NCBI RefSeq assembly: GCF_036324365.1 | Contig: NZ_CP137080.1 | Span: 2,480,001 to 2,544,000 of the forward strand | Reading direction: 5' to 3' | DNA: 64,000 nt | DNA from: Microbacterium limosum | GTDB lineage: Bacteria > Actinomycetota > Actinomycetes > Actinomycetales > Microbacteriaceae | In this document: piece by piece, positions 1 to 64,000 of the stretch | Numbering within the stretch: the first letter of the stretch is position 1 | Layout: the number at the start of each line of letters is the position of its first letter | The notes under the pieces: model-generated | Told to the model about the DNA's origin: nothing | The model's database searches: none | Seen by the model: the letters and a program-made list of their open reading frames with translations, nothing else | Position numbers and translations under genes: made by a program

Positions 1-1
1 C

Positions 2-634
2 ATTCGTCAGCGGCTCGACGCGCCCGTCCTCGTCGACAACGACGTGAACCTCCTGGCGCTCGGCGAGCGTGCCACGCGGTGGCCCGGCGTCAGCGACCTC
101 TTGTTCATCAAGGTCGCCACGGGCATCGGTGCGGGCATCATCCTCGGCGGACAGCTTCAGCGCGGAGCCCGCGGATCCGCCGGAGACATAGGACACGTGC
201 AGGTGCCGGGCGTAGCGGACGATCGCGACCTGGAAGCGCTCGCCAGCACGCCGGCGATCGCAGCGAGCCTCAGCCGCGACGGCGCGAGCGTGGACACGAC
301 CGACGTGATCGAACGAATCCGTACCGGCGACCCGATGGCGGTCACCGCGGCCCGCGACGCCGGCCGCATCATCGGCAAGGTCACCGCGGCCTGCGTCAGC
401 ATCCTCAACCCCTCCGTCGTCGTGATCGGCGGCCAGCTGGGGGTGAACGTGCAGGAGATCATCGCCGGCGTACGCGAAGTCGTCTACCAGACGTCGATCC
501 CGCTCGCGACGCAGCACCTGAACATCGTGCCCGCCGAGGGAGGCACGACCGCGGGTATCCGCGGGGCGGGGCTAATGGTCCTCAACGAACGCCTGAGCGC
601 AACGGCGGTCGACGAACTGATCGCCGACATCTGA
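2..634 (+). CDS. ROK family protein, C-terminal part (cut by window edge)
   Basis: The reading frame is open from base 2, so the 5' part lies outside the window. The visible 210 residues begin in the sugar-kinase-like core with the ROK motif VDNDVNLLALGER, then a glycine-rich ATP/sugar-binding stretch (KVATGIGAGII), a GDIGHVQV segment and a C-terminal NPSVVVIGGQL block. ROK proteins are sugar kinases or, with an N-terminal winged helix, transcriptional repressors. The usual ROK zinc cluster CxCGxxGC is not evident (the equivalent stretch is GVADDRDLEALAS), which argues for a regulator rather than a kinase. It is convergent with the LacI gene of the arabinoside locus and could be a second sugar-responsive regulator of it. 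The N-terminus cannot be judged from this window. Confidence 0.85.
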   Translation: MRQRLDAPVLVDNDVNLLALGERATRWPGVSDLLFIKVATGIGAGIILGGQLQRGARGSAGDIGHVQVPGVADDRDLEALASTPAIAASLSRDGASVDTTDVIERIRTGDPMAVTAARDAGRIIGKVTAACVSILNPSVVVIGGQLGVNVQEIIAGVREVVYQTSIPLATQHLNIVPAEGGTTAGIRGAGLMVLNERLSATAVDELIADI

Positions 635-672
635 TCCCGGCGGCCGTCGGGGGCCCGCTCGCCGCCGGGATC
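633..672. terminator. Bidirectional hairpin between convergent ROK and LacI genes
   Basis: Bases 633-644 (GATCCCGGCGGC) and 661-672 (GCCGCCGGGATC) are perfectly complementary over 12 bp with a 16-nt loop. The stem starts inside the ROK stop codon and ends 14 bp before the LacI stop codon. It has no strong T tract, as is common in high-GC actinobacteria. Confidence 0.6.
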
Positions 673-685
673 GGCAGCGGTTCGG

Positions 686-1723
686 CTACACGAGCGCGGT
701 CGACCCCCGCGTCACGAGCTTCGTCGCGACGGAGTGGATCCCTCCTCGCCCCTCGCCGTTGATCGCTTCGAAGAGGAGTTCCGCGGCGCGCCTGCCGACC
801 AGCTCGAGCCGCATGTCGATCGTCGACAGCGGCGGCCGCGCCTGCGTGGCGATCGGCACCCAATTGTCGTGTGCCATGACGGCAACCTCGGAGGGAACCG
901 ACCGCCCGCTCTCGCGCAGGGCGTCCAGCGCACCGCGCGCGATCTGATCGCTGCCGCAGAGCACGGCATCGAGATCGGGGAATCTCGCCAGCAGGGTGCG
1001 TATCGCTCCGCGCCCCCACTCTTCCGTCCAGGCCCCGTACAGCGCCTCACCCCCCAGCAGCTCGAGGCCCGCGGCACCGAGCGTCTGGACGGCGCCCTCG
1101 ACGCGATCCCGTGCGGCGGCGTACGTGACGTCGCCCGAGACGTACGCGATCCGTCGTCGCCCGCAGCTGAGTACGTGCTCCGCGGCCAGACTCCCCGCAC
1201 CGACGTTGTCGCTGATCACCGAGATGTCCCTCGGGTCATCGGACGGTGCGTACGCGTAGACGATCGGAACGGGGAAGGCATGCCCGAGCGAGGGGCGGGG
1301 ATCGGTCTTGTCACCCACGACGATGAGCCCATCGACCCGACGGCCGAGCAGCGCGCGGATGTGATGCTGCTCGCGTATCGCGTCTCCGCGGGCGTCGCAC
1401 AGGAATACCGACGTGCTGCCGGTTCCGAACGCATCCTCCGCCCCCATCATGACGGGCAGGGAGAAGCGCCCCTCCATGTCGCTCGTGAGCAGGCCGACGG
1501 TGCCTGTTCGACCGGTCAGGAGCCCCTGCGCGAGCGAGTTCGGCGCGAAGTTCAGCTTCTCCGCAGCTCTCAGCACGCGCTCCCGCGTCTCCGGCCGGAC
1601 GTGGTCGCGTCCGTTCAGCGACTTCGACACCGTCGCGATCGACACCCCTGCGAGCTGTGCCACGTCGCGCAACGTGGCCGGCCGGGAGCGCTTGTCGATC
1701 GGGTCGGCTCGCTCTGGCATCAT
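686..1723 (-). CDS. LacI family transcriptional regulator
   Basis: A 345-residue LacI/GalR repressor. The N-terminal helix-turn-helix lies at about residues 17-40 (RDVAQLAGVS..TVSKSLNG), followed by the hinge region and a periplasmic-binding-protein-like ligand domain to the C-terminus. Length is normal for the family. Two ATG codons are adjacent at the start (1723 and 1720); the second has the better spacing to the purine-rich AAGGGAAG. It is the last gene of the minus-strand sugar operon (binding protein, two permeases, hydrolase, repressor), 18 bp downstream of the 762-residue hydrolase. It most likely senses the imported arabinoside or a breakdown product and represses the divergent promoters near 7330-7460. 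The ligand is inferred from the neighbours only. Confidence 0.88.
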   Translation of the reverse strand: MMPERADPIDKRSRPATLRDVAQLAGVSIATVSKSLNGRDHVRPETRERVLRAAEKLNFAPNSLAQGLLTGRTGTVGLLTSDMEGRFSLPVMMGAEDAFGTGSTSVFLCDARGDAIREQHHIRALLGRRVDGLIVVGDKTDPRPSLGHAFPVPIVYAYAPSDDPRDISVISDNVGAGSLAAEHVLSCGRRRIAYVSGDVTYAAARDRVEGAVQTLGAAGLELLGGEALYGAWTEEWGRGAIRTLLARFPDLDAVLCGSDQIARGALDALRESGRSVPSEVAVMAHDNWVPIATQARPPLSTIDMRLELVGRRAAELLFEAINGEGRGGIHSVATKLVTRGSTALV

Positions 1724-1741
1724 CTTCCCTTCGAGGGCTCT

Positions 1742-4030
1742 CTACCGGGGCCTACGCCACCACTCTCCCAGATCGCTCGTGCCGTAACGCTGCACGAGAA
1801 CATCGTGCGCATCGATTCCGACCGCCGAGATCCAGGGCAGGCAGGTCTTGTTGCCCTCACCCTTCCCGCGACCGCCGAAGTGGGTGCCCTCGAACATCGG
1901 ATCGTCGATCATCCACCAGCTCACGAGTACACCTTCCTCCTGCAGGCCCGGGCGCGCATAGCCCCACGACTTCTCGGGCGTCTCGACGTTCGCGCTCGAT
2001 CCGGCGAGAACGAGCTCTGCGATGCGCGCCAGGTCCTCGTCGCCGGTCGCCACGGCGACCTCGAAGAGGTCGGGGACGGCGTGCAACTCGTACGGATGGA
2101 TGTATCCGGCGCCCGACGTGTCGCAGGCGCTCCATCCCGTCGTGCGGAATCCGTATCCGGCCAGCGTGCTCGACGGCGGCAGCGGCACGTCCCACAGGTA
2201 CACCCACGTGGCCAGCAGTCTCGCCGCGTCGAGAGCGCTGCGCAGGGCCCGCTCGTCGCCGGTGCTCCGCCATACCGAGAGCGACGCGCGCAGGCAGAAC
2301 AGGATGCTCTCGCTGTCGACCAGCTGAGCCCTCGCGTAGATGCTGTCGTGGATGCCGCCATTGTGCTTGACATCGCGCACGAAGCGCTCTGCGGTGAAGC
2401 GCTCGGCTTTCCGTGCGGATTCGAGATAGCGATCCTCGCCTGTGATCTCCGAGAGCGCGACGAGGAAGGGAACGGCCGTCGCCGTGGATGACTTCTGGTT
2501 CAGTTCGGCGAGACCGAACCACACGCGCGGCTCCACGAGGGGCGAGCCGTCGAAACCGTACGCGCGACGCCACGTCCCGTCCTCTTCCTGCGCGGAGAGC
2601 AGGAAGTCGCCGAACGAGACCGCAGCGGCGAGCCAATCCGCGTGTTCACTCCCGCGGTCCGCCTCGGAGCGGTAGGCGCGCAGCAGCGCGGTGTGCTCCT
2701 CGGCCATGCACCGCAGGTACGTTCCCTCGAGGCCCTTCAGCGGCTCGATCGCGTATTTCATGTGGTTGTACACGGGCCCCATGAGCTGCTCGAGGTCATC
2801 GCCCTCACTCGCGTACGCGAGCGGCAGGATCAGCCCGCTCCACCAGTTCGAGGTGCGGCCGTGTTCGAGGTCGTACAAGGTCGGCGTCAGGCCGCGCGGA
2901 GAGGCGAGAGCCTGAGAGGCGAAGAAGTCGATCACCCGCAGGCCCTTGTCGCGGGCCGCGGGATCCGCGCTGGTGTCGGCGTGGTTGAGGGCGTGCAGGG
3001 CATTCAGCACGTTCTGTCCTGTGAAGCCGTACTGGATGATGTTCCCGAGCTGGATGCCGTCCTGGGGATGACAGTTCGTGACGAAGCCCGCAGCCTGCTC
3101 GCCGTTGACGACTCCCTCCGCGTAATACGGGAGGAGTGCCTCGACCCGCAGGCGGGTGATCTCCTCGAGCGTCGTCGGGAGCTCGACACGCTGCGGGTCC
3201 AGCTCCGCGAGCCGAGCCGACCACAGCTGCCAAAGCGCGTCGATGTCGGATTCGGCGCGTAGCGCGCGGAACTCGTACGTCACGTCGAAGAGCTCGGCCC
3301 CGGCGCTGAGTGGATAGAAGGCGCCCCACCCCTCGCGGCCGCGCGCGGTCAACGCGTGGGAGTGGGAACGCTCCACGAAGGGATACGCCGCCACGAGGCT
3401 CGCTCGGTCTTCCGCCGTCGGCGCCACGCCGAGGCTTCCCACATCGGTCGACTGCAGGAACTCGACCTCTCCCCGCTCCCGCTCCGGGCTGTCGTCCCGC
3501 TCGGGCAGGTCCGTGCGCACCAGTGCGATGCCACCGCCCAGGCGCGGGAAGTAGGCCAGCACGCTCAGCGCCGTCAGGCGGTCGTCGCGGTAGACCAGCT
3601 CCCGGCTGTCGACGTAGTCCTCGAGACCGTCCTCGTCGATGTCATTGAGGTTGTACAGAGCCGGCGGGGCGTAGTAGCGCCCCGCATCGAAGAGCTCCCC
3701 TCCTGCGTGCAGGTCGGCGGTGATGGTCGCGCGCACGCCGCATAGTGACGTCCCCGACCGGAGGACGCGGACGCTCCTGTGCACCCGCAGGACCGATGCC
3801 TGCACGGTCCACTCGTCGTCGACCGCGATCTCCCAGCCGTCATACGTCACGTGCGCCGTTGCCCGCAGTCCCGAGTCCGATTCGACGGCTTCGTCGTAGC
3901 CGACCGAGACGGAATCGGTCGGCTTACCGGGTACGTGGAACTCGAGAGAGACGGGGCGGGGAACTCGAACCGTGATGTCGGGGAGCTCGCGCAGAGCGAA
4001 CTCGAGCGGAGCGGCGTGGGCAGCGTGCAT
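1742..4030 (-). CDS. Predicted glycoside hydrolase, unassigned family
   Basis: A 762-residue protein with no signal peptide. I do not recognise the family with certainty. The N-terminal third (1-270) is beta-rich and looks like a sandwich domain. The remainder (about 290-740) is helical with repeated Trp/Asp/Glu-rich segments (TSNWWSGLILPLAY, DESILFCLRASL-like and ACDTSGAGYIHPYEL-like stretches) typical of (alpha/alpha)6-barrel glycosidases such as GH127, GH105 or GH88. It lies between the sugar ABC permeases and the LacI gene, in an operon facing a GH127 beta-L-arabinofuranosidase, so it probably removes another residue from the same plant-type oligosaccharide inside the cell. The start is ATG at 4030, with AAAGGAG about 10 nt upstream. 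The fold is an inference from pattern, not from a search. Confidence 0.6.
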   Translation of the reverse strand: MHAAHAAPLEFALRELPDITVRVPRPVSLEFHVPGKPTDSVSVGYDEAVESDSGLRATAHVTYDGWEIAVDDEWTVQASVLRVHRSVRVLRSGTSLCGVRATITADLHAGGELFDAGRYYAPPALYNLNDIDEDGLEDYVDSRELVYRDDRLTALSVLAYFPRLGGGIALVRTDLPERDDSPERERGEVEFLQSTDVGSLGVAPTAEDRASLVAAYPFVERSHSHALTARGREGWGAFYPLSAGAELFDVTYEFRALRAESDIDALWQLWSARLAELDPQRVELPTTLEEITRLRVEALLPYYAEGVVNGEQAAGFVTNCHPQDGIQLGNIIQYGFTGQNVLNALHALNHADTSADPAARDKGLRVIDFFASQALASPRGLTPTLYDLEHGRTSNWWSGLILPLAYASEGDDLEQLMGPVYNHMKYAIEPLKGLEGTYLRCMAEEHTALLRAYRSEADRGSEHADWLAAAVSFGDFLLSAQEEDGTWRRAYGFDGSPLVEPRVWFGLAELNQKSSTATAVPFLVALSEITGEDRYLESARKAERFTAERFVRDVKHNGGIHDSIYARAQLVDSESILFCLRASLSVWRSTGDERALRSALDAARLLATWVYLWDVPLPPSSTLAGYGFRTTGWSACDTSGAGYIHPYELHAVPDLFEVAVATGDEDLARIAELVLAGSSANVETPEKSWGYARPGLQEEGVLVSWWMIDDPMFEGTHFGGRGKGEGNKTCLPWISAVGIDAHDVLVQRYGTSDLGEWWRRPR

Positions 4031-4097
4031 GGAAATGCGTCTCCTTTGAAGGCAACGGTAACGGGACGTGTCGAAATGGGTGGGCGGGCTGCCCTGC

Positions 4098-4994
4098 TCA
4101 GCCCTTGCTCGCCCCGCTCATCAGGCCCGCGATAATGCCCCGCTGCGCGATGAGGGTGATGATGAGGACGGGAAGCAGATACAGCACGGATGCTGCGGTC
4201 ATCTGGCCCCAGACGGTCTGGAACTGGGTGATGTAGGAAGCGATCCCGACGGGCATGGTCTGCGCATCCGGTGTACGCGTGAGCGAGAGCGCGATGACGA
4301 ACTCGTTCCATGCGGCCAGGAATCCGAAGAGGGCGGCGACGGCGATCGCCGGGCGCGACAACGGTATGACGATCCGGATGAGCGTGCGAAGGGTCCCGAG
4401 CCCGTCCATCCGTGCGGCCTCGAGCAGCTCCTCCGGGAACTCGCGGAAGAACCCCTCGAGCATCCAGATGACGAGAGGCAGGACGATGGGGATGTACGCG
4501 ATCGTGAGGCCCACGGTCGTGTTGATCAGCCCGAGCTCCCTGAACTGCAGGAAGAAGGGGAGCGCGAGCGCGACGGGCGGGAACATCCGTGTCACGAGGG
4601 CTGCGGCGAGAAGCGCTCCGCTCAACCGGTAGCGGTATCGCGCGAATCCGAACGCCGCCGGCACGCCGAGAAGGAGGCTCAGGATCGTCGCCCCCGCCCC
4701 GACCACCAGGCTGTTGCCAAACATCTGAAGGAGGGCGCCGTCGCTCAGGACCGCGCCGAAATGCTCCAGGGTCGGCGCTTCCGGCAGCAGCCGCGCCGGG
4801 ATGGCGAAGATCTCGGACGTGGGCTTCAACGACGTGGCGAAGATCCATGCGATGGGCATGAGGAAGAGCGCGACCGCCGCGACCGAGATCGTCGTGAACG
4901 CGACGGCGGGGGCGACGCGGCGAGCGCGGACCCGGCGGTGTCGAGGTGGCACTGCCGTCGGCGCAGTCGACGTCTTGGCGATGGTGGAGGTCAT
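4098..4994 (-). CDS. Carbohydrate ABC transporter permease (MalG type)
   Basis: A 298-residue inner-membrane permease of the MalG/CUT1 group. The chosen ATG at 4994 overlaps the stop of the upstream permease (ATGA), which fixes the start; a longer open frame upstream is only antisense/shadow sequence. A basic N-terminus (about 30 residues) precedes a first membrane helix, and about six helices follow. The EAA cytoplasmic loop, which contacts the ATPase, is visible as EAARMDGLG...IRIVIPLSRPA near residues 185-210. No ATPase gene is present in this operon, so the importer probably uses a shared MsiK-type ATPase encoded elsewhere, as is usual in actinobacteria. Confidence 0.9.
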   Translation of the reverse strand: MTSTIAKTSTAPTAVPPRHRRVRARRVAPAVAFTTISVAAVALFLMPIAWIFATSLKPTSEIFAIPARLLPEAPTLEHFGAVLSDGALLQMFGNSLVVGAGATILSLLLGVPAAFGFARYRYRLSGALLAAALVTRMFPPVALALPFFLQFRELGLINTTVGLTIAYIPIVLPLVIWMLEGFFREFPEELLEAARMDGLGTLRTLIRIVIPLSRPAIAVAALFGFLAAWNEFVIALSLTRTPDAQTMPVGIASYITQFQTVWGQMTAASVLYLLPVLIITLIAQRGIIAGLMSGASKG

Positions 4995-5905
4995 CGGCGA
5001 TCCTCGCGATCTCTCAGAAGGAAGAAGATGCTTCCCGCGCACACGGCGATCACGATCACGAAGAGGATCGTCGCGGCGGCGGCACCGGGGAAGTCCGCCC
5101 GGGTGAACATGAGTCGGTACAGGTAAGAGCTCATCACTTCCGTCGAGTTCGCCGGCCCGCCTCCCGTGAGCACGTACACGGCGTCGAAGACGCGGAACGC
5201 GTCGGCCAGACGGATGACGAGGATGATGAGGATCGCGGGGCGCAGCAGGGGAAGGATGATGTGGACGAAGGTGCGCCACCTGCTGGCGCCGTCGGTGCGC
5301 GCAGCCTCGACGAGCTCGTCGGGGATGTTCGCCAGGCCCGCGAGAAGCACGAGCACGACGAAGGGAAGCGCGAGCCACAGATTGGACACGAGGATGGTCG
5401 TTCGGGCGAGCCAGACATCCGCAAACCACGTCGGCTCGGGCAGCCCCAGGATCTCGAGCCCGCGGTTGATCAGGCCGTAGTCACTGGAGAACAGGAACTT
5501 GAAGGCGAGCGCGGCGACCACCGGCGCCACCATGAGCGGCAGCGCGACGATGACACGAAGAATGCGGCGACCCGTGGTCGCCCGGTGCAGAGCGAGCGCG
5601 ATCGGGAGACCGACGATGAGTTCGAGGAGCAACGTCGTCGCGACGTAGCCGAGGGTCTGCATCAGCGCGTGCACGAACTCGGGCGACGTCAGCACCCCCA
5701 CGTAGTTCTCCGCCCCGACGAACGATGAGTCCCCGCCGGCCCCCACACGGAAGTCCTGCACGCTCAACGAGATCGTCCAGAGAAGGGGGAACAGCGCTGT
5801 CACGCCCAGCGCGATGATCGCGGGCGCCGTCAACGCCACTCCGGTCCAGCGGCGCTGCGTTCTGATCGATGAAGCGGCTATCGGCCGTCGTCCCGTGGCT
5901 GCCAT
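4991..5905 (-). CDS. Carbohydrate ABC transporter permease (MalF type)
   Basis: A 304-residue CUT1 permease, partner of the MalG-type protein whose start it overlaps by 4 bp. The ATG at 5905 (MAATGRR...) gives the normal family length. A basic N-terminus is followed by a first membrane helix (TAPAIIALGVTALFPLLWT) and five more. The EAA loop is seen as EAARTDGASRWRTF...IILPLLRPA about two thirds along. It lies 64 bp downstream of the binding-protein gene, after a hairpin that may reduce permease expression relative to the binding protein. Confidence 0.9.
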   Translation of the reverse strand: MAATGRRPIAASSIRTQRRWTGVALTAPAIIALGVTALFPLLWTISLSVQDFRVGAGGDSSFVGAENYVGVLTSPEFVHALMQTLGYVATTLLLELIVGLPIALALHRATTGRRILRVIVALPLMVAPVVAALAFKFLFSSDYGLINRGLEILGLPEPTWFADVWLARTTILVSNLWLALPFVVLVLLAGLANIPDELVEAARTDGASRWRTFVHIILPLLRPAILIILVIRLADAFRVFDAVYVLTGGGPANSTEVMSSYLYRLMFTRADFPGAAAATILFVIVIAVCAGSIFFLLRDREDRR

Positions 5906-5922
5906 TGTGTGTCCTCTTCTGA

Positions 5923-5958
5923 TCCGGGGCCCGGAAGGATGAACTCCCGAGCCCCGGA
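5923..5958 (-). terminator. Attenuator-like hairpin between binding protein and permease genes
   Basis: TCCGGGGC (5923-5930) pairs perfectly with GCCCCGGA (5951-5958) around a 20-nt loop, in the short gap after the binding-protein stop codon. Such hairpins often stabilise the upstream message and reduce read-through to the permeases. There is no T tract. Confidence 0.45.
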
Positions 5959-5969
5959 GGTGGAACCGA

Positions 5970-7274
5970 CTATCCGAATGCCGCTTCGGCGGTCGCCTGC
6001 GCGTCGCGCAAGGCGGCGGCGGCATCCTGGTTCTGCGACATGACGCTCGAGACCGCCACGGCGATCGCGTCCTGGTACTGCGGATAGAAGGGCGTCATCG
6101 GGATCGTGGTGCTCTCGGCGACGGAGTCCGAGAAGGTGGCGATCGCCGCGTGCTGCTCGGCGGTGAGGGCCGGATCCTCGGCGGCGGCCTCGGTGGCCGA
6201 TTCGCGGGGAACCGGCGATACATGCGTGACGCTCAGCTCGGTCAGCACATCCGTGCTCGTGGCCCACAGCACCCACTCGGTGGCCGCGTCGACATGGGCG
6301 CTCGCGGAGTTCACTCCGAAGCCCCACGAGAACGTCGTGGACACCCGGTCGGGGTTGCCGGGGCTGATCGCGAGCCCGACCTGGTCGACGACCTTGGACT
6401 GTGAGGGGTCAGCCGTCATCCCGTACATGTAGGGCCACTGGAAGACCATGGCCACCTTGCCCTCGAGGAACTGGCCCTGGATCTCCGTGATGTCGTGCAG
6501 ACCCGGGGGGCTCGACTGATCCTCGAACTGGATCGCCGTCATCATGTCGAAGGCCTCGAGCGCCTGCGGCGTGTCGATCGTGGGAGCACCGTCCTCCGCC
6601 GCGATGTCCGACCCCGTCTGCTTGACGAACGTCTGGAACCGCGTCGCGACCTCCCCGTCCTGCTTGCCCGGGATGATCGTGCCCCAGATGCCGGCGTCGC
6701 GGTCGGTGAGGATGCGGGCGTACTCGCGGTACTCGTCCCACGTCGTGGGCGGCTCTTCCAGGCCGGCGGCCTCGAACAGGTCGGTCCGGTAGTACAGCAC
6801 CGTGTTGTGCACCATATAGGGCAGCCCGTACAGGCCACCGTCGTAGCTCACGGTGTCGAGAGTGTGCGGCAGGAAGTCCGCGCGGTCCTCTTCGGACACG
6901 ACGTCGTCGAGGGGCACGAGGTATCCCTGCGAGGCGAACTCCGGCAGCCACGGCTGGTCGATGGTGAACACGTCGATGGATCCCGCGCCGGCGATTGCGT
7001 CGGTGAGGAACTGCTGACGCATGTTCGCGTGGGGAATCGCCTGGAACTCCACCTCGATGCCGGTCTCGGCGGTGAACTCGACGGCCTTCTCCTTGAAGAA
7101 CGTCTCCCACGGCGAGCCGGCTTCGACTCCCACCGTGATGGGCCCGTCGCCACCGGACTCACCACCACCACCACCCGGCGCGCACCCGCCGATCACTACG
7201 ACGGAGGACACGGCGATCATTGCGGTCGCCCACCTGCCGACGGAGCCGCGCGAACGAGCTCTGCGTACCATCAT
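5970..7274 (-). CDS. Extracellular sugar-binding lipoprotein of ABC importer
   Basis: About 434 residues. A basic N-terminus and a hydrophobic helix end in IGGC with Cys31, a lipobox-like signal for a membrane-anchored lipoprotein, followed by a Gly/Ser linker. The rest resembles CUT1 family-1 solute-binding proteins, e.g. the conserved TTWDEYREYARILTD segment and the GKVAMVFQWPYMYG segment. Two ATGs (7274, 7271) follow GGGAG; the second has better spacing. Longer upstream starts were rejected because they run through the promoter. It is the first gene of the five-gene minus-strand operon and should be its most abundant product. The likely ligand is an arabinose-containing oligosaccharide, inferred from the GH127 neighbour. 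Confidence 0.9.
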   Translation of the reverse strand: MMVRRARSRGSVGRWATAMIAVSSVVVIGGCAPGGGGGESGGDGPITVGVEAGSPWETFFKEKAVEFTAETGIEVEFQAIPHANMRQQFLTDAIAGAGSIDVFTIDQPWLPEFASQGYLVPLDDVVSEEDRADFLPHTLDTVSYDGGLYGLPYMVHNTVLYYRTDLFEAAGLEEPPTTWDEYREYARILTDRDAGIWGTIIPGKQDGEVATRFQTFVKQTGSDIAAEDGAPTIDTPQALEAFDMMTAIQFEDQSSPPGLHDITEIQGQFLEGKVAMVFQWPYMYGMTADPSQSKVVDQVGLAISPGNPDRVSTTFSWGFGVNSASAHVDAATEWVLWATSTDVLTELSVTHVSPVPRESATEAAAEDPALTAEQHAAIATFSDSVAESTTIPMTPFYPQYQDAIAVAVSSVMSQNQDAAAALRDAQATAEAAFG

Positions 7275-7331
7275 CTGCTCCCTTGCTCGATGCTGACCCG
7301 CCGCTCGCATCGTTAGACGGCGACAGGGCAA

Positions 7332-7379
7332 GAAATGCTTTTCCTGGGTTACCGTATTCTCCAAAGTTTTCGCTGTCAA
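7332..7379 (-). promoter_or_regulatory. Promoter and candidate LacI operator for the importer operon
   Basis: On the minus strand TTGACA (7379-7374) is separated by exactly 17 bp from TACGGT (7356-7351), a near-consensus sigma-70-type promoter. Just downstream, 7332-7343 reads GAAAAGCATTTC on the minus strand, an almost perfect palindrome placed where a LacI-type repressor would block transcription. Confidence 0.6.
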
Positions 7380-7409
7380 GCTCTTCAATAATGCCGCTTG
7401 TTGGATGAA

Positions 7410-7453
7410 TTGACGAGCATCAGTTCGGTGGATACTCTTCACGAAAACCTTTC
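7410..7453 (+). promoter_or_regulatory. Promoter and candidate operator for the GH127 operon
   Basis: TTGACG (7410-7415), a 17-bp spacer and TACTCT (7433-7438) form a good sigma-70-type promoter in front of the GH127 gene. The following GAAAACCTTTCC (about 7442-7453) resembles, in reverse, the GGAAAAGCATTTC element on the other side of the divergent region, suggesting a shared repressor. Confidence 0.55.
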
Positions 7454-7477
7454 CCTAACTTTGCAACAGGAGGCGTC

Positions 7478-9433
7478 GTGACCATCCCCACCTCAGGCAT
7501 TCGCCACTCGGTCGCGCCCGTCATGCCGGCCGCGCCCACGAGGCAGCGGCCGCTGTCGGCGACCGACGTCACGATCACGGGCGGCTTTTGGGCCGCGAGG
7601 CAGCGGGCCAACGCCGAGTCGACGATCCCGCTCAGCTTGGACTGGATGGAACGAGTCGGATGGCTGCACAACTTCGACGCAGCCGCCGGCGGGACGCTGC
7701 CGCAGGAGAGGCGAGGGCGGGAGTTCTCGGACTCCGAGATCTACAAGCTGCTGGAAGCCATGTCATGGCACCTGGCGGCGACCGTTGATCCGGCTCTCGA
7801 GGAGACCGTCCGCGCCGTGACCGAGCGCGTCTCGGCCGCGCAGGAGGACGACGGCTACCTGAACACGATGTTCGGGCGCCCCGGCCAGCAACCCCGGTAC
7901 TCCGACCTGGAGTGGGGACACGAGTTGTACAACGTCGGGCACCTTCTGCAAGCGGCGGTCGCTCGCCTCCGCACGGGCGTCGAGGACGAACTCGTCCAGA
8001 TCGCACGACGCGCGGCGGACCACGTGTGCGACGTCTTCGGCGACGACGGGATGCGAGCCGTCTGCGGGCACCCCGAGATCGAGCTGGGTCTCATCGAGTT
8101 CGCACGCGCAACCGGCGACCAGAAGTACCGCGATCAGGCGCGCCTCTTCCTCGATCGACGAGGGCAGGGGTCGCTGCGCGAGATCGAATGGGGGCGCTCC
8201 TACTTCCAGGACGATGTCCCGATACGCGAAGCCACCGTCCTGCGGGGACATGCCGTACGGGCCCTGTACCTGACCGCCGCCGCGACGGACGTCGCCGTGG
8301 ACACCGGCGACGCCGAGCTCCTCGCGACGATCGAGCGCCAGTGGGAGGCCACCGTGGCGCGGCGCACCTACGTGACGGGCGGAATGGGCTCCCACCACCA
8401 GGACGAGGCGTTCGGCGAGGACTTCGAACTGCCCTCGGATCGGGCGTACTGCGAGACCTGTGCCGGCGTCGGGTCGATCATGCTCTCGTGGCGTCTGCTG
8501 CTCGCCACGGGAAACCCCCGGTACGCGGACCTGATCGAGCGCACGCTGTTCAACGTCGTCGCCGTGTCGCAGGCGCCCGACGGTCGGTCGTTCTTCTACT
8601 CCAACACGTTGCACCAGCGCACCCCCACGGTCCCCGCGGCACCCGACGAGGTGAGCCTGCGCGCGAACTCCGGGCTGCGCGCGCCCTGGTTCGAAGTCTC
8701 GTGCTGTCCGACCAACCTGGCGCGCACCTTCGCGACGTTGACCGCCTATCTCGCCTCCACCTCGAGCACCGGGATCGACATCCACCAGTACAGCGAGTCG
8801 GTCATCCGCGCGACGCTCCCCGACCTCGGTCAGGTCCGACTCAGCATCCACACCGAGTATCCCACCGACGAGGTCATCGACATCGTCGTCGAGGACTCCC
8901 CTGACGCGCCATGGGAGCTCGCGCTCCGCGTCCCCGCGTGGGCGAAGGACGCGACCCTGGAAGTCGACGGGGTGAGCCGACCCGTCCTGCCCGGCCGCGT
9001 GACCGTGACCCGCGCCTTCGCCCGGGGCGAACGCGTCCGGCTCATCCTGCCGCTGCGGCCGAGATGGACCTTCCCCGACCCGCGCATCGACGGGATCCGC
9101 GGCACCGCCGCCGTCGAGGTCGGCCCGCTCGTGTACGCGCTCGAGTCCGTCGACCTTCCCGACCACGCCCACGTGGACCGCTTCGTCGCAGACACGTCCC
9201 GAGCTCCCTCCAGAAGCGCGGACGGCGTCTTCGTGACCGGGCTGTTGGAGGACTCCGACATCCACTCGTGGCCGTACACGGAGGACGCCCGACCGCGGGA
9301 ATCGAATGCCGTGCAGGCGGTTGCGCTCACTCCGTACCACGCGTGGGCGAACCGCGGGCCCAGCACCATGCGCGTCTGGATGCGCACCGCGCCCGGCTCC
9401 GCCGAGAACTCGGGCTCCGGATCGGGCGCATGA
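7478..9433 (+). CDS. GH127 beta-L-arabinofuranosidase
   Basis: A 651-residue protein without a signal peptide, so intracellular. GH127 enzymes release beta-L-arabinofuranose from plant glycoprotein-type oligosaccharides using a zinc-bound cysteine nucleophile. All key positions known from the Bifidobacterium HypBA1 enzyme appear with matching spacing: Glu310 (16 residues before the acid/base), Glu326 and Cys328 in the YCETC motif, and Cys409-Cys410 in SCCPTNLAR. The C-terminal quarter forms beta-sandwich domains typical of the family. The start is GTG at 7478, preceded by AGGAGG at 4-bp spacing. Its stop overlaps the start of the next gene (ATGA), so the two hydrolases are translationally coupled. 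Together with the opposite importer operon it defines an arabinoside utilisation locus. Confidence 0.92.
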   Translation: MTIPTSGIRHSVAPVMPAAPTRQRPLSATDVTITGGFWAARQRANAESTIPLSLDWMERVGWLHNFDAAAGGTLPQERRGREFSDSEIYKLLEAMSWHLAATVDPALEETVRAVTERVSAAQEDDGYLNTMFGRPGQQPRYSDLEWGHELYNVGHLLQAAVARLRTGVEDELVQIARRAADHVCDVFGDDGMRAVCGHPEIELGLIEFARATGDQKYRDQARLFLDRRGQGSLREIEWGRSYFQDDVPIREATVLRGHAVRALYLTAAATDVAVDTGDAELLATIERQWEATVARRTYVTGGMGSHHQDEAFGEDFELPSDRAYCETCAGVGSIMLSWRLLLATGNPRYADLIERTLFNVVAVSQAPDGRSFFYSNTLHQRTPTVPAAPDEVSLRANSGLRAPWFEVSCCPTNLARTFATLTAYLASTSSTGIDIHQYSESVIRATLPDLGQVRLSIHTEYPTDEVIDIVVEDSPDAPWELALRVPAWAKDATLEVDGVSRPVLPGRVTVTRAFARGERVRLILPLRPRWTFPDPRIDGIRGTAAVEVGPLVYALESVDLPDHAHVDRFVADTSRAPSRSADGVFVTGLLEDSDIHSWPYTEDARPRESNAVQAVALTPYHAWANRGPSTMRVWMRTAPGSAENSGSGSGA

Positions 9434-11097
9434 TCGCCGATCTGCGTCACGTCCCGTTCTCGGCTGCCGGTTCCTACATCGCGTTCTCCCGTCTCTCCGG
9501 CAGCGGCGAGACGTCGGAGACCGTGAGGATGCGCACGGTTCGAAGCGGCGCATGCACACCCGATCTTCTCGAGGTCCTCCCCCTCACCGACGGGGGTCCT
9601 GCCGCCGGGGAGGCGAGCTTCACCCCGGACGAACTCGCGATCCAGGCGGGATCCGGCGCCGTGCGGATAGCGTTCGAGGATCCCTCGCGCGTCCGCGTGC
9701 ACGGCGACGGCGTCGGCATCCTGCTCCGCGCGGATGCAGCCGGGCCCTACGACACACTCGTCCCCCTCGGGGACGGCGAGTGGCGGTACCTGCGCTACGA
9801 GGCGCGCACGACGCTGCGCATCCGCGTCCGCGCCGGCTCGGCCCGGTCCCTGTCGACGTGGGACGGCGTCCGGAGCGGCCTGCTGCTGTTGGCGGGGGAC
9901 CCGGGAACGGTGTTTCACATCGAGGAGGAGGCCGAGTCGTCCGGCCCGCTCCAGGCCGTGCCTGCGGACGGCGTCGTGCCCCACTTCGCCGAGTTCCTCG
10001 ATCTGATGCCCGACTGCGGCCCGGAGTTCCAAGACGCACGGGAGCTCGCCGCCTACGTCCTCTGGTCCACGCTCGTCGAGCCGTCCGGGTTCCTCAACCG
10101 ACCTTCGATCCTGATGTCGAAGAACTGGATGACGAACCTCTGGAGCTGGGACAACTGCTTCAACGCGATGTCGCTCGAGCGGATGCCGTGGCTCGCTGCG
10201 CACCAGTACTTCAGCGTGTTCGACCACCAGACCGCCGATGGACGCCTGCCCGACTACATCAACGACGCGTTCCGGAGCTATTCGTTCGTCAAGCCACCCA
10301 TCCACGGATGGGCGCTGCAGCGGATGCGTGAGCGTGGCCTGGTCGACGAGTCGTGGCTCGCGGCGTCCTACGAGCCGCTGAGCCGGTGGACGCGTTGGTG
10401 GCTCACCGAGCGCACCGCGACGGAGGCGGCCCTGCCGCACTACTACCACGGCAACGACTCCGGGTGGGACAACAGCACGGTCTTCGAAAGCGGAGTGCCG
10501 GTCGAATCCCCCGACCTGGCGGCGTTGCTCGTGGTGCAGATGGACGCACTCGCCGATGCCGCGGCGACTCTCGGTCGCCCGCAAGAGGCCGACGAGTGGC
10601 GCGAGCGCGCTGAACGCATGCTGGGCATGCTGTTGGAGCGGCTCTGGAGGGGCGACCGGTTCGTCGTGCGTCGAGCCGGCAGCGCACGGGAGGTCGCGTC
10701 ATCCAGCCTGCTCACGAGAGTGCCAGTCATTCTGGGGAACAGACTGCCCGGCGATGTCTTCCGCGCCCTCGCGGAGGACATCGGCAGCCACGACTTCCTC
10801 ACCGCAAGCGGCCTCGCCACCGAATCGGTGCGCAGCAGCGCGTACGACAGCGACGGCTACTGGCGCGGCCCCGTCTGGGCGCCGTCGACCATGCTCATCG
10901 TCGACGGGCTCACCGCGGGGGGCGACTCCGCGCTCGCAGGGCGCATCGCCGACGCCTTCTGCCGCAATGTCGCACGATCGGGGATGGCGGAGAATTTCGA
11001 CGCCCTCTCCGGCCACGGCCTTCGCGACCGTGCCTACTCGTGGACGGCGAGCGTCTTCCTCACACTCGCGTCCCGCTACCGCGGCGGGCGCGCTTAG
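9430..11097 (+). CDS. GH63-like (MGH1/YgjK-type) glycoside hydrolase
   Basis: A 555-residue protein. Residues 1-190 look like an N-terminal beta domain; from about 200 an (alpha/alpha)6 barrel follows with the signature order of GH63/mannosylglycerate-hydrolase-like enzymes: NLWSWDNCFNAM, then a YHGNDSGWDNSTVF block with the probable catalytic Asp, then GYWRGPVWAPST and a C-terminal AENFDALSG...YSWTASVF block carrying the second acidic region. It has no signal peptide. The ATG at 9430 overlaps the GH127 stop codon. Because it is coupled to GH127, it probably acts on the same imported glycan after arabinose removal. The exact substrate (alpha-glucosyl, alpha-galactosyl or other) cannot be decided from sequence. 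Confidence 0.8.
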   Translation: MIADLRHVPFSAAGSYIAFSRLSGSGETSETVRMRTVRSGACTPDLLEVLPLTDGGPAAGEASFTPDELAIQAGSGAVRIAFEDPSRVRVHGDGVGILLRADAAGPYDTLVPLGDGEWRYLRYEARTTLRIRVRAGSARSLSTWDGVRSGLLLLAGDPGTVFHIEEEAESSGPLQAVPADGVVPHFAEFLDLMPDCGPEFQDARELAAYVLWSTLVEPSGFLNRPSILMSKNWMTNLWSWDNCFNAMSLERMPWLAAHQYFSVFDHQTADGRLPDYINDAFRSYSFVKPPIHGWALQRMRERGLVDESWLAASYEPLSRWTRWWLTERTATEAALPHYYHGNDSGWDNSTVFESGVPVESPDLAALLVVQMDALADAAATLGRPQEADEWRERAERMLGMLLERLWRGDRFVVRRAGSAREVASSSLLTRVPVILGNRLPGDVFRALAEDIGSHDFLTASGLATESVRSSAYDSDGYWRGPVWAPSTMLIVDGLTAGGDSALAGRIADAFCRNVARSGMAENFDALSGHGLRDRAYSWTASVFLTLASRYRGGRA

Positions 11098-11134
11098 CGG
11101 TCGGTCGGGCACGCCTGCTCGACCGGCCGGGCCG

Positions 11135-11719
11135 TCAACGGTCGCGTACCGCGAGGAATCGGATCGGCAGTTCGCGCAATTCCACGGGGCCGTGCGGGCC
11201 CTCACCGTCGAGCAGCAGGGAATCGCCGGGCTCCATTTCGTACTCGTAGCTACCATGCCCATAGACCATGCGCCCCTCGAGCATGTAGAGAAACTCGGTC
11301 CCCGGGTGCTGGAAGAGCGGAAAGACGTTCGAAGCGTCGGTGAGGGTCACGAGCGTGGGCTCGATCGCGTCCGGCAGGTCCTTCAAGACGCCGAGCATTC
11401 GATATTGATGGCCGTACTGCGTGCCGCTGCGCACGCTGACGCTGCCGGCACCGGCCTTCGTGAAGGATGCCTCCCGATCGCTGTCGGTGCCGCGGAAGAG
11501 GGCTGTCACCGGCACCGACAGCCCTTCTGCGAGGCGCTGGAGCGTCGTCAAAGAACACGAGGTCGTCGCCGACTCGATGCGAGAGATCATGCCCTTCGAC
11601 AGCCCCGTGCGGGCCGCGAGGTCGGCCGCGGAGATGCCCAGTTCCGCGCGATAGTGGCGCACCTGTTGGGCGATGATCGGCTCGAGGATGCCGCCCTGCA
11701 CGCTCGCGGGATCCGTCAT
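11135..11719 (-). CDS. XRE-type regulator with C-terminal cupin domain
   Basis: A 194-residue regulator: an XRE/HipB helix-turn-helix at about residues 20-75 (ELGISAADLAARTGLSKGMISRIE) and a small cupin (about 115-185, including GTEFLYMLEGRMVYGHGSYEYEME-type repeats) that binds a small ligand. This architecture (PuuR-like) commonly controls amine or amino-acid catabolism. The ATG at 11719 lies only 7 bp after the stop codon of the residual 3' end of the amidohydrolase gene (11727-11789), so before the IS insertions this was the last gene of the oxidase-amidohydrolase operon. It is now cut off from that promoter by about 2.4 kb of IS DNA. Confidence 0.88.
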   Translation of the reverse strand: MTDPASVQGGILEPIIAQQVRHYRAELGISAADLAARTGLSKGMISRIESATTSCSLTTLQRLAEGLSVPVTALFRGTDSDREASFTKAGAGSVSVRSGTQYGHQYRMLGVLKDLPDAIEPTLVTLTDASNVFPLFQHPGTEFLYMLEGRMVYGHGSYEYEMEPGDSLLLDGEGPHGPVELRELPIRFLAVRDR

Positions 11720-11726
11720 CCGTCCA

Positions 11727-11789
11727 TCATACGGAGGGGCCTGCGCCGGTGAGCGACGCGAGTACGTCCGCGAGTGCGCCGGCGCCTAG
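11727..11789 (-). pseudogene. Detached 3' end of the M20 amidohydrolase gene
   Basis: Read on the minus strand, this short piece encodes GAGALADVLASLTGAGPSV and stop, a helix typical of the C-terminus of allantoate/carbamoyl amidohydrolases. It joins in frame to the main part at 14203-15360 when the two IS elements and one copy of the 4-bp repeat CTAG (11786-11789 and 14202-14205) are removed, restoring a protein of about 405 residues. Confidence 0.85.
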
Positions 11790-12726
11790 GGCGTGTCTGA
11801 CAAAGGTTTGGGGGTTTGATTGAGACCCTGGGGACGTGTCTCGGTTCCAGATGTTTTCGGATGCTCAGTGGTCGTTGATCGAGGGGATGCTGCCGAGTCC
11901 GACGGGTCGGCCGGGTCGGAAGTTCGCAGACGCGAGAACGATGGTCGAGGCGATCATCTACCGGTATCGGTGCGGGATCGCGTGGCGGGATCTGCCGGAG
12001 GTGTTCGGGCCGTGGCAGACGGTGTGGACGTGGCATCATCGGTTGGCCTCGGATGGCACCTGGGATCGGGTGCTCGCGAAGGTCACCGCGGCAGCGGATG
12101 CGGCCGGCATGGTCGACTGGTCGCTGTCGGTGGACTCCACGATCGCCCGCGCCCACCAGCACGCCACGAACACCACCCGCCTCACAGGGGGCTGGATCGA
12201 ATTACACGAATCCGGGGCTCGAGCCGCCTGATCACGGCATCGGCCGATCCCGCGGGGGCCTGTCGACGAAGATCCATCAGCTCGTCGACGGCAACGGCCT
12301 GCCGCTGGTGACCCTGATCACACCGGGTCAGGCGGGTGACTCGCCGATGTTCCTGCCGCTGATGGCGCAGTTGCGTGTGGGCCGCGACACGGGCAGGCCG
12401 CGGACCCGCCCGGACGCGGTGCGAGGCGACAAGGCGTACTCGTCCCGCGCGATCCGACATCATCTTCGATCACGCGGAATCAAGGCCGTGATCCCCGAGC
12501 CTGACGACCAGAAAGGCCATCGAAAGCGACGCGGTCCCCGCGGTGGCAGACCCGTGGGCCTGGACGCGGCCGACTACCGGAACCGCAACGTCATCGAGCG
12601 CCGCTACTGCCACATCAAGCAGTGGCGAGGCCTCGCGACTCGATATGACAAACACGCCGTGACCTACCGCGCCGCCGTCGTTCTCAACGCCGTCATCGCC
12701 TGGACCAAGGCTTTGTCAGACACGCC
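11790..12726 (+). mobile_element. IS5-family (IS427-like) insertion sequence
   Basis: A 937-bp element with perfect 16-bp terminal inverted repeats, GGCGTGTCTGACAAAG at 11790-11805 and its complement at 12711-12726. The left flank is CTAG (11786-11789), which fits the YTAR target of this family. The second CTAG is not at the right end but at 14202-14205, because an IS110-family element later entered at the right boundary. It interrupts the M20 amidohydrolase gene. Confidence 0.92.
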
Positions 12727-12730
12727 CTGA
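11836..12730 (+). CDS. IS5-family transposase in two overlapping frames
   Basis: The N-terminal part (11836-12231, 131 residues, GTG start) carries the DUF4096/IS5 N-domain (SDAQWSLIEGMLPSP, YRCGIAWRDLPEVFGPWQTVW) and the first catalytic region (VDSTIARAHQHA). The C-terminal part continues in the +1 frame from about 12160 to the stop at 12728-12730 (DHGIGRSRGGLSTKIHQLVDG, a VRGDKAYSSRAIR block and the final RRYCHIKQWRGLATRYDK region with the last catalytic acid). Related elements use ribosomal frameshifting to make one protein, so this may be functional rather than broken. The stop codon would be TAG if the normal CTAG flank were present; here the IS110 insertion turned it into TGA. Confidence 0.8.
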
Positions 12731-12763
12731 TATGGGGGTGGGGTTTGTCAAGGGGCAGGGGTG

Positions 12764-12798
12764 AGCGGACGCCGTGCCCGTCGGCTTCGGCGTCCGCT
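12764..12798. other. Strong hairpin near the left end of the IS110-family element
   Basis: AGCGGACGCCG (12764-12774) and CGGCGTCCGCT (12788-12798) form an 11-bp perfect stem with a 13-nt loop. It may mark the 3' end of the candidate guide RNA or protect the element from read-through. Confidence 0.5.
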
Positions 12799-12842
12799 CG
12801 TTCCGGTCGTGTCGGGTGGTGACGCGCGGGTCGTGTTCGACG

Positions 12843-12975
12843 CGTTGTCACTCTGATATGCGCGGGTTGGTTACCGCATGACGGCTTGTTCGGCGGGGCG
12901 TTCACGCGAGTCTAGAGATCGAGCGTGGCCAGCCTGGGCGGGTTGCTCATAGGGCGTGTCGCGAGTCGCCCGGAC
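12843..12975 (-). ncRNA. Candidate bridge (seek) RNA of the IS110-family element
   Basis: This stretch lies downstream of the transposase and on the same strand, where IS1111-type elements carry their guide RNA. On the minus strand, 12960-12951 reads GACACGCCCT, identical over 10 nt to the target side of the insertion site (12719-12728) and ending exactly in the CT core. A small hairpin follows (GAGC/GCTC at 12921-12924 and 12945-12948, with GCC/GGC inside), then CTAG (12912-12915), matching the right target half. Further on, 12860-12853 reads CATATCAG, the complement of the element's own left end CTGATATG (12727-12734). The order target loop, then donor loop, matches the known bridge RNA plan. 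RNA ends are approximate and a left-donor guide was not found. Confidence 0.6.
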
Positions 12976-13018
12976 GCTGCCGTCACCACCGTCGAGGACC
13001 GGAAGCAGGGGGGGCGGG

Positions 13019-14101
13019 TCAGGTCATGACGGCCAGGGACCAGCACCAGCCGGCGAGCTCGCGAGCGATCGCGGCGTTGGCGACGACGCTGCGCTTCCGG
13101 CGCGCCTGGAACCCGGCCCAGCGCTCGTGGAGACGCTGGTTGCCGGCGTGGCCTCGCGCCCGGGCTGCGGCGCTGGCGCGGTCCCATCGGGCGCGCATGA
13201 TCGGCGAGGTGGGCCGGTAGATCGGCCGGTGGTGCCAAGCCGCTTCGATCAGTAGCCGTCGGGCGTGGCCGTTGCCGGTCTTGGTGATCCCGCCCAGTGC
13301 GCGTGACGCCCCGGATGAGGACTCCGACGGGGTCAGGCCGACATAGGCGCCGATGCGGTGCCCGTCCAGCCGGGTCCAGTCGCCGATCTCGACCGCGAGC
13401 CCGAACCCGGTCAGCGTCGAGACTCCTCGCAGGCAGCAGAGCCGGTTCACGACGTCGGTGAACTCGCTGTCCGCGGCCATGCGGATGATCGCCGCGTCAA
13501 GACGGTCCCGCCGGTCGACGGCCTGGATCATCGCCTCGTAGGCGGCATCGAACGCGGCCTGCAGCCCGACCAGCTCGAACCGCTGCGATCGCAGCCAGGT
13601 GTCGTGCGCGACCGTCCATGCCTTCCCGCCCGCGTACTGGATGCCCTGCCGCAGCAACAGCTTGCTGACCCGGTGACGGGCGGACATCAGATCGCCGCGC
13701 GCATCCTCGCGGGCGCGCACCAGATCCCTGGCGGCCTCAGACTCGACGCTCGGGACGACCACCTCGACGATCTCCCCGAGCCGCAGCAGCCGGGCCAGAT
13801 GCACCGCGTCACGCGCGTCCGTCTTCACCCTGTCACCAACCGGGCGCTGCAGCTTCGATGGCGCCGCGACCACGCATCGCACTCCGGAGGCCGTCAACGC
13901 GCGCGCCAGCCCGAATCCCGTCGGACCGGCCTCATACGTCGCTGCGACCGGGCCCGGCAGGCCCGTCACCCAGGCGACGATCTCCTCGGTGCTGGAGCCC
14001 ATGCGCCGCTGCACGAGCTCCCCGGTTTGTTCGTCGATCGCGGCCGCGACCACGCTCCGCGCGTGCACATCCAGCCCGACACTCGTACGCTCAGATATCA
14101 C
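13019..14101 (-). CDS. IS110-family transposase (DEDD recombinase)
   Basis: A 360-residue transposase. The N-terminal RuvC-like DEDD domain shows SVGLDVHARS with the first Asp at residue 11, an ATYEAGPTG segment with the Glu, and KTDARDAVHLARLL with the final two Asp residues. The C-terminal Tnp_20 domain shows LRGVSTLTGFGLAVEIGD and the Ser/Gly-rich SESSSGAS...GGITKTGNGHARRLL block that holds the recombinase serine. The GTG at 14101 was chosen because GGAGG stands 5 bp upstream and the protein then begins ISERTSVGLDVH, the usual family start. The gene appears intact. These enzymes cut and join DNA guided by an RNA made from the element's own non-coding end. Confidence 0.93.
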   Translation of the reverse strand: MISERTSVGLDVHARSVVAAAIDEQTGELVQRRMGSSTEEIVAWVTGLPGPVAATYEAGPTGFGLARALTASGVRCVVAAPSKLQRPVGDRVKTDARDAVHLARLLRLGEIVEVVVPSVESEAARDLVRAREDARGDLMSARHRVSKLLLRQGIQYAGGKAWTVAHDTWLRSQRFELVGLQAAFDAAYEAMIQAVDRRDRLDAAIIRMAADSEFTDVVNRLCCLRGVSTLTGFGLAVEIGDWTRLDGHRIGAYVGLTPSESSSGASRALGGITKTGNGHARRLLIEAAWHHRPIYRPTSPIMRARWDRASAAARARGHAGNQRLHERWAGFQARRKRSVVANAAIARELAGWCWSLAVMT

Positions 14102-14184
14102 TGGGGCCTCCCTCACGTATGTGGATAGGCGAAGCCGGGATACCGGCCCGCAACCCACGGTCTACGCGAGCGGAGGCCTCAGGC

Positions 14185-15360
14185 TCAACCACTCATAGCG
14201 TCTAGCTCGGCGTCGGCGTCCTCGACGAGCTCCTCGGGCGCGTGGGAGACGCCCGTCGGATTGCGGACGAAGAGCATGCCCGTGGGGATCGCACCGGCCA
14301 TGACGCCGGCGTCGTGGCCGGCCCCGCTGCCGAGCTCCGGTGCGCCCGGCAGGGCGGCACGCAACTCCGCGCGCAGGCTGCGGTCGAAGTCGACGGTGGG
14401 GCTCAGCGACTCCTCACGTACGTCGGCCCGGCATCCCTCCTCCGCCGCGATCCGTTCGACCGAGTCGCGGATGCGGGTGACGAGCGCCGCCGTCACGGCA
14501 TCTTCGGGATGACGCGCGTCCAGCCAGAAGGACACCCTCGACGCGATCACGTTCGTCCCGCCCGGCACCGGCTCGATCCGTCCGACCGTCGCGCGCGCGT
14601 CAGGCACGTCGCGCGCGACCTCCCGGATCGCCACGACCATGCGCGCTGCCGCGACCATCGGGTCACGGCGGTCGGCCATGAGGGTCGTGCCGGCATGGTT
14701 GCCCTGCCCGTCGACCGTGATGCGCCAGCGCCCATGCCCGAGTATCGAGGACCCGACCGCGATCGGGTGGCCCAGGTCGATGAGTCCGCGCCCCTGCTCG
14801 ACGTGCAGCTCGACGAAGCACCCGATGCCGTCGAGCGACTCGCGATCCATGCCGACATGTCGGGGATCGAGACCGTCACGGATCAGCGCCTCCGCGAGCG
14901 TGGTGCCGTCCCGGTCTTTCAGCGCGAGCGCGCGTTCGGGTGCGACGGCTCCCGCCATCAGGCGCGAGCCGAGGCACGCGAGACCGAACCGGGACCCCTC
15001 CTCCTCGGGGAACACCGCCAGCGCCACCGGACGCGACGGTGTCACGCCGCGCTCCCGCAGCAGGTCGACAGCGGCGAGCGCGGATGCGACGCCCAGCGGT
15101 CCGTCGTAGCCGCCGCCACCGGGCACCGAGTCGAGGTGGCTGCCGGTGACGACAGCCGGACCAGCGCTGCCTCGGGGGCGCCACCACGCCCAGACGATGC
15201 CGTTGACGTCTCGATGCACCTCCAGCCCGCGGGCCTCGGCGTGGGCGCCGAACCACTCGCGCAGCTCCCTGTCCTCATGACCGTAACCGGGCCGCAAGTA
15301 GCCGCCGCGCGGATCCGCGCCGATGTGTGCGATCTCGGCGAGCATGCCCGCGACGCTCAC
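14185..15360 (-). CDS. M20 family allantoate/N-carbamoyl amidohydrolase, C-terminus replaced by IS DNA
   Basis: A di-zinc amidase of the allantoate amidohydrolase/N-carbamoyl-L-amino-acid hydrolase group. Metal and substrate motifs are all present: GSHLDSVPGGGGYDG, FPEEEGSRFG, CFVELHVEQG and the late TGVSHAPEE. The GTG at 15360 overlaps the stop of the upstream oxidase (GTGA). The native protein would be about 405 residues; here codon 386 is followed by five codons from the IS110-family element (DAMSG, stop at 14185) and the last 19 native residues are stranded at 11727-11789. All active-site motifs remain, so partial activity is possible, but the last helix is lost. It belonged to an operon with the amine oxidase and the XRE-cupin regulator. 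Confidence 0.9.
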   Translation of the reverse strand: MSVAGMLAEIAHIGADPRGGYLRPGYGHEDRELREWFGAHAEARGLEVHRDVNGIVWAWWRPRGSAGPAVVTGSHLDSVPGGGGYDGPLGVASALAAVDLLRERGVTPSRPVALAVFPEEEGSRFGLACLGSRLMAGAVAPERALALKDRDGTTLAEALIRDGLDPRHVGMDRESLDGIGCFVELHVEQGRGLIDLGHPIAVGSSILGHGRWRITVDGQGNHAGTTLMADRRDPMVAAARMVVAIREVARDVPDARATVGRIEPVPGGTNVIASRVSFWLDARHPEDAVTAALVTRIRDSVERIAAEEGCRADVREESLSPTVDFDRSLRAELRAALPGAPELGSGAGHDAGVMAGAIPTGMLFVRNPTGVSHAPEELVEDADAELDAMSG

Positions 15361-16250
15361 GCGCGCACTCCCGCGGTCAGTGGGCGGAAGCGGTCCGGGA
15401 CGTCGCCGTCACCTTCGACCAGGCGTGCAACGTACTCGCCCAGCAGGGGTGCGAACTTCGCGCCGTGGCCCGAACAGGGCGAGAGGATCGTGATCCCGTC
15501 GATGCGATCGATCACGAAGTCCTCGCCCGCGATGTTCGTGAACAGGCACGTGGTCTCGGCGTACGGCTCGGGGACGAGGCCCGGCAGGTTCTCCCGCACG
15601 TACGCGACGACCCGCTCCCTCCGGACGGGATCTATCGCACGGTTGTGCCACGCTGCTGAGCGGATCGTGTGTCCGCCGTTGTACTCCGCCACCTTCTGTC
15701 CTCGAAACTCCGCATCGCGGCCGCCCGGCAGTGCGTAGACCTGTATGGGTGCGGACTTGTGAATGATGGTCGGCCAGACATCTGCCGCGTCGCGGTACGG
15801 GAAGTGGAAGGCCTGCTCCTGCCGAACCTCGAGGGAGGGGAACGCGGCGAGGCGTTCCGTACCGATGCCCAGACCCCCCAGCAGGTCGGGCAGCCACCCG
15901 CCCGCCGCCACGACGACCTGCTCGGCTTCCACGACATCGCCCGTGCTCGAAACGGCCATGTACCCGGCTCCACGGGCGGAGACCGCCGCGACCGGCCACC
16001 CGGTGCGCACGGTCGCGCCTGCCGCCACGGCCAGGCGCAGCATCGTGTTCACCGCCCCCTCCGCATCGATGACGCCGGCCTCGTCGTGCCACAGCACGGC
16101 CCCGTCGAACGCGATACCGCCCCAGCGGTCGGTCGCCTCGGCCGCACTGAGCAACTCGTGCGCGACTCCCTGGTCGGCGAGAACGCGCGCGAGCCGCACC
16201 GGATCGCGCCTGTCGCCGTGATCCACCGCGCCGACGGCTGAGATCAGTGG
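15357..16250 (-). pseudogene. FAD-dependent amine/sarcosine oxidase, N-terminus deleted
   Basis: About 298 codons of a DAO/N-methyltryptophan-oxidase-like protein. Visible are the middle segment (AVGAVDHGD, GVAHELLSAAEATDRWGG), the FAD-site motif VVVAAGGWLPDLL and the C-terminal CSGHGAKFAPLLGEYVA block. The N-terminal dinucleotide-binding GxGxxG motif and about 90 residues are absent; beyond about 16250 the frame runs antisense into a ROK gene with no similarity to this family. A frame stays open to 16349, but that extension is not oxidase sequence. The gene cannot bind FAD normally and is judged dead. The 3' end overlaps the start of the amidohydrolase gene. Confidence 0.85.
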
Positions 16251-16992
16251 CATTGCGCCTCCGCTCATGCCGGGGTGGGACGGCTTCAGCGTCTGCAAGT
16301 TCATGGCGGAACGCTTCGTCTGCGACGTCATCGTCGACAACGACGTCAACCTCGTGGCGCTGGCCGAGGCACGCGCCTACGGCGGCGCCCACCTCCCCCT
16401 GTTGATGATCAACATCAGCACGGGAGTCGGCGCCGGTTTCGTCAGCGAGAGCGGCCTGCTGCTGCATGGTGCGGCCGCTGACATCGGGCACATCCAGATG
16501 CGCGACATGAGCGACGTGCTCTGCAGCTGCGGGAACCGCGGGTGCCTCGAGGCGATCGCGTCAGTGGGCGCCATGGCAGGTCGCGTTTCGAAGGCGCTCG
16601 GCACTCCCGTCACGTCGAAGGACCTCATCAGCCGACTCGTGCTCGGAGACGCCACGACCGTCAGCGTCGTGCGGGAGACCGCCGCGACGCTCGGGCGCGC
16701 GATCGCCGACCTCGTGAACTTCTGCAATCCGGCCCGGATCGTGATCGGCGGAGATGTCACCGAGTGCACGGAAGACGTGCTCTCGCAGATCCGGAGCGTG
16801 GTCTACCAGCAGGCGCAACCGCTGGCGACCCGCAACCTCTCCGTCACGCACGGCTCACTCGGAAACGAGGCCGGTCTGATCGGTGGGATGGTCTCCGGCA
16901 TCGAACAGGTGCTCTCGCCCCGCGGCATCCAGTACCTCACCCGTCCGGCCGACTCCACGATGCTTCCCCTCGGGCTGCAGATCGGAGCGTAG
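16251..16992 (+). pseudogene. ROK family regulator/kinase, N-terminal half deleted
   Basis: The frame enters the ROK core abruptly at APPLMPGWDGF, a motif normally about 100-170 residues into the protein, and then continues intact: VDNDVNLVALAEAR, the ISTGVGAGFV loop, the zinc-binding cluster CSCGNRGCLEAIAS and the C-terminal NPARIVIGGDV block to a stop at 16992. The winged helix and the first half of the sugar-kinase fold are missing. It is head-to-head with the equally beheaded oxidase gene, and both lose homology within a few bases of 16250, so one deletion removed both 5' ends and the shared promoter. An ATG at 16267 exists but would give an incomplete domain. Confidence 0.85.
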
Positions 16993-17023
16993 GGCGCACA
17001 CGCGTCCGGTTCCCCCCGCCTGA

Positions 17024-18097
17024 TCAGGCGCGCACCACGACGCCGGGAGTCGCGGCCCACACGACGACGCGATCGCCCACGCCCAGGTCGTGGAGACCCG
17101 TCCGGCGGATCGTGACCCGGCTGCCGGCCCGGTCCAGGCGCACCGCGATCACGGCGTGCGAGCCGAATCTGCTGATCCGTTCGATCGTGCCGACCGGGGT
17201 ACGGCCGGGCATCGTCGTCATGCGCTCCGTCGGCTTGAGGGCGAGCTGCTCCGGGCGGTACAGCCCGAGCGAGCCCGACCCGGGCGCGGTACCCTGCGAA
17301 CCCACGAGCGGACCCAGCACGGTCGCCAGCCCGCCGCTGCCGTCCCGGGTGGCCGGCAGCAGTACCGCGTCGCCGACGAAACCCGCCACCCACGCGTTCT
17401 CGGGCCTGGCGTAAAGCCGGTCGGGGCTGTCGAGCTGCTCCATCCTGCCGTCGCGCAGAACCCCGACCCGATCGCTCACGGACAGCGCCTCCTCCTGATC
17501 GTGGGTGATGAGCAGAGTGCTCACTCCCTGGGCGCGCAGCAGATCCACGACCTCGATCCGAAGACGCGCGCGCAGGCTCGCGTCGAGAGCGCTGAACGGC
17601 TCGTCGAGCAGCATGAGACGCGGCGCGGGTGCCAGCGCCCTCGCGAGCGCCACCCGCTGCTGCTGGCCACCGGAGAGCTCATGGGGGAACCTTCCCGCGA
17701 GCGGGGTCAGATCGGTCAGCTCCAGGAGCTGCCGAACGCGAGGGTGCCCGGCGGCACGATGGGCGGGCACGCCCCGCAGCCCGTACGCGATGTTGCCCGC
17801 GACCGACATCCGGGGGAACAGCGCCCCATCCTGCGGGACCAGGCCGACCCGCCGGCGTTCGGGCCTGACCGTCGTCACGTCGCGGCCGCCGAGGTGCACG
17901 GTTCCGCTACGGGCCGGATGCAGCCCGGCGATGGTCCGCAGCAGCGTGGATTTCCCGCTTCCCGAGGGACCGAGCACGGTTACGAGCTCGCCGTCCTCGA
18001 TGCCCAGATCGATGTCTCGCAAGACCTCGACCCCGCCACCATAGTCCGCCGAGAGGGCAGCCACGCCGTGCGGCTGTGCGATCGGCCGACGCGTCAT
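17024..18097 (-). CDS. fbpC: Iron(III)-type ABC transporter ATP-binding protein
   Basis: A 357-residue ATPase of the FbpC/PotA group. Walker A GPSGSGKST is near residue 40, the Q-loop LVPQDGALFP follows, the signature LSGGQQQRVALARAL precedes Walker B LMLLDEPFSALD, and the H-loop is LLITHDQEEAL. A C-terminal TOBE-like extension of about 110 residues follows. The ATG at 18097 overlaps the permease stop (ATGA); a much longer open frame upstream is a shadow of the permease gene. It powers uptake of ferric iron (or a related cation or anion) with the adjacent permease and binding protein. The symbol is by family resemblance. Confidence 0.85.
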   Translation of the reverse strand: MTRRPIAQPHGVAALSADYGGGVEVLRDIDLGIEDGELVTVLGPSGSGKSTLLRTIAGLHPARSGTVHLGGRDVTTVRPERRRVGLVPQDGALFPRMSVAGNIAYGLRGVPAHRAAGHPRVRQLLELTDLTPLAGRFPHELSGGQQQRVALARALAPAPRLMLLDEPFSALDASLRARLRIEVVDLLRAQGVSTLLITHDQEEALSVSDRVGVLRDGRMEQLDSPDRLYARPENAWVAGFVGDAVLLPATRDGSGGLATVLGPLVGSQGTAPGSGSLGLYRPEQLALKPTERMTTMPGRTPVGTIERISRFGSHAVIAVRLDRAGSRVTIRRTGLHDLGVGDRVVVWAATPGVVVRA

Positions 18098-19593
18098 CGA
18101 CGTGCTCCTTCGTACAGGGTCGCGGCCAGCATCATCGCCGGCACCAGGCCTACGAGCACCAGCAGCACCCCGATCGGGGCGGCCGCCCCGTAGGCGCCGA
18201 TGCTGGTCTTGCTCCACAGCTCCGTCGCGAGCGTGTCGACTCCGATCGGTCGCAACATGAGCGTTGCCGGCAGCTCCTTCATGACCGCCGTCGCGACGAG
18301 CACCCATCCGGCGACGATGCCGGGCAGCGCGGTGCGCGCCGTGACCCGCCACCAGGTGAAGAACGGGCCGTGACCGAGAGTGCGGGATACCTCCTCCAGC
18401 CGAGGAGGCACCCTCGCGATCGCCGAGCGCAGTGCGCCGATCGCGAGCGAGAAGCACAGCACCACGTAGGCGGCGATCAGGGCCGCAGCGCTCTGATATG
18501 CCGCCGGGACGAGCGCCAACGACAGCGCCACGAGGGCCAGAGCCACCACGACACCGGGGATCGCGTGCGTCAGGTAGGACACCGACTCGGCGAGCGCGAT
18601 GAGCCGCGACCGGTACCGTGCCGCGAGCACACCGATCGGCAGCGCGAGCACGACCGTGACGGTGCCGGCTACGGCACCGAGGAGCAGCGTCGTCACGGTC
18701 GCCGCGGCGAGATCCTCCATCGTGCTCCCGAACCGCTCGCTGCTGAGCCAGCGCACCGTCATGGCGATGAGCGGCGCGAGGACACCGAGTGCGGCGACGA
18801 GACCGAGCCCCGCGCCGCACGCGAGAGTGCTCAGTGTACCCAGGGGACGCGCCGTCTGCCCTCGCTGCACCGAACCGGGGTCCGCCCCTGCGCGATCGCC
18901 CCGCAGTCGCCGCTCGCCGAGCACCAGAACGAGCGCGAACGCGACCAGCGCAAGCGACGTGACGGCCGACGCCGATCTGTCGATGCCGCCGCTGAACAGC
19001 GCGTACACGCCCGTCGTCAGCGTCTCGTAGCGCAGGATGGCGGGCGAGCCGAAGTCCGAGATGGTGTACAGCGCGACCAGGAGCGTGCCGGTGACCGCCG
19101 CGGGAAGGATCTGCGGCAGCGTCACGGTGAAGAACGCGGACGATCGGCTGCGACCGAGGGTGCGCGCGACGTCGGCCAGACCGTGATCGGCAAGGGCGAG
19201 CGCGCCGATGGTGGGCACGGTGACGAGCGGTACCGTGGTCAGCACGGTGACGATCACGAGCGGCCCGAGGCCGTGCAACTGCGGGAGGGCCGAGGACCAG
19301 GCGAACGCGCCGACGAAGCTCGGCACCGCGAGCGGCAGGCAGGCCAGAACAGGCCAGAGCGGGCGGAACGGGAGCCTGACCCGGACAGTCGCCACGGCGA
19401 TCGCGACGCCGAGGACGAGGCACGCGGCACTGACCAGCACCGCGAGTAGGAGCGTGTTGCCGAACAGCTCGAGAGTGCGCTGACGGAACAGGATCGCGGC
19501 GGCGTGACGACCACCCGAGCCGAGGGCCCGGACGATCAGCTGCGCGACGGGCGCGAGCATGATCACCGCGATCACGACCGCGAGCACGACCAA
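18094..19593 (-). CDS. fbpB: Iron(III)-type ABC transporter permease, two fused domains
   Basis: A large FbpB-type permease of about 500 residues with two homologous halves of about six helices each; each half has an EAA-like loop (LADVARTLGRSRSSAF...LPQILPA in the first half, EEVSRTLGHGPFFTW...LPGIVAG in the second). The listed start is TTG at 19593, which lies in the first membrane helix. The same frame is open upstream through an Arg-rich stretch (GGGAARRPP) to a CTG near 19635 inside the hairpin after the binding-protein gene, so the true start is uncertain by up to about 14 codons. It overlaps the ATPase gene by 4 bp. Confidence 0.85.
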   Translation of the reverse strand: MVVLAVVIAVIMLAPVAQLIVRALGSGGRHAAAILFRQRTLELFGNTLLLAVLVSAACLVLGVAIAVATVRVRLPFRPLWPVLACLPLAVPSFVGAFAWSSALPQLHGLGPLVIVTVLTTVPLVTVPTIGALALADHGLADVARTLGRSRSSAFFTVTLPQILPAAVTGTLLVALYTISDFGSPAILRYETLTTGVYALFSGGIDRSASAVTSLALVAFALVLVLGERRLRGDRAGADPGSVQRGQTARPLGTLSTLACGAGLGLVAALGVLAPLIAMTVRWLSSERFGSTMEDLAAATVTTLLLGAVAGTVTVVLALPIGVLAARYRSRLIALAESVSYLTHAIPGVVVALALVALSLALVPAAYQSAAALIAAYVVLCFSLAIGALRSAIARVPPRLEEVSRTLGHGPFFTWWRVTARTALPGIVAGWVLVATAVMKELPATLMLRPIGVDTLATELWSKTSIGAYGAAAPIGVLLVLVGLVPAMMLAATLYEGARR

Positions 19594-19633
19594 GAGGGCG
19601 GGGGGCCGCCGTGCGGCGCCCCCGCCCTCGGTC

Positions 19634-19666
19634 AGGCTCCGCGAGCGTGTCCCGTTCGCGGAGCCT
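19634..19666 (-). terminator. Hairpin between iron-binding protein and permease genes
   Basis: AGGCTCCGCGA (19634-19644) and TCGCGGAGCCT (19656-19666) make an 11-bp perfect stem with an 11-nt loop, 20 bp past the binding-protein stop codon. It probably attenuates transcription into the permease and may also hide the permease ribosome-binding region. Confidence 0.6.
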
Positions 19667-19685
19667 GCGGGCGGTAGAAGCTCAG

Positions 19686-20735
19686 TCAGAGCAGGCCGAC
19701 CTCGGTGATCATCGCCACGGTGTTCTGAAGCGAGGAGAGCTGCGACAGGTCGACATCCGGGGCACCCAGATCGGCGAGCGGCGGGACGCCCGCCGGACCC
19801 TCGAGGTCGCCGATCAGCGGGTACTCGTACGTCTCCTCGAGGAAGTAGGTCTGCCCCTCGTTCGAGACGAGGTACTCGACGAACTCGAGCGCCTCGGATG
19901 ATCCCTCAGCCGGGGCGAGGATGCCCGCGCCGGTGACGTTCACGAGCGCGCCGATCGAGCCGGGGTCGCCGAACTTCAGCTGCGCACGCAGGGTGGCCGG
20001 GTCCTGCTCGGAGCGGGCCCAGTAGTAGTGGTTGATCAGGCCCACGTCGACGGCGCCGGCGTTGACGGCCTCGAGCAGCTCGCCGTTGCGGCCGAAGATC
20101 TGCGCCCCGTTGGCCTTCATCCCCTCGAGCCATTCCCGCGCGCGGTCCTCGCCCTCCTGCACGCGCATCGCGGTGATGAAGGATTGGAAGGACGCGTTCG
20201 CGGGCACGATGCCGACCTTGCCCTGCCAGGCCGGGTCGAGCAGCTGCCATACGTCGCCCGGGATCTGGTCGGCCGTGTACTTCTCGCTGTCGTAGGCGAT
20301 GACACGGGCGCGACCGGTCAGACCGACCCAGGAGTCGTCGCGAGACGTGTACTTTGACGGCACCAGCGAGGTGATCTCGCTGGGCAGAGTGGTGAGCAGC
20401 CCCTCCGCGGCGACGGCGCCGAGTGCGCCCGAATCCTGCGACAGGAACACCTGGGCCGGCGTGGCCGAGCCCTCCTCGAGCAACTGGGCGGCGAGTTCGG
20501 TCGATCCGGCGTACCGGACCTCCACGTCGATCCCGCTCGCGTCCTCGAACTGCTCTATCAGCGGAGCGACGAGCTCTTCATCACGGCCCGAGTAGACCAC
20601 CAGCGTACGGTCCTCGTCGGCGGCAACGGTCTCGGTCGCGGCGGGTTCGCTGCTCGCGGTGGAGCAGGCGGTCAGCAGCATGGCGGCGGCCACGGCCGAC
20701 GCGAAGAATGCGGCCGTGCGTCCTGGAGCGGTCAT
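19686..20735 (-). CDS. fbpA: Iron(III)-binding lipoprotein of ABC importer
   Basis: 349 residues. The signal peptide ends at LLTAC (Cys24), a clear lipobox. The mature part starts with the ferric-binding-protein hallmark LVVYSGRDEELV and later has NHYYWARSE, whose adjacent tyrosines normally ligate iron in FbpA/AfuA proteins, plus EFVEYLVSNEGQTYF. It is the first gene of a three-gene operon (binding protein, permease, ATPase). A DtxR/IdeR-like palindrome 50 bp upstream supports iron repression and an iron substrate. The divergent two-component genes share the same 137-bp promoter region. Confidence 0.9.
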   Translation of the reverse strand: MTAPGRTAAFFASAVAAAMLLTACSTASSEPAATETVAADEDRTLVVYSGRDEELVAPLIEQFEDASGIDVEVRYAGSTELAAQLLEEGSATPAQVFLSQDSGALGAVAAEGLLTTLPSEITSLVPSKYTSRDDSWVGLTGRARVIAYDSEKYTADQIPGDVWQLLDPAWQGKVGIVPANASFQSFITAMRVQEGEDRAREWLEGMKANGAQIFGRNGELLEAVNAGAVDVGLINHYYWARSEQDPATLRAQLKFGDPGSIGALVNVTGAGILAPAEGSSEALEFVEYLVSNEGQTYFLEETYEYPLIGDLEGPAGVPPLADLGAPDVDLSQLSSLQNTVAMITEVGLL

Positions 20736-20784
20736 TTGAAGTGATCCTTCGGTGCGTAGGGAGTGAACTGTGGGATCCCATGAA

Positions 20785-20803
20785 TGAGGGTAGCCTTACC
20801 TCA
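20785..20803. promoter_or_regulatory. DtxR/IdeR-like iron box
   Basis: TGAGGGTAGCCTTACCTCA matches the IdeR/DtxR consensus TTAGGTTAGCCTAACCTAA at 15 of 19 positions, including the AGCCT centre. It sits between the iron-binding protein gene (start 20735, minus) and the response regulator (start 20873, plus). Confidence 0.7.
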
Positions 20804-20872
20804 AGGGAGCACTCCCCCCAAGATTGGGGGTGGGCCCCGTCGAGCCCCCATCCAGCCCCGAATGGAGCGTCC

Positions 20873-21487
20873 GTGATCAAAGTCCTGGTCGTCGATGATC
20901 ATCGGGTGTTCACGGAATTGCTCTCGCTCGCGCTCGATGCGACCGCGGACATCGCGTGCGTCGCGACCGCGACGACGGCCGCCGAGGGCCTGGCGAAGCT
21001 CGCGGCGTACGAGATTGACGTCGTCGTGCTCGATGTGCGACTGCCGGACGGTGATGGACTCCAGCTGGTGCACTCATTGCTGGCTCTGCGGCCGAGCTGC
21101 CGAGTGGTGCTGTTGACCGCGCACCCTCGCGCCGATCACGCGGCGACTGCGCTCGCAGCGGGAGCGGTCGCGTTCCTGGCGAAGGACGAACGACTCGACG
21201 ACCTGCTCGCCGCGGTCCGCTCGGCATCCACGACCCGTCCCGTGCTCTCGCGGACGCTGCCGGCATCGCCGCACGAGGTCGTCGATCTGACTCCGAGGGA
21301 ATGGGATGTGCTGGGTGCACTCTCGCGCGGCCGCGCGGCGGCCGAGATCGCAGACGAGCTGGACCTGTCGCAGCACACCGTGAGGGACCACATCAAGGGG
21401 CTGCTGCGCAAACTCGGCGCGCGCTCGCAGCTGGAGGCGGTCGCGCGGGCGCGGGAGCTGGGCGCACTCGACTCGAGCCTCGGGTGA
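20873..21487 (+). CDS. NarL/LuxR-type response regulator
   Basis: A 204-residue two-domain regulator. The receiver domain has the acidic pair at Asp8-Asp9 and the phosphoacceptor Asp54 in VVLDVRLPDGDG; the C-terminal LuxR-type helix-turn-helix runs from about residue 140 (LTPREWDVLGALSRG...AEIADELDLSQHTVRDHIKGLLRKL). The GTG at 20873 is chosen because GGAG lies 7 bp upstream and the protein then starts IKVLVVDDH, as usual. Its stop overlaps the GTG start of the kinase gene. Transcribed away from the iron importer, it may respond to iron or haem, but only position suggests this. Confidence 0.92.
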   Translation: MIKVLVVDDHRVFTELLSLALDATADIACVATATTAAEGLAKLAAYEIDVVVLDVRLPDGDGLQLVHSLLALRPSCRVVLLTAHPRADHAATALAAGAVAFLAKDERLDDLLAAVRSASTTRPVLSRTLPASPHEVVDLTPREWDVLGALSRGRAAAEIADELDLSQHTVRDHIKGLLRKLGARSQLEAVARARELGALDSSLG

Positions 21488-23013
21488 GCACGCACCGCGC
21501 GAAGGCGGACTCGAGGCACACGGCTGGATTCGACTCGCCTCGGCTCCTCCGCCGCGCCCTCCGCGTGCACCTCATCGCCACGTCTTCCGTCTTGCTCGCG
21601 GTGCTCGGTGCGATGCTCCTGACCGAGTGGCTGCTCACGACTCGCCAGGCCGACCGGATCGCCGCCGTCGTCACGACGAGGCTTGCCGAGTCCGTACTGC
21701 AGCCGCTCAGCGCGATGGACTTCGCCGACGAGGGTCTCGACACCGAGGCTCTCGACGCCGAGCTGCGCGGATTCTTCGCCAGCGGCACGATCGAGCGGAT
21801 CAAGGTCTGGCGAGTCGAAGGGGACGAGGTCAGAGTGGTCTACTCGGACCTCGACGAGATCGTCGGCGAGGTGCGCCCGTTCTCGGCTGAGCTGGCGACC
21901 AGGCTGGACGCGGGAGAAACCGTTGTGCTCTCGGTGCCGGACGACGTCGAGCATCGTTTCGAGGCGGGACTGCCGGTCGAGCTGCGGGAGGCATTCATCG
22001 GTTTCACCGACGCCGCCGGGCGTGACATGCGGCTCGAGGTGTACGTCCCGGTCTATACCCGGCAGATGATCGCAGGAGCGCTCTCGCTGCAGGCGCCCGT
22101 CATCGCAGGCGGCCTGGTCGCCCTGCTCGTCGTGCTGCTGCCGCTGTCGATCCGGCTGGCGAGGCGGCTCGAACGGCTGGACGCCGAACACGAGCGGGTG
22201 CTCGCCTTCGGGCAGCGGGCGCGCGAGCAGGAGCGCGCCGAACTGGCTCGGCGGTTGCACGACGACGTCGTCCAGTCGCTGTCGGGTGCGCGACTCGCCG
22301 TCGGCTCGCTCGAGCGCACCGCAGGCACGCGCGAATCGGATGTGCTCGACCGGGTCGGCGATGTCCTCGCCGAGAGCATGGCGACCCTGCGCGGCATGCT
22401 CACCGAGTTCGTTCCCGGCGCTGTGACCGCGGCCTCACTCGACCACGACGTCGCCGAGCTCGCCGCTCGGGTAAGAGCGGGGAGGAATGGAGCGCCGCCG
22501 ACGCTGCTCTACACGGGCCCCAGCGAGGAGGACCGAGCGGTGCTCGCCCGTCTCGACGACGATGCGGCAGCGGTGTTGTTCCACGCAGCGCAGGAGGGTC
22601 TGCGCAACGCGGTTGAGCACGCGGACGCCCTCGTGATCGCGCTGAGATTGACCGTCGGCCGGGAGGCGGATGGTGCGCGGACGGTGCGCATCACGGTCGA
22701 GGACGACGGCGCAGGCATCGACGAGGGCGCCGCGCGGCAGGCGCGGGTCCAGGGACACGTCGGGCTCGAGCTCGTCCGCCGCGCGGTCGAGGCGATCGAC
22801 GGCGGCATGACGGTGCGCGCACGCCATCCCGAGCACACCGGCGGCCCCGGCACGGTGCTGACGTGCGTCGTCCGAGCGGAGATGGGCGCCAGCGGGCCCG
22901 AGATCCGTCCTACTCTCCGTCCCCTCCGTTCCCGTTCCCGCTCCCGCGGCGGAACGCCCGATAGACCGCATCTGCGACGACAAGGTCCTGCCACCCCTGC
23001 CCCACCGACTTGA
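21484..23013 (+). CDS. NarL-type sensor histidine kinase
   Basis: A 509-residue membrane kinase, partner of the preceding regulator. The N-terminal membrane helix (about 30-52) and a second one (about 207-225) enclose an extracytoplasmic sensor domain of about 150 residues. A HisKA_3 dimerisation domain follows with the phosphorylated His259 in AELARRLHDDVVQSL, then an HATPase domain with EGLRNAVEHAD and VEDDGAGID. The GTG at 21484 overlaps the regulator stop. The last 34 codons (after VVRAEMG) are Arg/Pro-rich, lie antisense to the next gene and are probably an unstructured tail created by the overlap. Confidence 0.9.
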   Translation: MSTHRAKADSRHTAGFDSPRLLRRALRVHLIATSSVLLAVLGAMLLTEWLLTTRQADRIAAVVTTRLAESVLQPLSAMDFADEGLDTEALDAELRGFFASGTIERIKVWRVEGDEVRVVYSDLDEIVGEVRPFSAELATRLDAGETVVLSVPDDVEHRFEAGLPVELREAFIGFTDAAGRDMRLEVYVPVYTRQMIAGALSLQAPVIAGGLVALLVVLLPLSIRLARRLERLDAEHERVLAFGQRAREQERAELARRLHDDVVQSLSGARLAVGSLERTAGTRESDVLDRVGDVLAESMATLRGMLTEFVPGAVTAASLDHDVAELAARVRAGRNGAPPTLLYTGPSEEDRAVLARLDDDAAAVLFHAAQEGLRNAVEHADALVIALRLTVGREADGARTVRITVEDDGAGIDEGAARQARVQGHVGLELVRRAVEAIDGGMTVRARHPEHTGGPGTVLTCVVRAEMGASGPEIRPTLRPLRSRSRSRGGTPDRPHLRRQGPATPAPPT

Positions 23014-23881
23014 ACACCACCGGCCCTGCGCGCCGGGGCCGGTGACCCCTCGGGCCGTTCGCGCGGATCAGGTCGCCCAGGGGCACGAGTCGATCGGCGC
23101 GCAGCGCACCCGACGCGATCGCCAACACGACGTCGCCGGCCTCGCGCAGCGCCGTCGGGACGTCCTCGATCACCACCATCGCTCGACGCATCAGGACCGG
23201 ATCGAGCTCCCTGCGTTCGGGATGGTGGGAGCCCACCGCCACGACCATCGCGTCATCCCGGACCATCGCGCCATCGAAGAGCGGACTTCCCGCGCTGGTC
23301 GCGGTGGCGATGATGTCGGCTCGGCTCACGTCACCGGCGACACCGACCGCCGCGGGGATGCCGTGCTCGCCGAGCCGCTCGACGAGGGCCGTCGCGCTCT
23401 CGGGTGAGCGCGAGACGATCCGGATGTCGTCGATCGTGCGAACGGCGCGCAACGCGTGCACGTGGCCCTCGGCCTGCGGTCCCGCGCCGAACACCACGAG
23501 GCGGTGAGCATCGGGCGCCGCGAGCTCGTCCACGGCGACCGCCGAGAGCGCCGGGGTGCGGAGCGTCGTCAACGCCGCACCATCCAGCACGGCACGGGGC
23601 GTGAGCGTCTCGGAGTCCATCAGGATGTAGGTCGCCTGGATCCGGGGATGACCGAGCGCGTCGTTTCCCGGCGCGACGGAGAGGACCTTGACGCCCGCCA
23701 TCCCACCGTGCTCCCCCGGCATCAGGAGGAGCTCTCCGCGCGCCGTCGGAACGGCGGTGCGAGCCGGTTGTCCGGCCGGATCCAGACCGTCGCTCAGAGC
23801 CGACCGCAACTCCGTCACCGCGTCGCGCCAGGATACGAGCGAACACACGGTGGCCGCGTCTATCGTCAACACGCCGGGCAC
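22910..23881 (-). CDS. Ornithine cyclodeaminase/mu-crystallin family protein
   Basis: A 323-residue NAD(P)-dependent enzyme of the OCD family, whose members deaminate ornithine, alanine or related amino acids or reduce ketimines such as pyrroline-2-carboxylate. The Rossmann motif VVFGAGPQAEGHVHAL lies at about residues 127-142, preceded by the conserved GVKVLSVAPGN...HPRIQATYIL and DGAALTTLRTPALSAVA segments. The start is GTG at 23881. The 3' end overlaps the kinase gene convergently by 104 bp. It is the last gene of the long minus-strand cluster, 82 bp after the aminopeptidase, and probably handles an amino acid released by the cluster's hydrolases. Confidence 0.85.
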   Translation of the reverse strand: MPGVLTIDAATVCSLVSWRDAVTELRSALSDGLDPAGQPARTAVPTARGELLLMPGEHGGMAGVKVLSVAPGNDALGHPRIQATYILMDSETLTPRAVLDGAALTTLRTPALSAVAVDELAAPDAHRLVVFGAGPQAEGHVHALRAVRTIDDIRIVSRSPESATALVERLGEHGIPAAVGVAGDVSRADIIATATSAGSPLFDGAMVRDDAMVVAVGSHHPERRELDPVLMRRAMVVIEDVPTALREAGDVVLAIASGALRADRLVPLGDLIRANGPRGHRPRRAGPVVFKSVGQGWQDLVVADAVYRAFRRGSGNGNGGDGE

Positions 23882-23963
23882 CGCCCACCGTTGTGGAGTC
23901 CATCGCGACCGCGGTCGTCGTGGACTGCACTCCTCGGCGCGCAGCGCATCGCCGTGCGGACCG

Positions 23964-25352
23964 TCATGACGACCGGACCATCTCTGCGATCAGTGCGACG
24001 CCGTAGCCCGTGCCGCCCGCAGCGCCCTCGGCGTCTGCCACGTGGCGGAAGGCCGGCCCCGCCATGTCGACGTGGGCCCAGGGAATCTGCGCGACGAATC
24101 GGCTGAGCAGCAGCGCAGCGGTGGAGACGCGCGCGCGAGGCACGCCCGGGAAGTTCTTGTAGTCCGCGATGTCGGATGCGATCTGCGCGTGGAGGCCCGT
24201 CTGCAGAGGCAGCCGCCACACGCGATCCCCCGTCCGCTCACCCGCGGCCGACAGCCGCGACGCCAGTGCGTCGTCGGTCGACACGAGCGCCGCGAAGTCA
24301 TCCCCGAGAGCGTTGCGTGCGGCGTAGGTGAGGGTGGCGAAATCGACGATCGCCTGCGGGCGCATCTCCGCCGCTCGCGCGAGCGCATCGGCAAGGATGA
24401 CCCGTCCCTCGAAGTCGGTGTCGAGGATCTCCAGCGTCGATCCGTCCCGAAGGCGCACGACATCGCCCGGCCGGACGGCGTGGGCGCCGGGCATGTTCTC
24501 GACGACGGGGATCACGGCCGAGAACGAACGGCCCGGCGCGATCGCCGGCAGCAGCGAGAACGCAGCGATGACGGCCGCCGCGCCGGCCATGTCCGACTTC
24601 ATGTCCATGAGCGCATCCGCGGGCTTCAGGGAGAGCCCGCCCGAGTCGTACGTCACTCCCTTGGCCACGAAGACGCATTCGGGAGCCCCATCGCCGGTCG
24701 CGAGTTCGAGCAACAGGGGCGGATGGGCGGATCCCCTGCCGATCGCGACGATGCCGCCGTATCCGCCGTCGGCGAGCTCGGCCGCCTCCCGCACGATGAC
24801 GCGCACGCCCAGCGGTTCCAGCAGGTCCCGCGCACGACGGGCGAGCTCAGCGGGCGTGAGTGCGGACGGCGGAAGGTTGACGAGGTCACGAGCGTGCCGC
24901 ACGGCCTCTGCGGCCCGGGCACCGCGCTCCCACGCCTCGGCGAAGGACCCGCTCGCACCCGCGGGGAGGGAACGAGACACGAATGTCGTCTCGCCGGTCA
25001 TCCGGAACCGGTACCCACCCCGCGCGATGCCCTCGGCGATGGCCGCGATCGCATCCTCGTCGCCGGATGGGGAGAACGAGTCGACGTCGACCTCGAGTGC
25101 CACCGGGTCGGTTGGCTCGGTCACCGCGCACGCCGTGGAGACACGGCGTGCGATGGCCGCCGCGGCGCGCGCGAGCCGCTCGGGGGACGACGCGGCGCGG
25201 GCGCCCGCGCCCGTGAGCCCGACGACGACGTCGCCGGACTGCTCGATCCGGGTCTGGCCGAGCTGACCGGTGAAGCCGTCCACGCGTCGCGCATCGAAGC
25301 TCTCGGCATCGACATCGTCGGCATAGATCGCCCGCACCACGACGGTACTCAT
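23964..25352 (-). CDS. M17 family leucyl aminopeptidase
   Basis: A 462-residue cytosolic di-metal aminopeptidase. The C-terminal catalytic domain shows AKGVTYDSGGLSLKP (metal-binding Lys and Asp), MKSDMAGAA (Asp) and DTDFEGRVILAD. The last corresponds to the family signature NTDAEGR; the metal-binding Asp and Glu are kept, but the first Asn and the Ala are changed, so this is a divergent member. The N-terminal macro-like domain is shorter than in PepA. Its ATG overlaps the stop of the amidohydrolase upstream (ATGA). In this cluster it may cleave a dipeptide-like intermediate. Confidence 0.88.
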   Translation of the reverse strand: MSTVVVRAIYADDVDAESFDARRVDGFTGQLGQTRIEQSGDVVVGLTGAGARAASSPERLARAAAAIARRVSTACAVTEPTDPVALEVDVDSFSPSGDEDAIAAIAEGIARGGYRFRMTGETTFVSRSLPAGASGSFAEAWERGARAAEAVRHARDLVNLPPSALTPAELARRARDLLEPLGVRVIVREAAELADGGYGGIVAIGRGSAHPPLLLELATGDGAPECVFVAKGVTYDSGGLSLKPADALMDMKSDMAGAAAVIAAFSLLPAIAPGRSFSAVIPVVENMPGAHAVRPGDVVRLRDGSTLEILDTDFEGRVILADALARAAEMRPQAIVDFATLTYAARNALGDDFAALVSTDDALASRLSAAGERTGDRVWRLPLQTGLHAQIASDIADYKNFPGVPRARVSTAALLLSRFVAQIPWAHVDMAGPAFRHVADAEGAAGGTGYGVALIAEMVRSS

Positions 25353-26575
25353 CTCGAGGGCCCCGCACCGATCGGCACTCCGTCGAGCACGACGCGCGGC
25401 CTCCGGTCGCTCCAGAGCAACGAGGGGTCCTCGAGGGGATTGCCGTCGAAGATCAGCACGTCGCCGAACGCCCCGGGGCCGATCCTGCCGATGCGGTCGT
25501 TGCGCAGCAGCGCGGCGTTCACCGAGGTGACGCTTCGCAGCAGCTCGAGCACGCCCGCGACGTCGGCCTGCAGCCGCAGGCCATGCAGGTGCTCGGTCTC
25601 GAGCTCGCCCATCAGGTCCGACCCGAAGCCGACGGGAACACCCGCGCCGTATGCGCGTTCGATCGCGGTCATTCCGCGGTCGAGCACTTCGGCGTTCTTC
25701 GCAAGGCCGACGGCCGTCATTCCGAGTTCCCCACCACGGCGCGACATCGCGTCGTAGGTGACCAGGGTGGGCACGAGATAGGCGCCGGCGTCCGCCATGG
25801 CGCGCGCAGTGACCGCGTCCAGCAGGTTGCCGTGCTCGATCGAGCGCACCCCTCCTCGCAGGGCATGCTGGATGGCCTCCGATGAGTACGCGTGCGCGGC
25901 GACATAGCTTCCGCGCCTGGTCGCCTCTTCGGAGACGGTGCGGATCTCCTCCAGCGAGTACTGCGGGATCTTCAGGGGATCGGTGGGCGACGTGACGCCG
26001 CCCGAAGCCATGATCTTGATCGCGTGCGCTCCGCCGTGGAGGCGGCTGCGAACGGCGACGCGCAACGCGTCCGCCCCGTCGACGATCTCAAGGCCCGGGC
26101 CGCCATGGAAGCAGAGCGTGTCGTCCGGCGACGTCGGGTCGCCGTGTCCGCCGGTCTGGCTCAGCGCGGCACCGGTGTAGAAGTACCGCGGCGACGTGAA
26201 CAGGCCTTCCTCGATCGCGGTGTGCAGCCCGGCGTCGCCGCCCGCGACATCCCGGACGGTCGTGAATCCGCGACGCAATGCAGCGCCCAGGCGCCTGCGT
26301 GCGAGGAGTGCGACATAGCTGAGATGACGAGTCTCGTTGTGCAGGAGATTGAGCGACACGGCATATGCGTGCAGGTGAGCATCGATGAAGCCGGGAGTCA
26401 CGACCCCGCCGCGTGCGTCGATCTCGGGGATGTCGTCCGGCGCGGAGTCGTCGGGGTCCAGCATGACGCCCTCGCGGATGATCAGGTCCCGCGCGTCGAG
26501 CGATGCCGAGGATCCATCGAACAGGAGGCCGTTGCGAATGCGGAGGGAACCACCGCGTGTACGGAACTGCGTCAT
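25349..26575 (-). CDS. Imidazolonepropionase-like amidohydrolase
   Basis: A 408-residue metal-dependent hydrolase of the amidohydrolase superfamily, subgroup of imidazolonepropionases and Xaa-Pro-type dipeptidases. Seen are the metal motif GFIDAHLHAY (HxH), a Lys in HAIKIMASGGV, His residues in YVAAHAYSSE and GGVRSIEHGN, and the final Asp in VGFGSDLMGE. An N-terminal beta segment surrounds the barrel. Both ends overlap neighbours by 4 bp (aminopeptidase downstream, GAF protein upstream), showing tight co-translation. Likely substrates are cyclic amides, imidazolones or dipeptides; the exact one is unknown. Confidence 0.85.
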   Translation of the reverse strand: MTQFRTRGGSLRIRNGLLFDGSSASLDARDLIIREGVMLDPDDSAPDDIPEIDARGGVVTPGFIDAHLHAYAVSLNLLHNETRHLSYVALLARRRLGAALRRGFTTVRDVAGGDAGLHTAIEEGLFTSPRYFYTGAALSQTGGHGDPTSPDDTLCFHGGPGLEIVDGADALRVAVRSRLHGGAHAIKIMASGGVTSPTDPLKIPQYSLEEIRTVSEEATRRGSYVAAHAYSSEAIQHALRGGVRSIEHGNLLDAVTARAMADAGAYLVPTLVTYDAMSRRGGELGMTAVGLAKNAEVLDRGMTAIERAYGAGVPVGFGSDLMGELETEHLHGLRLQADVAGVLELLRSVTSVNAALLRNDRIGRIGPGAFGDVLIFDGNPLEDPSLLWSDRRPRVVLDGVPIGAGPSR

Positions 26576-27039
26576 CGCGCGACCTCCGGGAAGGCCTCGG
26601 AACGCGCACGCGCGACGGCGTCGGTAGCCGCGGCGGTGATCTCCTGCGCGATGGCGACCGAGTCCTCGTCGAGGCTTCCGTCGGGGCCGAGGAAATTGAT
26701 GGAGCCGATCGTCTCACCCGCGTGCACGACCGGCGTGTTGACGATCGCACCGCAGCCGAGCGACTCGATCGTCGCCCAGTCGAAGAAGAACTCTCGCACG
26801 GAGTCGCGATCGGCTCCGAGGAACGGACGCTGACCCGCGACGACCTGCTCGAGCCAGATCGGCGAAGTCTGCGTGGGATCCAGCCGCTTCCGGCCGCCCA
26901 CCGCGTACACCTCGGGATGCGTCGTGTACACGCGGGAGACCTCGGTGCCGTCCGGCGTGAGCACCGTCACCGTGACGAGGATGCTGCCGAGTCGCCGGGT
27001 CGCGGACTCCGCTGCCTGGGGGAGGGACAGTGATGACAT
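26572..27039 (-). CDS. Small GAF-domain protein
   Basis: A 155-residue protein consisting almost entirely of one GAF domain (VSRVYTTHPEVYAVGGRKRL, then CGAIVNTPVVHAGETIGSINFLGP). Proteins of this type accompany PucR-controlled hydantoin/peptide cassettes and bind small ligands; an enzymatic role is not evident. The ATG at 27039 was chosen because the open frame further upstream is a shadow of the PucR gene. It overlaps the amidohydrolase start by 4 bp and lies 44 bp after the PucR gene, so it may tune the PucR response to the pathway substrate. Confidence 0.75.
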   Translation of the reverse strand: MSSLSLPQAAESATRRLGSILVTVTVLTPDGTEVSRVYTTHPEVYAVGGRKRLDPTQTSPIWLEQVVAGQRPFLGADRDSVREFFFDWATIESLGCGAIVNTPVVHAGETIGSINFLGPDGSLDEDSVAIAQEITAAATDAVARARSEAFPEVAR

Positions 27040-27083
27040 GTGTGAGGCTCCGTTCGTGGGGTGGTCAGCGGTCTCGTGAGAGG

Positions 27084-28562
27084 TCAGCGGTCGATGGGCG
27101 GGGACGGCGAGGTCGGTACGGATCCCGGATCGAGGGCCGCGAGCAGCAGGTGCGTGGACAACAACTCCCCGGGGTGGTCGAGGTGGACTCCGAGTGCTGC
27201 CGCGCGCCGCAAGCGCAGCTGGAGTGTGTTGCGGTGGACCCCGAGCCGCTCCGCTGCCGCCGTGGCAGAGCCGGCACAGTCCAGGTATGCGACGACCGTG
27301 GCGATGATGTCGGCGGCATGCGGGTCCCGCATCAGCAGGGGATAGGCGGTCTGTGCAAGATCCATCGCATCCTGCGCGGGAAGGAGTCGCCGCACGAGCG
27401 GAAGGCCGAAGCGACGGAAGTCGATGACCGGCCCGCCGGCCTCGGCGAGACGCGCGGCCAGTCCCGCCCGGCGCAGCAGGTTCGACACCTGCTCCGTCCC
27501 CTCCGGGTCTTGCGCCACGCCGAGTGCCGTTCCGAGGGGACCGAGGCCCGCGTCCGCGAGCTGCTGCAGCGCACCGTCCACCTCGGCGGAGGGATGCGCG
27601 AGCGGCACGATGGCGAACCATCCTGCGCTCATCCGCGCGAGCGGCACGCGGGGAAACGCTTCGCGCCAGCGACTGGTGACGACGGGTGCGATGCGGTCGG
27701 CTCGATGATCGACGTCGTCGACGACCCGCAGCACGACGGCCGCCACCGGTGTACCCGGAGGCCACCGCTGGAGCGCGGCCTGATCCGGATGACCATCGTC
27801 GACCGCGCTGTCCTCGCGCACGCCGGCGAGGGCGGCGAAGGAGAGGAGCGGTGCCGCGTCGACGAGGTCGGTCAGCTCGTGAGCGAGGAGAAGCGCCCGC
27901 ACGGTCATGCCGGCGCGGGCGAGCGCCTGCTCCGCGAACGCCTGCTGCGACGGCGAGACCGTGGCGACCAGTTCCGGACCGCGTCTGCCGTCGGCGAGCA
28001 CCGACCTCACCGTGACCGCGTCATTCGGGCGCTCGCCGCGCGACACGAGCTCGATCCCCTCCACCAGCACCTGCACGTGCGCGTCGTTCAGCTCCTGCGA
28101 GATCTCACTCAACACCTCGGCGATGGTGGTGGCGCGGACGACCCGGTTGTGGAGCGCATCGAGGCGGAACAGGATCCCCGCCTCGAGAGCCCCGAGCTGC
28201 CGCGCCAGGGCGAGGGCCGTGCGGTCGATGCCGACGGCCGCCGTGAACAGCGCGACGCCGAATCTTCGTGCGAGCTCGATGACCGATTCCGAGAATGACT
28301 GCTCAGACACCACGAGCGCGGCGGCACGTCGCTCCCACGCGTATCGCAGCGCGACGGATACGACCCATCCGCCCAGGGCCAGCTCTTCACCGAGCAGCAC
28401 GATGCTGTCCGGACCGACCTCGAGGATCTGGTCCACGTGGGTGATGAGCACGATCTCCCGCACCGACTGCGCAGAGGAGGGGACGTGATGAGCGGTGAGC
28501 CCCGCGCTGTCGTGGGCCAGCAGGAGATCGCGAAGGATCACACCGCGTCGCGTGGAGCTCAT
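27084..28562 (-). CDS. PucR family transcriptional regulator
   Basis: A 492-residue PucR/CdaR-type regulator. The N-terminal PucR domain (about 10-130: ILRDLLLAHDSAGLTAHHVP, DSIVLLGEELALG) is followed by a GGDEF-like middle domain and a C-terminal helix-turn-helix with the family pattern AAAERLGVHRNTLQLRLRR. The ATG at 28562 overlaps the DUF917 stop (ATGA). PucR proteins activate purine, allantoin and related nitrogen-compound genes. Being inside the operon, it probably controls the whole run 38406 to 22910. Confidence 0.88.
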   Translation of the reverse strand: MSSTRRGVILRDLLLAHDSAGLTAHHVPSSAQSVREIVLITHVDQILEVGPDSIVLLGEELALGGWVVSVALRYAWERRAAALVVSEQSFSESVIELARRFGVALFTAAVGIDRTALALARQLGALEAGILFRLDALHNRVVRATTIAEVLSEISQELNDAHVQVLVEGIELVSRGERPNDAVTVRSVLADGRRGPELVATVSPSQQAFAEQALARAGMTVRALLLAHELTDLVDAAPLLSFAALAGVREDSAVDDGHPDQAALQRWPPGTPVAAVVLRVVDDVDHRADRIAPVVTSRWREAFPRVPLARMSAGWFAIVPLAHPSAEVDGALQQLADAGLGPLGTALGVAQDPEGTEQVSNLLRRAGLAARLAEAGGPVIDFRRFGLPLVRRLLPAQDAMDLAQTAYPLLMRDPHAADIIATVVAYLDCAGSATAAAERLGVHRNTLQLRLRRAAALGVHLDHPGELLSTHLLLAALDPGSVPTSPSPPIDR

Positions 28563-29650
28563 CGGGCCCGACCGCCTCTCACGTGCCCGACGACATGCAT
28601 CGCCATGGGCTCGACGAGCGCCCGGCCCTCCGGCGAATACCACTGCGGGGCCGCCGGAAAGCTGATGAGATCGAGCTTGTTCCCCACCCACAGGTCGTCG
28701 AGGCTCGCAACGCTGGCGTCCTCGGGGCGCACCATCGTGATGACGTCGGGGACGACGGCTTGGATCGCGCCGTCGACGAGCATCATGAGGATCTCGTTCT
28801 GGATCTCCAGCCGCACGATGCGTCCTTGCGCCTCGTCGACCAGGGTCGCGCTGGAGGGTCGATCCGGCAGGCCCGGGACGGATGGCCGCGAAAGCCCTTC
28901 CACGTCGGTGACTCGTGCCCGGATGACCTTACGCATCCCGAGCAGCGTGGTCAGCTGGGCGTACTTGGCCTGCGTGTGCTGCGCGGAATCGAGGATCTGG
29001 CCGATTTCGATGAGGCGACTGATGCTGCCGATCACTCCATGCTCCTGGAGCACGGCCGCCGTCACGGGATACGAGGCTGTCGCCGCCCACCCGCCGAGCT
29101 CCGACGCGAGCGCGCGTACGATCCGTTCCGCCCGCGCGGGCGCGACGACGTCGACGACCGCGGTCTCTCCCGTCGGCCCCGTCAGCGCGATCGGCCCGGC
29201 GCTCATGCCCGCCAACGCGAGGGTGGTCTGGCTGACGAGCGGGAAGACGCGCCCCATCGGGTCGGCGTCGACCAGAGGGAGTCCGGTCTGCAACGCCACG
29301 CTGACCGGAACCATCGCGTTCACACTGGCCGCCGCGAGCGGGAATATCCCCTGCAGAGGCACGCCAAGCCTCCCCTGCAGCAGGTTCAACGCCGTCTCGA
29401 ACTCATCGCCGATCGGGATCATCTCCGAGAACATGAGTCCACGGTTCACGAATCCTGTGGACGTCGTCATCGCCGCCGGATCGAGGTCGTCCGCCGAGAC
29501 CAGGAGGGGGCCCTCCCCGTTGAGCTCGATGAGCCCGAGCGTCATGTCGCGGTACTGCAGCGCGCTCTCGTGATCGATCGTGCACGCCACGAACATCGCG
29601 CCGGTGCAGAGGTGGCCCATATCGGCGGCGGTGAGGCGACGGCGGGTCAT
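28559..29650 (-). CDS. DUF917 family protein (S-methyl-thiohydantoin desulfurase-like)
   Basis: A 363-residue DUF917 protein. The family is named in Pfam after an S-methyl-thiohydantoin desulfurase. The protein has the N-terminal glycine-rich TGAMFVACTIDHESAL region, a central GLPLVDADPMGRVFP block and a C-terminal EIQNEILMMLVDG/ITMVRPEDA/KLDLISFPA block typical of the family. The ATG at 29650 overlaps the HyuA-like stop by 4 bp. DUF917 proteins are regularly paired with HyuA-type ATP-binding subunits, as here. This supports action on a hydantoin-like ring, possibly sulfur-containing; that is inference. Confidence 0.8.
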   Translation of the reverse strand: MTRRRLTAADMGHLCTGAMFVACTIDHESALQYRDMTLGLIELNGEGPLLVSADDLDPAAMTTSTGFVNRGLMFSEMIPIGDEFETALNLLQGRLGVPLQGIFPLAAASVNAMVPVSVALQTGLPLVDADPMGRVFPLVSQTTLALAGMSAGPIALTGPTGETAVVDVVAPARAERIVRALASELGGWAATASYPVTAAVLQEHGVIGSISRLIEIGQILDSAQHTQAKYAQLTTLLGMRKVIRARVTDVEGLSRPSVPGLPDRPSSATLVDEAQGRIVRLEIQNEILMMLVDGAIQAVVPDVITMVRPEDASVASLDDLWVGNKLDLISFPAAPQWYSPEGRALVEPMAMHVVGHVRGGRAR

Positions 29651-30951
29651 GCGCGGCTCTCCTCCAGCGCACGCGCGGCCGGAAGGCTCGCGACCTGCGT
29701 TTCCGCGACCCCGCGCACGCGGGCCCGGATCATCTGGGCCTCGCCGTACGTCGTCGCGAGCACACGAGCCTCCGTTATCCGAACGCCCGAGGGGTGCGCA
29801 CCCCATGCGACGAGGTTCGCCCGGGCGATCGCCTCTCCATCGGCGAGCGCCCGGTCGATGTCCTCCGCGCTGACCACTCGGGCGACCCGATTGTGCCAAT
29901 AGGATGCCGGCGCCACCGCAGCCCCCACCGCGACGAGATCTTCGTCGGTGCCGATCGCGGGAGCGAGCCCGAACTCGGCCAGTTCCCGTTCCGCCCCCTC
30001 CACGAGAACGGTCACGGGCGGCTCCGCCGAGCCGGAGAGAAGCAGGTCGGTGAGCGGCACGACCCGGGCGAAGCTCGATGCGAGCGAGATGCCGCCCGGG
30101 AGCGATGTCCGGCTGACGACCGACGGCAGACCGTCCACGAACTCGCCGATCCGCACGGCGCCCCGGCGTGCCACGATGATCCGACCGCTCGTTCGACCCG
30201 CAACGGCGGCACCGCCGAGCATCTCGCCCGCGACATCGGCGCGCATCGAATGCACGGGCGTGATCGGCAGCCTCGACAGCGGTGTGCATCCACCCTCGTT
30301 CGTGGCCACGAAAGCGCGGACCTCTTCTCCGGCACCCTGCGCGACCGCATCCTCGAGAGAGGCCGCGAGTTGTTCCGCGCGTGCGAGCATCACCGCGTTG
30401 AGAATCGCGGTGAACTCCCGGACCAGGAGCGAGTCGCTGTAGAAGGCGCTCGATTCCGTGATGCTGCCGACCGCTGCGGCGGACCGGAGCACTTCGGCCG
30501 CCCGTCGCTCGTGCTCGGCGTTGACCGGAGAGCCCGCGGCCGAGACGACGAGGTGCGCCCCCGGTGCGATGTGCTCCGCGAGACGGCGCAGGGCCTGCTC
30601 GTCAAGCGGCACGAGCTCATGACCGAGCGCGTTGTGTCCTCCGCCGACGTGGGCGACGTCGACCGGGATATGCTCCGACGACCACAGGTGACGACGCGGT
30701 TCGCGCGGTGCGCGGGGCTCGATGAGCACCGAGACGACCCCGGCATCCGCGTCTCTGACGAGCGCCCGACTCACATCGAAGACGACGGAGGAGACGGGTT
30801 CGTCTTGGTCGCTCCGCAGACTTCTGAGGGCATCCGCGACAGCGCTGGTCAGATCGCCGTGAGGCGATCGCCGCGCACGAGCGAAGTGCCCGTCCTCATG
30901 GACGCCGACGGCCGAGATCTCGTCGGGGGTGACGCGCACACCGATTCGCAT
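29647..30951 (-). CDS. Short HyuA-like (hydantoinase/oxoprolinase N-domain) protein
   Basis: A 434-residue ASKHA-type protein resembling only the first part of HyuA/5-oxoprolinase: an N-terminal RIGVRVTPDEISAVGV segment in the position of the usual DIGGTFTD phosphate loop, a central VHSMRADVAGEMLGGAAVAGR region, and a C-terminal YWHNRVARVVSAEDIDRALADGEA domain. The classical DxGGT motif is degenerate, so ATP hydrolysis is uncertain. It overlaps DUF917 by 4 bp and follows the ABC permease by 62 bp. It is distinct from the full-length HyuA encoded at 36352-38406. Confidence 0.75.
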   Translation of the reverse strand: MRIGVRVTPDEISAVGVHEDGHFARARRSPHGDLTSAVADALRSLRSDQDEPVSSVVFDVSRALVRDADAGVVSVLIEPRAPREPRRHLWSSEHIPVDVAHVGGGHNALGHELVPLDEQALRRLAEHIAPGAHLVVSAAGSPVNAEHERRAAEVLRSAAAVGSITESSAFYSDSLLVREFTAILNAVMLARAEQLAASLEDAVAQGAGEEVRAFVATNEGGCTPLSRLPITPVHSMRADVAGEMLGGAAVAGRTSGRIIVARRGAVRIGEFVDGLPSVVSRTSLPGGISLASSFARVVPLTDLLLSGSAEPPVTVLVEGAERELAEFGLAPAIGTDEDLVAVGAAVAPASYWHNRVARVVSAEDIDRALADGEAIARANLVAWGAHPSGVRITEARVLATTYGEAQMIRARVRGVAETQVASLPAARALEESRA

Positions 30952-31013
30952 GGGATCCTTCCGCGGCTCTGCGAGCCGTTGAGGTTTGTGCCTCTATCCT
31001 GGCGCGCGCACCG

Positions 31014-31997
31014 TCACGAACGTCTGGATCTGCGTGAGAGCCAGGCATCCGCGGCAACCGCCACGAGGATCAGGACACCGGTCACGACCTGCTGGTAGGT
31101 CGTGTCCCAACGCAACAGGTTGAAGCCGTTGCCGATGACGGTCAGGATGATGACTCCTACGACGGTGCGCCAGACCGCTCCGGCACCGCCGAGGATGCTG
31201 GTGCCGCCGATCACGACGGCGGCGATGGCGGTGAGCTCCATGCCGGAGCCCATCGAAGGCTGGGCCGACCCTGCCCGCGACGCCAGCACCATTCCCGCGG
31301 CCGCCGCGCAGACGCCGTTGATCGCGAACACCGAGATGTGGATGAGGGGCGTGCGGACGCCGCTCAGCCGTGCGGCCTCTTCGTTCCCGCCGACCGCATA
31401 GATGCGCCGCCCGAACGTCGTCCCCCAGAGGACGAAGCCCAGAACCACGGCCGCGACGGCGAACAGGATCGTGCCGCCGGACAGCCCGCCCACCGCGGGC
31501 AGCGCCCAGAAGCGGAACGCCTCGAGCTGATCGCTGGGGACGGACAGGATCATCCCGCCGGTCAGCACGATGGCGAGCCCGCGGTAGATGATGCTGATGG
31601 CGAGCGACCCGATGAAGGAGTTGACGCGCGTCAGAACGATGAGCGTCCCCGTGATCGTGCCGAGGACCGCGCCGACACCTAGGGCCAGGACGAACCCCAG
31701 GGGGACGCCGAGATGCGTCGTGAGGAAGACCCCGGCGATGGCCGACACGGCGAGGGTCGCCGACGAGGACAGGTCGAACACGCCGGAGACGATGCAGAGC
31801 GTCGCGCCGACGGCCAGCAGACCGATGACGACGGCCTGGTCGAGGAGGTTGACGATGTTCTGGCCCGTGAGGAATGTCGTGGTCGACAGGCTCAGGTAGA
31901 CGATGATCGCCAGCAGTCCCCCGAGGATGCCGAAGTCCTTCAGGTCGATCCCTCGGCGGCGCGGGCGTAGTGCGATGTCGGATGTCACGGTGGTCAT
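31014..31997 (-). CDS. RbsC-type ABC transporter permease
   Basis: A 327-residue permease of the ribose/branched-chain (BPD_transp_2) type with about 8-10 helices; the family blocks VGATLCIVSGVFDLSSSATLAVSA and GGTSILGGAGAVWRTVVGV are clear. The ATG at 31997 touches the AGGAG that would be its ribosome-binding site; a GTG four codons later has better spacing, so the start is uncertain by four codons. It works with the two-domain ATPase (3 bp upstream) and the RbsB-like binding protein. Despite the sugar-type name, the cluster suggests a nitrogenous substrate. Confidence 0.88.
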   Translation of the reverse strand: MTTVTSDIALRPRRRGIDLKDFGILGGLLAIIVYLSLSTTTFLTGQNIVNLLDQAVVIGLLAVGATLCIVSGVFDLSSSATLAVSAIAGVFLTTHLGVPLGFVLALGVGAVLGTITGTLIVLTRVNSFIGSLAISIIYRGLAIVLTGGMILSVPSDQLEAFRFWALPAVGGLSGGTILFAVAAVVLGFVLWGTTFGRRIYAVGGNEEAARLSGVRTPLIHISVFAINGVCAAAAGMVLASRAGSAQPSMGSGMELTAIAAVVIGGTSILGGAGAVWRTVVGVIILTVIGNGFNLLRWDTTYQQVVTGVLILVAVAADAWLSRRSRRS

Positions 31998-32000
31998 CTC

Positions 32001-33503
32001 CTAGAGGAAAGCGGCGGACATGATGTCCTCGCGGTCGGCAGGATTCGGGAACTCGGCGACGACCCGCCCGAGGCGCATGACGAGGATGCGGTGCGACAGG
32101 GCCATCACCTCCTCGAGTTCGGAACTCACGACGATCACCGCCGTTCCCGCGGCGGCGAGGTCGAGGATCAGATTGTGGATGTTGACCTTGGCGCCGATGT
32201 CGACGCCCCGGGTGGGTTCGTCGATGAGGAACACCTTCGGAGGCGTGATGAGCCACTTCCCGAACAGCGCCTTCTGTTGGTTGCCTCCCGACAGCGCGGC
32301 AAGGGGAACACGGTGGACGCTTCCACGCACGTCGACCATGGTGACGACGCGGTCCACCGCCGCACGCTCGGCGCCCCGTCGCAGGATCCCGCCGACCTGG
32401 CGGCCCCCGAGCGAGGGCAACGCGATGTTCTCGCTCGCGTCGCGGCGAAGGACGAGGCCCTCGTCCTTCCGGGACTCCGGCACCAGCGCGAGCCCCCGGT
32501 CGATCATGCTCCGGATCGTCGCCCGTCGCACCGGCGCACCCGAGACGGACACCCGACCGGACGTCAGGCGGTCCGCGCCGAAGATGGCCCGGAGCGTCTC
32601 GGATCGACCGCTGCCGACGAGTCCGGCCAGCCCGAGTATCTCGCCTTCGCGCACCTCGAGGCTGACATCGAGGATGCGCCCGTTCGTCAGGCCCTCGGCA
32701 CGGAGCACCACGGGCGCGGACTCCGGCACCGGAGCGGGCGTTCTCGCCAGCGCGGCGATCTCGCGGCCGACCATGAGTCGCACGAGCGAGTCGGTCGTAT
32801 GACCCGACGCGTCCTCGGTGACGATCTGCGCGCCATCCCGGAGCACCGTGATCCGATCCGCGATGCCGAGCACCTCCTCGAGGAAGTGCGACACGATGAC
32901 GACCGTCGTGCCACGGTCCGCGAGCGTGCGCAGCACCACCAGCAGCTGTTCGGTCTCCGCTTCGGCGAGCGCCGCGGTCGGCTCATCCAGGCACAGCACC
33001 CGTGACCCCCGGGCGAGTGCCTTCAGGATCTCGACCTGCTGCGCCTTGCCGAGCGGGAGAGAGGACACCACCGCGTTCGGGTCGAGATCGAATCCGATCT
33101 CGGCCGCGAGCGCGTCGAAGCGGCGGCGATCCGCGGAGGGCGTCGCGACTCCGCCCGCGTTGGCCCAGCCGCCCAGGAAGACGTTCTCGAGAACGGTCCG
33201 CTGGGGGACGAGTGCCAGCTCCTGCGAGATCAACGAGACACCGTGAGCAATCGAGTCCCGCGGGCTCGACAGGCGCGTCGGAACGCCGTCGAAGAGGACG
33301 CGGCCGGCATCCGCGGTGATCGCCCCGCCGAGAATGTTCAGCAGCGTGGACTTGCCCGCACCGTTCTCGCCGAGCAGGCCATGGATCTCGCCGGGCGCGA
33401 TCTCGAACGAGACGTCACGCAGGACCGAGATGCCGTTGTAGGACTTCCCGACCGCGTCGAGCCCGATGAGCGGTGTGCTGGTGAGCGTCGTCGGCTTTGC
33501 CAC
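32001..33503 (-). CDS. RbsA/MglA-type ABC transporter ATPase, two domains
   Basis: A 500-residue tandem ATPase. Domain 1 has Walker A GENGAGKST, signature LPLGKAQQVEIL and Walker B VLCLDEPTAAL. Domain 2 has a degenerate Walker A (GLVGSGRSE), signature LSGGNQQKALFGKWL and Walker B VFLIDEPTRGVD, as is normal for RbsA-type proteins. Length fits the family. It lies between the binding-protein gene (82 bp upstream with a hairpin) and the permease gene (3 bp downstream). Confidence 0.92.
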   Translation of the reverse strand: MAKPTTLTSTPLIGLDAVGKSYNGISVLRDVSFEIAPGEIHGLLGENGAGKSTLLNILGGAITADAGRVLFDGVPTRLSSPRDSIAHGVSLISQELALVPQRTVLENVFLGGWANAGGVATPSADRRRFDALAAEIGFDLDPNAVVSSLPLGKAQQVEILKALARGSRVLCLDEPTAALAEAETEQLLVVLRTLADRGTTVVIVSHFLEEVLGIADRITVLRDGAQIVTEDASGHTTDSLVRLMVGREIAALARTPAPVPESAPVVLRAEGLTNGRILDVSLEVREGEILGLAGLVGSGRSETLRAIFGADRLTSGRVSVSGAPVRRATIRSMIDRGLALVPESRKDEGLVLRRDASENIALPSLGGRQVGGILRRGAERAAVDRVVTMVDVRGSVHRVPLAALSGGNQQKALFGKWLITPPKVFLIDEPTRGVDIGAKVNIHNLILDLAAAGTAVIVVSSELEEVMALSHRILVMRLGRVVAEFPNPADREDIMSAAFL

Positions 33504-33541
33504 CGTCGTCCCTTCGTGATCTATCGGTGGAACGATCGCAC

Positions 33542-33577
33542 CCTCCGGTGAGCCGCATGCGAGCGACCCACCGGAGG
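33542..33577 (-). terminator. Attenuator-like hairpin after the RbsB-like gene
   Basis: CCTCCGGTG (33542-33550) pairs with CACCGGAGG (33569-33577) in the gap between binding-protein and ATPase genes: a 9-bp stem with an 18-nt loop and no T tract. It probably sets a high ratio of binding protein to transporter. Confidence 0.5.
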
Positions 33578-33584
33578 AAGGCGA

Positions 33585-34589
33585 TCAGTCGTCGTACGTC
33601 GCCTCGAAGCCCTCGAGGTTCGCGGCGGTGCCGATTCCCTTGCTGGGGGTGAGGTCCGCCTCGTTGATGGCCACCTCGACGTCCTCGCCCTGGTGCTTCT
33701 TGATGCCGAGCTCCGCGGCCGTGTAGCCGTTGAGGTAGAGGTCGAGCGTGTACGTCGCGAACCATTCGCCGCTGCGCACCGCCTCGACCGCCTGGCGCGA
33801 CGAGCCGTTGCCGACGAACATGACCGGGCTGTCGGCACCTGCCGCGAGCCGCGCGCCGCCGATGGCCTGCGAGGAGCCGATCACGACGTCCACATCCGGG
33901 TTGGCGGTGATGATGTCCTGGAACGCCGCCTGACCGGAGTCCGCGGTGTATCCGCCCTCGACCTGTGCGACGACCTCCGCACCGCCCGCCTCGAGGGTGT
34001 CGACGACGGCCTGCGTGCGGGCGTTGTCGAGCGGCAGCGCCCGGAAGCCCTCCATGTACCCGACCTGACACGGGTCCGCGCCGGCCTCTTCGCAGGCCAT
34101 CAGGCCCATCTCGCCGAGCTTCTCGCCGTTGACGACGGCGGGGTCCACGATCGAGATCGCACCTTCCACCTGGGGTTCGACGGTCTCGAAGTCGGGGCCG
34201 ACTGCCGTGAACTCGATGACGACCGTGATGCCGGCGGCGATCGCGTCTTCCAGCGGCTTCTGAACGACGAGGTTGTCATTGGCCTGGATGACGATGACGT
34301 CGTACTGGCCGGACGTGACGGCATCCGTCACCTGCTGCGCCTGCAGCTGGCCGTCGAAGTTGGAGTCGACGAACTCGGATGTCGCGCCCATCTCCTGCGC
34401 GGCAGCCTCGACGCCCTCATACACGCCCTGGGCGAACGAGTTCGCCGCGGCGAACCCGAAGAACCCGATGCTCAGCTGGTCGTCGCCGGCGGGTTCCGAG
34501 CCGGGCTCGGGGCCCGACGCGGCGCAGCCGGCCAGGAGTGCGACCGTGGCCAGTGCCAGGCCGGGGACTGCGAAGTACTTCCTCTTCAT
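33585..34589 (-). CDS. RbsB-like substrate-binding lipoprotein
   Basis: A 334-residue periplasmic-binding-protein of the sugar type 4 group. The signal peptide ends at LLAGC (Cys22). The mature sequence begins GFFGFAAANSFAQGVYEGV, continues with SGQYDVIVIQANDN and ends in the type-1 fold pattern VIGSSQAIGGARLAAG. The ATG at 34589 excludes a longer frame that lies in the intergenic region. It lies between hyuB (41 bp upstream) and the transporter genes. The ligand is probably the hydantoin-like compound degraded by the flanking enzymes. Confidence 0.88.
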   Translation of the reverse strand: MKRKYFAVPGLALATVALLAGCAASGPEPGSEPAGDDQLSIGFFGFAAANSFAQGVYEGVEAAAQEMGATSEFVDSNFDGQLQAQQVTDAVTSGQYDVIVIQANDNLVVQKPLEDAIAAGITVVIEFTAVGPDFETVEPQVEGAISIVDPAVVNGEKLGEMGLMACEEAGADPCQVGYMEGFRALPLDNARTQAVVDTLEAGGAEVVAQVEGGYTADSGQAAFQDIITANPDVDVVIGSSQAIGGARLAAGADSPVMFVGNGSSRQAVEAVRSGEWFATYTLDLYLNGYTAAELGIKKHQGEDVEVAINEADLTPSKGIGTAANLEGFEATYDD

Positions 34590-34629
34590 TGCAGGTACCG
34601 CTTCCTCTCGTTGGGGTGGAACTGTGATC

Positions 34630-36348
34630 TCATTCGGGGTGCACGTATCCGTAGTCCGCCCGGGCGCGCTCGACCGAGACGTAGCCGTTCTCCACGTCGT
34701 ACCGGACGGCCTCGTGATCGCGCTCCTCGGGTCGGCCGTAGCCGCCACCCCCGCCGACGGCCAGACGGATGACGGTGCCCTTCGTCGCAGGCTGGGCGTT
34801 GATCTTCAGGGTGCGGAACTCATCCGGCCCTCCGGGGTTGATGACCACCTCGGGACCCGCGGCGCCGTTCCCGTCGAAGAGCCCCCAGGCGGGGGTCTTC
34901 GAACGCTCGAACCAGAGACCGAAGACACCGTCTGCGAGGAACTCGTACTCGCGGATCACGCCGTTGCCCCCGCGCCAGCGTCCGGCACCACCCGAGTCCG
35001 GGCGGATCGAGTACTCGCGGATGCGGAACGGCCACTTCGTCTCGACCATCTCGATCGGGAAGTCCTGCAGCGAGCCGTTGACGTTGTTGATCAGCGCCGA
35101 CTCGCCGTCGGAGCCGTCCCACGCGCCCCAGCCGCCGAGGGTCGCCTCCATCGACACCCAGTTGCGACCCACGCGGGGGTCGAATCCGGCACTCGTGATG
35201 ATCATCGAGTCGCCGTGGCTCGCGGCGGCGACGCGGTCGGGCAGTGCCGGCGCCAGGGCGCGCGAGACCATGTCGATCAGCATCCCGAGGTGCGAGAAGT
35301 ACCACTGGCACGCAGCGGGCGCGACCGCCCCCAGCACGGAGCCCTCCCGCACCTTCACCGTGAGCGGCCGGAACGACCCGCCGTTGGAGTTGGTCTCGGG
35401 GCTCACGAGGATCTTGTAGCCGACGCGCAGGGCCGAGATGGCCTGGGCGACGCCGCAGTTGACCGGGCCCTGCGTCTGATCGGCCGACTCGGTGACGTCG
35501 AACTCGATCTGGTTGCCGGAGACCGTGACGGTCAGCTTGATGGGAATCGGGACATCGAGGTTGATGCCGTCGTTGTCGAGGAAGCCCTCGGCGGTGTACA
35601 CGCCGTCCGGGATCTCGCGCACCCGCTCGAGCTCGAGCTCCTCGGTCTGGCGGAAGATCTCGTCGCGTGCCGCCTCGATGACATCGAGTCCGTACTTGCG
35701 CACGAGCTCCTGCATGCGGACGGAGCCCATGCGCAGGGCCGCGACCATCGCGTGCATGTCGCCCACGGTCTGGTACGGGAAGCGGGTGTTCGTCTGGATC
35801 AGCTCGACGACGTCCGTCTCCACCCCCTGCGAGATGAGCTTGACCGGACCCATCCGGAAGCCCTCCTGGAAGATGTCGGTGGAGTCCATCGACGCCCCGA
35901 CATCCTTTCCGCCCATGTCCATCCAGTGGGCACGGGTGGCCGAGAAGCCGACCAGCACGCCGTCGACGAAGACCGGGGCGAAGATCGTCACGTCGTTGAG
36001 GTGGGTCCCGCCGATGTAGGCGTCGTTGAGGATCCAGACGTCGTCCTCACGCCAGACATCGCGACCGTACTTCTCCTCGACGGCCCTCGAACAGGTCTCG
36101 ATGTTTCCGAGGAACAGCGGCAGGCCCGCGGACTGCCCCAGCACCTGGTGGTTCTGGTCGAGCAGTGCCACGACGCAGTCGCCGCCTTCGTAGATGATCA
36201 TCGAGTACGCCGACCGGATGAGCGTGGCGTTCATGTCCTCCGCCGCGCTGGTCAGCGCGTTGCGCAGGATCTCCACGGTGACGGGGTCGACGGTGACCGG
36301 AGCGGCCGCGGCATCGAGGGCGGTGGTGTCGACGGTGGTCGAAGTCAT
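34630..36348 (-). CDS. hyuB: Hydantoinase/oxoprolinase beta subunit
   Basis: A 572-residue HyuB protein. HyuB, with HyuA, forms an ATP-dependent enzyme that opens hydantoins, 5-oxoproline or related rings (members also include acetone and acetophenone carboxylases). Family blocks: VTVEILRNALTSAAEDMNATLIRSAYS at the N-terminus, the metal-site region HLNDVTIFAPVFVDG with the preceding ILNDAYIGGTH, and the C-terminal RPDSGGAGRWRGGNG and GGGGYGRPEERD motifs. Length is normal. It starts 3 bp after hyuA, so they are clearly co-translated. Confidence 0.92.
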   Translation of the reverse strand: MTSTTVDTTALDAAAAPVTVDPVTVEILRNALTSAAEDMNATLIRSAYSMIIYEGGDCVVALLDQNHQVLGQSAGLPLFLGNIETCSRAVEEKYGRDVWREDDVWILNDAYIGGTHLNDVTIFAPVFVDGVLVGFSATRAHWMDMGGKDVGASMDSTDIFQEGFRMGPVKLISQGVETDVVELIQTNTRFPYQTVGDMHAMVAALRMGSVRMQELVRKYGLDVIEAARDEIFRQTEELELERVREIPDGVYTAEGFLDNDGINLDVPIPIKLTVTVSGNQIEFDVTESADQTQGPVNCGVAQAISALRVGYKILVSPETNSNGGSFRPLTVKVREGSVLGAVAPAACQWYFSHLGMLIDMVSRALAPALPDRVAAASHGDSMIITSAGFDPRVGRNWVSMEATLGGWGAWDGSDGESALINNVNGSLQDFPIEMVETKWPFRIREYSIRPDSGGAGRWRGGNGVIREYEFLADGVFGLWFERSKTPAWGLFDGNGAAGPEVVINPGGPDEFRTLKINAQPATKGTVIRLAVGGGGGYGRPEERDHEAVRYDVENGYVSVERARADYGYVHPE

Positions 36349-36351
36349 GAT

Positions 36352-38406
36352 TCAGGCCTCACTTTCGATTTCGAGGTTCGTGATGATGAGCGAGCCGTGC
36401 TCGTCGACCGTGACCGAGAAGCCCGGCGGCACGACCGTCGTGGCGGTCGCCTCGATGACGATCGCCGGTCCGGTGAACACGTGTCCCGCCCGCAGCGCGT
36501 CCCGCTCGGTGACGACCGTGTCGACCTCCTGACCGTCGAAGATGACCTTGCGGACCTCGTGGTCGAACTCGGGGCCGTCGGCCTGTCCGATCGTGAAGGT
36601 GTTCGCCGACTCGAGCCGGCCGACGACGCGCGTGCGCAGCGTGACGATCTCGATCGGAGCGCCCAGAGTGGAGTGCCCGTAGCGCGCCTCGTACGCTTTC
36701 GCGAAGCGCGCGCCGAGCGCGTCGAGGAAGCCCTCCTGCAGCGGTTCGTCCGCGTTCTCGAGCGGGACGGTCAGGAAGTACTCCTGCCCCAGGTAGCGGA
36801 CGTCGACCGAGTGCTCGGCGTATCGGTCCGCCGCGGGGATGCCTTCGCTCTCGAGCGAGGCAAGCGCCTCGGTCTCGACTCTGCGCAGAACCCGGCTCAT
36901 GTCGGTCGAGTCGATGTCCTCGTCGAGGAAGTAGTAGGGCTCGGTGAAGTCGCGCCGGATGTCGCCCTGCAGCATGCCCCACGCGGAGAACGCCCCGGGG
37001 AACCGAGGCACGATCGTCTCGCGGATGCCGAGCTCCTTGGCCAGGAAGACCGCGTGCATCGGACCCGCGCCGCCGAACGCCACGAGGGAGAAGTCGCGCG
37101 GCTCGATGCCGCGGGAGATGGTGATGGTCCGGATGGCCTGCGCCATCTGGGAGTTGGCGACGTTGCAGATGCCCTCTGCCATCTGCACCACGTCGAACCC
37201 GAGCTGCTCGCCGACGGATTCGATGGCGCTGACTGCGGCCGCGTGATCCAGACGCATCTGTCCGCCGGCGAAGTTCTCGGCGTCGACGCGGCCGAGCACG
37301 AAGTTCGCGTCCGTCACCGTGGGCTCGGTGCCGCCGCGGCCGTAGCACGCCGGTCCGGGCTGGGCGCCCGCCGATCGCGGGCCGACGCGCAGTCCGCCCG
37401 CCTCGACCCATGCGACCGAGCCGCCGCCCGCGCCGATTGTGTGGATGTTGACGATGCTCATCAGCATCGGCAGGCCTTCGAGCGTCGCCTCCGTCGAGAC
37501 GTCCGGCACGCCGTTCACGACGAGCGACACGTCGAAGGAGGTGCCGCCCATGTCCACGCCGATCAGGTTGTCGTTGCCCACGATCTTCGTCAGGGCTTCC
37601 CCGCCGATCGCACCGCCGACCGGGCCGGACAGAAGCGTCTGAAGGGGACGCTCGCGCGCCGACTTGGCGGTGAGCACGCCACCGGAGGACTGCATGATGT
37701 GCAGCGGGGCATCGACGCCGCGTGCCGTCAGCTTCTCCTCGAGATCGACAAGGTAGCTGCGCACGACCGGGCCGGTGTACGCCTCGATGACCGCCGACGA
37801 GGTGCGCTCGTACTCGCGCCATTCCTTGGCGGCCTCGTGCGAGAGCGAGACCGTGAAGTCCTCGCCGAGCACCTCGCGCAGGATCTCACGGGTGCGCAGC
37901 TCGTGCGCGGGGTTCCGATAGCTGAAGAGGTACCCGACGGCGACGGCACCGTAGCCTTCGTCCTTCGCACGGATGGCGGCGGCGCGGACGGCGTCCTCGT
38001 CGAGGGGGACCAGCTCGCTGCCGTCGTACTGGAAGCGACCGGGGATGCCGATCACATCCTTGCGCTCGACGAGCGGCTCGGGCTTGCGATACTGCGCGTC
38101 GTAGAGGCGCATTCGCGGGCCCCGCGCGATGTGGTAGACGTCCTGAACGCCGTCCGTCGCCAGGAGCAGCACGCGCACTCCGCGTCTCTCGAGGAAGGCG
38201 TTCAAGCCCTGGGTCGTGCCGTGCACGATGAAGTCGATGTCCGCCAGATCGTCGATGATCGACTCGAGGCCTCCCAGGACTCCGGTGCTCAAGTGGCCCG
38301 GGGTCGTCGACGCCTTGGTCGCTCGGAACTCCCCCGTCGACTCATTGAATGTCACGATGTCCGTGAAGGTTCCGCCGATGTCCATCGACACCCTGTAGCT
38401 GGTCAC
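36352..38406 (-). CDS. hyuA: Hydantoinase/oxoprolinase alpha subunit
   Basis: A 684-residue HyuA protein: the N-terminal ASKHA ATP-binding motif MDIGGTFTDIV at residues 8-18, HGTTQGLNAFLERRG, then the central QSSGGVLTAKSARERPLQTLLSGPVGG and VDMGGTSFDVSLV phosphate loop of the second half. The start is GTG at 38406 with AGGAGG 6-7 bp upstream. It is the first gene of the cluster, so the main promoter should lie in 38407-38654, where I see no clear operator. The two subunits may act on hydantoin, thiohydantoin or oxoproline-type rings; the exact substrate is not visible. Confidence 0.92.
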   Translation of the reverse strand: MTSYRVSMDIGGTFTDIVTFNESTGEFRATKASTTPGHLSTGVLGGLESIIDDLADIDFIVHGTTQGLNAFLERRGVRVLLLATDGVQDVYHIARGPRMRLYDAQYRKPEPLVERKDVIGIPGRFQYDGSELVPLDEDAVRAAAIRAKDEGYGAVAVGYLFSYRNPAHELRTREILREVLGEDFTVSLSHEAAKEWREYERTSSAVIEAYTGPVVRSYLVDLEEKLTARGVDAPLHIMQSSGGVLTAKSARERPLQTLLSGPVGGAIGGEALTKIVGNDNLIGVDMGGTSFDVSLVVNGVPDVSTEATLEGLPMLMSIVNIHTIGAGGGSVAWVEAGGLRVGPRSAGAQPGPACYGRGGTEPTVTDANFVLGRVDAENFAGGQMRLDHAAAVSAIESVGEQLGFDVVQMAEGICNVANSQMAQAIRTITISRGIEPRDFSLVAFGGAGPMHAVFLAKELGIRETIVPRFPGAFSAWGMLQGDIRRDFTEPYYFLDEDIDSTDMSRVLRRVETEALASLESEGIPAADRYAEHSVDVRYLGQEYFLTVPLENADEPLQEGFLDALGARFAKAYEARYGHSTLGAPIEIVTLRTRVVGRLESANTFTIGQADGPEFDHEVRKVIFDGQEVDTVVTERDALRAGHVFTGPAIVIEATATTVVPPGFSVTVDEHGSLIITNLEIESEA

Positions 38407-38654
38407 TGCTTGCCTCCTGCTGGGTCTGATTAGCGTGCATCGTATGAGTCGCGCCGGATCTGTTGGCGTGCACTTTGCCTACTCGCGCCGGTACAGTCAG
38501 GGCGTTATGACCAAATGAGCCGAGGCGGGACGCGGAACCTTCGCGGCGAGTGGCCTGCAGCCGCGATTTCACAATGGAGTTCGCGGCCCTGACGGTCATG
38601 TTTCGGGCGTGTAAGACGTGTGTTAACCGAATTGCCCAGCGTCGGGCCGACTGC

Positions 38655-39545
38655 TCAGCGTTGCTGGCGCGCCGCGAGCGCGTCCTTCAGCGCTGCCAGC
38701 ACCGCTGCGATCGCGGGGCTCTTGCGGGACGCCGTTCGGGCCGCCGCGAAGACCTCACGCTCGGGCCGGCCCGGTAGATCGACGAGGCGGACGGCGCCAC
38801 CGTCCTGCGCCCACACGAGGTCGGGCAACATCGCGACGGCGTGTCCCGATGCCACCAGCCGGATGTGCGCAGTCAGGTCGGTCGCCTCGTACCGCACATC
38901 GGGTTCGAAGCCCGCCGCACGGCACTGCTGCACGGCCCAGTTGCGCACCGCCGTCCCCGACGGTTCGAAGATCCACGCCCGCTCCGCGAGGTCCGCCAGG
39001 CGGTGAGCCGGATCCTCCGCCGGCAGCGCGAGGCGGATCGGATCGGTGCCGAGGCTCGTCCGATCGATGCCCGCGCGGAGCTCGCGCGTGTGACCCGGGT
39101 ACTGCTCGGCCACCACCAGGTCAAATGTCCGTGCCGCGAGCTCGAACAGGGCGTCCTCGGGGGGCATTTCCCGGTACTCGAGGCGCACGGCCGCCCCACG
39201 ATCGGCCAGCAGACCAAGCGCGGCCGGCACCAGCGACTGCGCGGCGGTGGGCATGACCGCGATGCGAACCCGCGACTCCCCCGCCCCGGAATCCCGCAGT
39301 TCGGCGCGCGCGGCCTCGTCGAGCTCGAGCACTCGCGCAGCGTGCCGCGCCAACCGCACCCCTTCCGCAGTGAGCCGCACACGCCGCCCATCCGGTTCGA
39401 GCAGCACGGCACCCGCCTCGCGCTCGAGAAGCCCGAGCTGCTGCGAAACGGTCGAGGAGCTGTAGCCCAGCGCCCGCGCGACCTCGGCGATCGTGCCCCT
39501 CAGGCTGAGCTCGTGCAGCAGACGTAGTCGTCGTAACTCGAGCAT
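38655..39545 (-). CDS. LysR family transcriptional regulator
   Basis: A 296-residue LysR-type regulator: winged helix at residues 1-60 (RRLRLLHELSLRGTIAEVARALGYSSSTVSQQL) and a periplasmic-binding-like effector domain to the end. The ATG at 39545 (LELRRLRL...) is preferred over a TTG three codons upstream because it gives the standard family N-terminus. It is divergent from putA with 122 bp between them, and LysR proteins usually regulate the divergent neighbour, here proline catabolism. A role in the hyu cluster, 248 bp downstream on the same strand, is less likely but possible. Confidence 0.9.
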   Translation of the reverse strand: MLELRRLRLLHELSLRGTIAEVARALGYSSSTVSQQLGLLEREAGAVLLEPDGRRVRLTAEGVRLARHAARVLELDEAARAELRDSGAGESRVRIAVMPTAAQSLVPAALGLLADRGAAVRLEYREMPPEDALFELAARTFDLVVAEQYPGHTRELRAGIDRTSLGTDPIRLALPAEDPAHRLADLAERAWIFEPSGTAVRNWAVQQCRAAGFEPDVRYEATDLTAHIRLVASGHAVAMLPDLVWAQDGGAVRLVDLPGRPEREVFAAARTASRKSPAIAAVLAALKDALAARQQR

Positions 39546-39589
39546 GCGGTCCAATCATCGGTTTTCTCGAAGAGTACTCGATATGAACA

Positions 39590-39616
39590 TGCGCTTTTCA
39601 TGATGCGTTTTCCTGA
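39590..39616. promoter_or_regulatory. Tandem imperfect repeat in the lysR-putA promoter region
   Basis: TGCGCTTTTCATGA (39590-39603) is followed directly by TGCGTTTTCCTGA (39604-39616), two near-identical units adjacent in the divergent promoter region. This could be a regulator-binding array for proline-responsive control of putA. Confidence 0.4.
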
Positions 39617-39667
39617 TGACACTGGGAGTCCCCGCACCCGCGGGGCACACTTCTCTGGAGGAAACCC

Positions 39668-42600
39668 ATGTCGCTCTCCCCCTCGATGAATCCGATCGGC
39701 GGAGAATCCCGCGCGGACGACGCGGTCGCCGACCTCGCGGACGACGCGGTCGCGCTCGTGCAGGCATGGCTGGAAGAGGCGCGCGGGGTGCCGGTCGACA
39801 AGTCGGCGCGTCGCCTCGCCGGGGTCCTGGGCGACGAGAACGGACTCGCGTTCACCGTTGGGTTCGTCGACGGAGTGGTGCGCCCGGAGGACACCGCGGT
39901 GGCGGCACGCAACCTGCGTGCTCTCGCGCCCCTCACGCCCCGATTTCTTCCCACGCCGCTGCGCGCGCTCGTTCGCCTGGGCGGAAGCCTCGCTCCGATA
40001 ATCCCCGGCGTCGTCGTCCCGATCAGCCGGCGGGTGCTGCGCTCGATGGTCCGGCATCTCATCGTCGATGCGACGGATCGGCGACTGGGACCGGCCATCC
40101 GCCGCATCCGCTCGGCCGACGGCGTGCGGCTCAACGTCAACCTGCTGGGCGAGGCGATCCTGGGCCAGGACGAGGCGGCCCGGCGGCTCGACGGCACGCG
40201 CCGCCTGCTCAGCCGGGACGATGTCGACTACGTGTCGATCAAGGTCTCGTCCACCGTCGCACCCCACAGCCCCTGGGCGTTCGACGAGGCCGTCGCGCAC
40301 GCCGCCGACGCACTGGTCCCGCTCTTCAGGATCGCGCGCGACGCGCCCACGGGTCGCAAATTCATCAACCTCGACATGGAGGAGTACAAGGACCTCGACC
40401 TGACGCTCGCCGTCTTCACGTCGATCCTGGAGCGCCCCGAGTTCCGAACGCTGGAAGCGGGCATCGTCCTGCAGGCCTATCTACCGGACGCGCTGGGCGC
40501 CATGATGCGCCTGCAGGAATGGGCGGGCAAGCGGGTCTCGGAGGGCGGAGCGCCGATCAAGGTCCGCGTCGTGAAGGGGGCGAACCTGCCCATGGAGCGC
40601 GTGGACGCCGAGGTTCACGACTGGCCCCTCGCCACGTGGTCCACGAAGCAGGAGTCCGACTCTTCGTACAAGGCCGTTCTCGAATACGCCCTCCGGCCCG
40701 AGCACACGCCCGCCGTGCGCATCGGCGTCGCCGGCCACAACCTCTTCGACATCGCGCTCGCCTGGCTGCTGGCGCAGCGCCGGGGAGTGACCGACGCCAT
40801 CGAGTTCGAGATGCTGCTCGGAATGGCGTCCGCGCAGGCGAGCGTCGTCCGGCGGACGGTCGGCTCGCTTCTGCTGTACACACCCGTGGTCCACCCGGCA
40901 GAGTTCGACGTCGCCATCGCCTACCTGATCCGCAGGCTGGAGGAGGGCGCCTCCAGCGACAACTTCATGTCCGCCGTCTTCGAGCTCGACAGCGACCCCG
41001 CCCTCTTCGCCCGGGAGCGTGACCGGTTCATCGCCTCGACGAAGGCGATCCCGCGCGATGTGCCGCAGCCCCGGCGGCGCCAGGACCGCCGGCGCGCACC
41101 GGGAACCACTGCCGTCGACGCCTTCCGCAACGCGGCAGACACCGATCCGAGCCTCGCGGCGAACCGCGTGTGGGCAGAGCACATCCGGGGCCGGATGCAG
41201 TCATCCTCCCTCGGTGAGCGCACCGTGATCGAGAACACGCTGTCGGACGTCCGTGCGCTCGACAGCGTGATCGCCGGGACCGTCGAAGCGGGCGCGGGAT
41301 GGCGGGCGCTCGGCGAGGATGCCCGGGCCCGGATCCTGCACCGAGCCGGCGACATCCTCGAGGCCCGCCGCGCGGAGCTGCTCGAGGTGATGGGGTCCGA
41401 GTGCGGCAAGGTCATCGAACAGGGCGACCCCGAGGTCTCCGAGGCGATCGACTTCGCGCACTACTACGCCGAGAGCGGGCGGGCGCTCGCCGGAATGCGG
41501 GGAGCCGCCGCCGTACCCGCACGCCTCACCGTCGTCACGCCGCCGTGGAACTTCCCCGTCGCGATCCCGGCCGGCTCGACGCTCGCCGCGCTCGCCGCAG
41601 GGTCGCCCGTCATCATCAAGCCCGCGCGCCGGGCGCGCCGCTCCGGCGCGGTCATGGTCGAGGCGCTCTGGGAGGCAGGCGTGCCGCGCGACGTCCTCCA
41701 GTTCGTCCAGCTCGAAGGACGCGAGCTCGGCGACCGGCTGATCGGTCACCCCGCTGTGGAGCGCGTGATCCTGACGGGTGGGTATGAGACCGCCGAGTCC
41801 TTCCGCGCGATGCGACCCGACCTTCCGCTGCTGGCGGAGACGAGCGGCAAGAACGCGATCATCGTCACGCCGAGCGCCGACCTCGACCTCGCCGCCAAGG
41901 ATGTCGCGTACTCGGCATTCGGCCACGCGGGTCAGAAGTGCTCTGCCGCATCGCTCGTCATCCTCGTGGGCTCGGTCGCCTCGTCGCAGCGTTTCCGGCG
42001 TCAGCTGGTCGATGCGGTGCGCGCGTACGACGTCGGGATGCCCTGGGACGGCACGGCGCGGATCGGACCGCTCATCGCCCCGGCCGAGGGCAAGCTGCTC
42101 CACGCCCTCACCGAACTCGAGCCGGGAGAGCGCTGGGCGCTCGCGCCCGAGAGGCTCGACGACGAGGGCGCGCTGTGGCGACCCGGCATCCGTGACGGCG
42201 TGATGCCCGGATCGCCCTTCCACCTCACCGAATACTTCGGCCCCGTGCTGGGGATCATGACCGCAGCATCGCTCGATGAGGCGGTGCGGCTGGTGAACGC
42301 GATCGACTACGGGCTGACGTCGGGACTGCACTCGCTGGACGAGGACGAGATCGCGCAGTGGATGGCCACCGTCGAGGCCGGGAACCTGTATGTCAATCGG
42401 GGGACCACGGGAGCCATCGTGCAACGGCAGCCGTTCGGCGGCTGGAAGAAGGCCTCGGTGGGGACCGGGACGAAAGCCGGCGGCCCGAATTACCTGATCG
42501 GGCTCTCGGACTGGATCGATTCGCCCGTGGCGGCAGCGGCGGTGACGGACCCGCTCTCTCGCGCGGCCCTGGCCGCCGCGCACGGCGCCGAGGCCGCCGA

Positions 42601-43147
42601 CGTGGATTGGCTGGGCGGAGCTCTCGCTGCGGACGAATCGGCGTGGGCCGACGAGTTCGGGGTGGTCCGCGACGTGACCGGCCTCGAGAGCGAGCAGAAC
42701 GCGCTGCGTTACCAGGCCGTGCCGGTGACCGTCCGCGCCGACGGCGGCCGCGCGGTCGACCTCATCCGCGTCGTCGCGGCAGGCCTGCGGGCAGGATCGG
42801 ACGTGTCGGTGAGCGCCGCGGGCGAGCCCTCCGCCGCGGTACGGGAGTGGCTGTCCGATTCCGGCGTGCCGTTGTCGATCGAGTCCGACCGGGCGTGGTT
42901 CTCGCGGGCATCTTCGCTGAGCGGTGCCGGGGGCAGGATCCGGCTGATCGGGGGCGACTCAGCGCGCCTCGCCGCACATCTCGGCGGTACGCCCGCAATC
43001 GCCGTCTACGCCGGCCCCGTGACGTCGGCGGGGCGGGTCGAGATGCTCGCGTTCGTGCGCGAGCAGGCCGTCTCGATCTCCGCTCACCGGTTCGGAACGC
43101 CACGCCGGTACGAGATCGACCGGCTCCTGCCCGCGGCTCGCTCCTGA
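39668..43147 (+). CDS. putA: Bifunctional proline dehydrogenase/P5C dehydrogenase
   Basis: A 1159-residue PutA-type enzyme oxidising proline to glutamate in two steps. Residues about 80-430 form the FAD-dependent proline dehydrogenase barrel (VNLLGEAILG, DYVSIKVSS, YLPDALGAMMRLQEWA, RVVKGANLPMERV). Residues about 470-990 form the aldehyde dehydrogenase, with VTPPWNFPVAIPAGS, catalytic Glu724 in LLAETSGKN and catalytic Cys758 in GQKCSAASLV, and a late NLYVNRGTTGAIVQRQPFGGW block. A C-terminal domain of about 170 residues completes the protein. There is no N-terminal DNA-binding domain, so it is not autoregulatory. ATG with GGAGG 6 bp upstream. The glutamate produced links well with the amino-acid-yielding hyu cluster next to it. 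Confidence 0.95.
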   Translation: MSLSPSMNPIGGESRADDAVADLADDAVALVQAWLEEARGVPVDKSARRLAGVLGDENGLAFTVGFVDGVVRPEDTAVAARNLRALAPLTPRFLPTPLRALVRLGGSLAPIIPGVVVPISRRVLRSMVRHLIVDATDRRLGPAIRRIRSADGVRLNVNLLGEAILGQDEAARRLDGTRRLLSRDDVDYVSIKVSSTVAPHSPWAFDEAVAHAADALVPLFRIARDAPTGRKFINLDMEEYKDLDLTLAVFTSILERPEFRTLEAGIVLQAYLPDALGAMMRLQEWAGKRVSEGGAPIKVRVVKGANLPMERVDAEVHDWPLATWSTKQESDSSYKAVLEYALRPEHTPAVRIGVAGHNLFDIALAWLLAQRRGVTDAIEFEMLLGMASAQASVVRRTVGSLLLYTPVVHPAEFDVAIAYLIRRLEEGASSDNFMSAVFELDSDPALFARERDRFIASTKAIPRDVPQPRRRQDRRRAPGTTAVDAFRNAADTDPSLAANRVWAEHIRGRMQSSSLGERTVIENTLSDVRALDSVIAGTVEAGAGWRALGEDARARILHRAGDILEARRAELLEVMGSECGKVIEQGDPEVSEAIDFAHYYAESGRALAGMRGAAAVPARLTVVTPPWNFPVAIPAGSTLAALAAGSPVIIKPARRARRSGAVMVEALWEAGVPRDVLQFVQLEGRELGDRLIGHPAVERVILTGGYETAESFRAMRPDLPLLAETSGKNAIIVTPSADLDLAAKDVAYSAFGHAGQKCSAASLVILVGSVASSQRFRRQLVDAVRAYDVGMPWDGTARIGPLIAPAEGKLLHALTELEPGERWALAPERLDDEGALWRPGIRDGVMPGSPFHLTEYFGPVLGIMTAASLDEAVRLVNAIDYGLTSGLHSLDEDEIAQWMATVEAGNLYVNRGTTGAIVQRQPFGGWKKASVGTGTKAGGPNYLIGLSDWIDSPVAAAAVTDPLSRAALAAAHGAEAADVDWLGGALAADESAWADEFGVVRDVTGLESEQNALRYQAVPVTVRADGGRAVDLIRVVAAGLRAGSDVSVSAAGEPSAAVREWLSDSGVPLSIESDRAWFSRASSLSGAGGRIRLIGGDSARLAAHLGGTPAIAVYAGPVTSAGRVEMLAFVREQAVSISAHRFGTPRRYEIDRLLPAARS

Positions 43148-43210
43148 GCCGGGGCGGTCTCGACCCGTCGAACCCGGCGGCGACGGGATGCCGCGGGCAG
43201 CCGTACCTCG

Positions 43211-44197
43211 CTACGGAAGCGTCAGCAGCTTCTGGAGCAGGCGGGCGCCGAAGCCCTCCGCGGTCTCCAGCACGACCACGTTGACTTCGTCCTCGCGGTC
43301 GACGGGGCCGCGGTACGACGTCCGCAGGTCGGCGACGGTCATCCCTCTCGCCGGTCCTGCAGAGCAGTCGACGGCGAGAGTCGTCCTCGCCGAACGGAGG
43401 ACCTGTTCCTCGCCGACGGCGAGCGCGACGGCCAGGGGGTCGTGGAGAGCGCACTCGGGAGCGCCGAACACGCCGGTGTAGAAGGAGAGATAGTGCTCGA
43501 GCGCCGACCCGATCAGTCGGGGAATCCGGCCCGGAGCGGCCCTCAGCTCCGCGGCGTCGGCGGCCGTGAGGCGCTGTCGCATCGTGGCGTCGAGCGGAAC
43601 CAGGACGACGCGGAGGTTCGACCCGAGGACCCGCTGCGCCGCCTCCGGATCGTGCCAGATGTTCGCCTCGCCGACGGGCGTCGCGTTTCCGGGATGCAGC
43701 ACGGCACCACCCATGATGACGACCTGGTCGATGAGCTCGGCGATCGAGGGGTCCAAGGAAAGCGCGATCGCGAGGTTGGTCAGGGGTCCGACCGCGATGA
43801 TCACGAGGCGTCCCGCATGCTCGTGCGCGAGCCGAACGATCGCGGCGGGCGCGGACTCGGCCGAGGCATCCACCGGCGAGCGCTCGAGCTCGACGCCGCC
43901 GAAACCGTTCGCCCCGTGAACCCTATGAGCTGAACCGGAGAAGGCTCCGTCGAGCGATGAGGCGGCGCCGACATGAACCGGGATGTCGGCATGGCCCGCT
44001 ATGGCGAGCAGGTCGAGCGTGTTCTGCGTGGCTTGGCCGACCGACACGTTCCCGAAGACCGTCGTGACGGCGACGAGTGCGTCCGCATTGTCTGCGAGCA
44101 GATAGCCGAGCGCGAGCGCGTCGTCGATTCCCGTGTCGCAGTCGAGGAGATAACGGCGATCCGCGGCCGACGCCCGCCCGTTCGGTGGTGTCGCCAT
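43211..44197 (-). CDS. Inosine/uridine-preferring nucleoside hydrolase
   Basis: A 328-residue nucleoside hydrolase. The N-terminal calcium-site motif LDCDTGIDDALALGYLL is diagnostic; HVGGA-like VHVGAASSLDG, VGPLTNLAIAL and VIMGGAVLHPGNATPVGEANIWHDPEAA follow in the family order. It hydrolyses the N-glycosidic bond of nucleosides to free base and ribose. The ATG at 44197 gives the usual N-terminus. It is divergent from the nucleoside deoxyribosyltransferase gene (169 bp apart), and the GAATCGATTC palindrome lies between them, suggesting shared LacI control with the 45011-53077 genes. Confidence 0.93.
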   Translation of the reverse strand: MATPPNGRASAADRRYLLDCDTGIDDALALGYLLADNADALVAVTTVFGNVSVGQATQNTLDLLAIAGHADIPVHVGAASSLDGAFSGSAHRVHGANGFGGVELERSPVDASAESAPAAIVRLAHEHAGRLVIIAVGPLTNLAIALSLDPSIAELIDQVVIMGGAVLHPGNATPVGEANIWHDPEAAQRVLGSNLRVVLVPLDATMRQRLTAADAAELRAAPGRIPRLIGSALEHYLSFYTGVFGAPECALHDPLAVALAVGEEQVLRSARTTLAVDCSAGPARGMTVADLRTSYRGPVDREDEVNVVVLETAEGFGARLLQKLLTLP

Positions 44198-44306
44198 GGC
44201 GTCCGCCTTCCACAATCTGTTGCCCGCCGCGACGCGAGGGCACCGCCTTGTTAACTGTTCGTTTCCGCGCCCGACGGAGGAGATGACCTGCGTGATACTG
44301 GGTGCG

Positions 44307-44316
44307 GAATCGATTC
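44307..44316. promoter_or_regulatory. GAATCGATTC palindrome (site 1 of 3), candidate LacI operator
   Basis: A perfect 10-bp palindrome with central CG, inside TGCGGAATCGATTCGTCA, in the divergent region of the nucleoside hydrolase and deoxyribosyltransferase genes, 51 bp before the latter's ATG. The same core occurs at 51408 and 52985. Confidence 0.6.
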
Positions 44317-44366
44317 GTCACCACCCTATCCAAGCCGCGGTGCGAACGGGAAACGAGGACACGAGG

Positions 44367-44948
44367 ATGCTGAAGGTGTATCTGGCCGGGCCGGAGGTCT
44401 TCCTGCCGGGCGGGCGCGAGCTCATCGAACGCAAGCGCGCACTGAGCGCTCGGTACGGCTTCACGCCATCGCCGCTGCACGCGGATCTGACGCCCACGGC
44501 ATCCGCCTCGCCGCTCGCACGGGGCATCGAGATCAGCCGGCTCAACGAAGAGCGGATGCGAGAGGCCGACGTGTGCATCGCGAACCTCACTCCGTTTCGG
44601 GGCGTCAGCGCGGATCCGGGCACGGTGTACGAGCTCGGCTACATGGCCGCGGAGGGCAAACCGGTCTTCGCCTACACGAACGATCCGGCCGACTACTCCG
44701 CCCGCGCGGCGACGTACTTCGCCGGCGGGCTGCATCGCGACGACGACGGCGTGCTGCGCGGGCCCGACGGGCAGATGATCGAGGATCACGGCATGGCGGA
44801 CAACCTCATGCTGGAGGGCGGCATCCTCACCCGCGACGGTGTCTTCGTCCGCGCCGCGGCCCTGCTCGAGTGGGATGACCTCAGCGCTTTCGAGCGGTGC
44901 CTGGCCGACGCGCGACGAGCGCTCACCGGTCGGCAACCGCTGGACTGA
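44367..44948 (+). CDS. Nucleoside 2-deoxyribosyltransferase
   Basis: A 193-residue protein of the NDT family, which exchanges bases on 2-deoxyribose or hydrolyses deoxynucleotides. The N-terminal KVYLAGPEVFLPGG motif, the ADVCIANLTPFRG block and the catalytic-Glu region DPGTVYELGYMAAEGKPVFAYTND are all present. The ATG at 44367 was chosen over a longer frame because it follows GAGG-containing sequence and gives the canonical N-terminus. It is convergent with the monooxygenase gene at 45011 and likely works with the divergent nucleoside hydrolase in nucleoside breakdown or scavenging. Confidence 0.9.
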   Translation: MLKVYLAGPEVFLPGGRELIERKRALSARYGFTPSPLHADLTPTASASPLARGIEISRLNEERMREADVCIANLTPFRGVSADPGTVYELGYMAAEGKPVFAYTNDPADYSARAATYFAGGLHRDDDGVLRGPDGQMIEDHGMADNLMLEGGILTRDGVFVRAAALLEWDDLSAFERCLADARRALTGRQPLD

Positions 44949-45010
44949 GAGGGGACGGCGGCGCCGACGCGGACCGCGCTCGGGGCGGCGCACGGTGACC
45001 GCCGCCGGCC

Positions 45011-46399
45011 TCACGCGGGCGCGGCCAGGCGCCGGTAGCTCGCTCCCGGGTGCGAGGGCTTCAGACGGTCGCCGCCGCTCAGGCCGGCCCGGAAGGTGCG
45101 GGCCGGCGAGGGGCCCTCCGGTCGATGACCGCGGGACTGCATGACGGGCAGGACGAACGTGACGAAGCGGCGCAGCTCCGCGATATCCAAGGACGGCTGC
45201 AGCATGAAGCCATCGATGTCGGTCGCGGCGACGATCTCCTCCATGGCGTCGACGACATCGCCGCCGTCACCTGTGATCGTCCAGTCTCCGAGCTTCGCCC
45301 CCTTCAGGTCGTCGAGGATCTCACGGACGGTCATCGCCCGCTCGCCGGCCCGGGGAAGGTACTTCCTCACATCGCTCTGATTCATCTCTCCGAGATCGTC
45401 GCCTCGCTGGGTGAGAGGGAGTGCGGGATCGAGCGCCATCAGGTCGATGCCCGCCAGCGCGCGGAACTGGCTGGCCGCGCCCTCATCCGTTTGAAGATCG
45501 ACGATGCTCTTGCGCCACGAGAGCGCCTCGTCCCGGTCCGGGCCGGCGATGATGCTGGCGCTGCAGAACATGGCGATGTCGCCGGGCTCCCTTCCATAGC
45601 GAGCCGCCCGTTCGCGGATGTCCGCGACGCTCTCGGCCGTCCTCTCCAGGCTCTCGGACTTGACGAAGACGCACTCGGCGTACCGCGCCGCGAAGTCCTT
45701 GCCCACCTCGGATGTTCCGGCTTGGAAGATCACCGGCGTGCGCTGCGGGGACGGCTCGACGGTGAGATAGCCGGACGTTCGGTAGAACTCTCCCGCTCGA
45801 TCGATGCGATGGATCTTCCCCGGGTCCGCGTACACTCCGCGGGTGCGGTCGGCGAGGACGCCGTCGTCGTCCCACGATCCCTCCCAGAGTTCGAGCGTCA
45901 TCTCGAGGTACTCGCGCGCTCGCGCATATCGATCGTCGTGGGCCCGCATCTGCTCATGCCCGAACAGCAGCGCGATCGCATCCTGAGAGGAGCCCGTCAC
46001 CACGTTCCAGCCGAGACGCCCCCTCGTGAGGTGATCCAGAGACGCCAGCCGGCGCGCGGTGTGCACGGGATGGTCCAGGCCGGTCGGCGATGTGAACACG
46101 AGTCCGAGCCGCTGCGTGACGTGCGCCAGGGCGGGGATCAGGGTCATGGACTCCAGCCCGGAGAAGCTCCCACCCTCGACCGCGGCGGGCAGCACGTCGC
46201 CGCGCGCGTCGATCGGATAGCCGTAGCCGTCGGCGAAGAACAGGAAGTCGAAGGCCGCATCGTCGAGCAGCTGCGCCATCTCGACCCAGAAGGCGAGGTC
46301 GGTGTATTCGTGGTGGCGGCTTTCGGGATGGGCGAGGGCGAACTTGTTGCTGTTCGCCGCCCGCGCCGACTCGAAGACGCCGAGTCCGATGCGCTTCAT
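45011..46399 (-). CDS. NtaA/SnaA/DszA-type flavin-dependent monooxygenase
   Basis: A 462-residue luciferase-like monooxygenase of the NtaA/SnaA/DszA group (FMNH2-dependent, needs a separate flavin reductase). Family blocks: LLDDAAFDFLFFADGYG, LASLDHLTRGRLGWNVVTGS and VIFQAGTSEVGKDFAARYAECVFV. The ATG at 46399 follows AAAGGA; the longer frame upstream is shadow. It is the last gene of a five-gene operon (monooxygenase, binding protein, ATPase, permease, monooxygenase). The group attacks C-N or C-S bonds, so it probably oxidises the imported compound. No flavin reductase gene is visible nearby. Confidence 0.9.
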   Translation of the reverse strand: MKRIGLGVFESARAANSNKFALAHPESRHHEYTDLAFWVEMAQLLDDAAFDFLFFADGYGYPIDARGDVLPAAVEGGSFSGLESMTLIPALAHVTQRLGLVFTSPTGLDHPVHTARRLASLDHLTRGRLGWNVVTGSSQDAIALLFGHEQMRAHDDRYARAREYLEMTLELWEGSWDDDGVLADRTRGVYADPGKIHRIDRAGEFYRTSGYLTVEPSPQRTPVIFQAGTSEVGKDFAARYAECVFVKSESLERTAESVADIRERAARYGREPGDIAMFCSASIIAGPDRDEALSWRKSIVDLQTDEGAASQFRALAGIDLMALDPALPLTQRGDDLGEMNQSDVRKYLPRAGERAMTVREILDDLKGAKLGDWTITGDGGDVVDAMEEIVAATDIDGFMLQPSLDIAELRRFVTFVLPVMQSRGHRPEGPSPARTFRAGLSGGDRLKPSHPGASYRRLAAPA

Positions 46400-46452
46400 G
46401 GGGATTCCTTTCTCAGCAGAGGCGCCGGCCCCTGAACACCGCGGCGGTCGCG

Positions 46453-48069
46453 TCATCCCCCGATGCCGAGGCGGCGGGTGATCCATCCGCTCACCACACC
46501 CAGCACCAGATAGATGGCGAGGACGACGACGACGAGTCCGATGCTGGCCGCCCACAGCTGGAGGTACTCGGCACGAGCGGACGAAAGCGTCAGAAGGTAT
46601 CCGATCCCGTTGCCCGTGGCCAGCCACTCCGCAAGTGTGGCGCCGGCTATCGCGGCCGGCACGGCGATCTGCGCGGAGGCGATGATCGAGGGCACCGCGT
46701 AGAGCAGGCGCACGCGGCGCGCCGCCTCGAAACCGGACCCGCCGCTGGCGCGGATCACGTCGATCGCCCCCTCGGGGGCCGCACGCAGGCCCATCATGAC
46801 GTTCACCAGGGTGGGGAAGAAGCTGACGAGCACCACGACGATCGTCACGGTGAGCAGCCCGCGGCCGAACACGATGACGACGATCGGAAGCATGGCCAGA
46901 AGAGGTATCGAGCGCAGCACGATGGCCATGGGCATGGCCACGCGGCTCAAGCTCGGGAGCGCGACCAGCAGCACGGCACCCGCGATGGCGAGGACCGTGC
47001 CGACGACGAATCCGACGGCCGCGTCCACGGCGGTCTGCCCGAGTGCGACCAGGAAGACGTCCCAGAATGCGGACGGGCCGAGTCCTCGCAGCGCATCCCC
47101 CGCGATCGCGTACCCCAGCAGCTCATGGGGCAGTTTGACGAAGTACTCGTCGAGGCCGAACACGAAGCGTAGCGAGTACCAGAAGCCGAGGATGACGACC
47201 AGGGCGATCACTGCTGAGCCGACGGCCGCCCAAGATGCGAGCCGGGTCGACTGCGCACCCGCAACCGAGGTGCCGACGTTCGAACCCCGGCCCGCCCAGG
47301 GGACGATGAGGCGCGCGAGGAGTGTAACAAGGCCGAACCCGAGTGCCGCGATGACTCCGGAGAAGACGCCGATCGCCCACACCCGGTTGACGAGCATCAT
47401 CTCCTGAGCCGCGACGAGCACGGCTCCGAGGCCTTCCGCCGAGCCGAAGAACTCGGCGATCAGTGCGCCCAGCACCGCCGCGGGCACGGCGATCTGCAAC
47501 GCGGCGATGATGCTCGGCAGCGCCGACCAGAGCCGCAGGAATCGCAGCCGTGCCCATTCCCGTCCCCCGCTAGCGGTGATGACGTCGAGACCGCGGTCAT
47601 CGACCGAGCGGAAGCCGAGCAGCACGCCGACGAGCAGCGGGAAGTAGACGAACAGCGCCGTGACGACGATGCGTGCCGTATCGGGCTGAAGCGCTGCAAT
47701 GAGGATCGGAGCGATCGCAACGGTGGGAATGACGTTGAGCACGATGGCGACGATCATGACCACCGGCTGGCTCAACGGCACCAGGAAGCAGATCGCGGCG
47801 AGCGGGATGACGACGATCACCGCCCACAGCAGTCCGAGTGCGGCGTTCTGCAGGGTGAAGGCCGCGTTCCGCAGGATCAGGTCCGCGTCCGCGGACATCT
47901 GCGTCACGAGCTCCCACGGGAACGGGATCACGTGCCGCCCGGAGAGCGCCCATGCCACGGCGGTCCATGCCGCCAGCACGCCCAGGACGACCGCCGCGGG
48001 CATGAGGGTTCGCGCGGCGAAGCGAGGAGGCGCGACCCGCGGCGGCGCGATGGCATGCGCGGCCATCAT
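46453..48069 (-). CDS. Fused double ABC permease of taurine/nitrate type
   Basis: A 538-residue protein containing two complete SsuC/TauC-like permease halves joined head to tail. Half 1 has the EAA-like loop [18 protein letters not shown]...[18 protein letters not shown]; half 2 repeats it as [19 protein letters not shown]...[18 protein letters not shown]. About 12 helices in total. Most members of this group are single-domain proteins of about 260 residues that dimerise, so the fusion is unusual; the halves are clearly diverged, not a recent duplication. ATG at 48069, overlapping the ATPase stop. Confidence 0.88.
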
Positions 48070-48878
48070 GCCGCCTTCGCGGCGAAGAGCAGCTGGGCGA
48101 GCCTGTCCGCGTAGTCGTGGAACTCGGGACTCGAGCGCACCTCGGCGGTCCTCGGTCGCTCCAGGGCTACGTCCACGCGTGCCACGATGCGTCCGGGACG
48201 AGCCGCCATGACGAAGATGTGATCGCTCAGGAAGACCGCCTCCCCCAGGGAATGCGTCACGAGCAGCGTCGTCGTCGGACGCTCCGACCAGATGCGCTGG
48301 AGCTCGGCGTTCATCGTGTGCCGGGTCATGTCATCGAGCGCGCCGAAGGGCTCGTCCAGCAGCAGCACGCTCGGTTCGAGCACGAGCGCCCGGGCGATCG
48401 CCACGCGCTGGCGCATCCCGCCCGACAGCTGCGCCGGGCGCGCCTTCTCGAATCCCTTCAGACCCGTGAGCGCGATGAGGTCGGCGATGGCCTTCTTGTC
48501 GATGCGGCGACCGGCCACCTGGAGGGGAAGCGCGATGTTCGCCTCGACGGAGCGCCAGGGAAGCAGCGCGGCATCCTGGAAGGCGACGCCGATCTGATGC
48601 TGCTGCTGGACGACGGCGGCCGCCTGCGAGAGCACGGACACCGACCCGCTCGTGGGGTCGTCGAGGCCGGCGAACATGCGCAGCAGTGTCGACTTCCCGC
48701 ATCCAGACGGTCCGATGAGGGCGGTGAACGAACCCTCACGGGTGTCGAAAGAGACCCCCTCGAGTGCGGTGACCGGTCCGCGCGAGGTCTTGAAGACCTT
48801 CACCACCTCGCGGGCCCCGAGGCCGGCTCGCGCCGACCCGGCCTCGGGGGAGATGACCGGCGTGGATGCGTCGACCAC
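48066..48878 (-). CDS. Taurine/nitrate-type ABC transporter ATPase
   Basis: A 270-residue SsuB/TauB-like ATPase: Walker [11 protein letters not shown]-loop [13 protein letters not shown], signature [15 protein letters not shown], Walker [14 protein letters not shown] and H-loop [12 protein letters not shown]. The GTG at 48878 overlaps the stop codon of the binding-protein gene by one base. It energises the fused permease for uptake of a sulfonate-, nitrate-, pyrimidine- or similar small-molecule substrate. Confidence 0.9.
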
Positions 48879-49933
48879 TACAGCACTCCCTCCGCGACGC
48901 TGAGGTCGAAGAGATCGTGGGCGTCGAGATCGACTCCGAGGATGTTGTCGAACAGCGCCTGCGTCTCCTCGAGCCCCGATTCGGTCACCTCGAGGAGCGC
49001 GCCGCCGGAGCGCTCCTGGCCACGTCGGATCAGGTCGGCCCACACGGCGGCCCCTTCGACCTGGCTCGCGAGCTCGAGGCCGAGCTGCTCGCCGTACACG
49101 TCGTAGGTGATCTCGCCGACGGCTGCGGGGTCCTCGAGCAGATCCTCGACGCCCAGCTTGGTGCCCTCGATGATCGCCCTGATCTGCGCCAGCTGCTCCG
49201 GGTCCTCCAGCGAGTCGCGCCGGACGGTCAGGATGGAGCTCCACCGGTTGTAGCCGTGCTCGGCAACGGGGATGACGGTGGTGTCGATGCCCTGGGCGGC
49301 GAGCACCACGGGGACGTTGCCCACGGGGCTCACGATCGCGTCGACCTCCCCCGAGACCAGCGGAGTCGGCGAGCCGTCCACCGGCACCGTCGAGACGGTC
49401 GACATGTCGAGACCCAGCCATTCGAGGAAGGGAAGCGTGGTGCGGTCATTGGCCGACAGGCCGATCGTCGCCCCCTCCAGCTGCATCGGGTCCTCGATGC
49501 CGTCCTCGGCGAGCGAGACGATCGCGTTCGAGGAGTACTGATAGACGGCCGCGACGCCGACGAGGGGGGCGCCACCGAGGACGGCGTTGGCCAGCGACTC
49601 GCTGGTCATCAGCCCCACCAGCGCACCGCCGCTGACGATCTGAGCGTCGACGGCGACTTCGGGACCGCCCGGGAGGATCTCGACATCCAGACCGAGGTCC
49701 TCGTAGTACCCCTCCTCGACGGCGGCGATGATCGCCCCGTTCTCGACGTTGGGGAGCCACCCGAACTGGATGGCGGCCGAACCCAGGTCCTCGGCGGCGG
49801 CATCGTCCGAGCCGGAGGCCTCAGGGTCGGAACCGGCCGAGCAGGCGGCGAGCGTGAGCCCCATGCTCGCCACCGCGGCGAGCGCGACGAGTCGGCGGGA
49901 CATGCGAGTGCGGGGAGATCGACTGCTGATCAC
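48878..49933 (-). CDS. NMT1/TauA-type substrate-binding lipoprotein
   Basis: A 351-residue lipoprotein: basic start, hydrophobic helix and lipobox LTLAAC (Cys31). The mature domain starts [32 protein letters not shown], the classic NMT1/SsuA-like opening, and continues [24 protein letters not shown]. This family binds sulfonates, nitrate, taurine, riboflavin or pyrimidine precursors. The GTG at 49933 was chosen for GAAGGA 6 bp upstream; longer starts lie in a shadow frame. It lies 50 bp after a monooxygenase gene in the same operon. Confidence 0.9.
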
Positions 49934-49983
49934 GGGTTTTCCTTCTGTCGGGGTGCAGGGATGGAGCAGGGCAGGGGTGGAGG

Positions 49984-51369
49984 TCAGGCGGGAAGGCGGG
50001 AGCGCAGCACGGGTCGCGAGAGTGCGCTGAGTGCGGGCGTCTCGGCGGACATGAGCCGCTCGCGGAGCGTGCCGCTCCGTGGCTGCTCGGCGACGACGCC
50101 GCGCTCGCGCAGCAGGGGGAGCACGGAGTCGATGAAGGCGTCGTAGGAGGCGGTGCCGCCGAAGGTGCATTCGATCAGGTAGCCGTCGAGGTCCGCCTCG
50201 CGGGCGATCCTCTCCAGCTGCGCGGCACACTGCGCGGCAGTACCCGTCACCTTGAAGCCGCCCGTGGTCTCGACGATGCTCTCCAGGATCTGCGCCACCG
50301 TGGGACTCGAGGAGTCTCCCCGCTGGTACTTCATCGCACCCGACTGCCCCACTTCGCTGCGCACACCGTCGAGGGTCTCGTCCGGGTCGAACTTCATCAG
50401 ATCCACGCCGCTCCAGCCCATGTAGAGCGCGGCCATCGCGGCGGTGCTCGGCGCGGAGGAGAGGCTCCGGCGCAACTCGTGGGCCTCTTCCTCGGTCTCT
50501 CCGACGATCACGGAGACGCTGTTGACCACCTTCACCGAGTCGCGAGCGCGCCCGGCGGCCTCGACGGCGTCGCGGATGCGGCTCACCACCGTCTTCGCGG
50601 ACGCGATGTCGCGCTTCTGCACGAAGACGGCCTCGGCGAAGTCGCCCGCGAATCGCATCCCCCTCGGAGAGGTACCGGCCTGGAAGAGGGTAGGGGTGCG
50701 CTGCGGAGACGGATCGGCGGAGTAGTACCCGTCGAAGTCGAAGTACTCACCGGCGTGCGTGATCCGATGCACCTTCGCGGGATCGATTGCCGTACGCGTC
50801 GACTTGTCGAAGAGCATGGCCCCGTCATCCCACGCGGTCTCCCAGAGAGTCAGACAGAGGTCGACGAACTCCTCGGCACGGTCGTAGCGAAGATCGTGGG
50901 GCATCACCCCGCGTTCGCCGAGCAAGCGGGTGAGGGACTCCTGCATGTCGCTGGTGACGATGTTCCAGCCGACGCGTCCCGCTGTCAGGTGATCCAGGGT
51001 GGTGAATCGACGGGCGTGGATGTAGGGCCGCTCGACGGTCGTCGACGCGGTCAGGACGAAGCCCAGGCGATCGACGGTCGCGGCCAGGCCGCTCACGAGC
51101 GACATCTGGTCGAGGACGGGGAACTGCACCGATTCCCGGATGACGACCTCGGGCACCTCTCCGTCGGCGTTCATGGGATAACCCGAGGCGTCTGCGAAGA
51201 AGAGGTAGTCGAACCCGCCCTCATCGAGCCGGCGGGCGAGCCTCTGCCAGAAGGCGAGCGACGCATACTCTCCCGTGCTGCTCAGCGGGTGGGTCCATGC
51301 ATTGGAGAGGAAGACCGGAGACATGACCTCGAATGCGCCGAGTGAGAGCGTCTTCTTGTGCGTCGCCAC
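49984..51369 (-). CDS. NtaA/SnaA/DszA-type flavin-dependent monooxygenase
   Basis: A 461-residue paralogue of the enzyme encoded at 45011-46399. Shared blocks: LDEGGFDYLFFADASGYPMNADG, FTTLDHLTAGRVGWNIVTSD, PSPQRTPTLFQAGTSPRGMRFA. It is the first gene of the five-gene operon. The second GAATCGATTC palindrome is centred 44 bp upstream of its ATG. Having two such oxygenases around one importer suggests two sequential oxidations of an N- or S-containing substrate, or a spread of substrate ranges. Confidence 0.9.
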   Translation of the reverse strand: MATHKKTLSLGAFEVMSPVFLSNAWTHPLSSTGEYASLAFWQRLARRLDEGGFDYLFFADASGYPMNADGEVPEVVIRESVQFPVLDQMSLVSGLAATVDRLGFVLTASTTVERPYIHARRFTTLDHLTAGRVGWNIVTSDMQESLTRLLGERGVMPHDLRYDRAEEFVDLCLTLWETAWDDGAMLFDKSTRTAIDPAKVHRITHAGEYFDFDGYYSADPSPQRTPTLFQAGTSPRGMRFAGDFAEAVFVQKRDIASAKTVVSRIRDAVEAAGRARDSVKVVNSVSVIVGETEEEAHELRRSLSSAPSTAAMAALYMGWSGVDLMKFDPDETLDGVRSEVGQSGAMKYQRGDSSSPTVAQILESIVETTGGFKVTGTAAQCAAQLERIAREADLDGYLIECTFGGTASYDAFIDSVLPLLRERGVVAEQPRSGTLRERLMSAETPALSALSRPVLRSRLPA

Positions 51370-51407
51370 GGGCGGTCTCCTTCAAGGTCGGGCGTCGAAT
51401 GGGTGCG

Positions 51408-51417
51408 GAATCGATTC
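51408..51417. promoter_or_regulatory. GAATCGATTC palindrome (site 2 of 3), candidate LacI operator
   Basis: Core of GTGCGGAATCGATTCTGCAC, a 20-bp stretch palindromic at 18 positions, upstream of the monooxygenase/ABC operon. Confidence 0.65.
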
Positions 51418-51519
51418 TGCACGCACTGGAGCGCAGACATCCCGGAGAAGCCGAAACTGTAAACGACGCGTAAAGAATCGTCATCTCGTCGCAACAAACG
51501 GCTCCGGCGGGCGCGAAAT

Positions 51520-51549
51520 AGCCGGGCCGCACGGGGCAGCGGCCCGGCT
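51520..51549 (-). terminator. Terminator hairpin after the deaminase-like amidohydrolase
   Basis: AGCCGGGCCGC (51520-51530) pairs perfectly with GCGGCCCGGCT (51539-51549) around an 8-nt loop, 19 bp past the amidohydrolase stop codon. It separates this gene from the monooxygenase operon, which therefore needs its own promoter. Confidence 0.75.
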
Positions 51550-51567
51550 TCGCGGACGCACGGGGCG

Positions 51568-52938
51568 TCAGGCGATGAGTGCGACCAGCTCTTTCTGCCG
51601 AGCAGCGGCGCGTGCGCGGATCTCCGCCACGTCGACCGTGACGACCTCGCCGTCCTTCACGACCATCTCGCCGTCGACGAGCACGTGGCGGACGTCCCGT
51701 CCCGTCGCGCATTCGTAGGCGAAGATCTCCGGTGACGCGTATGCGGCCGCATCCGGTCCATCCGTGCGCAGCACGACGATGTCTGCCCTCTTGCCGATCG
51801 CAAGCGAGCCCGCGCTGTCCCCCAGCGCCATGGCGCGGGCGCCGCCGACGGTCGCCATGCCGAGGATCTCCTCGCCCCGGACACCGTTGCGGTTGTGCAC
51901 GGGGGTCGCTTCGGCATGCTGCTGCCCCACCCGGGCGAGCATTCCCACCTGGAAGAGATCGAGCGTGCCCAGCGTCGCGACGCCATCGGTCCCGAGCCCG
52001 ATCGCCACGCCCCTCCGCCACATCCGCAGCGCCGGGGGCGTGCCGATCGAATAGTTGCCCTTCGCGCAGTGGGCGGCGGAGACGCCATGACGCACGTACG
52101 CATCGACATCATCGTCGTCGACCAGAATCGAGTGCGCGCCGTGGAGGGTCTCATCGAACACCCCCTCATCGATGAGGTGGTCGATGGGGCGCTTCCCGAA
52201 CCTCTCGAGCGCGAAGTCGATCTCGTACGTGCCCTCGACGAGGTGGGTGTGCACCTTGACCCCCCGCGCCTTCGCCTCTCGGTGAATCTCCCTGACCAGT
52301 TCGGGCGTGCTCGTGATGATCTGCCGCAGCGACATGCAACCCGTGACCCGCGACGAGCCGTCGGGCGCGGTGGGAAGCGCCTCCACGAGCTCGATGTTCC
52401 GCGCGATCGCCTCGTCCGTCGTCATCCGCATCGTCGACGGGATGCGTTCGCCGCCGTCCATCGTGTTCTGGGAAACCGCCCCGCGGATGCCGGTCGCCCA
52501 CGCCGCACTCGCCATCGACTCGGGATGAGGGCCCCCGGCCTCGAAGAAGGTGGTCGTTCCCGTCTGCAGCATGGCGGTGTAGGCCAACAGACCCGAGAGC
52601 TCGACGTCTTCGGGCGAGAGGTTCGCCTCGAACGGAACGAGATACTCGCGCCACGTCGGCACCCGCAGCGCGCCACGCGTGGCCAGCTGGGGGATCACCC
52701 CGCGCATGAGCGTCTGCGCCGTGTGAAGGTGCGCATCCACGAGCCCTGGCATCAGGATGTCTCCGCTGGCGTAGGTGCGCTTGTCCGAATGCCACCGACT
52801 GGTGACGTCGCTCGTCGCGCCCACGTCCACGATCACCCCGTCCTTGATCGCGATCGCGCCGTCGGCGATCACACGGGCCTCGCCGTCGAAGGTGAGGACG
52901 TGCGCGTTCTGAATGAGGCGGTCGGCTCGCTGGGCCAT
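51568..52938 (-). CDS. ATZ/TRZ-type amidohydrolase (nucleobase/SAH deaminase-like)
   Basis: A 456-residue mononuclear-metal hydrolase of the amidohydrolase superfamily, subgroup of guanine/8-oxoguanine, S-adenosylhomocysteine and s-triazine deaminases. Metal ligands are visible: GLVDAHLHTAQTLMRG (HxH), HTHLVEGTYE (His), LHGAHSILVDDDDV (His) and IGLGTDGVATLG (Asp). The C-terminal beta extension is typical. It probably deaminates or dechlorinates a heteroaromatic ring such as a purine or pyrimidine. The third palindrome lies 47 bp upstream, between this gene and the divergent LacI gene. Confidence 0.9.
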   Translation of the reverse strand: MAQRADRLIQNAHVLTFDGEARVIADGAIAIKDGVIVDVGATSDVTSRWHSDKRTYASGDILMPGLVDAHLHTAQTLMRGVIPQLATRGALRVPTWREYLVPFEANLSPEDVELSGLLAYTAMLQTGTTTFFEAGGPHPESMASAAWATGIRGAVSQNTMDGGERIPSTMRMTTDEAIARNIELVEALPTAPDGSSRVTGCMSLRQIITSTPELVREIHREAKARGVKVHTHLVEGTYEIDFALERFGKRPIDHLIDEGVFDETLHGAHSILVDDDDVDAYVRHGVSAAHCAKGNYSIGTPPALRMWRRGVAIGLGTDGVATLGTLDLFQVGMLARVGQQHAEATPVHNRNGVRGEEILGMATVGGARAMALGDSAGSLAIGKRADIVVLRTDGPDAAAYASPEIFAYECATGRDVRHVLVDGEMVVKDGEVVTVDVAEIRARAAARQKELVALIA

Positions 52939-52984
52939 TGCTTCTCCGGATTCGAGTGGGACGGTTGGTGACAGGGCGGATGCC

Positions 52985-52994
52985 GAATCGATTC
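52985..52994. promoter_or_regulatory. GAATCGATTC palindrome (site 3 of 3), candidate LacI operator
   Basis: Inside TGCCGAATCGATTCGTCG, between the amidohydrolase (start 52938, minus) and LacI (start 53077, plus) genes, the classic place for an autoregulated LacI operator. Confidence 0.7.
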
Positions 52995-53076
52995 GTCGTA
53001 GAATTCAAGCACGTATGCGAGCCACACGAGCGGCCTATGCTGGGGAGACATCCAGGCCTCGCGGAAAGCACGGAGG

Positions 53077-54144
53077 ATGACGAGCGGATTCGTACGGGCG
53101 ACGATCGCCGACGTGGCGGCTGCGGCGGGAGTCTCCAGGACGACCGTGTCGGTTGCGCTGTCCGGCCGTGGCCGGGTCGATCCGCAGACGCGCGAACGCG
53201 TGAGGAATGTCGCGGATGCCCTGAACTATCGGCCCAGCGTTCGGGCGCAGCGGCTGCGAGGCGGCGCCTCGCGGACGATCGGTCTGCTGACTGCTCTTCC
53301 CGACGAGGTCGTCGGTCGCGATTCGCATCTGAGCTTCCTGTTCGACCTCGCAATGCCCCTCGCGCGGACGCTTCTGGAGATGGGCTATTCGACGCTTCTC
53401 CTGCCTCCCGTCGGGGATCTCGCGCACCTCGACTCGATCGACGCCGACGCGGTCGTCGTGATCGATCCGCGCGAGAGCGATCCGATCATCACGCGCTTCC
53501 GGGAGCGCGGCATGCAGGTGGTGGCCATCGGTTCGGTGGCGGGGGTCGACGCCAACGGCGTGGTCGATCGTGGAGACGGCGACGCCGAGGTCGCGATCGG
53601 TCACCTGATCTCGCGGGGTGCCCGGTCCATCGTCCTCCTGTCGACCGCCGAGCAGCACTCGCTCGCCGCGAGCCTGCGCCGATTCGTCTCCGAGCGCGGA
53701 CACCGACTCGACGCCAGGCTCCGACTCGTCGAGATCTCCTCGGCATCGGGCGAGCGGGGCGGGTACGAGAAGACCCTCGAACTGCTCGCGGCCGATCCCT
53801 CGATCGACGCCGTGTACGCGCCCATCGACGCCTTCGCCGTCGGTGCGTCGCGGGCCGTGCAGGAGCGCGGGCGGCGAGTGCCGGAGGACGTCATGATCAT
53901 CACGAACTACGACGGGCCGCGTGCTCAAGCCTCGTCGCCCCCGCTGACCGCACTCGACCTGAATCTGACATCGATCGCCGAGGCCGCGGCCGAGCTTCTG
54001 ATCGCGTGCGTCACCGACCCGCGGCCGGAACAGCGCACGATCAAGGTCGCCAACCCCGGACTCCGCGCGAGGGCATCGACGGCACGAGCGACCGCCGAGA
54101 GGAGCGGCGCCCTGCTCTCCGGGACCCTTCCGTCGGGGATGTGA
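53077..54144 (+). CDS. LacI family transcriptional regulator of the nucleoside/heterocycle gene set
   Basis: A 355-residue LacI/GalR repressor. Helix-turn-helix at residues 9-30 (TIADVAAAAGVSRTTVSVALSG), hinge helix near 45-60, and a ligand domain ending about residue 335. The operator palindrome GAATCGATTC lies 83 bp upstream of its own ATG and in front of two other transcription units in the window, so it likely controls the nucleoside hydrolase/NDT pair, the monooxygenase-ABC operon, the amidohydrolase and itself. The effector may be a nucleoside, base or related heterocycle; this is inferred from the gene set. Confidence 0.9.
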   Translation: MTSGFVRATIADVAAAAGVSRTTVSVALSGRGRVDPQTRERVRNVADALNYRPSVRAQRLRGGASRTIGLLTALPDEVVGRDSHLSFLFDLAMPLARTLLEMGYSTLLLPPVGDLAHLDSIDADAVVVIDPRESDPIITRFRERGMQVVAIGSVAGVDANGVVDRGDGDAEVAIGHLISRGARSIVLLSTAEQHSLAASLRRFVSERGHRLDARLRLVEISSASGERGGYEKTLELLAADPSIDAVYAPIDAFAVGASRAVQERGRRVPEDVMIITNYDGPRAQASSPPLTALDLNLTSIAEAAAELLIACVTDPRPEQRTIKVANPGLRARASTARATAERSGALLSGTLPSGM

Positions 54145-54189
54145 GCACTCGGGGGTCGCCGACCCCAGCGATCGGGAGCAGGGTCCGAC

Positions 54190-54432
54190 CTGCTCAGCAG
54201 GCCGGACTCATGGAACCGACGTTGGGGGCTGAATTCGAACCGGAGGGCGTCTGTGCTCGCCAGAACGACGGCAGTGCCGTTGGTATCGCTCCACGTCCGC
54301 GGCAGGAGCAGGAGTCGACTGCCTTCTTGAGTGATGAGGACGAGCCCGTCGTACCGGTACCCGAAGGCGGCATCCTGGGACGAGCACATGGTCTCCGTGA
54401 CCCCCGGCTCGGTGAGGTTCAGGCTTCGCTCC
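54190..54432 (-). pseudogene. C-terminal fragment of an unidentified protein
   Basis: On the minus strand, directly after the rhamnulokinase remains, an open stretch reads AAFGYRYDGLVLITQEG, LLLLPRTWSDTNGTAVVL and DALRFEFSP. It looks like the end of a membrane-associated protein (YcxB-like is my best guess), has no start of its own and is fused to the kinase remnant. It is evidence of a further deletion in this decayed region. Confidence 0.45.
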
Positions 54433-54968
54433 GAGTAGAGTTCGTTCGTGAAGTTCGCGGTCGGCGCGTCCGCCGTGAGTACGGGCTGTTCCACCTCGAC
54501 GCCGACGAGGCCCCATGTGCCGCACGAGATGTAGGCGGCCTGTTCCGCCCGCATGGGACGGCGACGACCGCCGAGGCGATGTCGTGCGATCCGACCGCCG
54601 TGACCGCGACGCCGGGCATGGCCCCGATACGTGTAGCGAACGCGGGATCCAGGGACGACACCCCCAGCCGTCCGCGCATCGCGATAGTGGAAGGGTTGTC
54701 GAGCATCGAACCGTCGCGCAGCAACGCGTAGTCCACGGCCCACGAGTCCACACCGATGCTGACGAGGTCGGGGGCGGATCGCACGGCCTCGCGAGGCCCG
54801 GCTTCCGCAGCACCGAACACGCCGAGCACGTCCCAGTGCAGCCCGTCGCGCAACGCTACCGGGTCGTTGCGAAAGCGCGCACTCTGCTCGAGGTGAAGGA
54901 TGACTGGGCCGACATGCCCAACCATCACCCGCCCGCTGGTGGCGCCCAGATCGACGGCCGCGACGCCG
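54433..54968 (-). pseudogene. rhaB: Rhamnulokinase remnant
   Basis: Rhamnulokinase phosphorylates L-rhamnulose. The start is intact (VAAVDLGATSGRVMVGHVG, then GLHWDVLG and SIGVDSWAVDYALLRDG), but after about 110 codons the frame shifts (PFHYRDARTAGGV is in another frame), over 120 residues of the middle are missing, the original frame returns with AVTAVGSHDIASAVV, and a second shift puts AAYISCGTWGLVGVE and NFTNE in yet another frame. The C-terminal third is absent. Its 5' end is fused to the end of the rhamnose aldolase/dehydrogenase gene. Clearly non-functional. Confidence 0.85.
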
Positions 54969-55215
54969 GAGCCAACCGGGATGTGCAGCCCGGTTGACCG
55001 GCTGAGCTCGGGGCCCGTGAGCACATAGACCGCGCCTGCGACGTTCTCGGGCACGACCTCGCGCTTGAGGATCGTCCGGTTCGCGTAGCACTGCCCGAGG
55101 TCCTCGTCCTGCTCGATGAGCGCCTTCGCGGCGGCCTTGGCGACGAGGAACGAACCCTTCGCCATGACGCCGTGCTGCAGATCCCAATCCTTCTCGGAGG
55201 TCTCGAGGAGGTGAA
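54955..55215 (-). pseudogene. Remnant of rhamnulose-1-phosphate aldolase/alcohol dehydrogenase
   Basis: Only the C-terminal short-chain-dehydrogenase part remains: ETSEKDWDLQHGVMAKGSFLVAKAA, then an internal gap of roughly 70 residues at IEQ/DEDLG, then CYANRTILKREVVPENVAGAVYVLTGPELSRSTGLHIPV. The last codons run straight into the rhamnulokinase start. Actinobacterial enzymes of this type end in a similar SGVAA-like stretch, so the two genes appear to have joined at short shared sequence. The 5' end is cut by the IS3-family remnant at about 55217. Confidence 0.8.
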
Positions 55216-55265
55216 GCGCCCTGAGTTTGTTGGAGGCTCCTGGCCTTGGAAACGAGGATGGAGTT

Positions 55266-55556
55266 ATGCCGAAGGAACTGAGGAATGGGAAGCCGACGAC
55301 TCGTCGGTACTCGGTCGAGGAGAAGGCCGCCGCGGTGCGGATGGTGAGGACGCTGCGTGCGGAGCTCGGTGTCACGCAAGGGACCGTGCAGCGGGTCGCG
55401 ACGCAGCTCGGGTACGGTGTTGAGTCGGTGCGGATGTGGGTGAAGCAGGCTGACATCGATGACGGTGTCACTGCCGGCGTGAGCAGCGCGGAGGCGCAGC
55501 GGGTGCGGGAGCTCGAGCAGGAGAACCGGGAGTTGCGCCGGGCCAACGAGTGCTGA
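55266..55556 (+). CDS. IS3-family transposase OrfA
   Basis: A 96-residue OrfA with the Tnp_1 helix-turn-helix (TTRRYSVEEKAAAVRMVRTLRAELGVTQGTVQRVATQLGYGVESVRMWVKQ) and the leucine-zipper region ending ELRRANEC. In the -1/+2 direction the sequence continues as VLKRAASFFGAELDRHYRK, so the normal OrfA-OrfB overlap has either a frameshift site or a small deletion at AACGAGTGCTGA (about 55544-55555). The element around it is truncated, so no active enzyme is expected. Confidence 0.8.
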   Translation: MPKELRNGKPTTRRYSVEEKAAAVRMVRTLRAELGVTQGTVQRVATQLGYGVESVRMWVKQADIDDGVTAGVSSAEAQRVRELEQENRELRRANEC

Positions 55557-55599
55557 AGCGGGCTGCGTCTTTCTTCGGGGCGGAGCTCGACCGCCACTA

Positions 55600-56133
55600 C
55601 CGGAAGTAGTCGCGTTCGTCGACGCGAACAAGGACGATCTTGTGGACGGTCGCCGGCTCGGGGTCGAGCTCATCTGCAGACTGTTGCAGGTGGCTCCGAG
55701 CAGCTACTACGCCGCCAAGACACGTGCCCCGTCCGCCCGCGCGCAGCGGGACGAGGAGCTGATCCCGCGGCTGGTTGAGCTGTGGGAGTCCAACTACCGG
55801 GTCTATGGGGTCCGCAAGCTCTGGAAGCTGCCCGCCGCGCGGGATCATGATCGGCCGAGACCAGACCGCCCGGTTGATGCGCGCCGCGGGGATCGAGGGG
55901 GTGAGGCGTTCGAAGCGGGTGAAGACCACTCGCCCGGATCCGGCGTCGGCGCGGCACCCGGACCTGGTGCAGCGGGAGTTCACCGCGACCGCCCCGAACC
56001 GGCTCTGGGTCACCGACCTGACATTCGTGCCGACCTGGACCGGCGTCGCCTACGTGTGCTTCATCATCGACGCGTTCAGCAGGATGATCGTGGGGTGGCG
56101 GGTCGCGTCACACATGCGCACCGAGATGGTCAA
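55600..56133 (+). pseudogene. IS3-family transposase OrfB, frameshifted and truncated
   Basis: One frame gives VDGRRLGVELICRLLQVAPSSYYA...VYGVRKLWK, then a shift near 55835-55845 moves the homology to the frame reading GRDQTARLMRAAGIEGVRRS and APNRLWVTDLTFVPTW with the first catalytic Asp, followed by IIDAFSRMIVGWRVASHMRTEMV. The second Asp and the Glu are lost with the truncation at about 56133. Non-functional. Confidence 0.85.
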
Positions 56134-56152
56134 AGAAACACCTGTGAGCTCG

Positions 56153-56182
56153 TTGACGAGTGTCGGCGCCGACGGTTAGGGT
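56153..56182 (+). promoter_or_regulatory. Promoter of the candidate small RNA
   Basis: TTGACG (56153-56158), an 18-bp spacer and TAGGGT (56177-56182) form a good sigma-70-type promoter. Transcription would start around 56189, at the beginning of the structured region. Confidence 0.55.
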
Positions 56183-56188
56183 GGGTAC

Positions 56189-56259
56189 ATAAATACCAGC
56201 CCCGCTGTCGCTCATTGACTTTCGAGTCGCCGAGATGACATGGGCTGGTTTTCTTTTTC
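56189..56259 (+). ncRNA. Candidate structured small RNA upstream of the abi gene
   Basis: A long irregular hairpin: ACCAGCCC (56195-56202) pairs with GGGCTGGT (56242-56249); TGTC (56206-56209) with GACA (56237-56240); CTC (56211-56213) with GAG (56232-56234); and GACT-TTCG-AGTC (56217-56228) closes with a UUCG tetraloop. A T-rich run (56249-56259) follows like a terminator. It has its own promoter and ends just before the ATG at 56266 of the Abi_2 gene. Structured RNAs are known next to AbiF/Abi_2 genes, where they are thought to act as the antitoxin. It could instead be a simple leader hairpin. Confidence 0.6.
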
Positions 56260-56265
56260 GCCAGG

Positions 56266-56302
56266 ATGGGTAGCGTGAAGGATCACCTCCCATACGACGA
56301 TC
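56266..56302 (+). pseudogene. 5' end of the Abi_2 gene, separated by IS3 insertion
   Basis: ATG at 56266 (or GTG at 56275) begins GSVKDHLPYDD and is in frame with QLAKMLGRGLTS at 57601 after removal of the IS3-family element and one copy of the 3-bp repeat ATC. The restored protein has 327 residues. Confidence 0.85.
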
Positions 56303-56371
56303 GGGACTGCTGCACGAGTAGGTGACATCTGATCTGGCTTGCCCGGGAGGGCGGCCTGGAAGGATGGCATC

Positions 56372-56680
56372 GTGCCAAAGCCTTATCCCACCGAGTTCCG
56401 TGACGACGTGGTCCGCGTCGCGAGGAGCCGTGAGCCCGGAGTGACGATCGAGCAGATCGCGAAAGACTTCGGGGTCCACCCGATGACGCTGCAGAAGTGG
56501 ATGCGTCGCGCCGATATCGACGAGGGCGCCAAGCCTGGCCAGACCCGCACCGAGGCGGCTGAGATCCGTGAGCTGAGGAAGCGGAACCGGCTGCTCGAGC
56601 AGGAGAACGAGGTGCTCCGGCGGGCCGCGGCGTATCTGTCGCAGGCGAACCTGCCGGGAAAAGGTTCTACCCGCTCGTGA
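56372..56680 (+). CDS. IS3-family transposase OrfA
   Basis: A 102-residue protein with the helix-turn-helix PYPTEFRDDVVRVARSREPGVTIEQIAKDFGVHPMTLQKWMRR and a coiled-coil segment (RELRKRNRLLEQENEVLRRAAAYLSQANL). The start is GTG at 56372. The last four bases overlap the GTG start of orfB; programmed frameshifting between them would make the OrfAB transposase. Confidence 0.9.
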   Translation: MPKPYPTEFRDDVVRVARSREPGVTIEQIAKDFGVHPMTLQKWMRRADIDEGAKPGQTRTEAAEIRELRKRNRLLEQENEVLRRAAAYLSQANLPGKGSTRS

Positions 56681-57564
56681 CGGAGCTCGCCGCCGCGGGG
56701 ATCCCTGTGACGGTGACGTGTCGGGTGCTCAAGCTCTCCCGCCAGCCCTACTACCGGTGGCTCGCGGACCCCATCGCTACCAGCGAGGTGGTGGAGGCGT
56801 ATCGCGCGAACGCGCTGTTCGACGCGCATAGGGACGATCCCGAGTTCGGGCACCGGCTCCTTGCCGACGAAGCCGCCGAAGCGGGCGAATCCATGTCGGA
56901 TCGGACGGCGTGGCGGATCGCGTCCAGCAACGGCTGGTTCAGCGCGTTCGGGAAGCCCAAGCGCAGCAAAGGACGCCGACCGGGTCCGCCGGTGCACGAC
57001 GATCTCTGCGCGGTGGTCGACGAGGACGGACGGACGCGGCACGTGTTCGCGGCCGACGCGCCGAACGAACTCTGGCTCGTCGACATCACGGAGCACAAGA
57101 CCGCGGAAGGCAAGCTCTACTGCTGCGCGATCAAAGACGCGTTCTCCGGCCGGATCGTCGGGTACTCGATCGACTCCAGGATGAAGTCGCGGCTGGCCGT
57201 TCAGGCTCTCGAGAACGCGGTCGCAATGCGCGGCGACGTCGCCGGCTGCATCGTGCATAGCGATAGGGGCAGTCAATTTCGCAGTCGGAAGTTCCTGCGT
57301 GCTCTGGCCCGCCATCGCATGGTCGGGAGCATGGGAAGAGTTGGATCGAGCGGGGACAACGCGGCGATGGAATCGTTCTTCGCCTTGCTGCAGAAGAACG
57401 TCCTCGACCGCCGCACTTGGACCACCCGTGAGCAGTTGCGGATCGCGATTGTCACCTGGATCGAACGGACCTATCACCGCCGACGCAGACAGCGTCGGCT
57501 CGGGCGTTTGACGCCCATCGAGTTCGAGAACATCATGAACACGACCGTCGCACTGGCGGCGTGA
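56677..57564 (+). CDS. IS3-family transposase OrfB (DDE integrase)
   Basis: A 295-residue DDE transposase: HTH_21 domain (YRANALFDAHRDDPEFGHRLLADEAAEAG), then the rve core with Asp in ELWLVDITEHKTAEG, Asp in CIVHSDRGSQFRS and Glu in SSGDNAAMESFFALLQKNVLDRRTW. All catalytic residues are present and the length is normal, so the element is likely active. Its stop codon TGA at 57562-57564 overlaps a GTG that is in frame with the downstream Abi_2 sequence. Confidence 0.93.
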   Translation: MTELAAAGIPVTVTCRVLKLSRQPYYRWLADPIATSEVVEAYRANALFDAHRDDPEFGHRLLADEAAEAGESMSDRTAWRIASSNGWFSAFGKPKRSKGRRPGPPVHDDLCAVVDEDGRTRHVFAADAPNELWLVDITEHKTAEGKLYCCAIKDAFSGRIVGYSIDSRMKSRLAVQALENAVAMRGDVAGCIVHSDRGSQFRSRKFLRALARHRMVGSMGRVGSSGDNAAMESFFALLQKNVLDRRTWTTREQLRIAIVTWIERTYHRRRRQRRLGRLTPIEFENIMNTTVALAA

Positions 57565-58547
57565 CTACAACCTGTCACCTATCCGTGCAGCAGTCCCATC
57601 AGCTCGCGAAGATGCTGGGTCGTGGCCTCACGAGCGCCGACCGTCCGGGCGCGATTGCCGCGCTGAAGCGGATTGGCTACTACCGCCTCTCGGCGTACAC
57701 CTACCCGTTCAGGGAGCCGCCGACGGAAGCGGATGTTGCTGCCAAACGCACTCGCGCCGAGAACTTCCGGCCGGGGGCGCGCCTCGAGGATGCTCTCCAC
57801 CTCTACGAGTTCGATCGCAAGCTCCGGGCGGTGCTGCTCCAGGCGCTTCAGGAGATCGAGGTCGGCTTCGCCACGAAAGTCGGCTACACGCTCGGCAAGC
57901 GGGCCGGCGACGGTCACCTCAAGATCCAGCATCTCGAAGCGTCAGCCTGTCGTCTCGTCAATCAAGACGGTCTTACCGAGCACGAGGCATGGGTGCAGCG
58001 CTACGAGAAGCTCCGCAAGGATGCGAAGGACGAGGAGTACGTCAAGCACCACATCCTGCACTACGGCGGCGAGATCCCGATCTGGGTGGCGACCGGATTC
58101 ATGGACTTCGGCTGCCTGATCCGACTGTACGCGCTGATGGATGCTCGAGACCGGAAGAGGATCGCATACGAGCTGGGCCTGAAGGGCAACGGCTCGGACA
58201 CGCTGTATCGGTCGCTACGTGCGCTGAACATCCTTCGCAACCACTGCGCGCACAGCAACCGGATCTGGAACCGGGCGACCGTCGACGTGCCGCCGAAGTT
58301 CTCGACACAGGTCGCACCCGAACAGCTGCACCATCTCAACGAGCTCGACAACGACCAGCGCCAGAAGATCTATCTGCTGATTGCTCTTACGGCACATCTC
58401 GAACGCGCCGTAAACCCGTCGAGCACCTGGGCGTGGTCGGCCTTGCCGACGCAAGCGAAGAAGCTGGGCAACGTGGGAGGAATGACACTCGAGAACACGA
58501 TGGGGTTCCCCGAGGGTTGGCAGGAACTCGCACTCTGGAAGAAGTAG
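57561..58547 (+). CDS. Abi_2 (AbiD/AbiF) abortive infection protein with IS-derived N-terminus
   Basis: A HEPN-type Abi_2 protein. The family motif ALKRIGYYRLSAYTYPFR lies near the N-terminus, FDRKLRAVLLQALQEIEV in the middle, and the HEPN RNase motif RX4H as RNHCAH at residues 226-231 (LNILRNHCAHSNRIWNR). Such proteins give phage defence as RNA-targeting toxins. The first 12 native codons are at 56266-56302; here the IS3-family end supplies a GTG at 57561 (overlapping the OrfB stop, GTGA) and 13 codons (TTTCHLSVQQSH...), leaving the whole conserved domain in frame. Expression could thus be coupled to the transposase. Uncoupling from its upstream RNA could change toxicity. Confidence 0.88.
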   Translation: MTTTCHLSVQQSHQLAKMLGRGLTSADRPGAIAALKRIGYYRLSAYTYPFREPPTEADVAAKRTRAENFRPGARLEDALHLYEFDRKLRAVLLQALQEIEVGFATKVGYTLGKRAGDGHLKIQHLEASACRLVNQDGLTEHEAWVQRYEKLRKDAKDEEYVKHHILHYGGEIPIWVATGFMDFGCLIRLYALMDARDRKRIAYELGLKGNGSDTLYRSLRALNILRNHCAHSNRIWNRATVDVPPKFSTQVAPEQLHHLNELDNDQRQKIYLLIALTAHLERAVNPSSTWAWSALPTQAKKLGNVGGMTLENTMGFPEGWQELALWKK

Positions 58548-58752
58548 CTCGGAGTCACAGCGCCGCGTTCACTAGCCGAAGGGCGTGAGCAACGTGATCT
58601 CGTCCACGTCCTCGACCGATAGCTGAACGTCGTTGATCGTGGGCTCGGTGAACGTCGCGTTCCGGTTACCGTTGCGTTACCGCTGACACACTCAGGGCAA
58701 AGCGAAAGCCCCGCGATCCCAGTAGTTACAAGGGATCGCGGGGCTTCGGCGC
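58548..58752 (-). other. Spacer with a short gene remnant and a strong terminator
   Basis: On the minus strand 58665-58572 reads NATFTEPTINDVQLSVEDVDEITLLTPFG and stop, about 30 codons that look like the end of a lost gene; I cannot name it. At 58706-58746 a 15-bp perfect stem (AAGCCCCGCGATCCC/GGGATCGCGGGGCTT, 11-nt loop) forms a terminator that would follow a minus-strand tRNA-Ser gene. Nothing else is recognisable here. Confidence 0.55.
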
Positions 58753-58778
58753 TGGCGGTGACGGTGGGATTTGAACCC
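58753..58778 (-). repeat. 3' fragment of tRNA-Ser (likely attachment site)
   Basis: The minus strand reads GGGTTCAAATCCCACCGTCACCGCCA split over 58778-58753: a T-arm, acceptor strand and encoded CCA matching actinobacterial tRNA-Ser with a GGTGACG 5' strand. The rest of the tRNA is absent; bases 58779-58942 show no cloverleaf and no gene. A 3' tRNA fragment is the usual scar at one end of an island integrated by a tyrosine recombinase. From its orientation the island should extend to the right, toward the copper genes, with an intact tRNA-Ser beyond 64000. Confidence 0.75.
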
Positions 58779-58942
58779 AAGCAGGAACACCTTTCATACG
58801 TGCACAACAGGCCGGCTTCGCTGTCATTCCGCGAGACTTGACCTTTCGGCCGTGTACTGCGAAGGCCCCGAGCTTTCGTCAATCTTTCTCACGGCGTTCC
58901 CACGGGCTCGGGCCTCGTCCGGGGCAAGGAAAGTGCCCTCTA

Positions 58943-59863
58943 TCAGCCCGCGGAGCGGGTTCCTCCTTGATCGCGTGCTACTGCGTCAATGATGGCGGGG
59001 ATGTCGTCGCCGGCTTGCTGCAAGAACTCGTCCTGCAGCAGCGTGGCGAGGTCGGAAACGGCGACCGTGAGCACCTCCCCGGCGGCCACCACGATGGGGA
59101 TGCGGGTCTTCTTGGCCGTTTTCGCGATGCCCCAGCCGGTGGTCATCGCTTGGGGCAGCGCGAGGGACCGATCCTTCTCGGCGAAGTAGTAGGTTTCGGC
59201 GCTCTGCATGAGATCGACGCGGGTTTGCGCGAGGGCTGAGGCGATTTCGTTCATCACCAGCGCATCGGTCTCGTACGCTTCGTCGCGTTCCAGGCGGGAC
59301 ACGAACCCGCCTTCAACGAGACTCCGGGTCCGCAAGGTGGTAGTGCGGCGACGGTTCAGCGCGGGGTAGAGCTGCATGATCCACGATACGGCGGCGGTGA
59401 AGAGGATGAAGCCGGTGCGCGCTTCGAGCGGGGCAAGTATTCGCAGGACGGGGGTGGTCGCGACGACGTCTCCGTAGCCGAGGGTCCCAAGCGTGACGAG
59501 GGAGAGGTAGATCGACGAGAAAAGATCGGGATAGCGGTCCGGGTTGATACCCGGGGCAAAGCTGAAGCCGTCCGGCATCTGCGGCAGATAGATCAGTGTC
59601 CACCCGCAAACCTGCAGCGCTGCCCAGACGACGATGACCAGGACGATTCCCACCGGACCAGCAAGCGGTGACGGGCTCCCCCTCAGCCACCGGGATAACC
59701 GCCAGGTTCCGCGCATCACCCACGTGCTCACCCCTCCGCGACCGGCGGGGTGAAACAGCGTGTGGAACACGTCACGAAGGCCAACGAGAATCAGTGCGAC
59801 ACCGACTACGACGGACAGCACGTTCATGACTCCGGCAGCATCGCGTCGCTCCTCGACTTTCAT
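58943..59863 (-). CDS. Two-helix (Kir/KcsA-like) potassium-type ion channel
   Basis: A 306-residue membrane protein. The pore region SLVTLGTLGYGDVVATTP carries the potassium filter TLGYGD at about residue 128; membrane helices flank it, and two further hydrophobic segments are near the N-terminus (VLSVVVGVALILVGL and GIVLVIVVWAAL). The C-terminal 120 residues are a cytoplasmic domain of unknown role (MNEIASALAQTRVDLMQSAETYYF). Similar proteins occur in actinobacterial metal-resistance islands; a role in compensating membrane potential during metal stress is conjecture. Confidence 0.85.
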   Translation of the reverse strand: MKVEERRDAAGVMNVLSVVVGVALILVGLRDVFHTLFHPAGRGGVSTWVMRGTWRLSRWLRGSPSPLAGPVGIVLVIVVWAALQVCGWTLIYLPQMPDGFSFAPGINPDRYPDLFSSIYLSLVTLGTLGYGDVVATTPVLRILAPLEARTGFILFTAAVSWIMQLYPALNRRRTTTLRTRSLVEGGFVSRLERDEAYETDALVMNEIASALAQTRVDLMQSAETYYFAEKDRSLALPQAMTTGWGIAKTAKKTRIPIVVAAGEVLTVAVSDLATLLQDEFLQQAGDDIPAIIDAVARDQGGTRSAG

Positions 59864-59946
59864 TCTCTCCGCTGGTTAGGCAAGCACCACCGCTTCAGCA
59901 TCAGATGGCGATGCGGCCTAACATGCCCGTCGGGCTACTACGCCAG

Positions 59947-60576
59947 TTACTCGGCGGGGCACTGCCGCGTGGCGGCGCGATCGAACTCGGGTACCTCGCG
60001 GGCCTCAGCCTCGGCGACAGTGGCGGCGATGCCGTTCTCCTCGATGTCCTTGATCAGCCAGTCCATCTCGAGGATCTCGTTTCGCTGAGCTTCGCTGATC
60101 GAGACCGCGAGTTCGCAGACGCGCACATCCTGAATCTGTGCCCGTTCGGAACGGGTGATGGCGAGCGAGTGATGCGGGATCATTGCGCTCATCCAGTCCG
60201 TGTCATCCACCGTGATCTGGCTGCGGTCGAGAGCGATGCCGCCGCCGATCAGCAAAACCCCGACTGCGACGATCGCGATGTTCGCTTTCGTGTTCTTGTA
60301 CATGTTCAGCATCCAGGCGAGCATGACCAACACCATGGTGCCGCCCATCGTGACCGCCATGAACACACGGCTCTCGCTGAAGCGGACGTGGCCCCACTCC
60401 CACGAGCCGGCGAACATCACCCAGTACATGACGACCATCGCGGTGAGGATCATCGCCGCGAATCGCAGATACATCGTCATCTGCATTCGCGACTTCTGCC
60501 CCGTCTGGCGCTCGTTGTGGTCCCGCTGTTGGTCGTTATTCTGATTCGTCGACAAACCGATCATCTCCTCATTCAC
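59947..60576 (-). CDS. DUF305 membrane protein
   Basis: A 209-residue protein with three membrane helices (about 37-57, 72-92, 96-115) and a C-terminal DUF305 domain with the characteristic WMSAMIPHHSLAITRSERA, rich in His/Met. DUF305 proteins are common in copper and silver resistance clusters and may bind copper. The first ATG (60576) or the second (60564) could be the start. It lies 53 bp after the Cys-rich protein gene on the same strand. Confidence 0.85.
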   Translation of the reverse strand: MNEEMIGLSTNQNNDQQRDHNERQTGQKSRMQMTMYLRFAAMILTAMVVMYWVMFAGSWEWGHVRFSESRVFMAVTMGGTMVLVMLAWMLNMYKNTKANIAIVAVGVLLIGGGIALDRSQITVDDTDWMSAMIPHHSLAITRSERAQIQDVRVCELAVSISEAQRNEILEMDWLIKDIEENGIAATVAEAEAREVPEFDRAATRQCPAE

Positions 60577-60629
60577 TCATTCGTACCGTCGATTGCCTCT
60601 CGTCCGTCGAGGCGCGATCGGTCGCGCGC

Positions 60630-61028
60630 TCAGGCGGCGAGCAACTCGACGCAGGCCTGCTCGCAGCGGCGGCACGCCTCTGCGCAGATCTTGCAGTGCT
60701 CGTGCATCTGCTCGTGCTGCTCGCACTCCTCCGCGCAAGCGGCGCACGCGGCTCGGCACGCCTCGAGGACCGCACGAATAGTGTCGGGGTTGCTGCCCGT
60801 CTGGCGGGTCAGTACGGCAGCGGTCGCGGCGCAGACGTTGGCGCAGTCCAGGTTCTTGCGGATGCATTCGGTGAGCTCCGCGACCATGTCCTCGCTGAGG
60901 CACGCGTCAGCGCACGCGGCACACGACTGGGCGCACTCCACGCACGCCTCGATACACGTCAGCAGCGCATTGCTCGCATCGGCCTTCGGGTGGGTGCGCA
61001 GCATGTCTCCCGTAATGGTCATCGTCAT
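60630..61028 (-). CDS. Four-helix-bundle copper-binding protein (Csp-like, DUF326)
   Basis: A 132-residue cytosolic protein with 18 cysteines spaced as CxxxC/CxxC along predicted helices (CIEACVEC, SCAACADAC, CANVC, ACRAACAACAEEC, CKICAEACRRCEQAC), the pattern of Csp copper-storage proteins that hold many Cu(I) ions inside a helix bundle. ATG at 61028 or 61022, both after AAAGGAG. Candidate CsoR sites lie 50-90 bp upstream. It is divergent from the copper ATPase. Confidence 0.92.
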   Translation of the reverse strand: MTMTITGDMLRTHPKADASNALLTCIEACVECAQSCAACADACLSEDMVAELTECIRKNLDCANVCAATAAVLTRQTGSNPDTIRAVLEACRAACAACAEECEQHEQMHEHCKICAEACRRCEQACVELLAA

Positions 61029-61075
61029 TGCTCCTTTCCCGCCGGGCGGATGCCCGACCAGCGGCACGCTATAAC

Positions 61076-61116
61076 GGGTATACCCATCCACGGAGGGGGT
61101 TGCATACCGGTAGGGG
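61076..61116. promoter_or_regulatory. Candidate CsoR sites before the copper-storage gene
   Basis: GGGTATACCC (61076-61085) is a perfect palindrome and ATACCGGTAGGGG (61104-61116) is a related imperfect site; both match the TACCC/GGGTA half-sites bound by CsoR-type copper repressors. Confidence 0.6.
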
Positions 61117-61173
61117 GCTGCGGTACTAAGTCACACGTACGTAGCAAGCCAGAGCGTCTCGAGCACGGCCGCC

Positions 61174-61190
61174 ATACCCAATGGGGGTAT
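61174..61190. promoter_or_regulatory. Candidate CsoR operator before the copper ATPase gene
   Basis: ATACCCAATGGGGGTAT, half-sites ATACCC and GGGTAT with a 5-bp centre, a good CsoR-type palindrome, in the 337-bp divergent region 61029-61365. The remainder of that region (61191-61365) shows no gene. Confidence 0.65.
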
Positions 61191-61365
61191 ACGGTGAACT
61201 TGTCGCCATACCAACAAAGGCGACCCCCCCAGGAGGGGAAGTTGTCATGTCGATGAACGAGTTTCGGGTATGGATATGACATGCGGGCTCGATGGGGCCC
61301 GCTGAATCGCTCGCTCACTCTGTTCCACCCGATGATCGCGACGACGTTGTCGATAGGAAAGGCCC

Positions 61366-63471
61366 ATGACCTCAAACACCTCTGACCACGCCCCTGGGGG
61401 GACGCACCCCGGGGAGCACGGTCAGCACACCGGACAGATGGCAGAGCACGACGCACACGCAGAACACGGCGGGGCACATGCGGGCCACGGCGCCGATCAC
61501 GTAACGCAATTTCGTCGGCTGTTCTGGATCAACCTGATCATTGCCGTACCCGTCGTGGCGTTCTCGAGCATGTTTGCGATGCTCGTCGGATACCAGCTGC
61601 CCGACTTCCCGGGCGCCGCATTCATCGCGCCCGCGCTGGGTACCGTCATGTATGTGTGGGGCGGGCGCCCGTTCCTCACCGGTGCGGTCGCCGAATTGCG
61701 TGCCCGCACACCCGGCATGATGCTGCTGATCGCCCTCGCAATCACCGTCGCGTTCCTCGCCTCCTGGGGCGCGAGCCTCGGACTGTTGGATCACGAGCTC
61801 GAGTTCTGGTGGGAGCTGGCACTGCTGATCGTGATCATGCTCCTCGGGCACTGGATCGAGATGCGGTCGCTAGCCCAGACCACTTCGGCCCTCGACTCGC
61901 TCGCAGCGCTCTTGCCCGACGAGGCCGAACGGGTCGAGGGCGACGACGTGATCACCGTCTCACCCACCGACCTGAGGGTTGACGATGTCGTGATCGTTCG
62001 CCCCGGTGGCAGCGTTCCCGCCGACGGGCGCATCGTCGACGGCAGCGCCGACATGGACGAGTCCATGGTCACGGGCGAATCCCGCACTGTTTCACGCGGT
62101 GTGGGCGACCCGGTCGTGGCGGGTACCGTCGCGACCGATTCCGGGCTGCGCGTGCAGATCACCGCCACGGGTGACGACACCACCCTCGCCGGCATCCAAC
62201 GGCTCGTCACCGAGGCGCAGGCTTCGTCATCGCGAGCACAGCGTCTCGCCGACCGCGCCGCGGCATGGCTGTTCTGGTTCGCCCTCGGCTCCGCCGTCAT
62301 CACCGCGCTCGTCTGGAGCCTCCTCGGCAACCCCGATGCGGCCGTCGTCCGCACGATCACGGTGCTCGTGATCGCGTGCCCTCACGCGCTCGGGCTCGCG
62401 ATCCCCCTGGTCGTCTCGATCGCAACCGAACGCGCCGCGCGCGGGGGCGTTCTCATCAAGGACCGCCTGGCGCTCGAGAGCATGCGCACGATTGACGCCG
62501 TGCTCTTCGACAAGACCGGCACCCTCACCAAGGGCGAGCCGACTATCACCGATGTGCAGACGGTCGGGGATGTCGAGCCCGACACCGTTCTGCGCCTCGC
62601 GGCCGCGGCGGAGGCCGACAGCGAGCACCCGCTCGCGAAGGCGATCGTCCGCGCCGCGCAGGACCGGGACCTCGCCGTGCCGCGCGCATCCGGCTTCCAC
62701 TCCTCCCCCGCCGTCGGCGTCACCGCGACCGTCGAGGGCACCAAAATCCGGGTCGGCGGGCCGGCACTGCTCACCGAGGCCGCGGCGTCCGAAATCCCCG
62801 CCGCCGACACGTGGCGAGATGAGGGCGCGATCATCCTGCACGTCATGCAGAACGGCGCGGTCATCGGCGGGCTGCGGCTCGCGGACGAGATCCGCCCCGA
62901 ATCGCGCGAAGCCGTCGAGGCGCTGCACGCCCTCGGGGTTGAGGTCGTCATGATCACCGGTGACGCAGATGCCGTCGCGCGGACGGTCGCCGGCGAACTC
63001 GGCATCGACCGGTACTTTGCGGGGGTGCGACCCGAGGACAAGTCGGCGAAGGTCGCCGAACTGCAACACGGCGGACGCAAGGTCGCGATGGTGGGCGACG
63101 GCGTGAACGATGCCCCCGCCCTCGCCCAGGCCGACGTCGGCATCGCGATCGGCGCCGGCACCGACGTCGCGATCGCCTCTGCCGGAGTCATCCTCGCCAG
63201 CTCCGACCCCCGCTCAGTGGTGTCGGTGATCGAGCTGTCGCGGGCGAGCTACCGCAAGATGCAGCAGAACCTCTGGTGGGCCGCCGGCTACAACCTGATC
63301 TCGGTCCCACTTGCCGCCGGCGTGCTCGCGCCGATCGGATTCGTACTGCCGATGTCGATCGGTGCGATCCTGATGTCGCTGTCGACGGTCGTCGTCGCCC
63401 TCAACGCCCAACTGCTCCGCCGCCTCGACCTCCGACCCGAGGCGTCCGTTCGCTCCGTTCTGAACCGCTAG
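61366..63471 (+). CDS. copB: Copper-exporting P-type ATPase, CopB type
   Basis: A 701-residue P1B ATPase. The N-terminal 45 residues are His-rich (HPGEHGQHTGQ, HDAHAEHGGAHAGHGADH) with no CxxC metal-binding domain. The transmembrane metal motif is CPH (Cys338-Pro-His340, in ACPHALGLAIP), typical of the CopB/P1B-3 class linked to Cu(II) or silver. Phosphorylation site DKTGT at Asp382, TGES actuator loop, SEHPLAKAI in the nucleotide domain and GDGVNDAPAL hinge are all intact. ATG with AGGAAAGG upstream. Followed 12 bp later by csoR. Confidence 0.93.
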   Translation: MTSNTSDHAPGGTHPGEHGQHTGQMAEHDAHAEHGGAHAGHGADHVTQFRRLFWINLIIAVPVVAFSSMFAMLVGYQLPDFPGAAFIAPALGTVMYVWGGRPFLTGAVAELRARTPGMMLLIALAITVAFLASWGASLGLLDHELEFWWELALLIVIMLLGHWIEMRSLAQTTSALDSLAALLPDEAERVEGDDVITVSPTDLRVDDVVIVRPGGSVPADGRIVDGSADMDESMVTGESRTVSRGVGDPVVAGTVATDSGLRVQITATGDDTTLAGIQRLVTEAQASSSRAQRLADRAAAWLFWFALGSAVITALVWSLLGNPDAAVVRTITVLVIACPHALGLAIPLVVSIATERAARGGVLIKDRLALESMRTIDAVLFDKTGTLTKGEPTITDVQTVGDVEPDTVLRLAAAAEADSEHPLAKAIVRAAQDRDLAVPRASGFHSSPAVGVTATVEGTKIRVGGPALLTEAAASEIPAADTWRDEGAIILHVMQNGAVIGGLRLADEIRPESREAVEALHALGVEVVMITGDADAVARTVAGELGIDRYFAGVRPEDKSAKVAELQHGGRKVAMVGDGVNDAPALAQADVGIAIGAGTDVAIASAGVILASSDPRSVVSVIELSRASYRKMQQNLWWAAGYNLISVPLAAGVLAPIGFVLPMSIGAILMSLSTVVVALNAQLLRRLDLRPEASVRSVLNR

Positions 63472-63483
63472 AGAGGCCCTGCC

Positions 63484-63822
63484 ATGTCGAACACCACCCA
63501 AGACCCCGTTCACGAGCCGGATTTTGCTCACGAATCCGCCGGGCACGGCTACATCACCGACAAATCCAAGTACCTCAACCGGCTGAAGCGCATCGAGGGA
63601 CAAGCCCGGGGTGTGCACAAGATGATCGAGGACGACAAGTACTGCATCGACATCTTGACGCAGATCAGTGCTCTCACCAGCGCGCTGCAGGTCGTCGCCG
63701 TTGGTCTTCTCGACGATCATCTCAAGCACTGCGTCCTCAATGCCGCGCGCGCGGGCGGCGACGAGGCAGACATCAAGATCAAAGAAGCCACCGACGCCAT
63801 CGCGCGACTCGTGCGGTCCTGA
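63484..63822 (+). CDS. csoR: CsoR-type copper-sensing repressor
   Basis: A 112-residue all-helical repressor of the CsoR/RcnR family. The Cu(I) ligands appear with exact family spacing: Cys54, His79 and Cys83 (KYCIDILTQ...DDHLKHC). NRLKRIEGQARGVHKMIEDDKYC is the family signature. The N-terminal 27 residues are an extra His-containing extension. In operon with copB; it should bind the ATACCC/GGGTAT sites in the divergent region and release them when copper binds. Confidence 0.93.
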   Translation: MSNTTQDPVHEPDFAHESAGHGYITDKSKYLNRLKRIEGQARGVHKMIEDDKYCIDILTQISALTSALQVVAVGLLDDHLKHCVLNAARAGGDEADIKIKEATDAIARLVRS

Positions 63823-63875
63823 ATTCCCACCAGGCGGAAGCACGGCGGCGGTCTGCTGAGTATTTGCGCTTCTGA

Positions 63876-63961
63876 GGGCCACTGATATTGGGGTTCAGGG
63901 CCACTCGCTGATCGACGCGATGGCGTCGTTGAGCGCCACCGAATATTGGGGTTCGGGGCCA
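63876..63961. repeat. Two imperfect direct repeats, probable end of an IS element
   Basis: GGGCCACTGATATTGGGGTTCAGGGCCAC (63876-63904) is repeated as a close variant at 63933-63961, 57 bp apart. Repeated subterminal units of this kind are typical of IS21-like ends. No transposase is within the window. Bases 63823-63875 and 63962-64000 show no gene. Confidence 0.5.
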
Positions 63962-64000
63962 TCTTCCTAGGCTCCTTCTGCCGCGTGGCCTATCACGCGG

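Follow-up and report, generated by a model that had tools for sequence, protein, structure and literature searches.

Introduction

The described systems closest to the locus reported here are the bridge RNAs of IS621 and the IS110 group (PMC11208160, PMC11208158) and the seekRNAs of IS1111-group elements such as ISEc11 and ISKpn4 (PMC11187229); the comparisons that follow draw on excerpts of these papers. In the IS621 and IS110-group systems, a DEDD recombinase with a Tnp serine domain works with an RNA that bears two target guides on an internal loop, with the core in both. The core is CT when read from the RNA-bearing end, and a segment of the RNA matches the element's own end. The element studied here, which lies in a 64-kb stretch of DNA (the window, meaning the whole stretch that was analysed), is alike in all of these respects. 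However, the RNA of IS621 is placed in the left end, whereas that of the window element is downstream of the gene. The LTG of IS621 has nine letters and the RTG four (PMC11208160, PMC11208158), whereas four or five letters plus N-CT are constrained in the clade of the window element. The clade also differs in its nearly fixed CTAG and in that no closed donor loop is predicted for it.

IS1111-group elements resemble the window element in having a non-coding region downstream of the gene and in the order of the guides, the top-strand-complementary guide coming first and the bottom-strand-matching guide second. Their subterminal inverted repeats are usually 11–13 bp and their transposases 330–350 aa (PMC11187229), whereas the two 60-bp ends of the window element share at best an ungapped stretch of 8 bp with one mismatch, and its transposase has 379 aa. 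Exceptions with a downstream non-coding region exist within the IS110 group (PMC11187229, section 6). The window element, with its IS110-like protein and ends, probably belongs to these IS110-type elements, for which the excerpts of PMC11187229 give neither a target code nor an IS-end pattern.

The use of a mobile element as a target also has precedents. IS4321 and IS5075 target the terminal repeats of the Tn21 family (PMC11208160), and ISEc21 targets a stretch in IS3-family transposase genes (PMC11187229, section 12). Unlike these elements, the window element enters the duplicated CTAG just outside its host element, and the host is left uninterrupted. Neither a code anchored on CTAG nor the sharing of IS5 and IS481 ends as targets is described in the literature listings and paper excerpts that were consulted. 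The kind of bridge RNA and the targeting of other elements are known; the CTAG-anchored code and the targeting of IS5 and IS481 ends appear to be a new variant.

The Element and Its Transposase

The genome is a single contig of 2.79 Mb. The following features of the element were placed in the window:

12729..14203, minus strand: IS110-family element with a single copy of the core; boundaries from a 100% identical second copy and the flanks of relatives
12727–12728 and 14202–14203: the element core, CT on the plus strand and AG on the transposase strand
12727..12734, plus strand: core CT and right terminus of the element, CTGATATG; read directly, in the second copy, and in the flanks of relatives
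14202..14205, no strand: CTAG of the left junction, half of it from the split IS5 duplication, with the core CT shared
13019..14158, minus strand: transposase gene, 379 aa counted from the first possible start; Pfam and NCBI family models

A non-coding region of 290 nt lies downstream of the transposase gene, and the upstream stretch is short. On the transposase strand the insertion site reads GAG-CT-AG-GGCGTGTC. The transposase exceeds the cut-offs of PF01548 (DEDD_Tnp_IS110; 49.4 bits, cut-off 29), PF02371 (Transposase_20; 51.4 bits, cut-off 21.3), and NF033542, 'IS110 family RNA-guided transposase' (187 bits, cut-off 140). Residues D30, D114, D117, G274, P277, S282, and G283 are invariant among 15 aligned proteins, and E76 is nearly so. 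D30, E76, D114, D117, and S282 form the DEDD plus serine pattern, with S282 within the motif G--P----SG; these residues were placed by motif and not aligned to IS621, for which phmmer gave no match. The motif and the IS621 residues are taken from excerpts of PMC11187229 and PMC11208158. A PDB sequence search with the transposase returned no IS110-family chain at E<=1 and only weak matches to an unrelated enzyme. A near-identical transposase is present in M. lacticum (L038).

Three further observations concern the element and its surroundings. A minus-strand reading frame at 14185–15360 runs into the element, and its codons past the CTAG come from the left end of the element. A TTGACA hexamer is present some 20 nt in from the right end (12742–12747), also in aligned relatives, and is a possible −35 box of a promoter formed in the circle. 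Remnants of a decayed relative, about 76% identical to the coding region of the element, lie in the same genome at G000:C1:844971-845292 (L003, L004).

Guides in the Non-Coding Region

Three segments of the non-coding region correspond to the target or to the element's own end:

12951..12960, minus strand: target guide 1, GACACGCC-CT, which reads the right flank AG-GGCGTGTC
12912..12916, minus strand: target guide 2, T-CTAG, which reads the left flank N-CTAG
12853..12860, minus strand: putative donor guide CATATCAG, with the letters of the element's right terminus

The preliminary description of this DNA held that positions 12960–12951 equal the left half of the real target, and direct reading together with a pattern search confirms it. 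The 64-kb window contains three copies of the ten-letter GACACGCCCT, at 12719–12728 (plus strand, the right end of a neighbouring IS5 element and CT), 11788–11797 (minus strand, the left end of that IS5), and 12951–12960 (minus strand, the non-coding region). Shuffles give an expectation of 0.29 per 64 kb on both strands, or about 0.0013 per 290 nt after scaling. The CTAG at 12912–12915, proposed as the other half of the target, is weak on its own as a 4-nt palindrome, but in relatives the corresponding letters change together with those of the left flank. The T of target guide 2 is unmatched in the window, where the flank letter is G. The proposed match of 12860–12853 to the element terminus holds on direct reading, CTGATATG being found at 12853–12860 and at 12727–12734.

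A Conserved RNA Structure

The modelled bridge RNA region was defined by the span of the alignment:

12817..12996, minus strand: modelled bridge RNA region

Of 47 non-redundant RNA sequences, 46 were aligned (L058 was left out). The RNAalifold consensus on these 46 sequences has 28 pairs, which hold in 96.2% of cells. Changes on both sides are seen in 71 paired cells compared to 20.7 in shuffles, and the covariation score is 0.172 compared to 0.075 when shuffled (reached in 0/500) and at most 0.035 when the partners are slid. Helices 3 and 4 bound a loop that has guide 1 (columns 43–52) on one side and the CTAG of guide 2 (columns 116–119) on the other, and the hairpin above this guide-bearing loop varies in sequence while its pairs are kept. 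A conserved, covarying structure covers both target-guide matches. Together with the guide–flank covariation in relatives described below, it supports the suggestion that the transposase strand encodes a bridge RNA.

The window RNA folded alone is no better than shuffles (z −0.32), and a search of positions 12500–14400 against Rfam release 15 gave two chance-level matches far under the gathering score. The proposed order of a target loop followed by a donor loop stands in part. The target guides do come first and the copy of the element end after them, and the ATATCAG of the terminus is repeated inside the RNA, downstream of the target guides, in most relatives. In the predicted consensus, however, ATATCAG sits between two hairpins with no closed loop around it, and the donor loop is therefore only putative.

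A Short Guide–Flank Code in Relatives

The comparison of guides with flanks began from 84 elements, comprising 79 of 80 loci (L038, truncated, was left out) and five own or same-genus copies. Guide 1 was read between CCGCG and ATGAGCA; it ends in CT, and its complement was compared with the flank after AG. A recognisable right end was present in 70 of the 84, and 10 more were dropped for a short flank or an unreadable guide. The resulting 60 rows, 58 of them distinct, hold 33 distinct guides and include L091, which was kept with a wrongly placed end and scores as a mismatch. Related copies are not independent, and the permutations given here are therefore descriptive controls.

Over the 33 guides, positions 1–4 of guide 1 match the flank in 91, 97, 97, and 79% of cases compared to 29, 35, 44, and 26% when all pairings are taken as the expectation. 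At positions 5–8 the flank is matched in 30, 21, 27, and 21% compared to 26, 16, 22, and 19%. The match sums of the 33 distinct guides were reached by 0 of 20000 permutations. At 14 junctions outside this first set, in which some guides are repeated, 53 of 56 cells match (0 of 20000 permutations). For all 74 unique junctions, the matches at positions 1 to 8 number 60, 72, 73, 60, 29, 19, 20, and 26, and all four code letters are matched at 48.

Guide 2 was compared with the left flank in 83 rows, 12 of which lack a readable guide 2 or left end. The four letters of the guide equal those of the flank for CTAG in 59 of 61 rows, TTAG in 6 of 7, ATAG in 1 of 1, and TCAG in 2 of 2. The total of 68 out of 71 was reached by 0 of 20000 shuffles. 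At position −4 on the left side, the flank agrees with the letters before CTAGA in 70% compared to 30% (n=23). The letters of guide 2 follow the flank including the CT, and therefore the CTAG beside most copies appears to be read by the RNA rather than to be part of the element.

As judged from insertion sites, the code under visible constraint is short, N-CT-AG-NNNN. Guide 1 reaches over four letters, five in some relatives, and perhaps up to eight with the guide found in the window. The ten-base guide of the preliminary description is therefore retained as a match in the window, but across the clade only four of its eight non-core letters (five in some relatives) are constrained. Ten-letter specificity as a general rule is ruled out, with letters 5–8 near background across the clade.

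A separate case is that of L080–L086 (Sinomonas sp. ASV322), where seven junctions with one guide read AGTTGC or AGCTGC; the guide calls for T at position 1, yet C is tolerated there.

IS5 Ends as Proposed Landing Sites

IS427-type IS5 elements insert at CTAG, and the pairs of CTAG in the present data show it. In the window, the IS5 element beside the IS110-family element has CTAG on both sides, the near one being split by the IS110 element:

11790..12726, plus strand: neighbouring IS5-family element of 937 bp with ends GGCGTGTCTGACAAAG; Pfam and NCBI models, comparison of ends
11786..11789, no strand: far CTAG duplication of the IS5 element, which with GGCGTGTC forms the genome's only exact CTAGGGCGTGTC

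CTAGGG occurs 86 times in the genome compared to 2864 for the reversed word; CTAGGGCG occurs 20 times, and the single CTAGGGCGTGTC is the free end of this same IS5. The window guide is found at nine junctions, in one of them with a single-letter change (G089b), and four of the nine are at IS5 ends. These are the window, G249 (L117), where the IS5 has 937 bp and CTAG at its far end, and two junctions in L118, which is plasmid NZ_CP038257.1 of Microbacterium sediminis YLB-01. In this plasmid, a single 1307-bp IS5 transposon, whose two ends are identical over at least 15 bp, stands between two IS110 copies in facing orientation, and the annotation runs IS110, hypothetical protein, IS5, IS110. Of the remaining junctions, L090 lies where an ordinary reading frame has its 3′ end, L101 and L135/L151 have flanks with other letters and are not shown as IS5 ends, and L168 has a flank of 124 nt only. 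An 8/8 match with the window guide is seen at three junctions: the window, L117, and L090.

In 396 genomes of the order, the exact window guide was found in two genomes besides the window's own, with junctions that repeat L090 and L101, and it is also present in one viral contig; a strict guide pattern gave three loci among the 296 genomes examined from the class. When right flanks of 900 nt or more were searched for inverted repeats irrespective of family, six clear cases emerged, namely the window, both L118 junctions, L064, L097, and L117. The L117 repeat (15/20 letters) is not above its own control maximum, and many other flanks are at control level.

A second copy of the element, 100% identical over 1482 bp, lies in the same genome at G000:C1:415360-416841 (L006). 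Its site reads GGGATAT-CT-AG-GGCCGTGC, matches three of the four guide-1 code letters, and is not an IS5 end. To its left it adjoins the end of another, second element of IS110 type, which occurs at five places in the genome, once in two pieces, and has 417 aa. The preliminary description had seen the element as programmed for IS5 ends and had named other sites with the same non-coding region as the opposing case. The same RNA at CTAG|GGCCGTGC is such a case, and exclusivity is therefore refuted. Insertion at IS5 ends with CTAG is real in the window, in G249, and at both ends of one M. sediminis plasmid transposon, but it is not exclusive; nor do the other copies all sit at IS5-type ends, with L006, L090, L101, and L135/L151 carrying the guide at other sites.

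The further designation as a hyperparasite of another IS is imprecise. The element is outside the inverted repeat of an uninterrupted IS5 and therefore would not travel with it. The IS5 frame ends CCC-TGA at the junction where an intact CTAG would give CCC-TAG, which leaves the last residue unchanged. With the insertion outside the repeat and the last residue kept, a landing site fits better than parasitism.

Several other features of these elements were seen. The IS5 transposase at 11836–12730 consists of two overlapping frames of 131 and 225 aa, and that of the L118 IS5 of frames of 129 and 250 aa, so that a programmed frameshift is suggested. The L118 transposon (L118:4022-5328) has a second reading frame, for a hypothetical protein, besides the transposase. 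L076 (Actinomycetospora lutea) has a short left flank that begins beyond its CTAG with GGCGTGTC, which resembles an IS5 end and lies on the side of guide 2, and L103 has a weak IS5 match of 33 residues. The second IS110-type element, which beside copy L006 lies within G000:C1:415360-418340, has a longer non-coding region on the other side of its gene, and its junctions, CCTA|GATATCCC and ATTAG|GCTGG, again have CTAG in the site.

IS481 Ends as Proposed Landing Sites

The duplication consensus of IS481 is NCTAGN (excerpt of PMC3053399), and ISLxc2 of Leifsonia xyli is an IS481 element with an NCTAGN duplication and similar ends (excerpt of PMC2516522). Among 41 distinct guides, 10 read AG-N-TGT, and equal use of the bases would give 0.6. 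When the column frequencies of the guides themselves serve as the reference, the excess has p=0.003, with related guides not being independent. At the 22 junctions with N-TGT guides, TGT is in the flank of 16 and an IS481-type terminus starts at 7. The IS481-end motif of these 7 itself begins with N-TGT, so the contrast with 0 of 52 other junctions is partly built in. IS481 transposase sequence follows 5 of the 22 N-TGT junctions compared to 0 of the 52 others (p=0.0016). It lies behind L057, L064, L092, L097, and, as a remnant, L128; the first four exceed the NCBI 'IS481 family transposase' cut-off. Both IS481 ends are readable in two cases only, L064 and L097, where six-letter duplications, GCTAGG and CCTAGT, stand at both ends and the IS110 element is inside one of them. 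The left flanks, 42 of which exceed 300 nt, have no match to the IS5 or IS481 queries.

Proposed Mechanism and Alternatives

By sequence, one side of the target loop of the RNA reads N-CT-AG and the opposite side AG-NNNN, with AG on the transposase strand as the shared core. To judge from published work on IS621, ISEc11, and ISEc21, the transposase would pair a circular form of the element with the target through the RNA, and recombination would take place at the core, with cleavage next to it and no new duplication. The window guide reads CTAG|GGCGTGTC, which is the IS5 duplication plus terminus, and the element would have inserted into the duplication immediately beyond the IS5 end. Elsewhere in the clade, guides read CTAG-N-TGT, the IS481 duplication plus terminus. 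The circle junction is anticipated to be CATATC-AG-ACGCTATG, and candidate target sequences for comparing guide letters are CTAGGGCGTGTC, CTAGGGCG with unrelated letters behind it, CTAGGGCC, and TTAGGGCG.

Guides, flanks, and covariation together make it very probable that the window element belongs to the IS110 family and encodes, downstream of the transposase gene, a bridge RNA (seekRNA) that reads the real insertion site. The contrary explanation places CTAG preference and end recognition in the protein and treats the guide matches as chance or as copies of the flank. It can point to the 10-nt match of the window as one case and to the unremarkable fold of the single sequence. However, guide letters follow flanks across dozens of distinct guides and at the junctions added later, and a change of the guide-2 CT to TT, AT, or TC is accompanied by the same change in the flank, which leaves a guide-free explanation hardly credible.

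The meaning of the IS ends is where the accounts of an RNA-read site part. That the element is a strict hyperparasite dedicated to IS5/IS427 ends is improbable, and in its strict form already refuted. In its favour are the four junctions at IS5 ends, two of which lie at the two ends of a single transposon, and the position of the genome's only exact CTAGGGCGTGTC at the other IS5 end, but an identical copy occupies another site, L090 has an 8/8 match at the 3′ end of an ordinary frame, and the insertion is outside the repeat of an uninterrupted IS5. The association may instead be incidental: the RNA reads as described, CTAG plus about four letters suffice, and IS ends are among the few suppliers of CTAG. 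We place this just short of an even chance. Consistent with it are the near-background letters 5–8 over the clade, the rarity of CTAGGG, and the 20 CTAGGGCG sites of which one is a free IS5 end, as well as the five of nine window-guide junctions not shown as IS5 ends and the 15 of 22 N-TGT junctions that are not IS481 ends. It is less easily reconciled with the over-representation of N-TGT guides (subject to the relatedness noted above), the 8/8 matches at the window, L117, and L090, and the occupation of both ends of one IS5 transposon. Tentatively, and at somewhat less than an even chance, we propose that the bridge RNAs of the clade evolved to read the duplicated CTAG of other insertion sequences with the initial letters of their termini, GGCG(TGTC) for the IS5/IS427 type and N-TGT for IS481. 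CTAG is rare in the genome and present at the ends of such elements; these ends would therefore offer landing sites that recur and are probably harmless. Elements that insert at CTAG may be exploited by the clade in general.

Implications

A natural code of a bridge-RNA clade, N-CT-AG-NNNN, was obtained from insertion sites alone and is compact and testable. The nearly fixed CTAG beside these elements would be a sequence that the RNA reads and not one that the element carries. The combination of IS110-like ends with an IS1111-like placement of the RNA in one element is useful for understanding what separates the two groups. Insertion of IS5 or IS481 at a rare CTAG would leave an address for RNA-guided look-up, a concrete reason for the nesting of elements. 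If this is true, each new IS5 or IS481 copy makes two harmless, addressable landing sites, and an RNA-guided element could therefore, with changes to only a few letters of its guides, follow two DDE families that are unrelated to each other.
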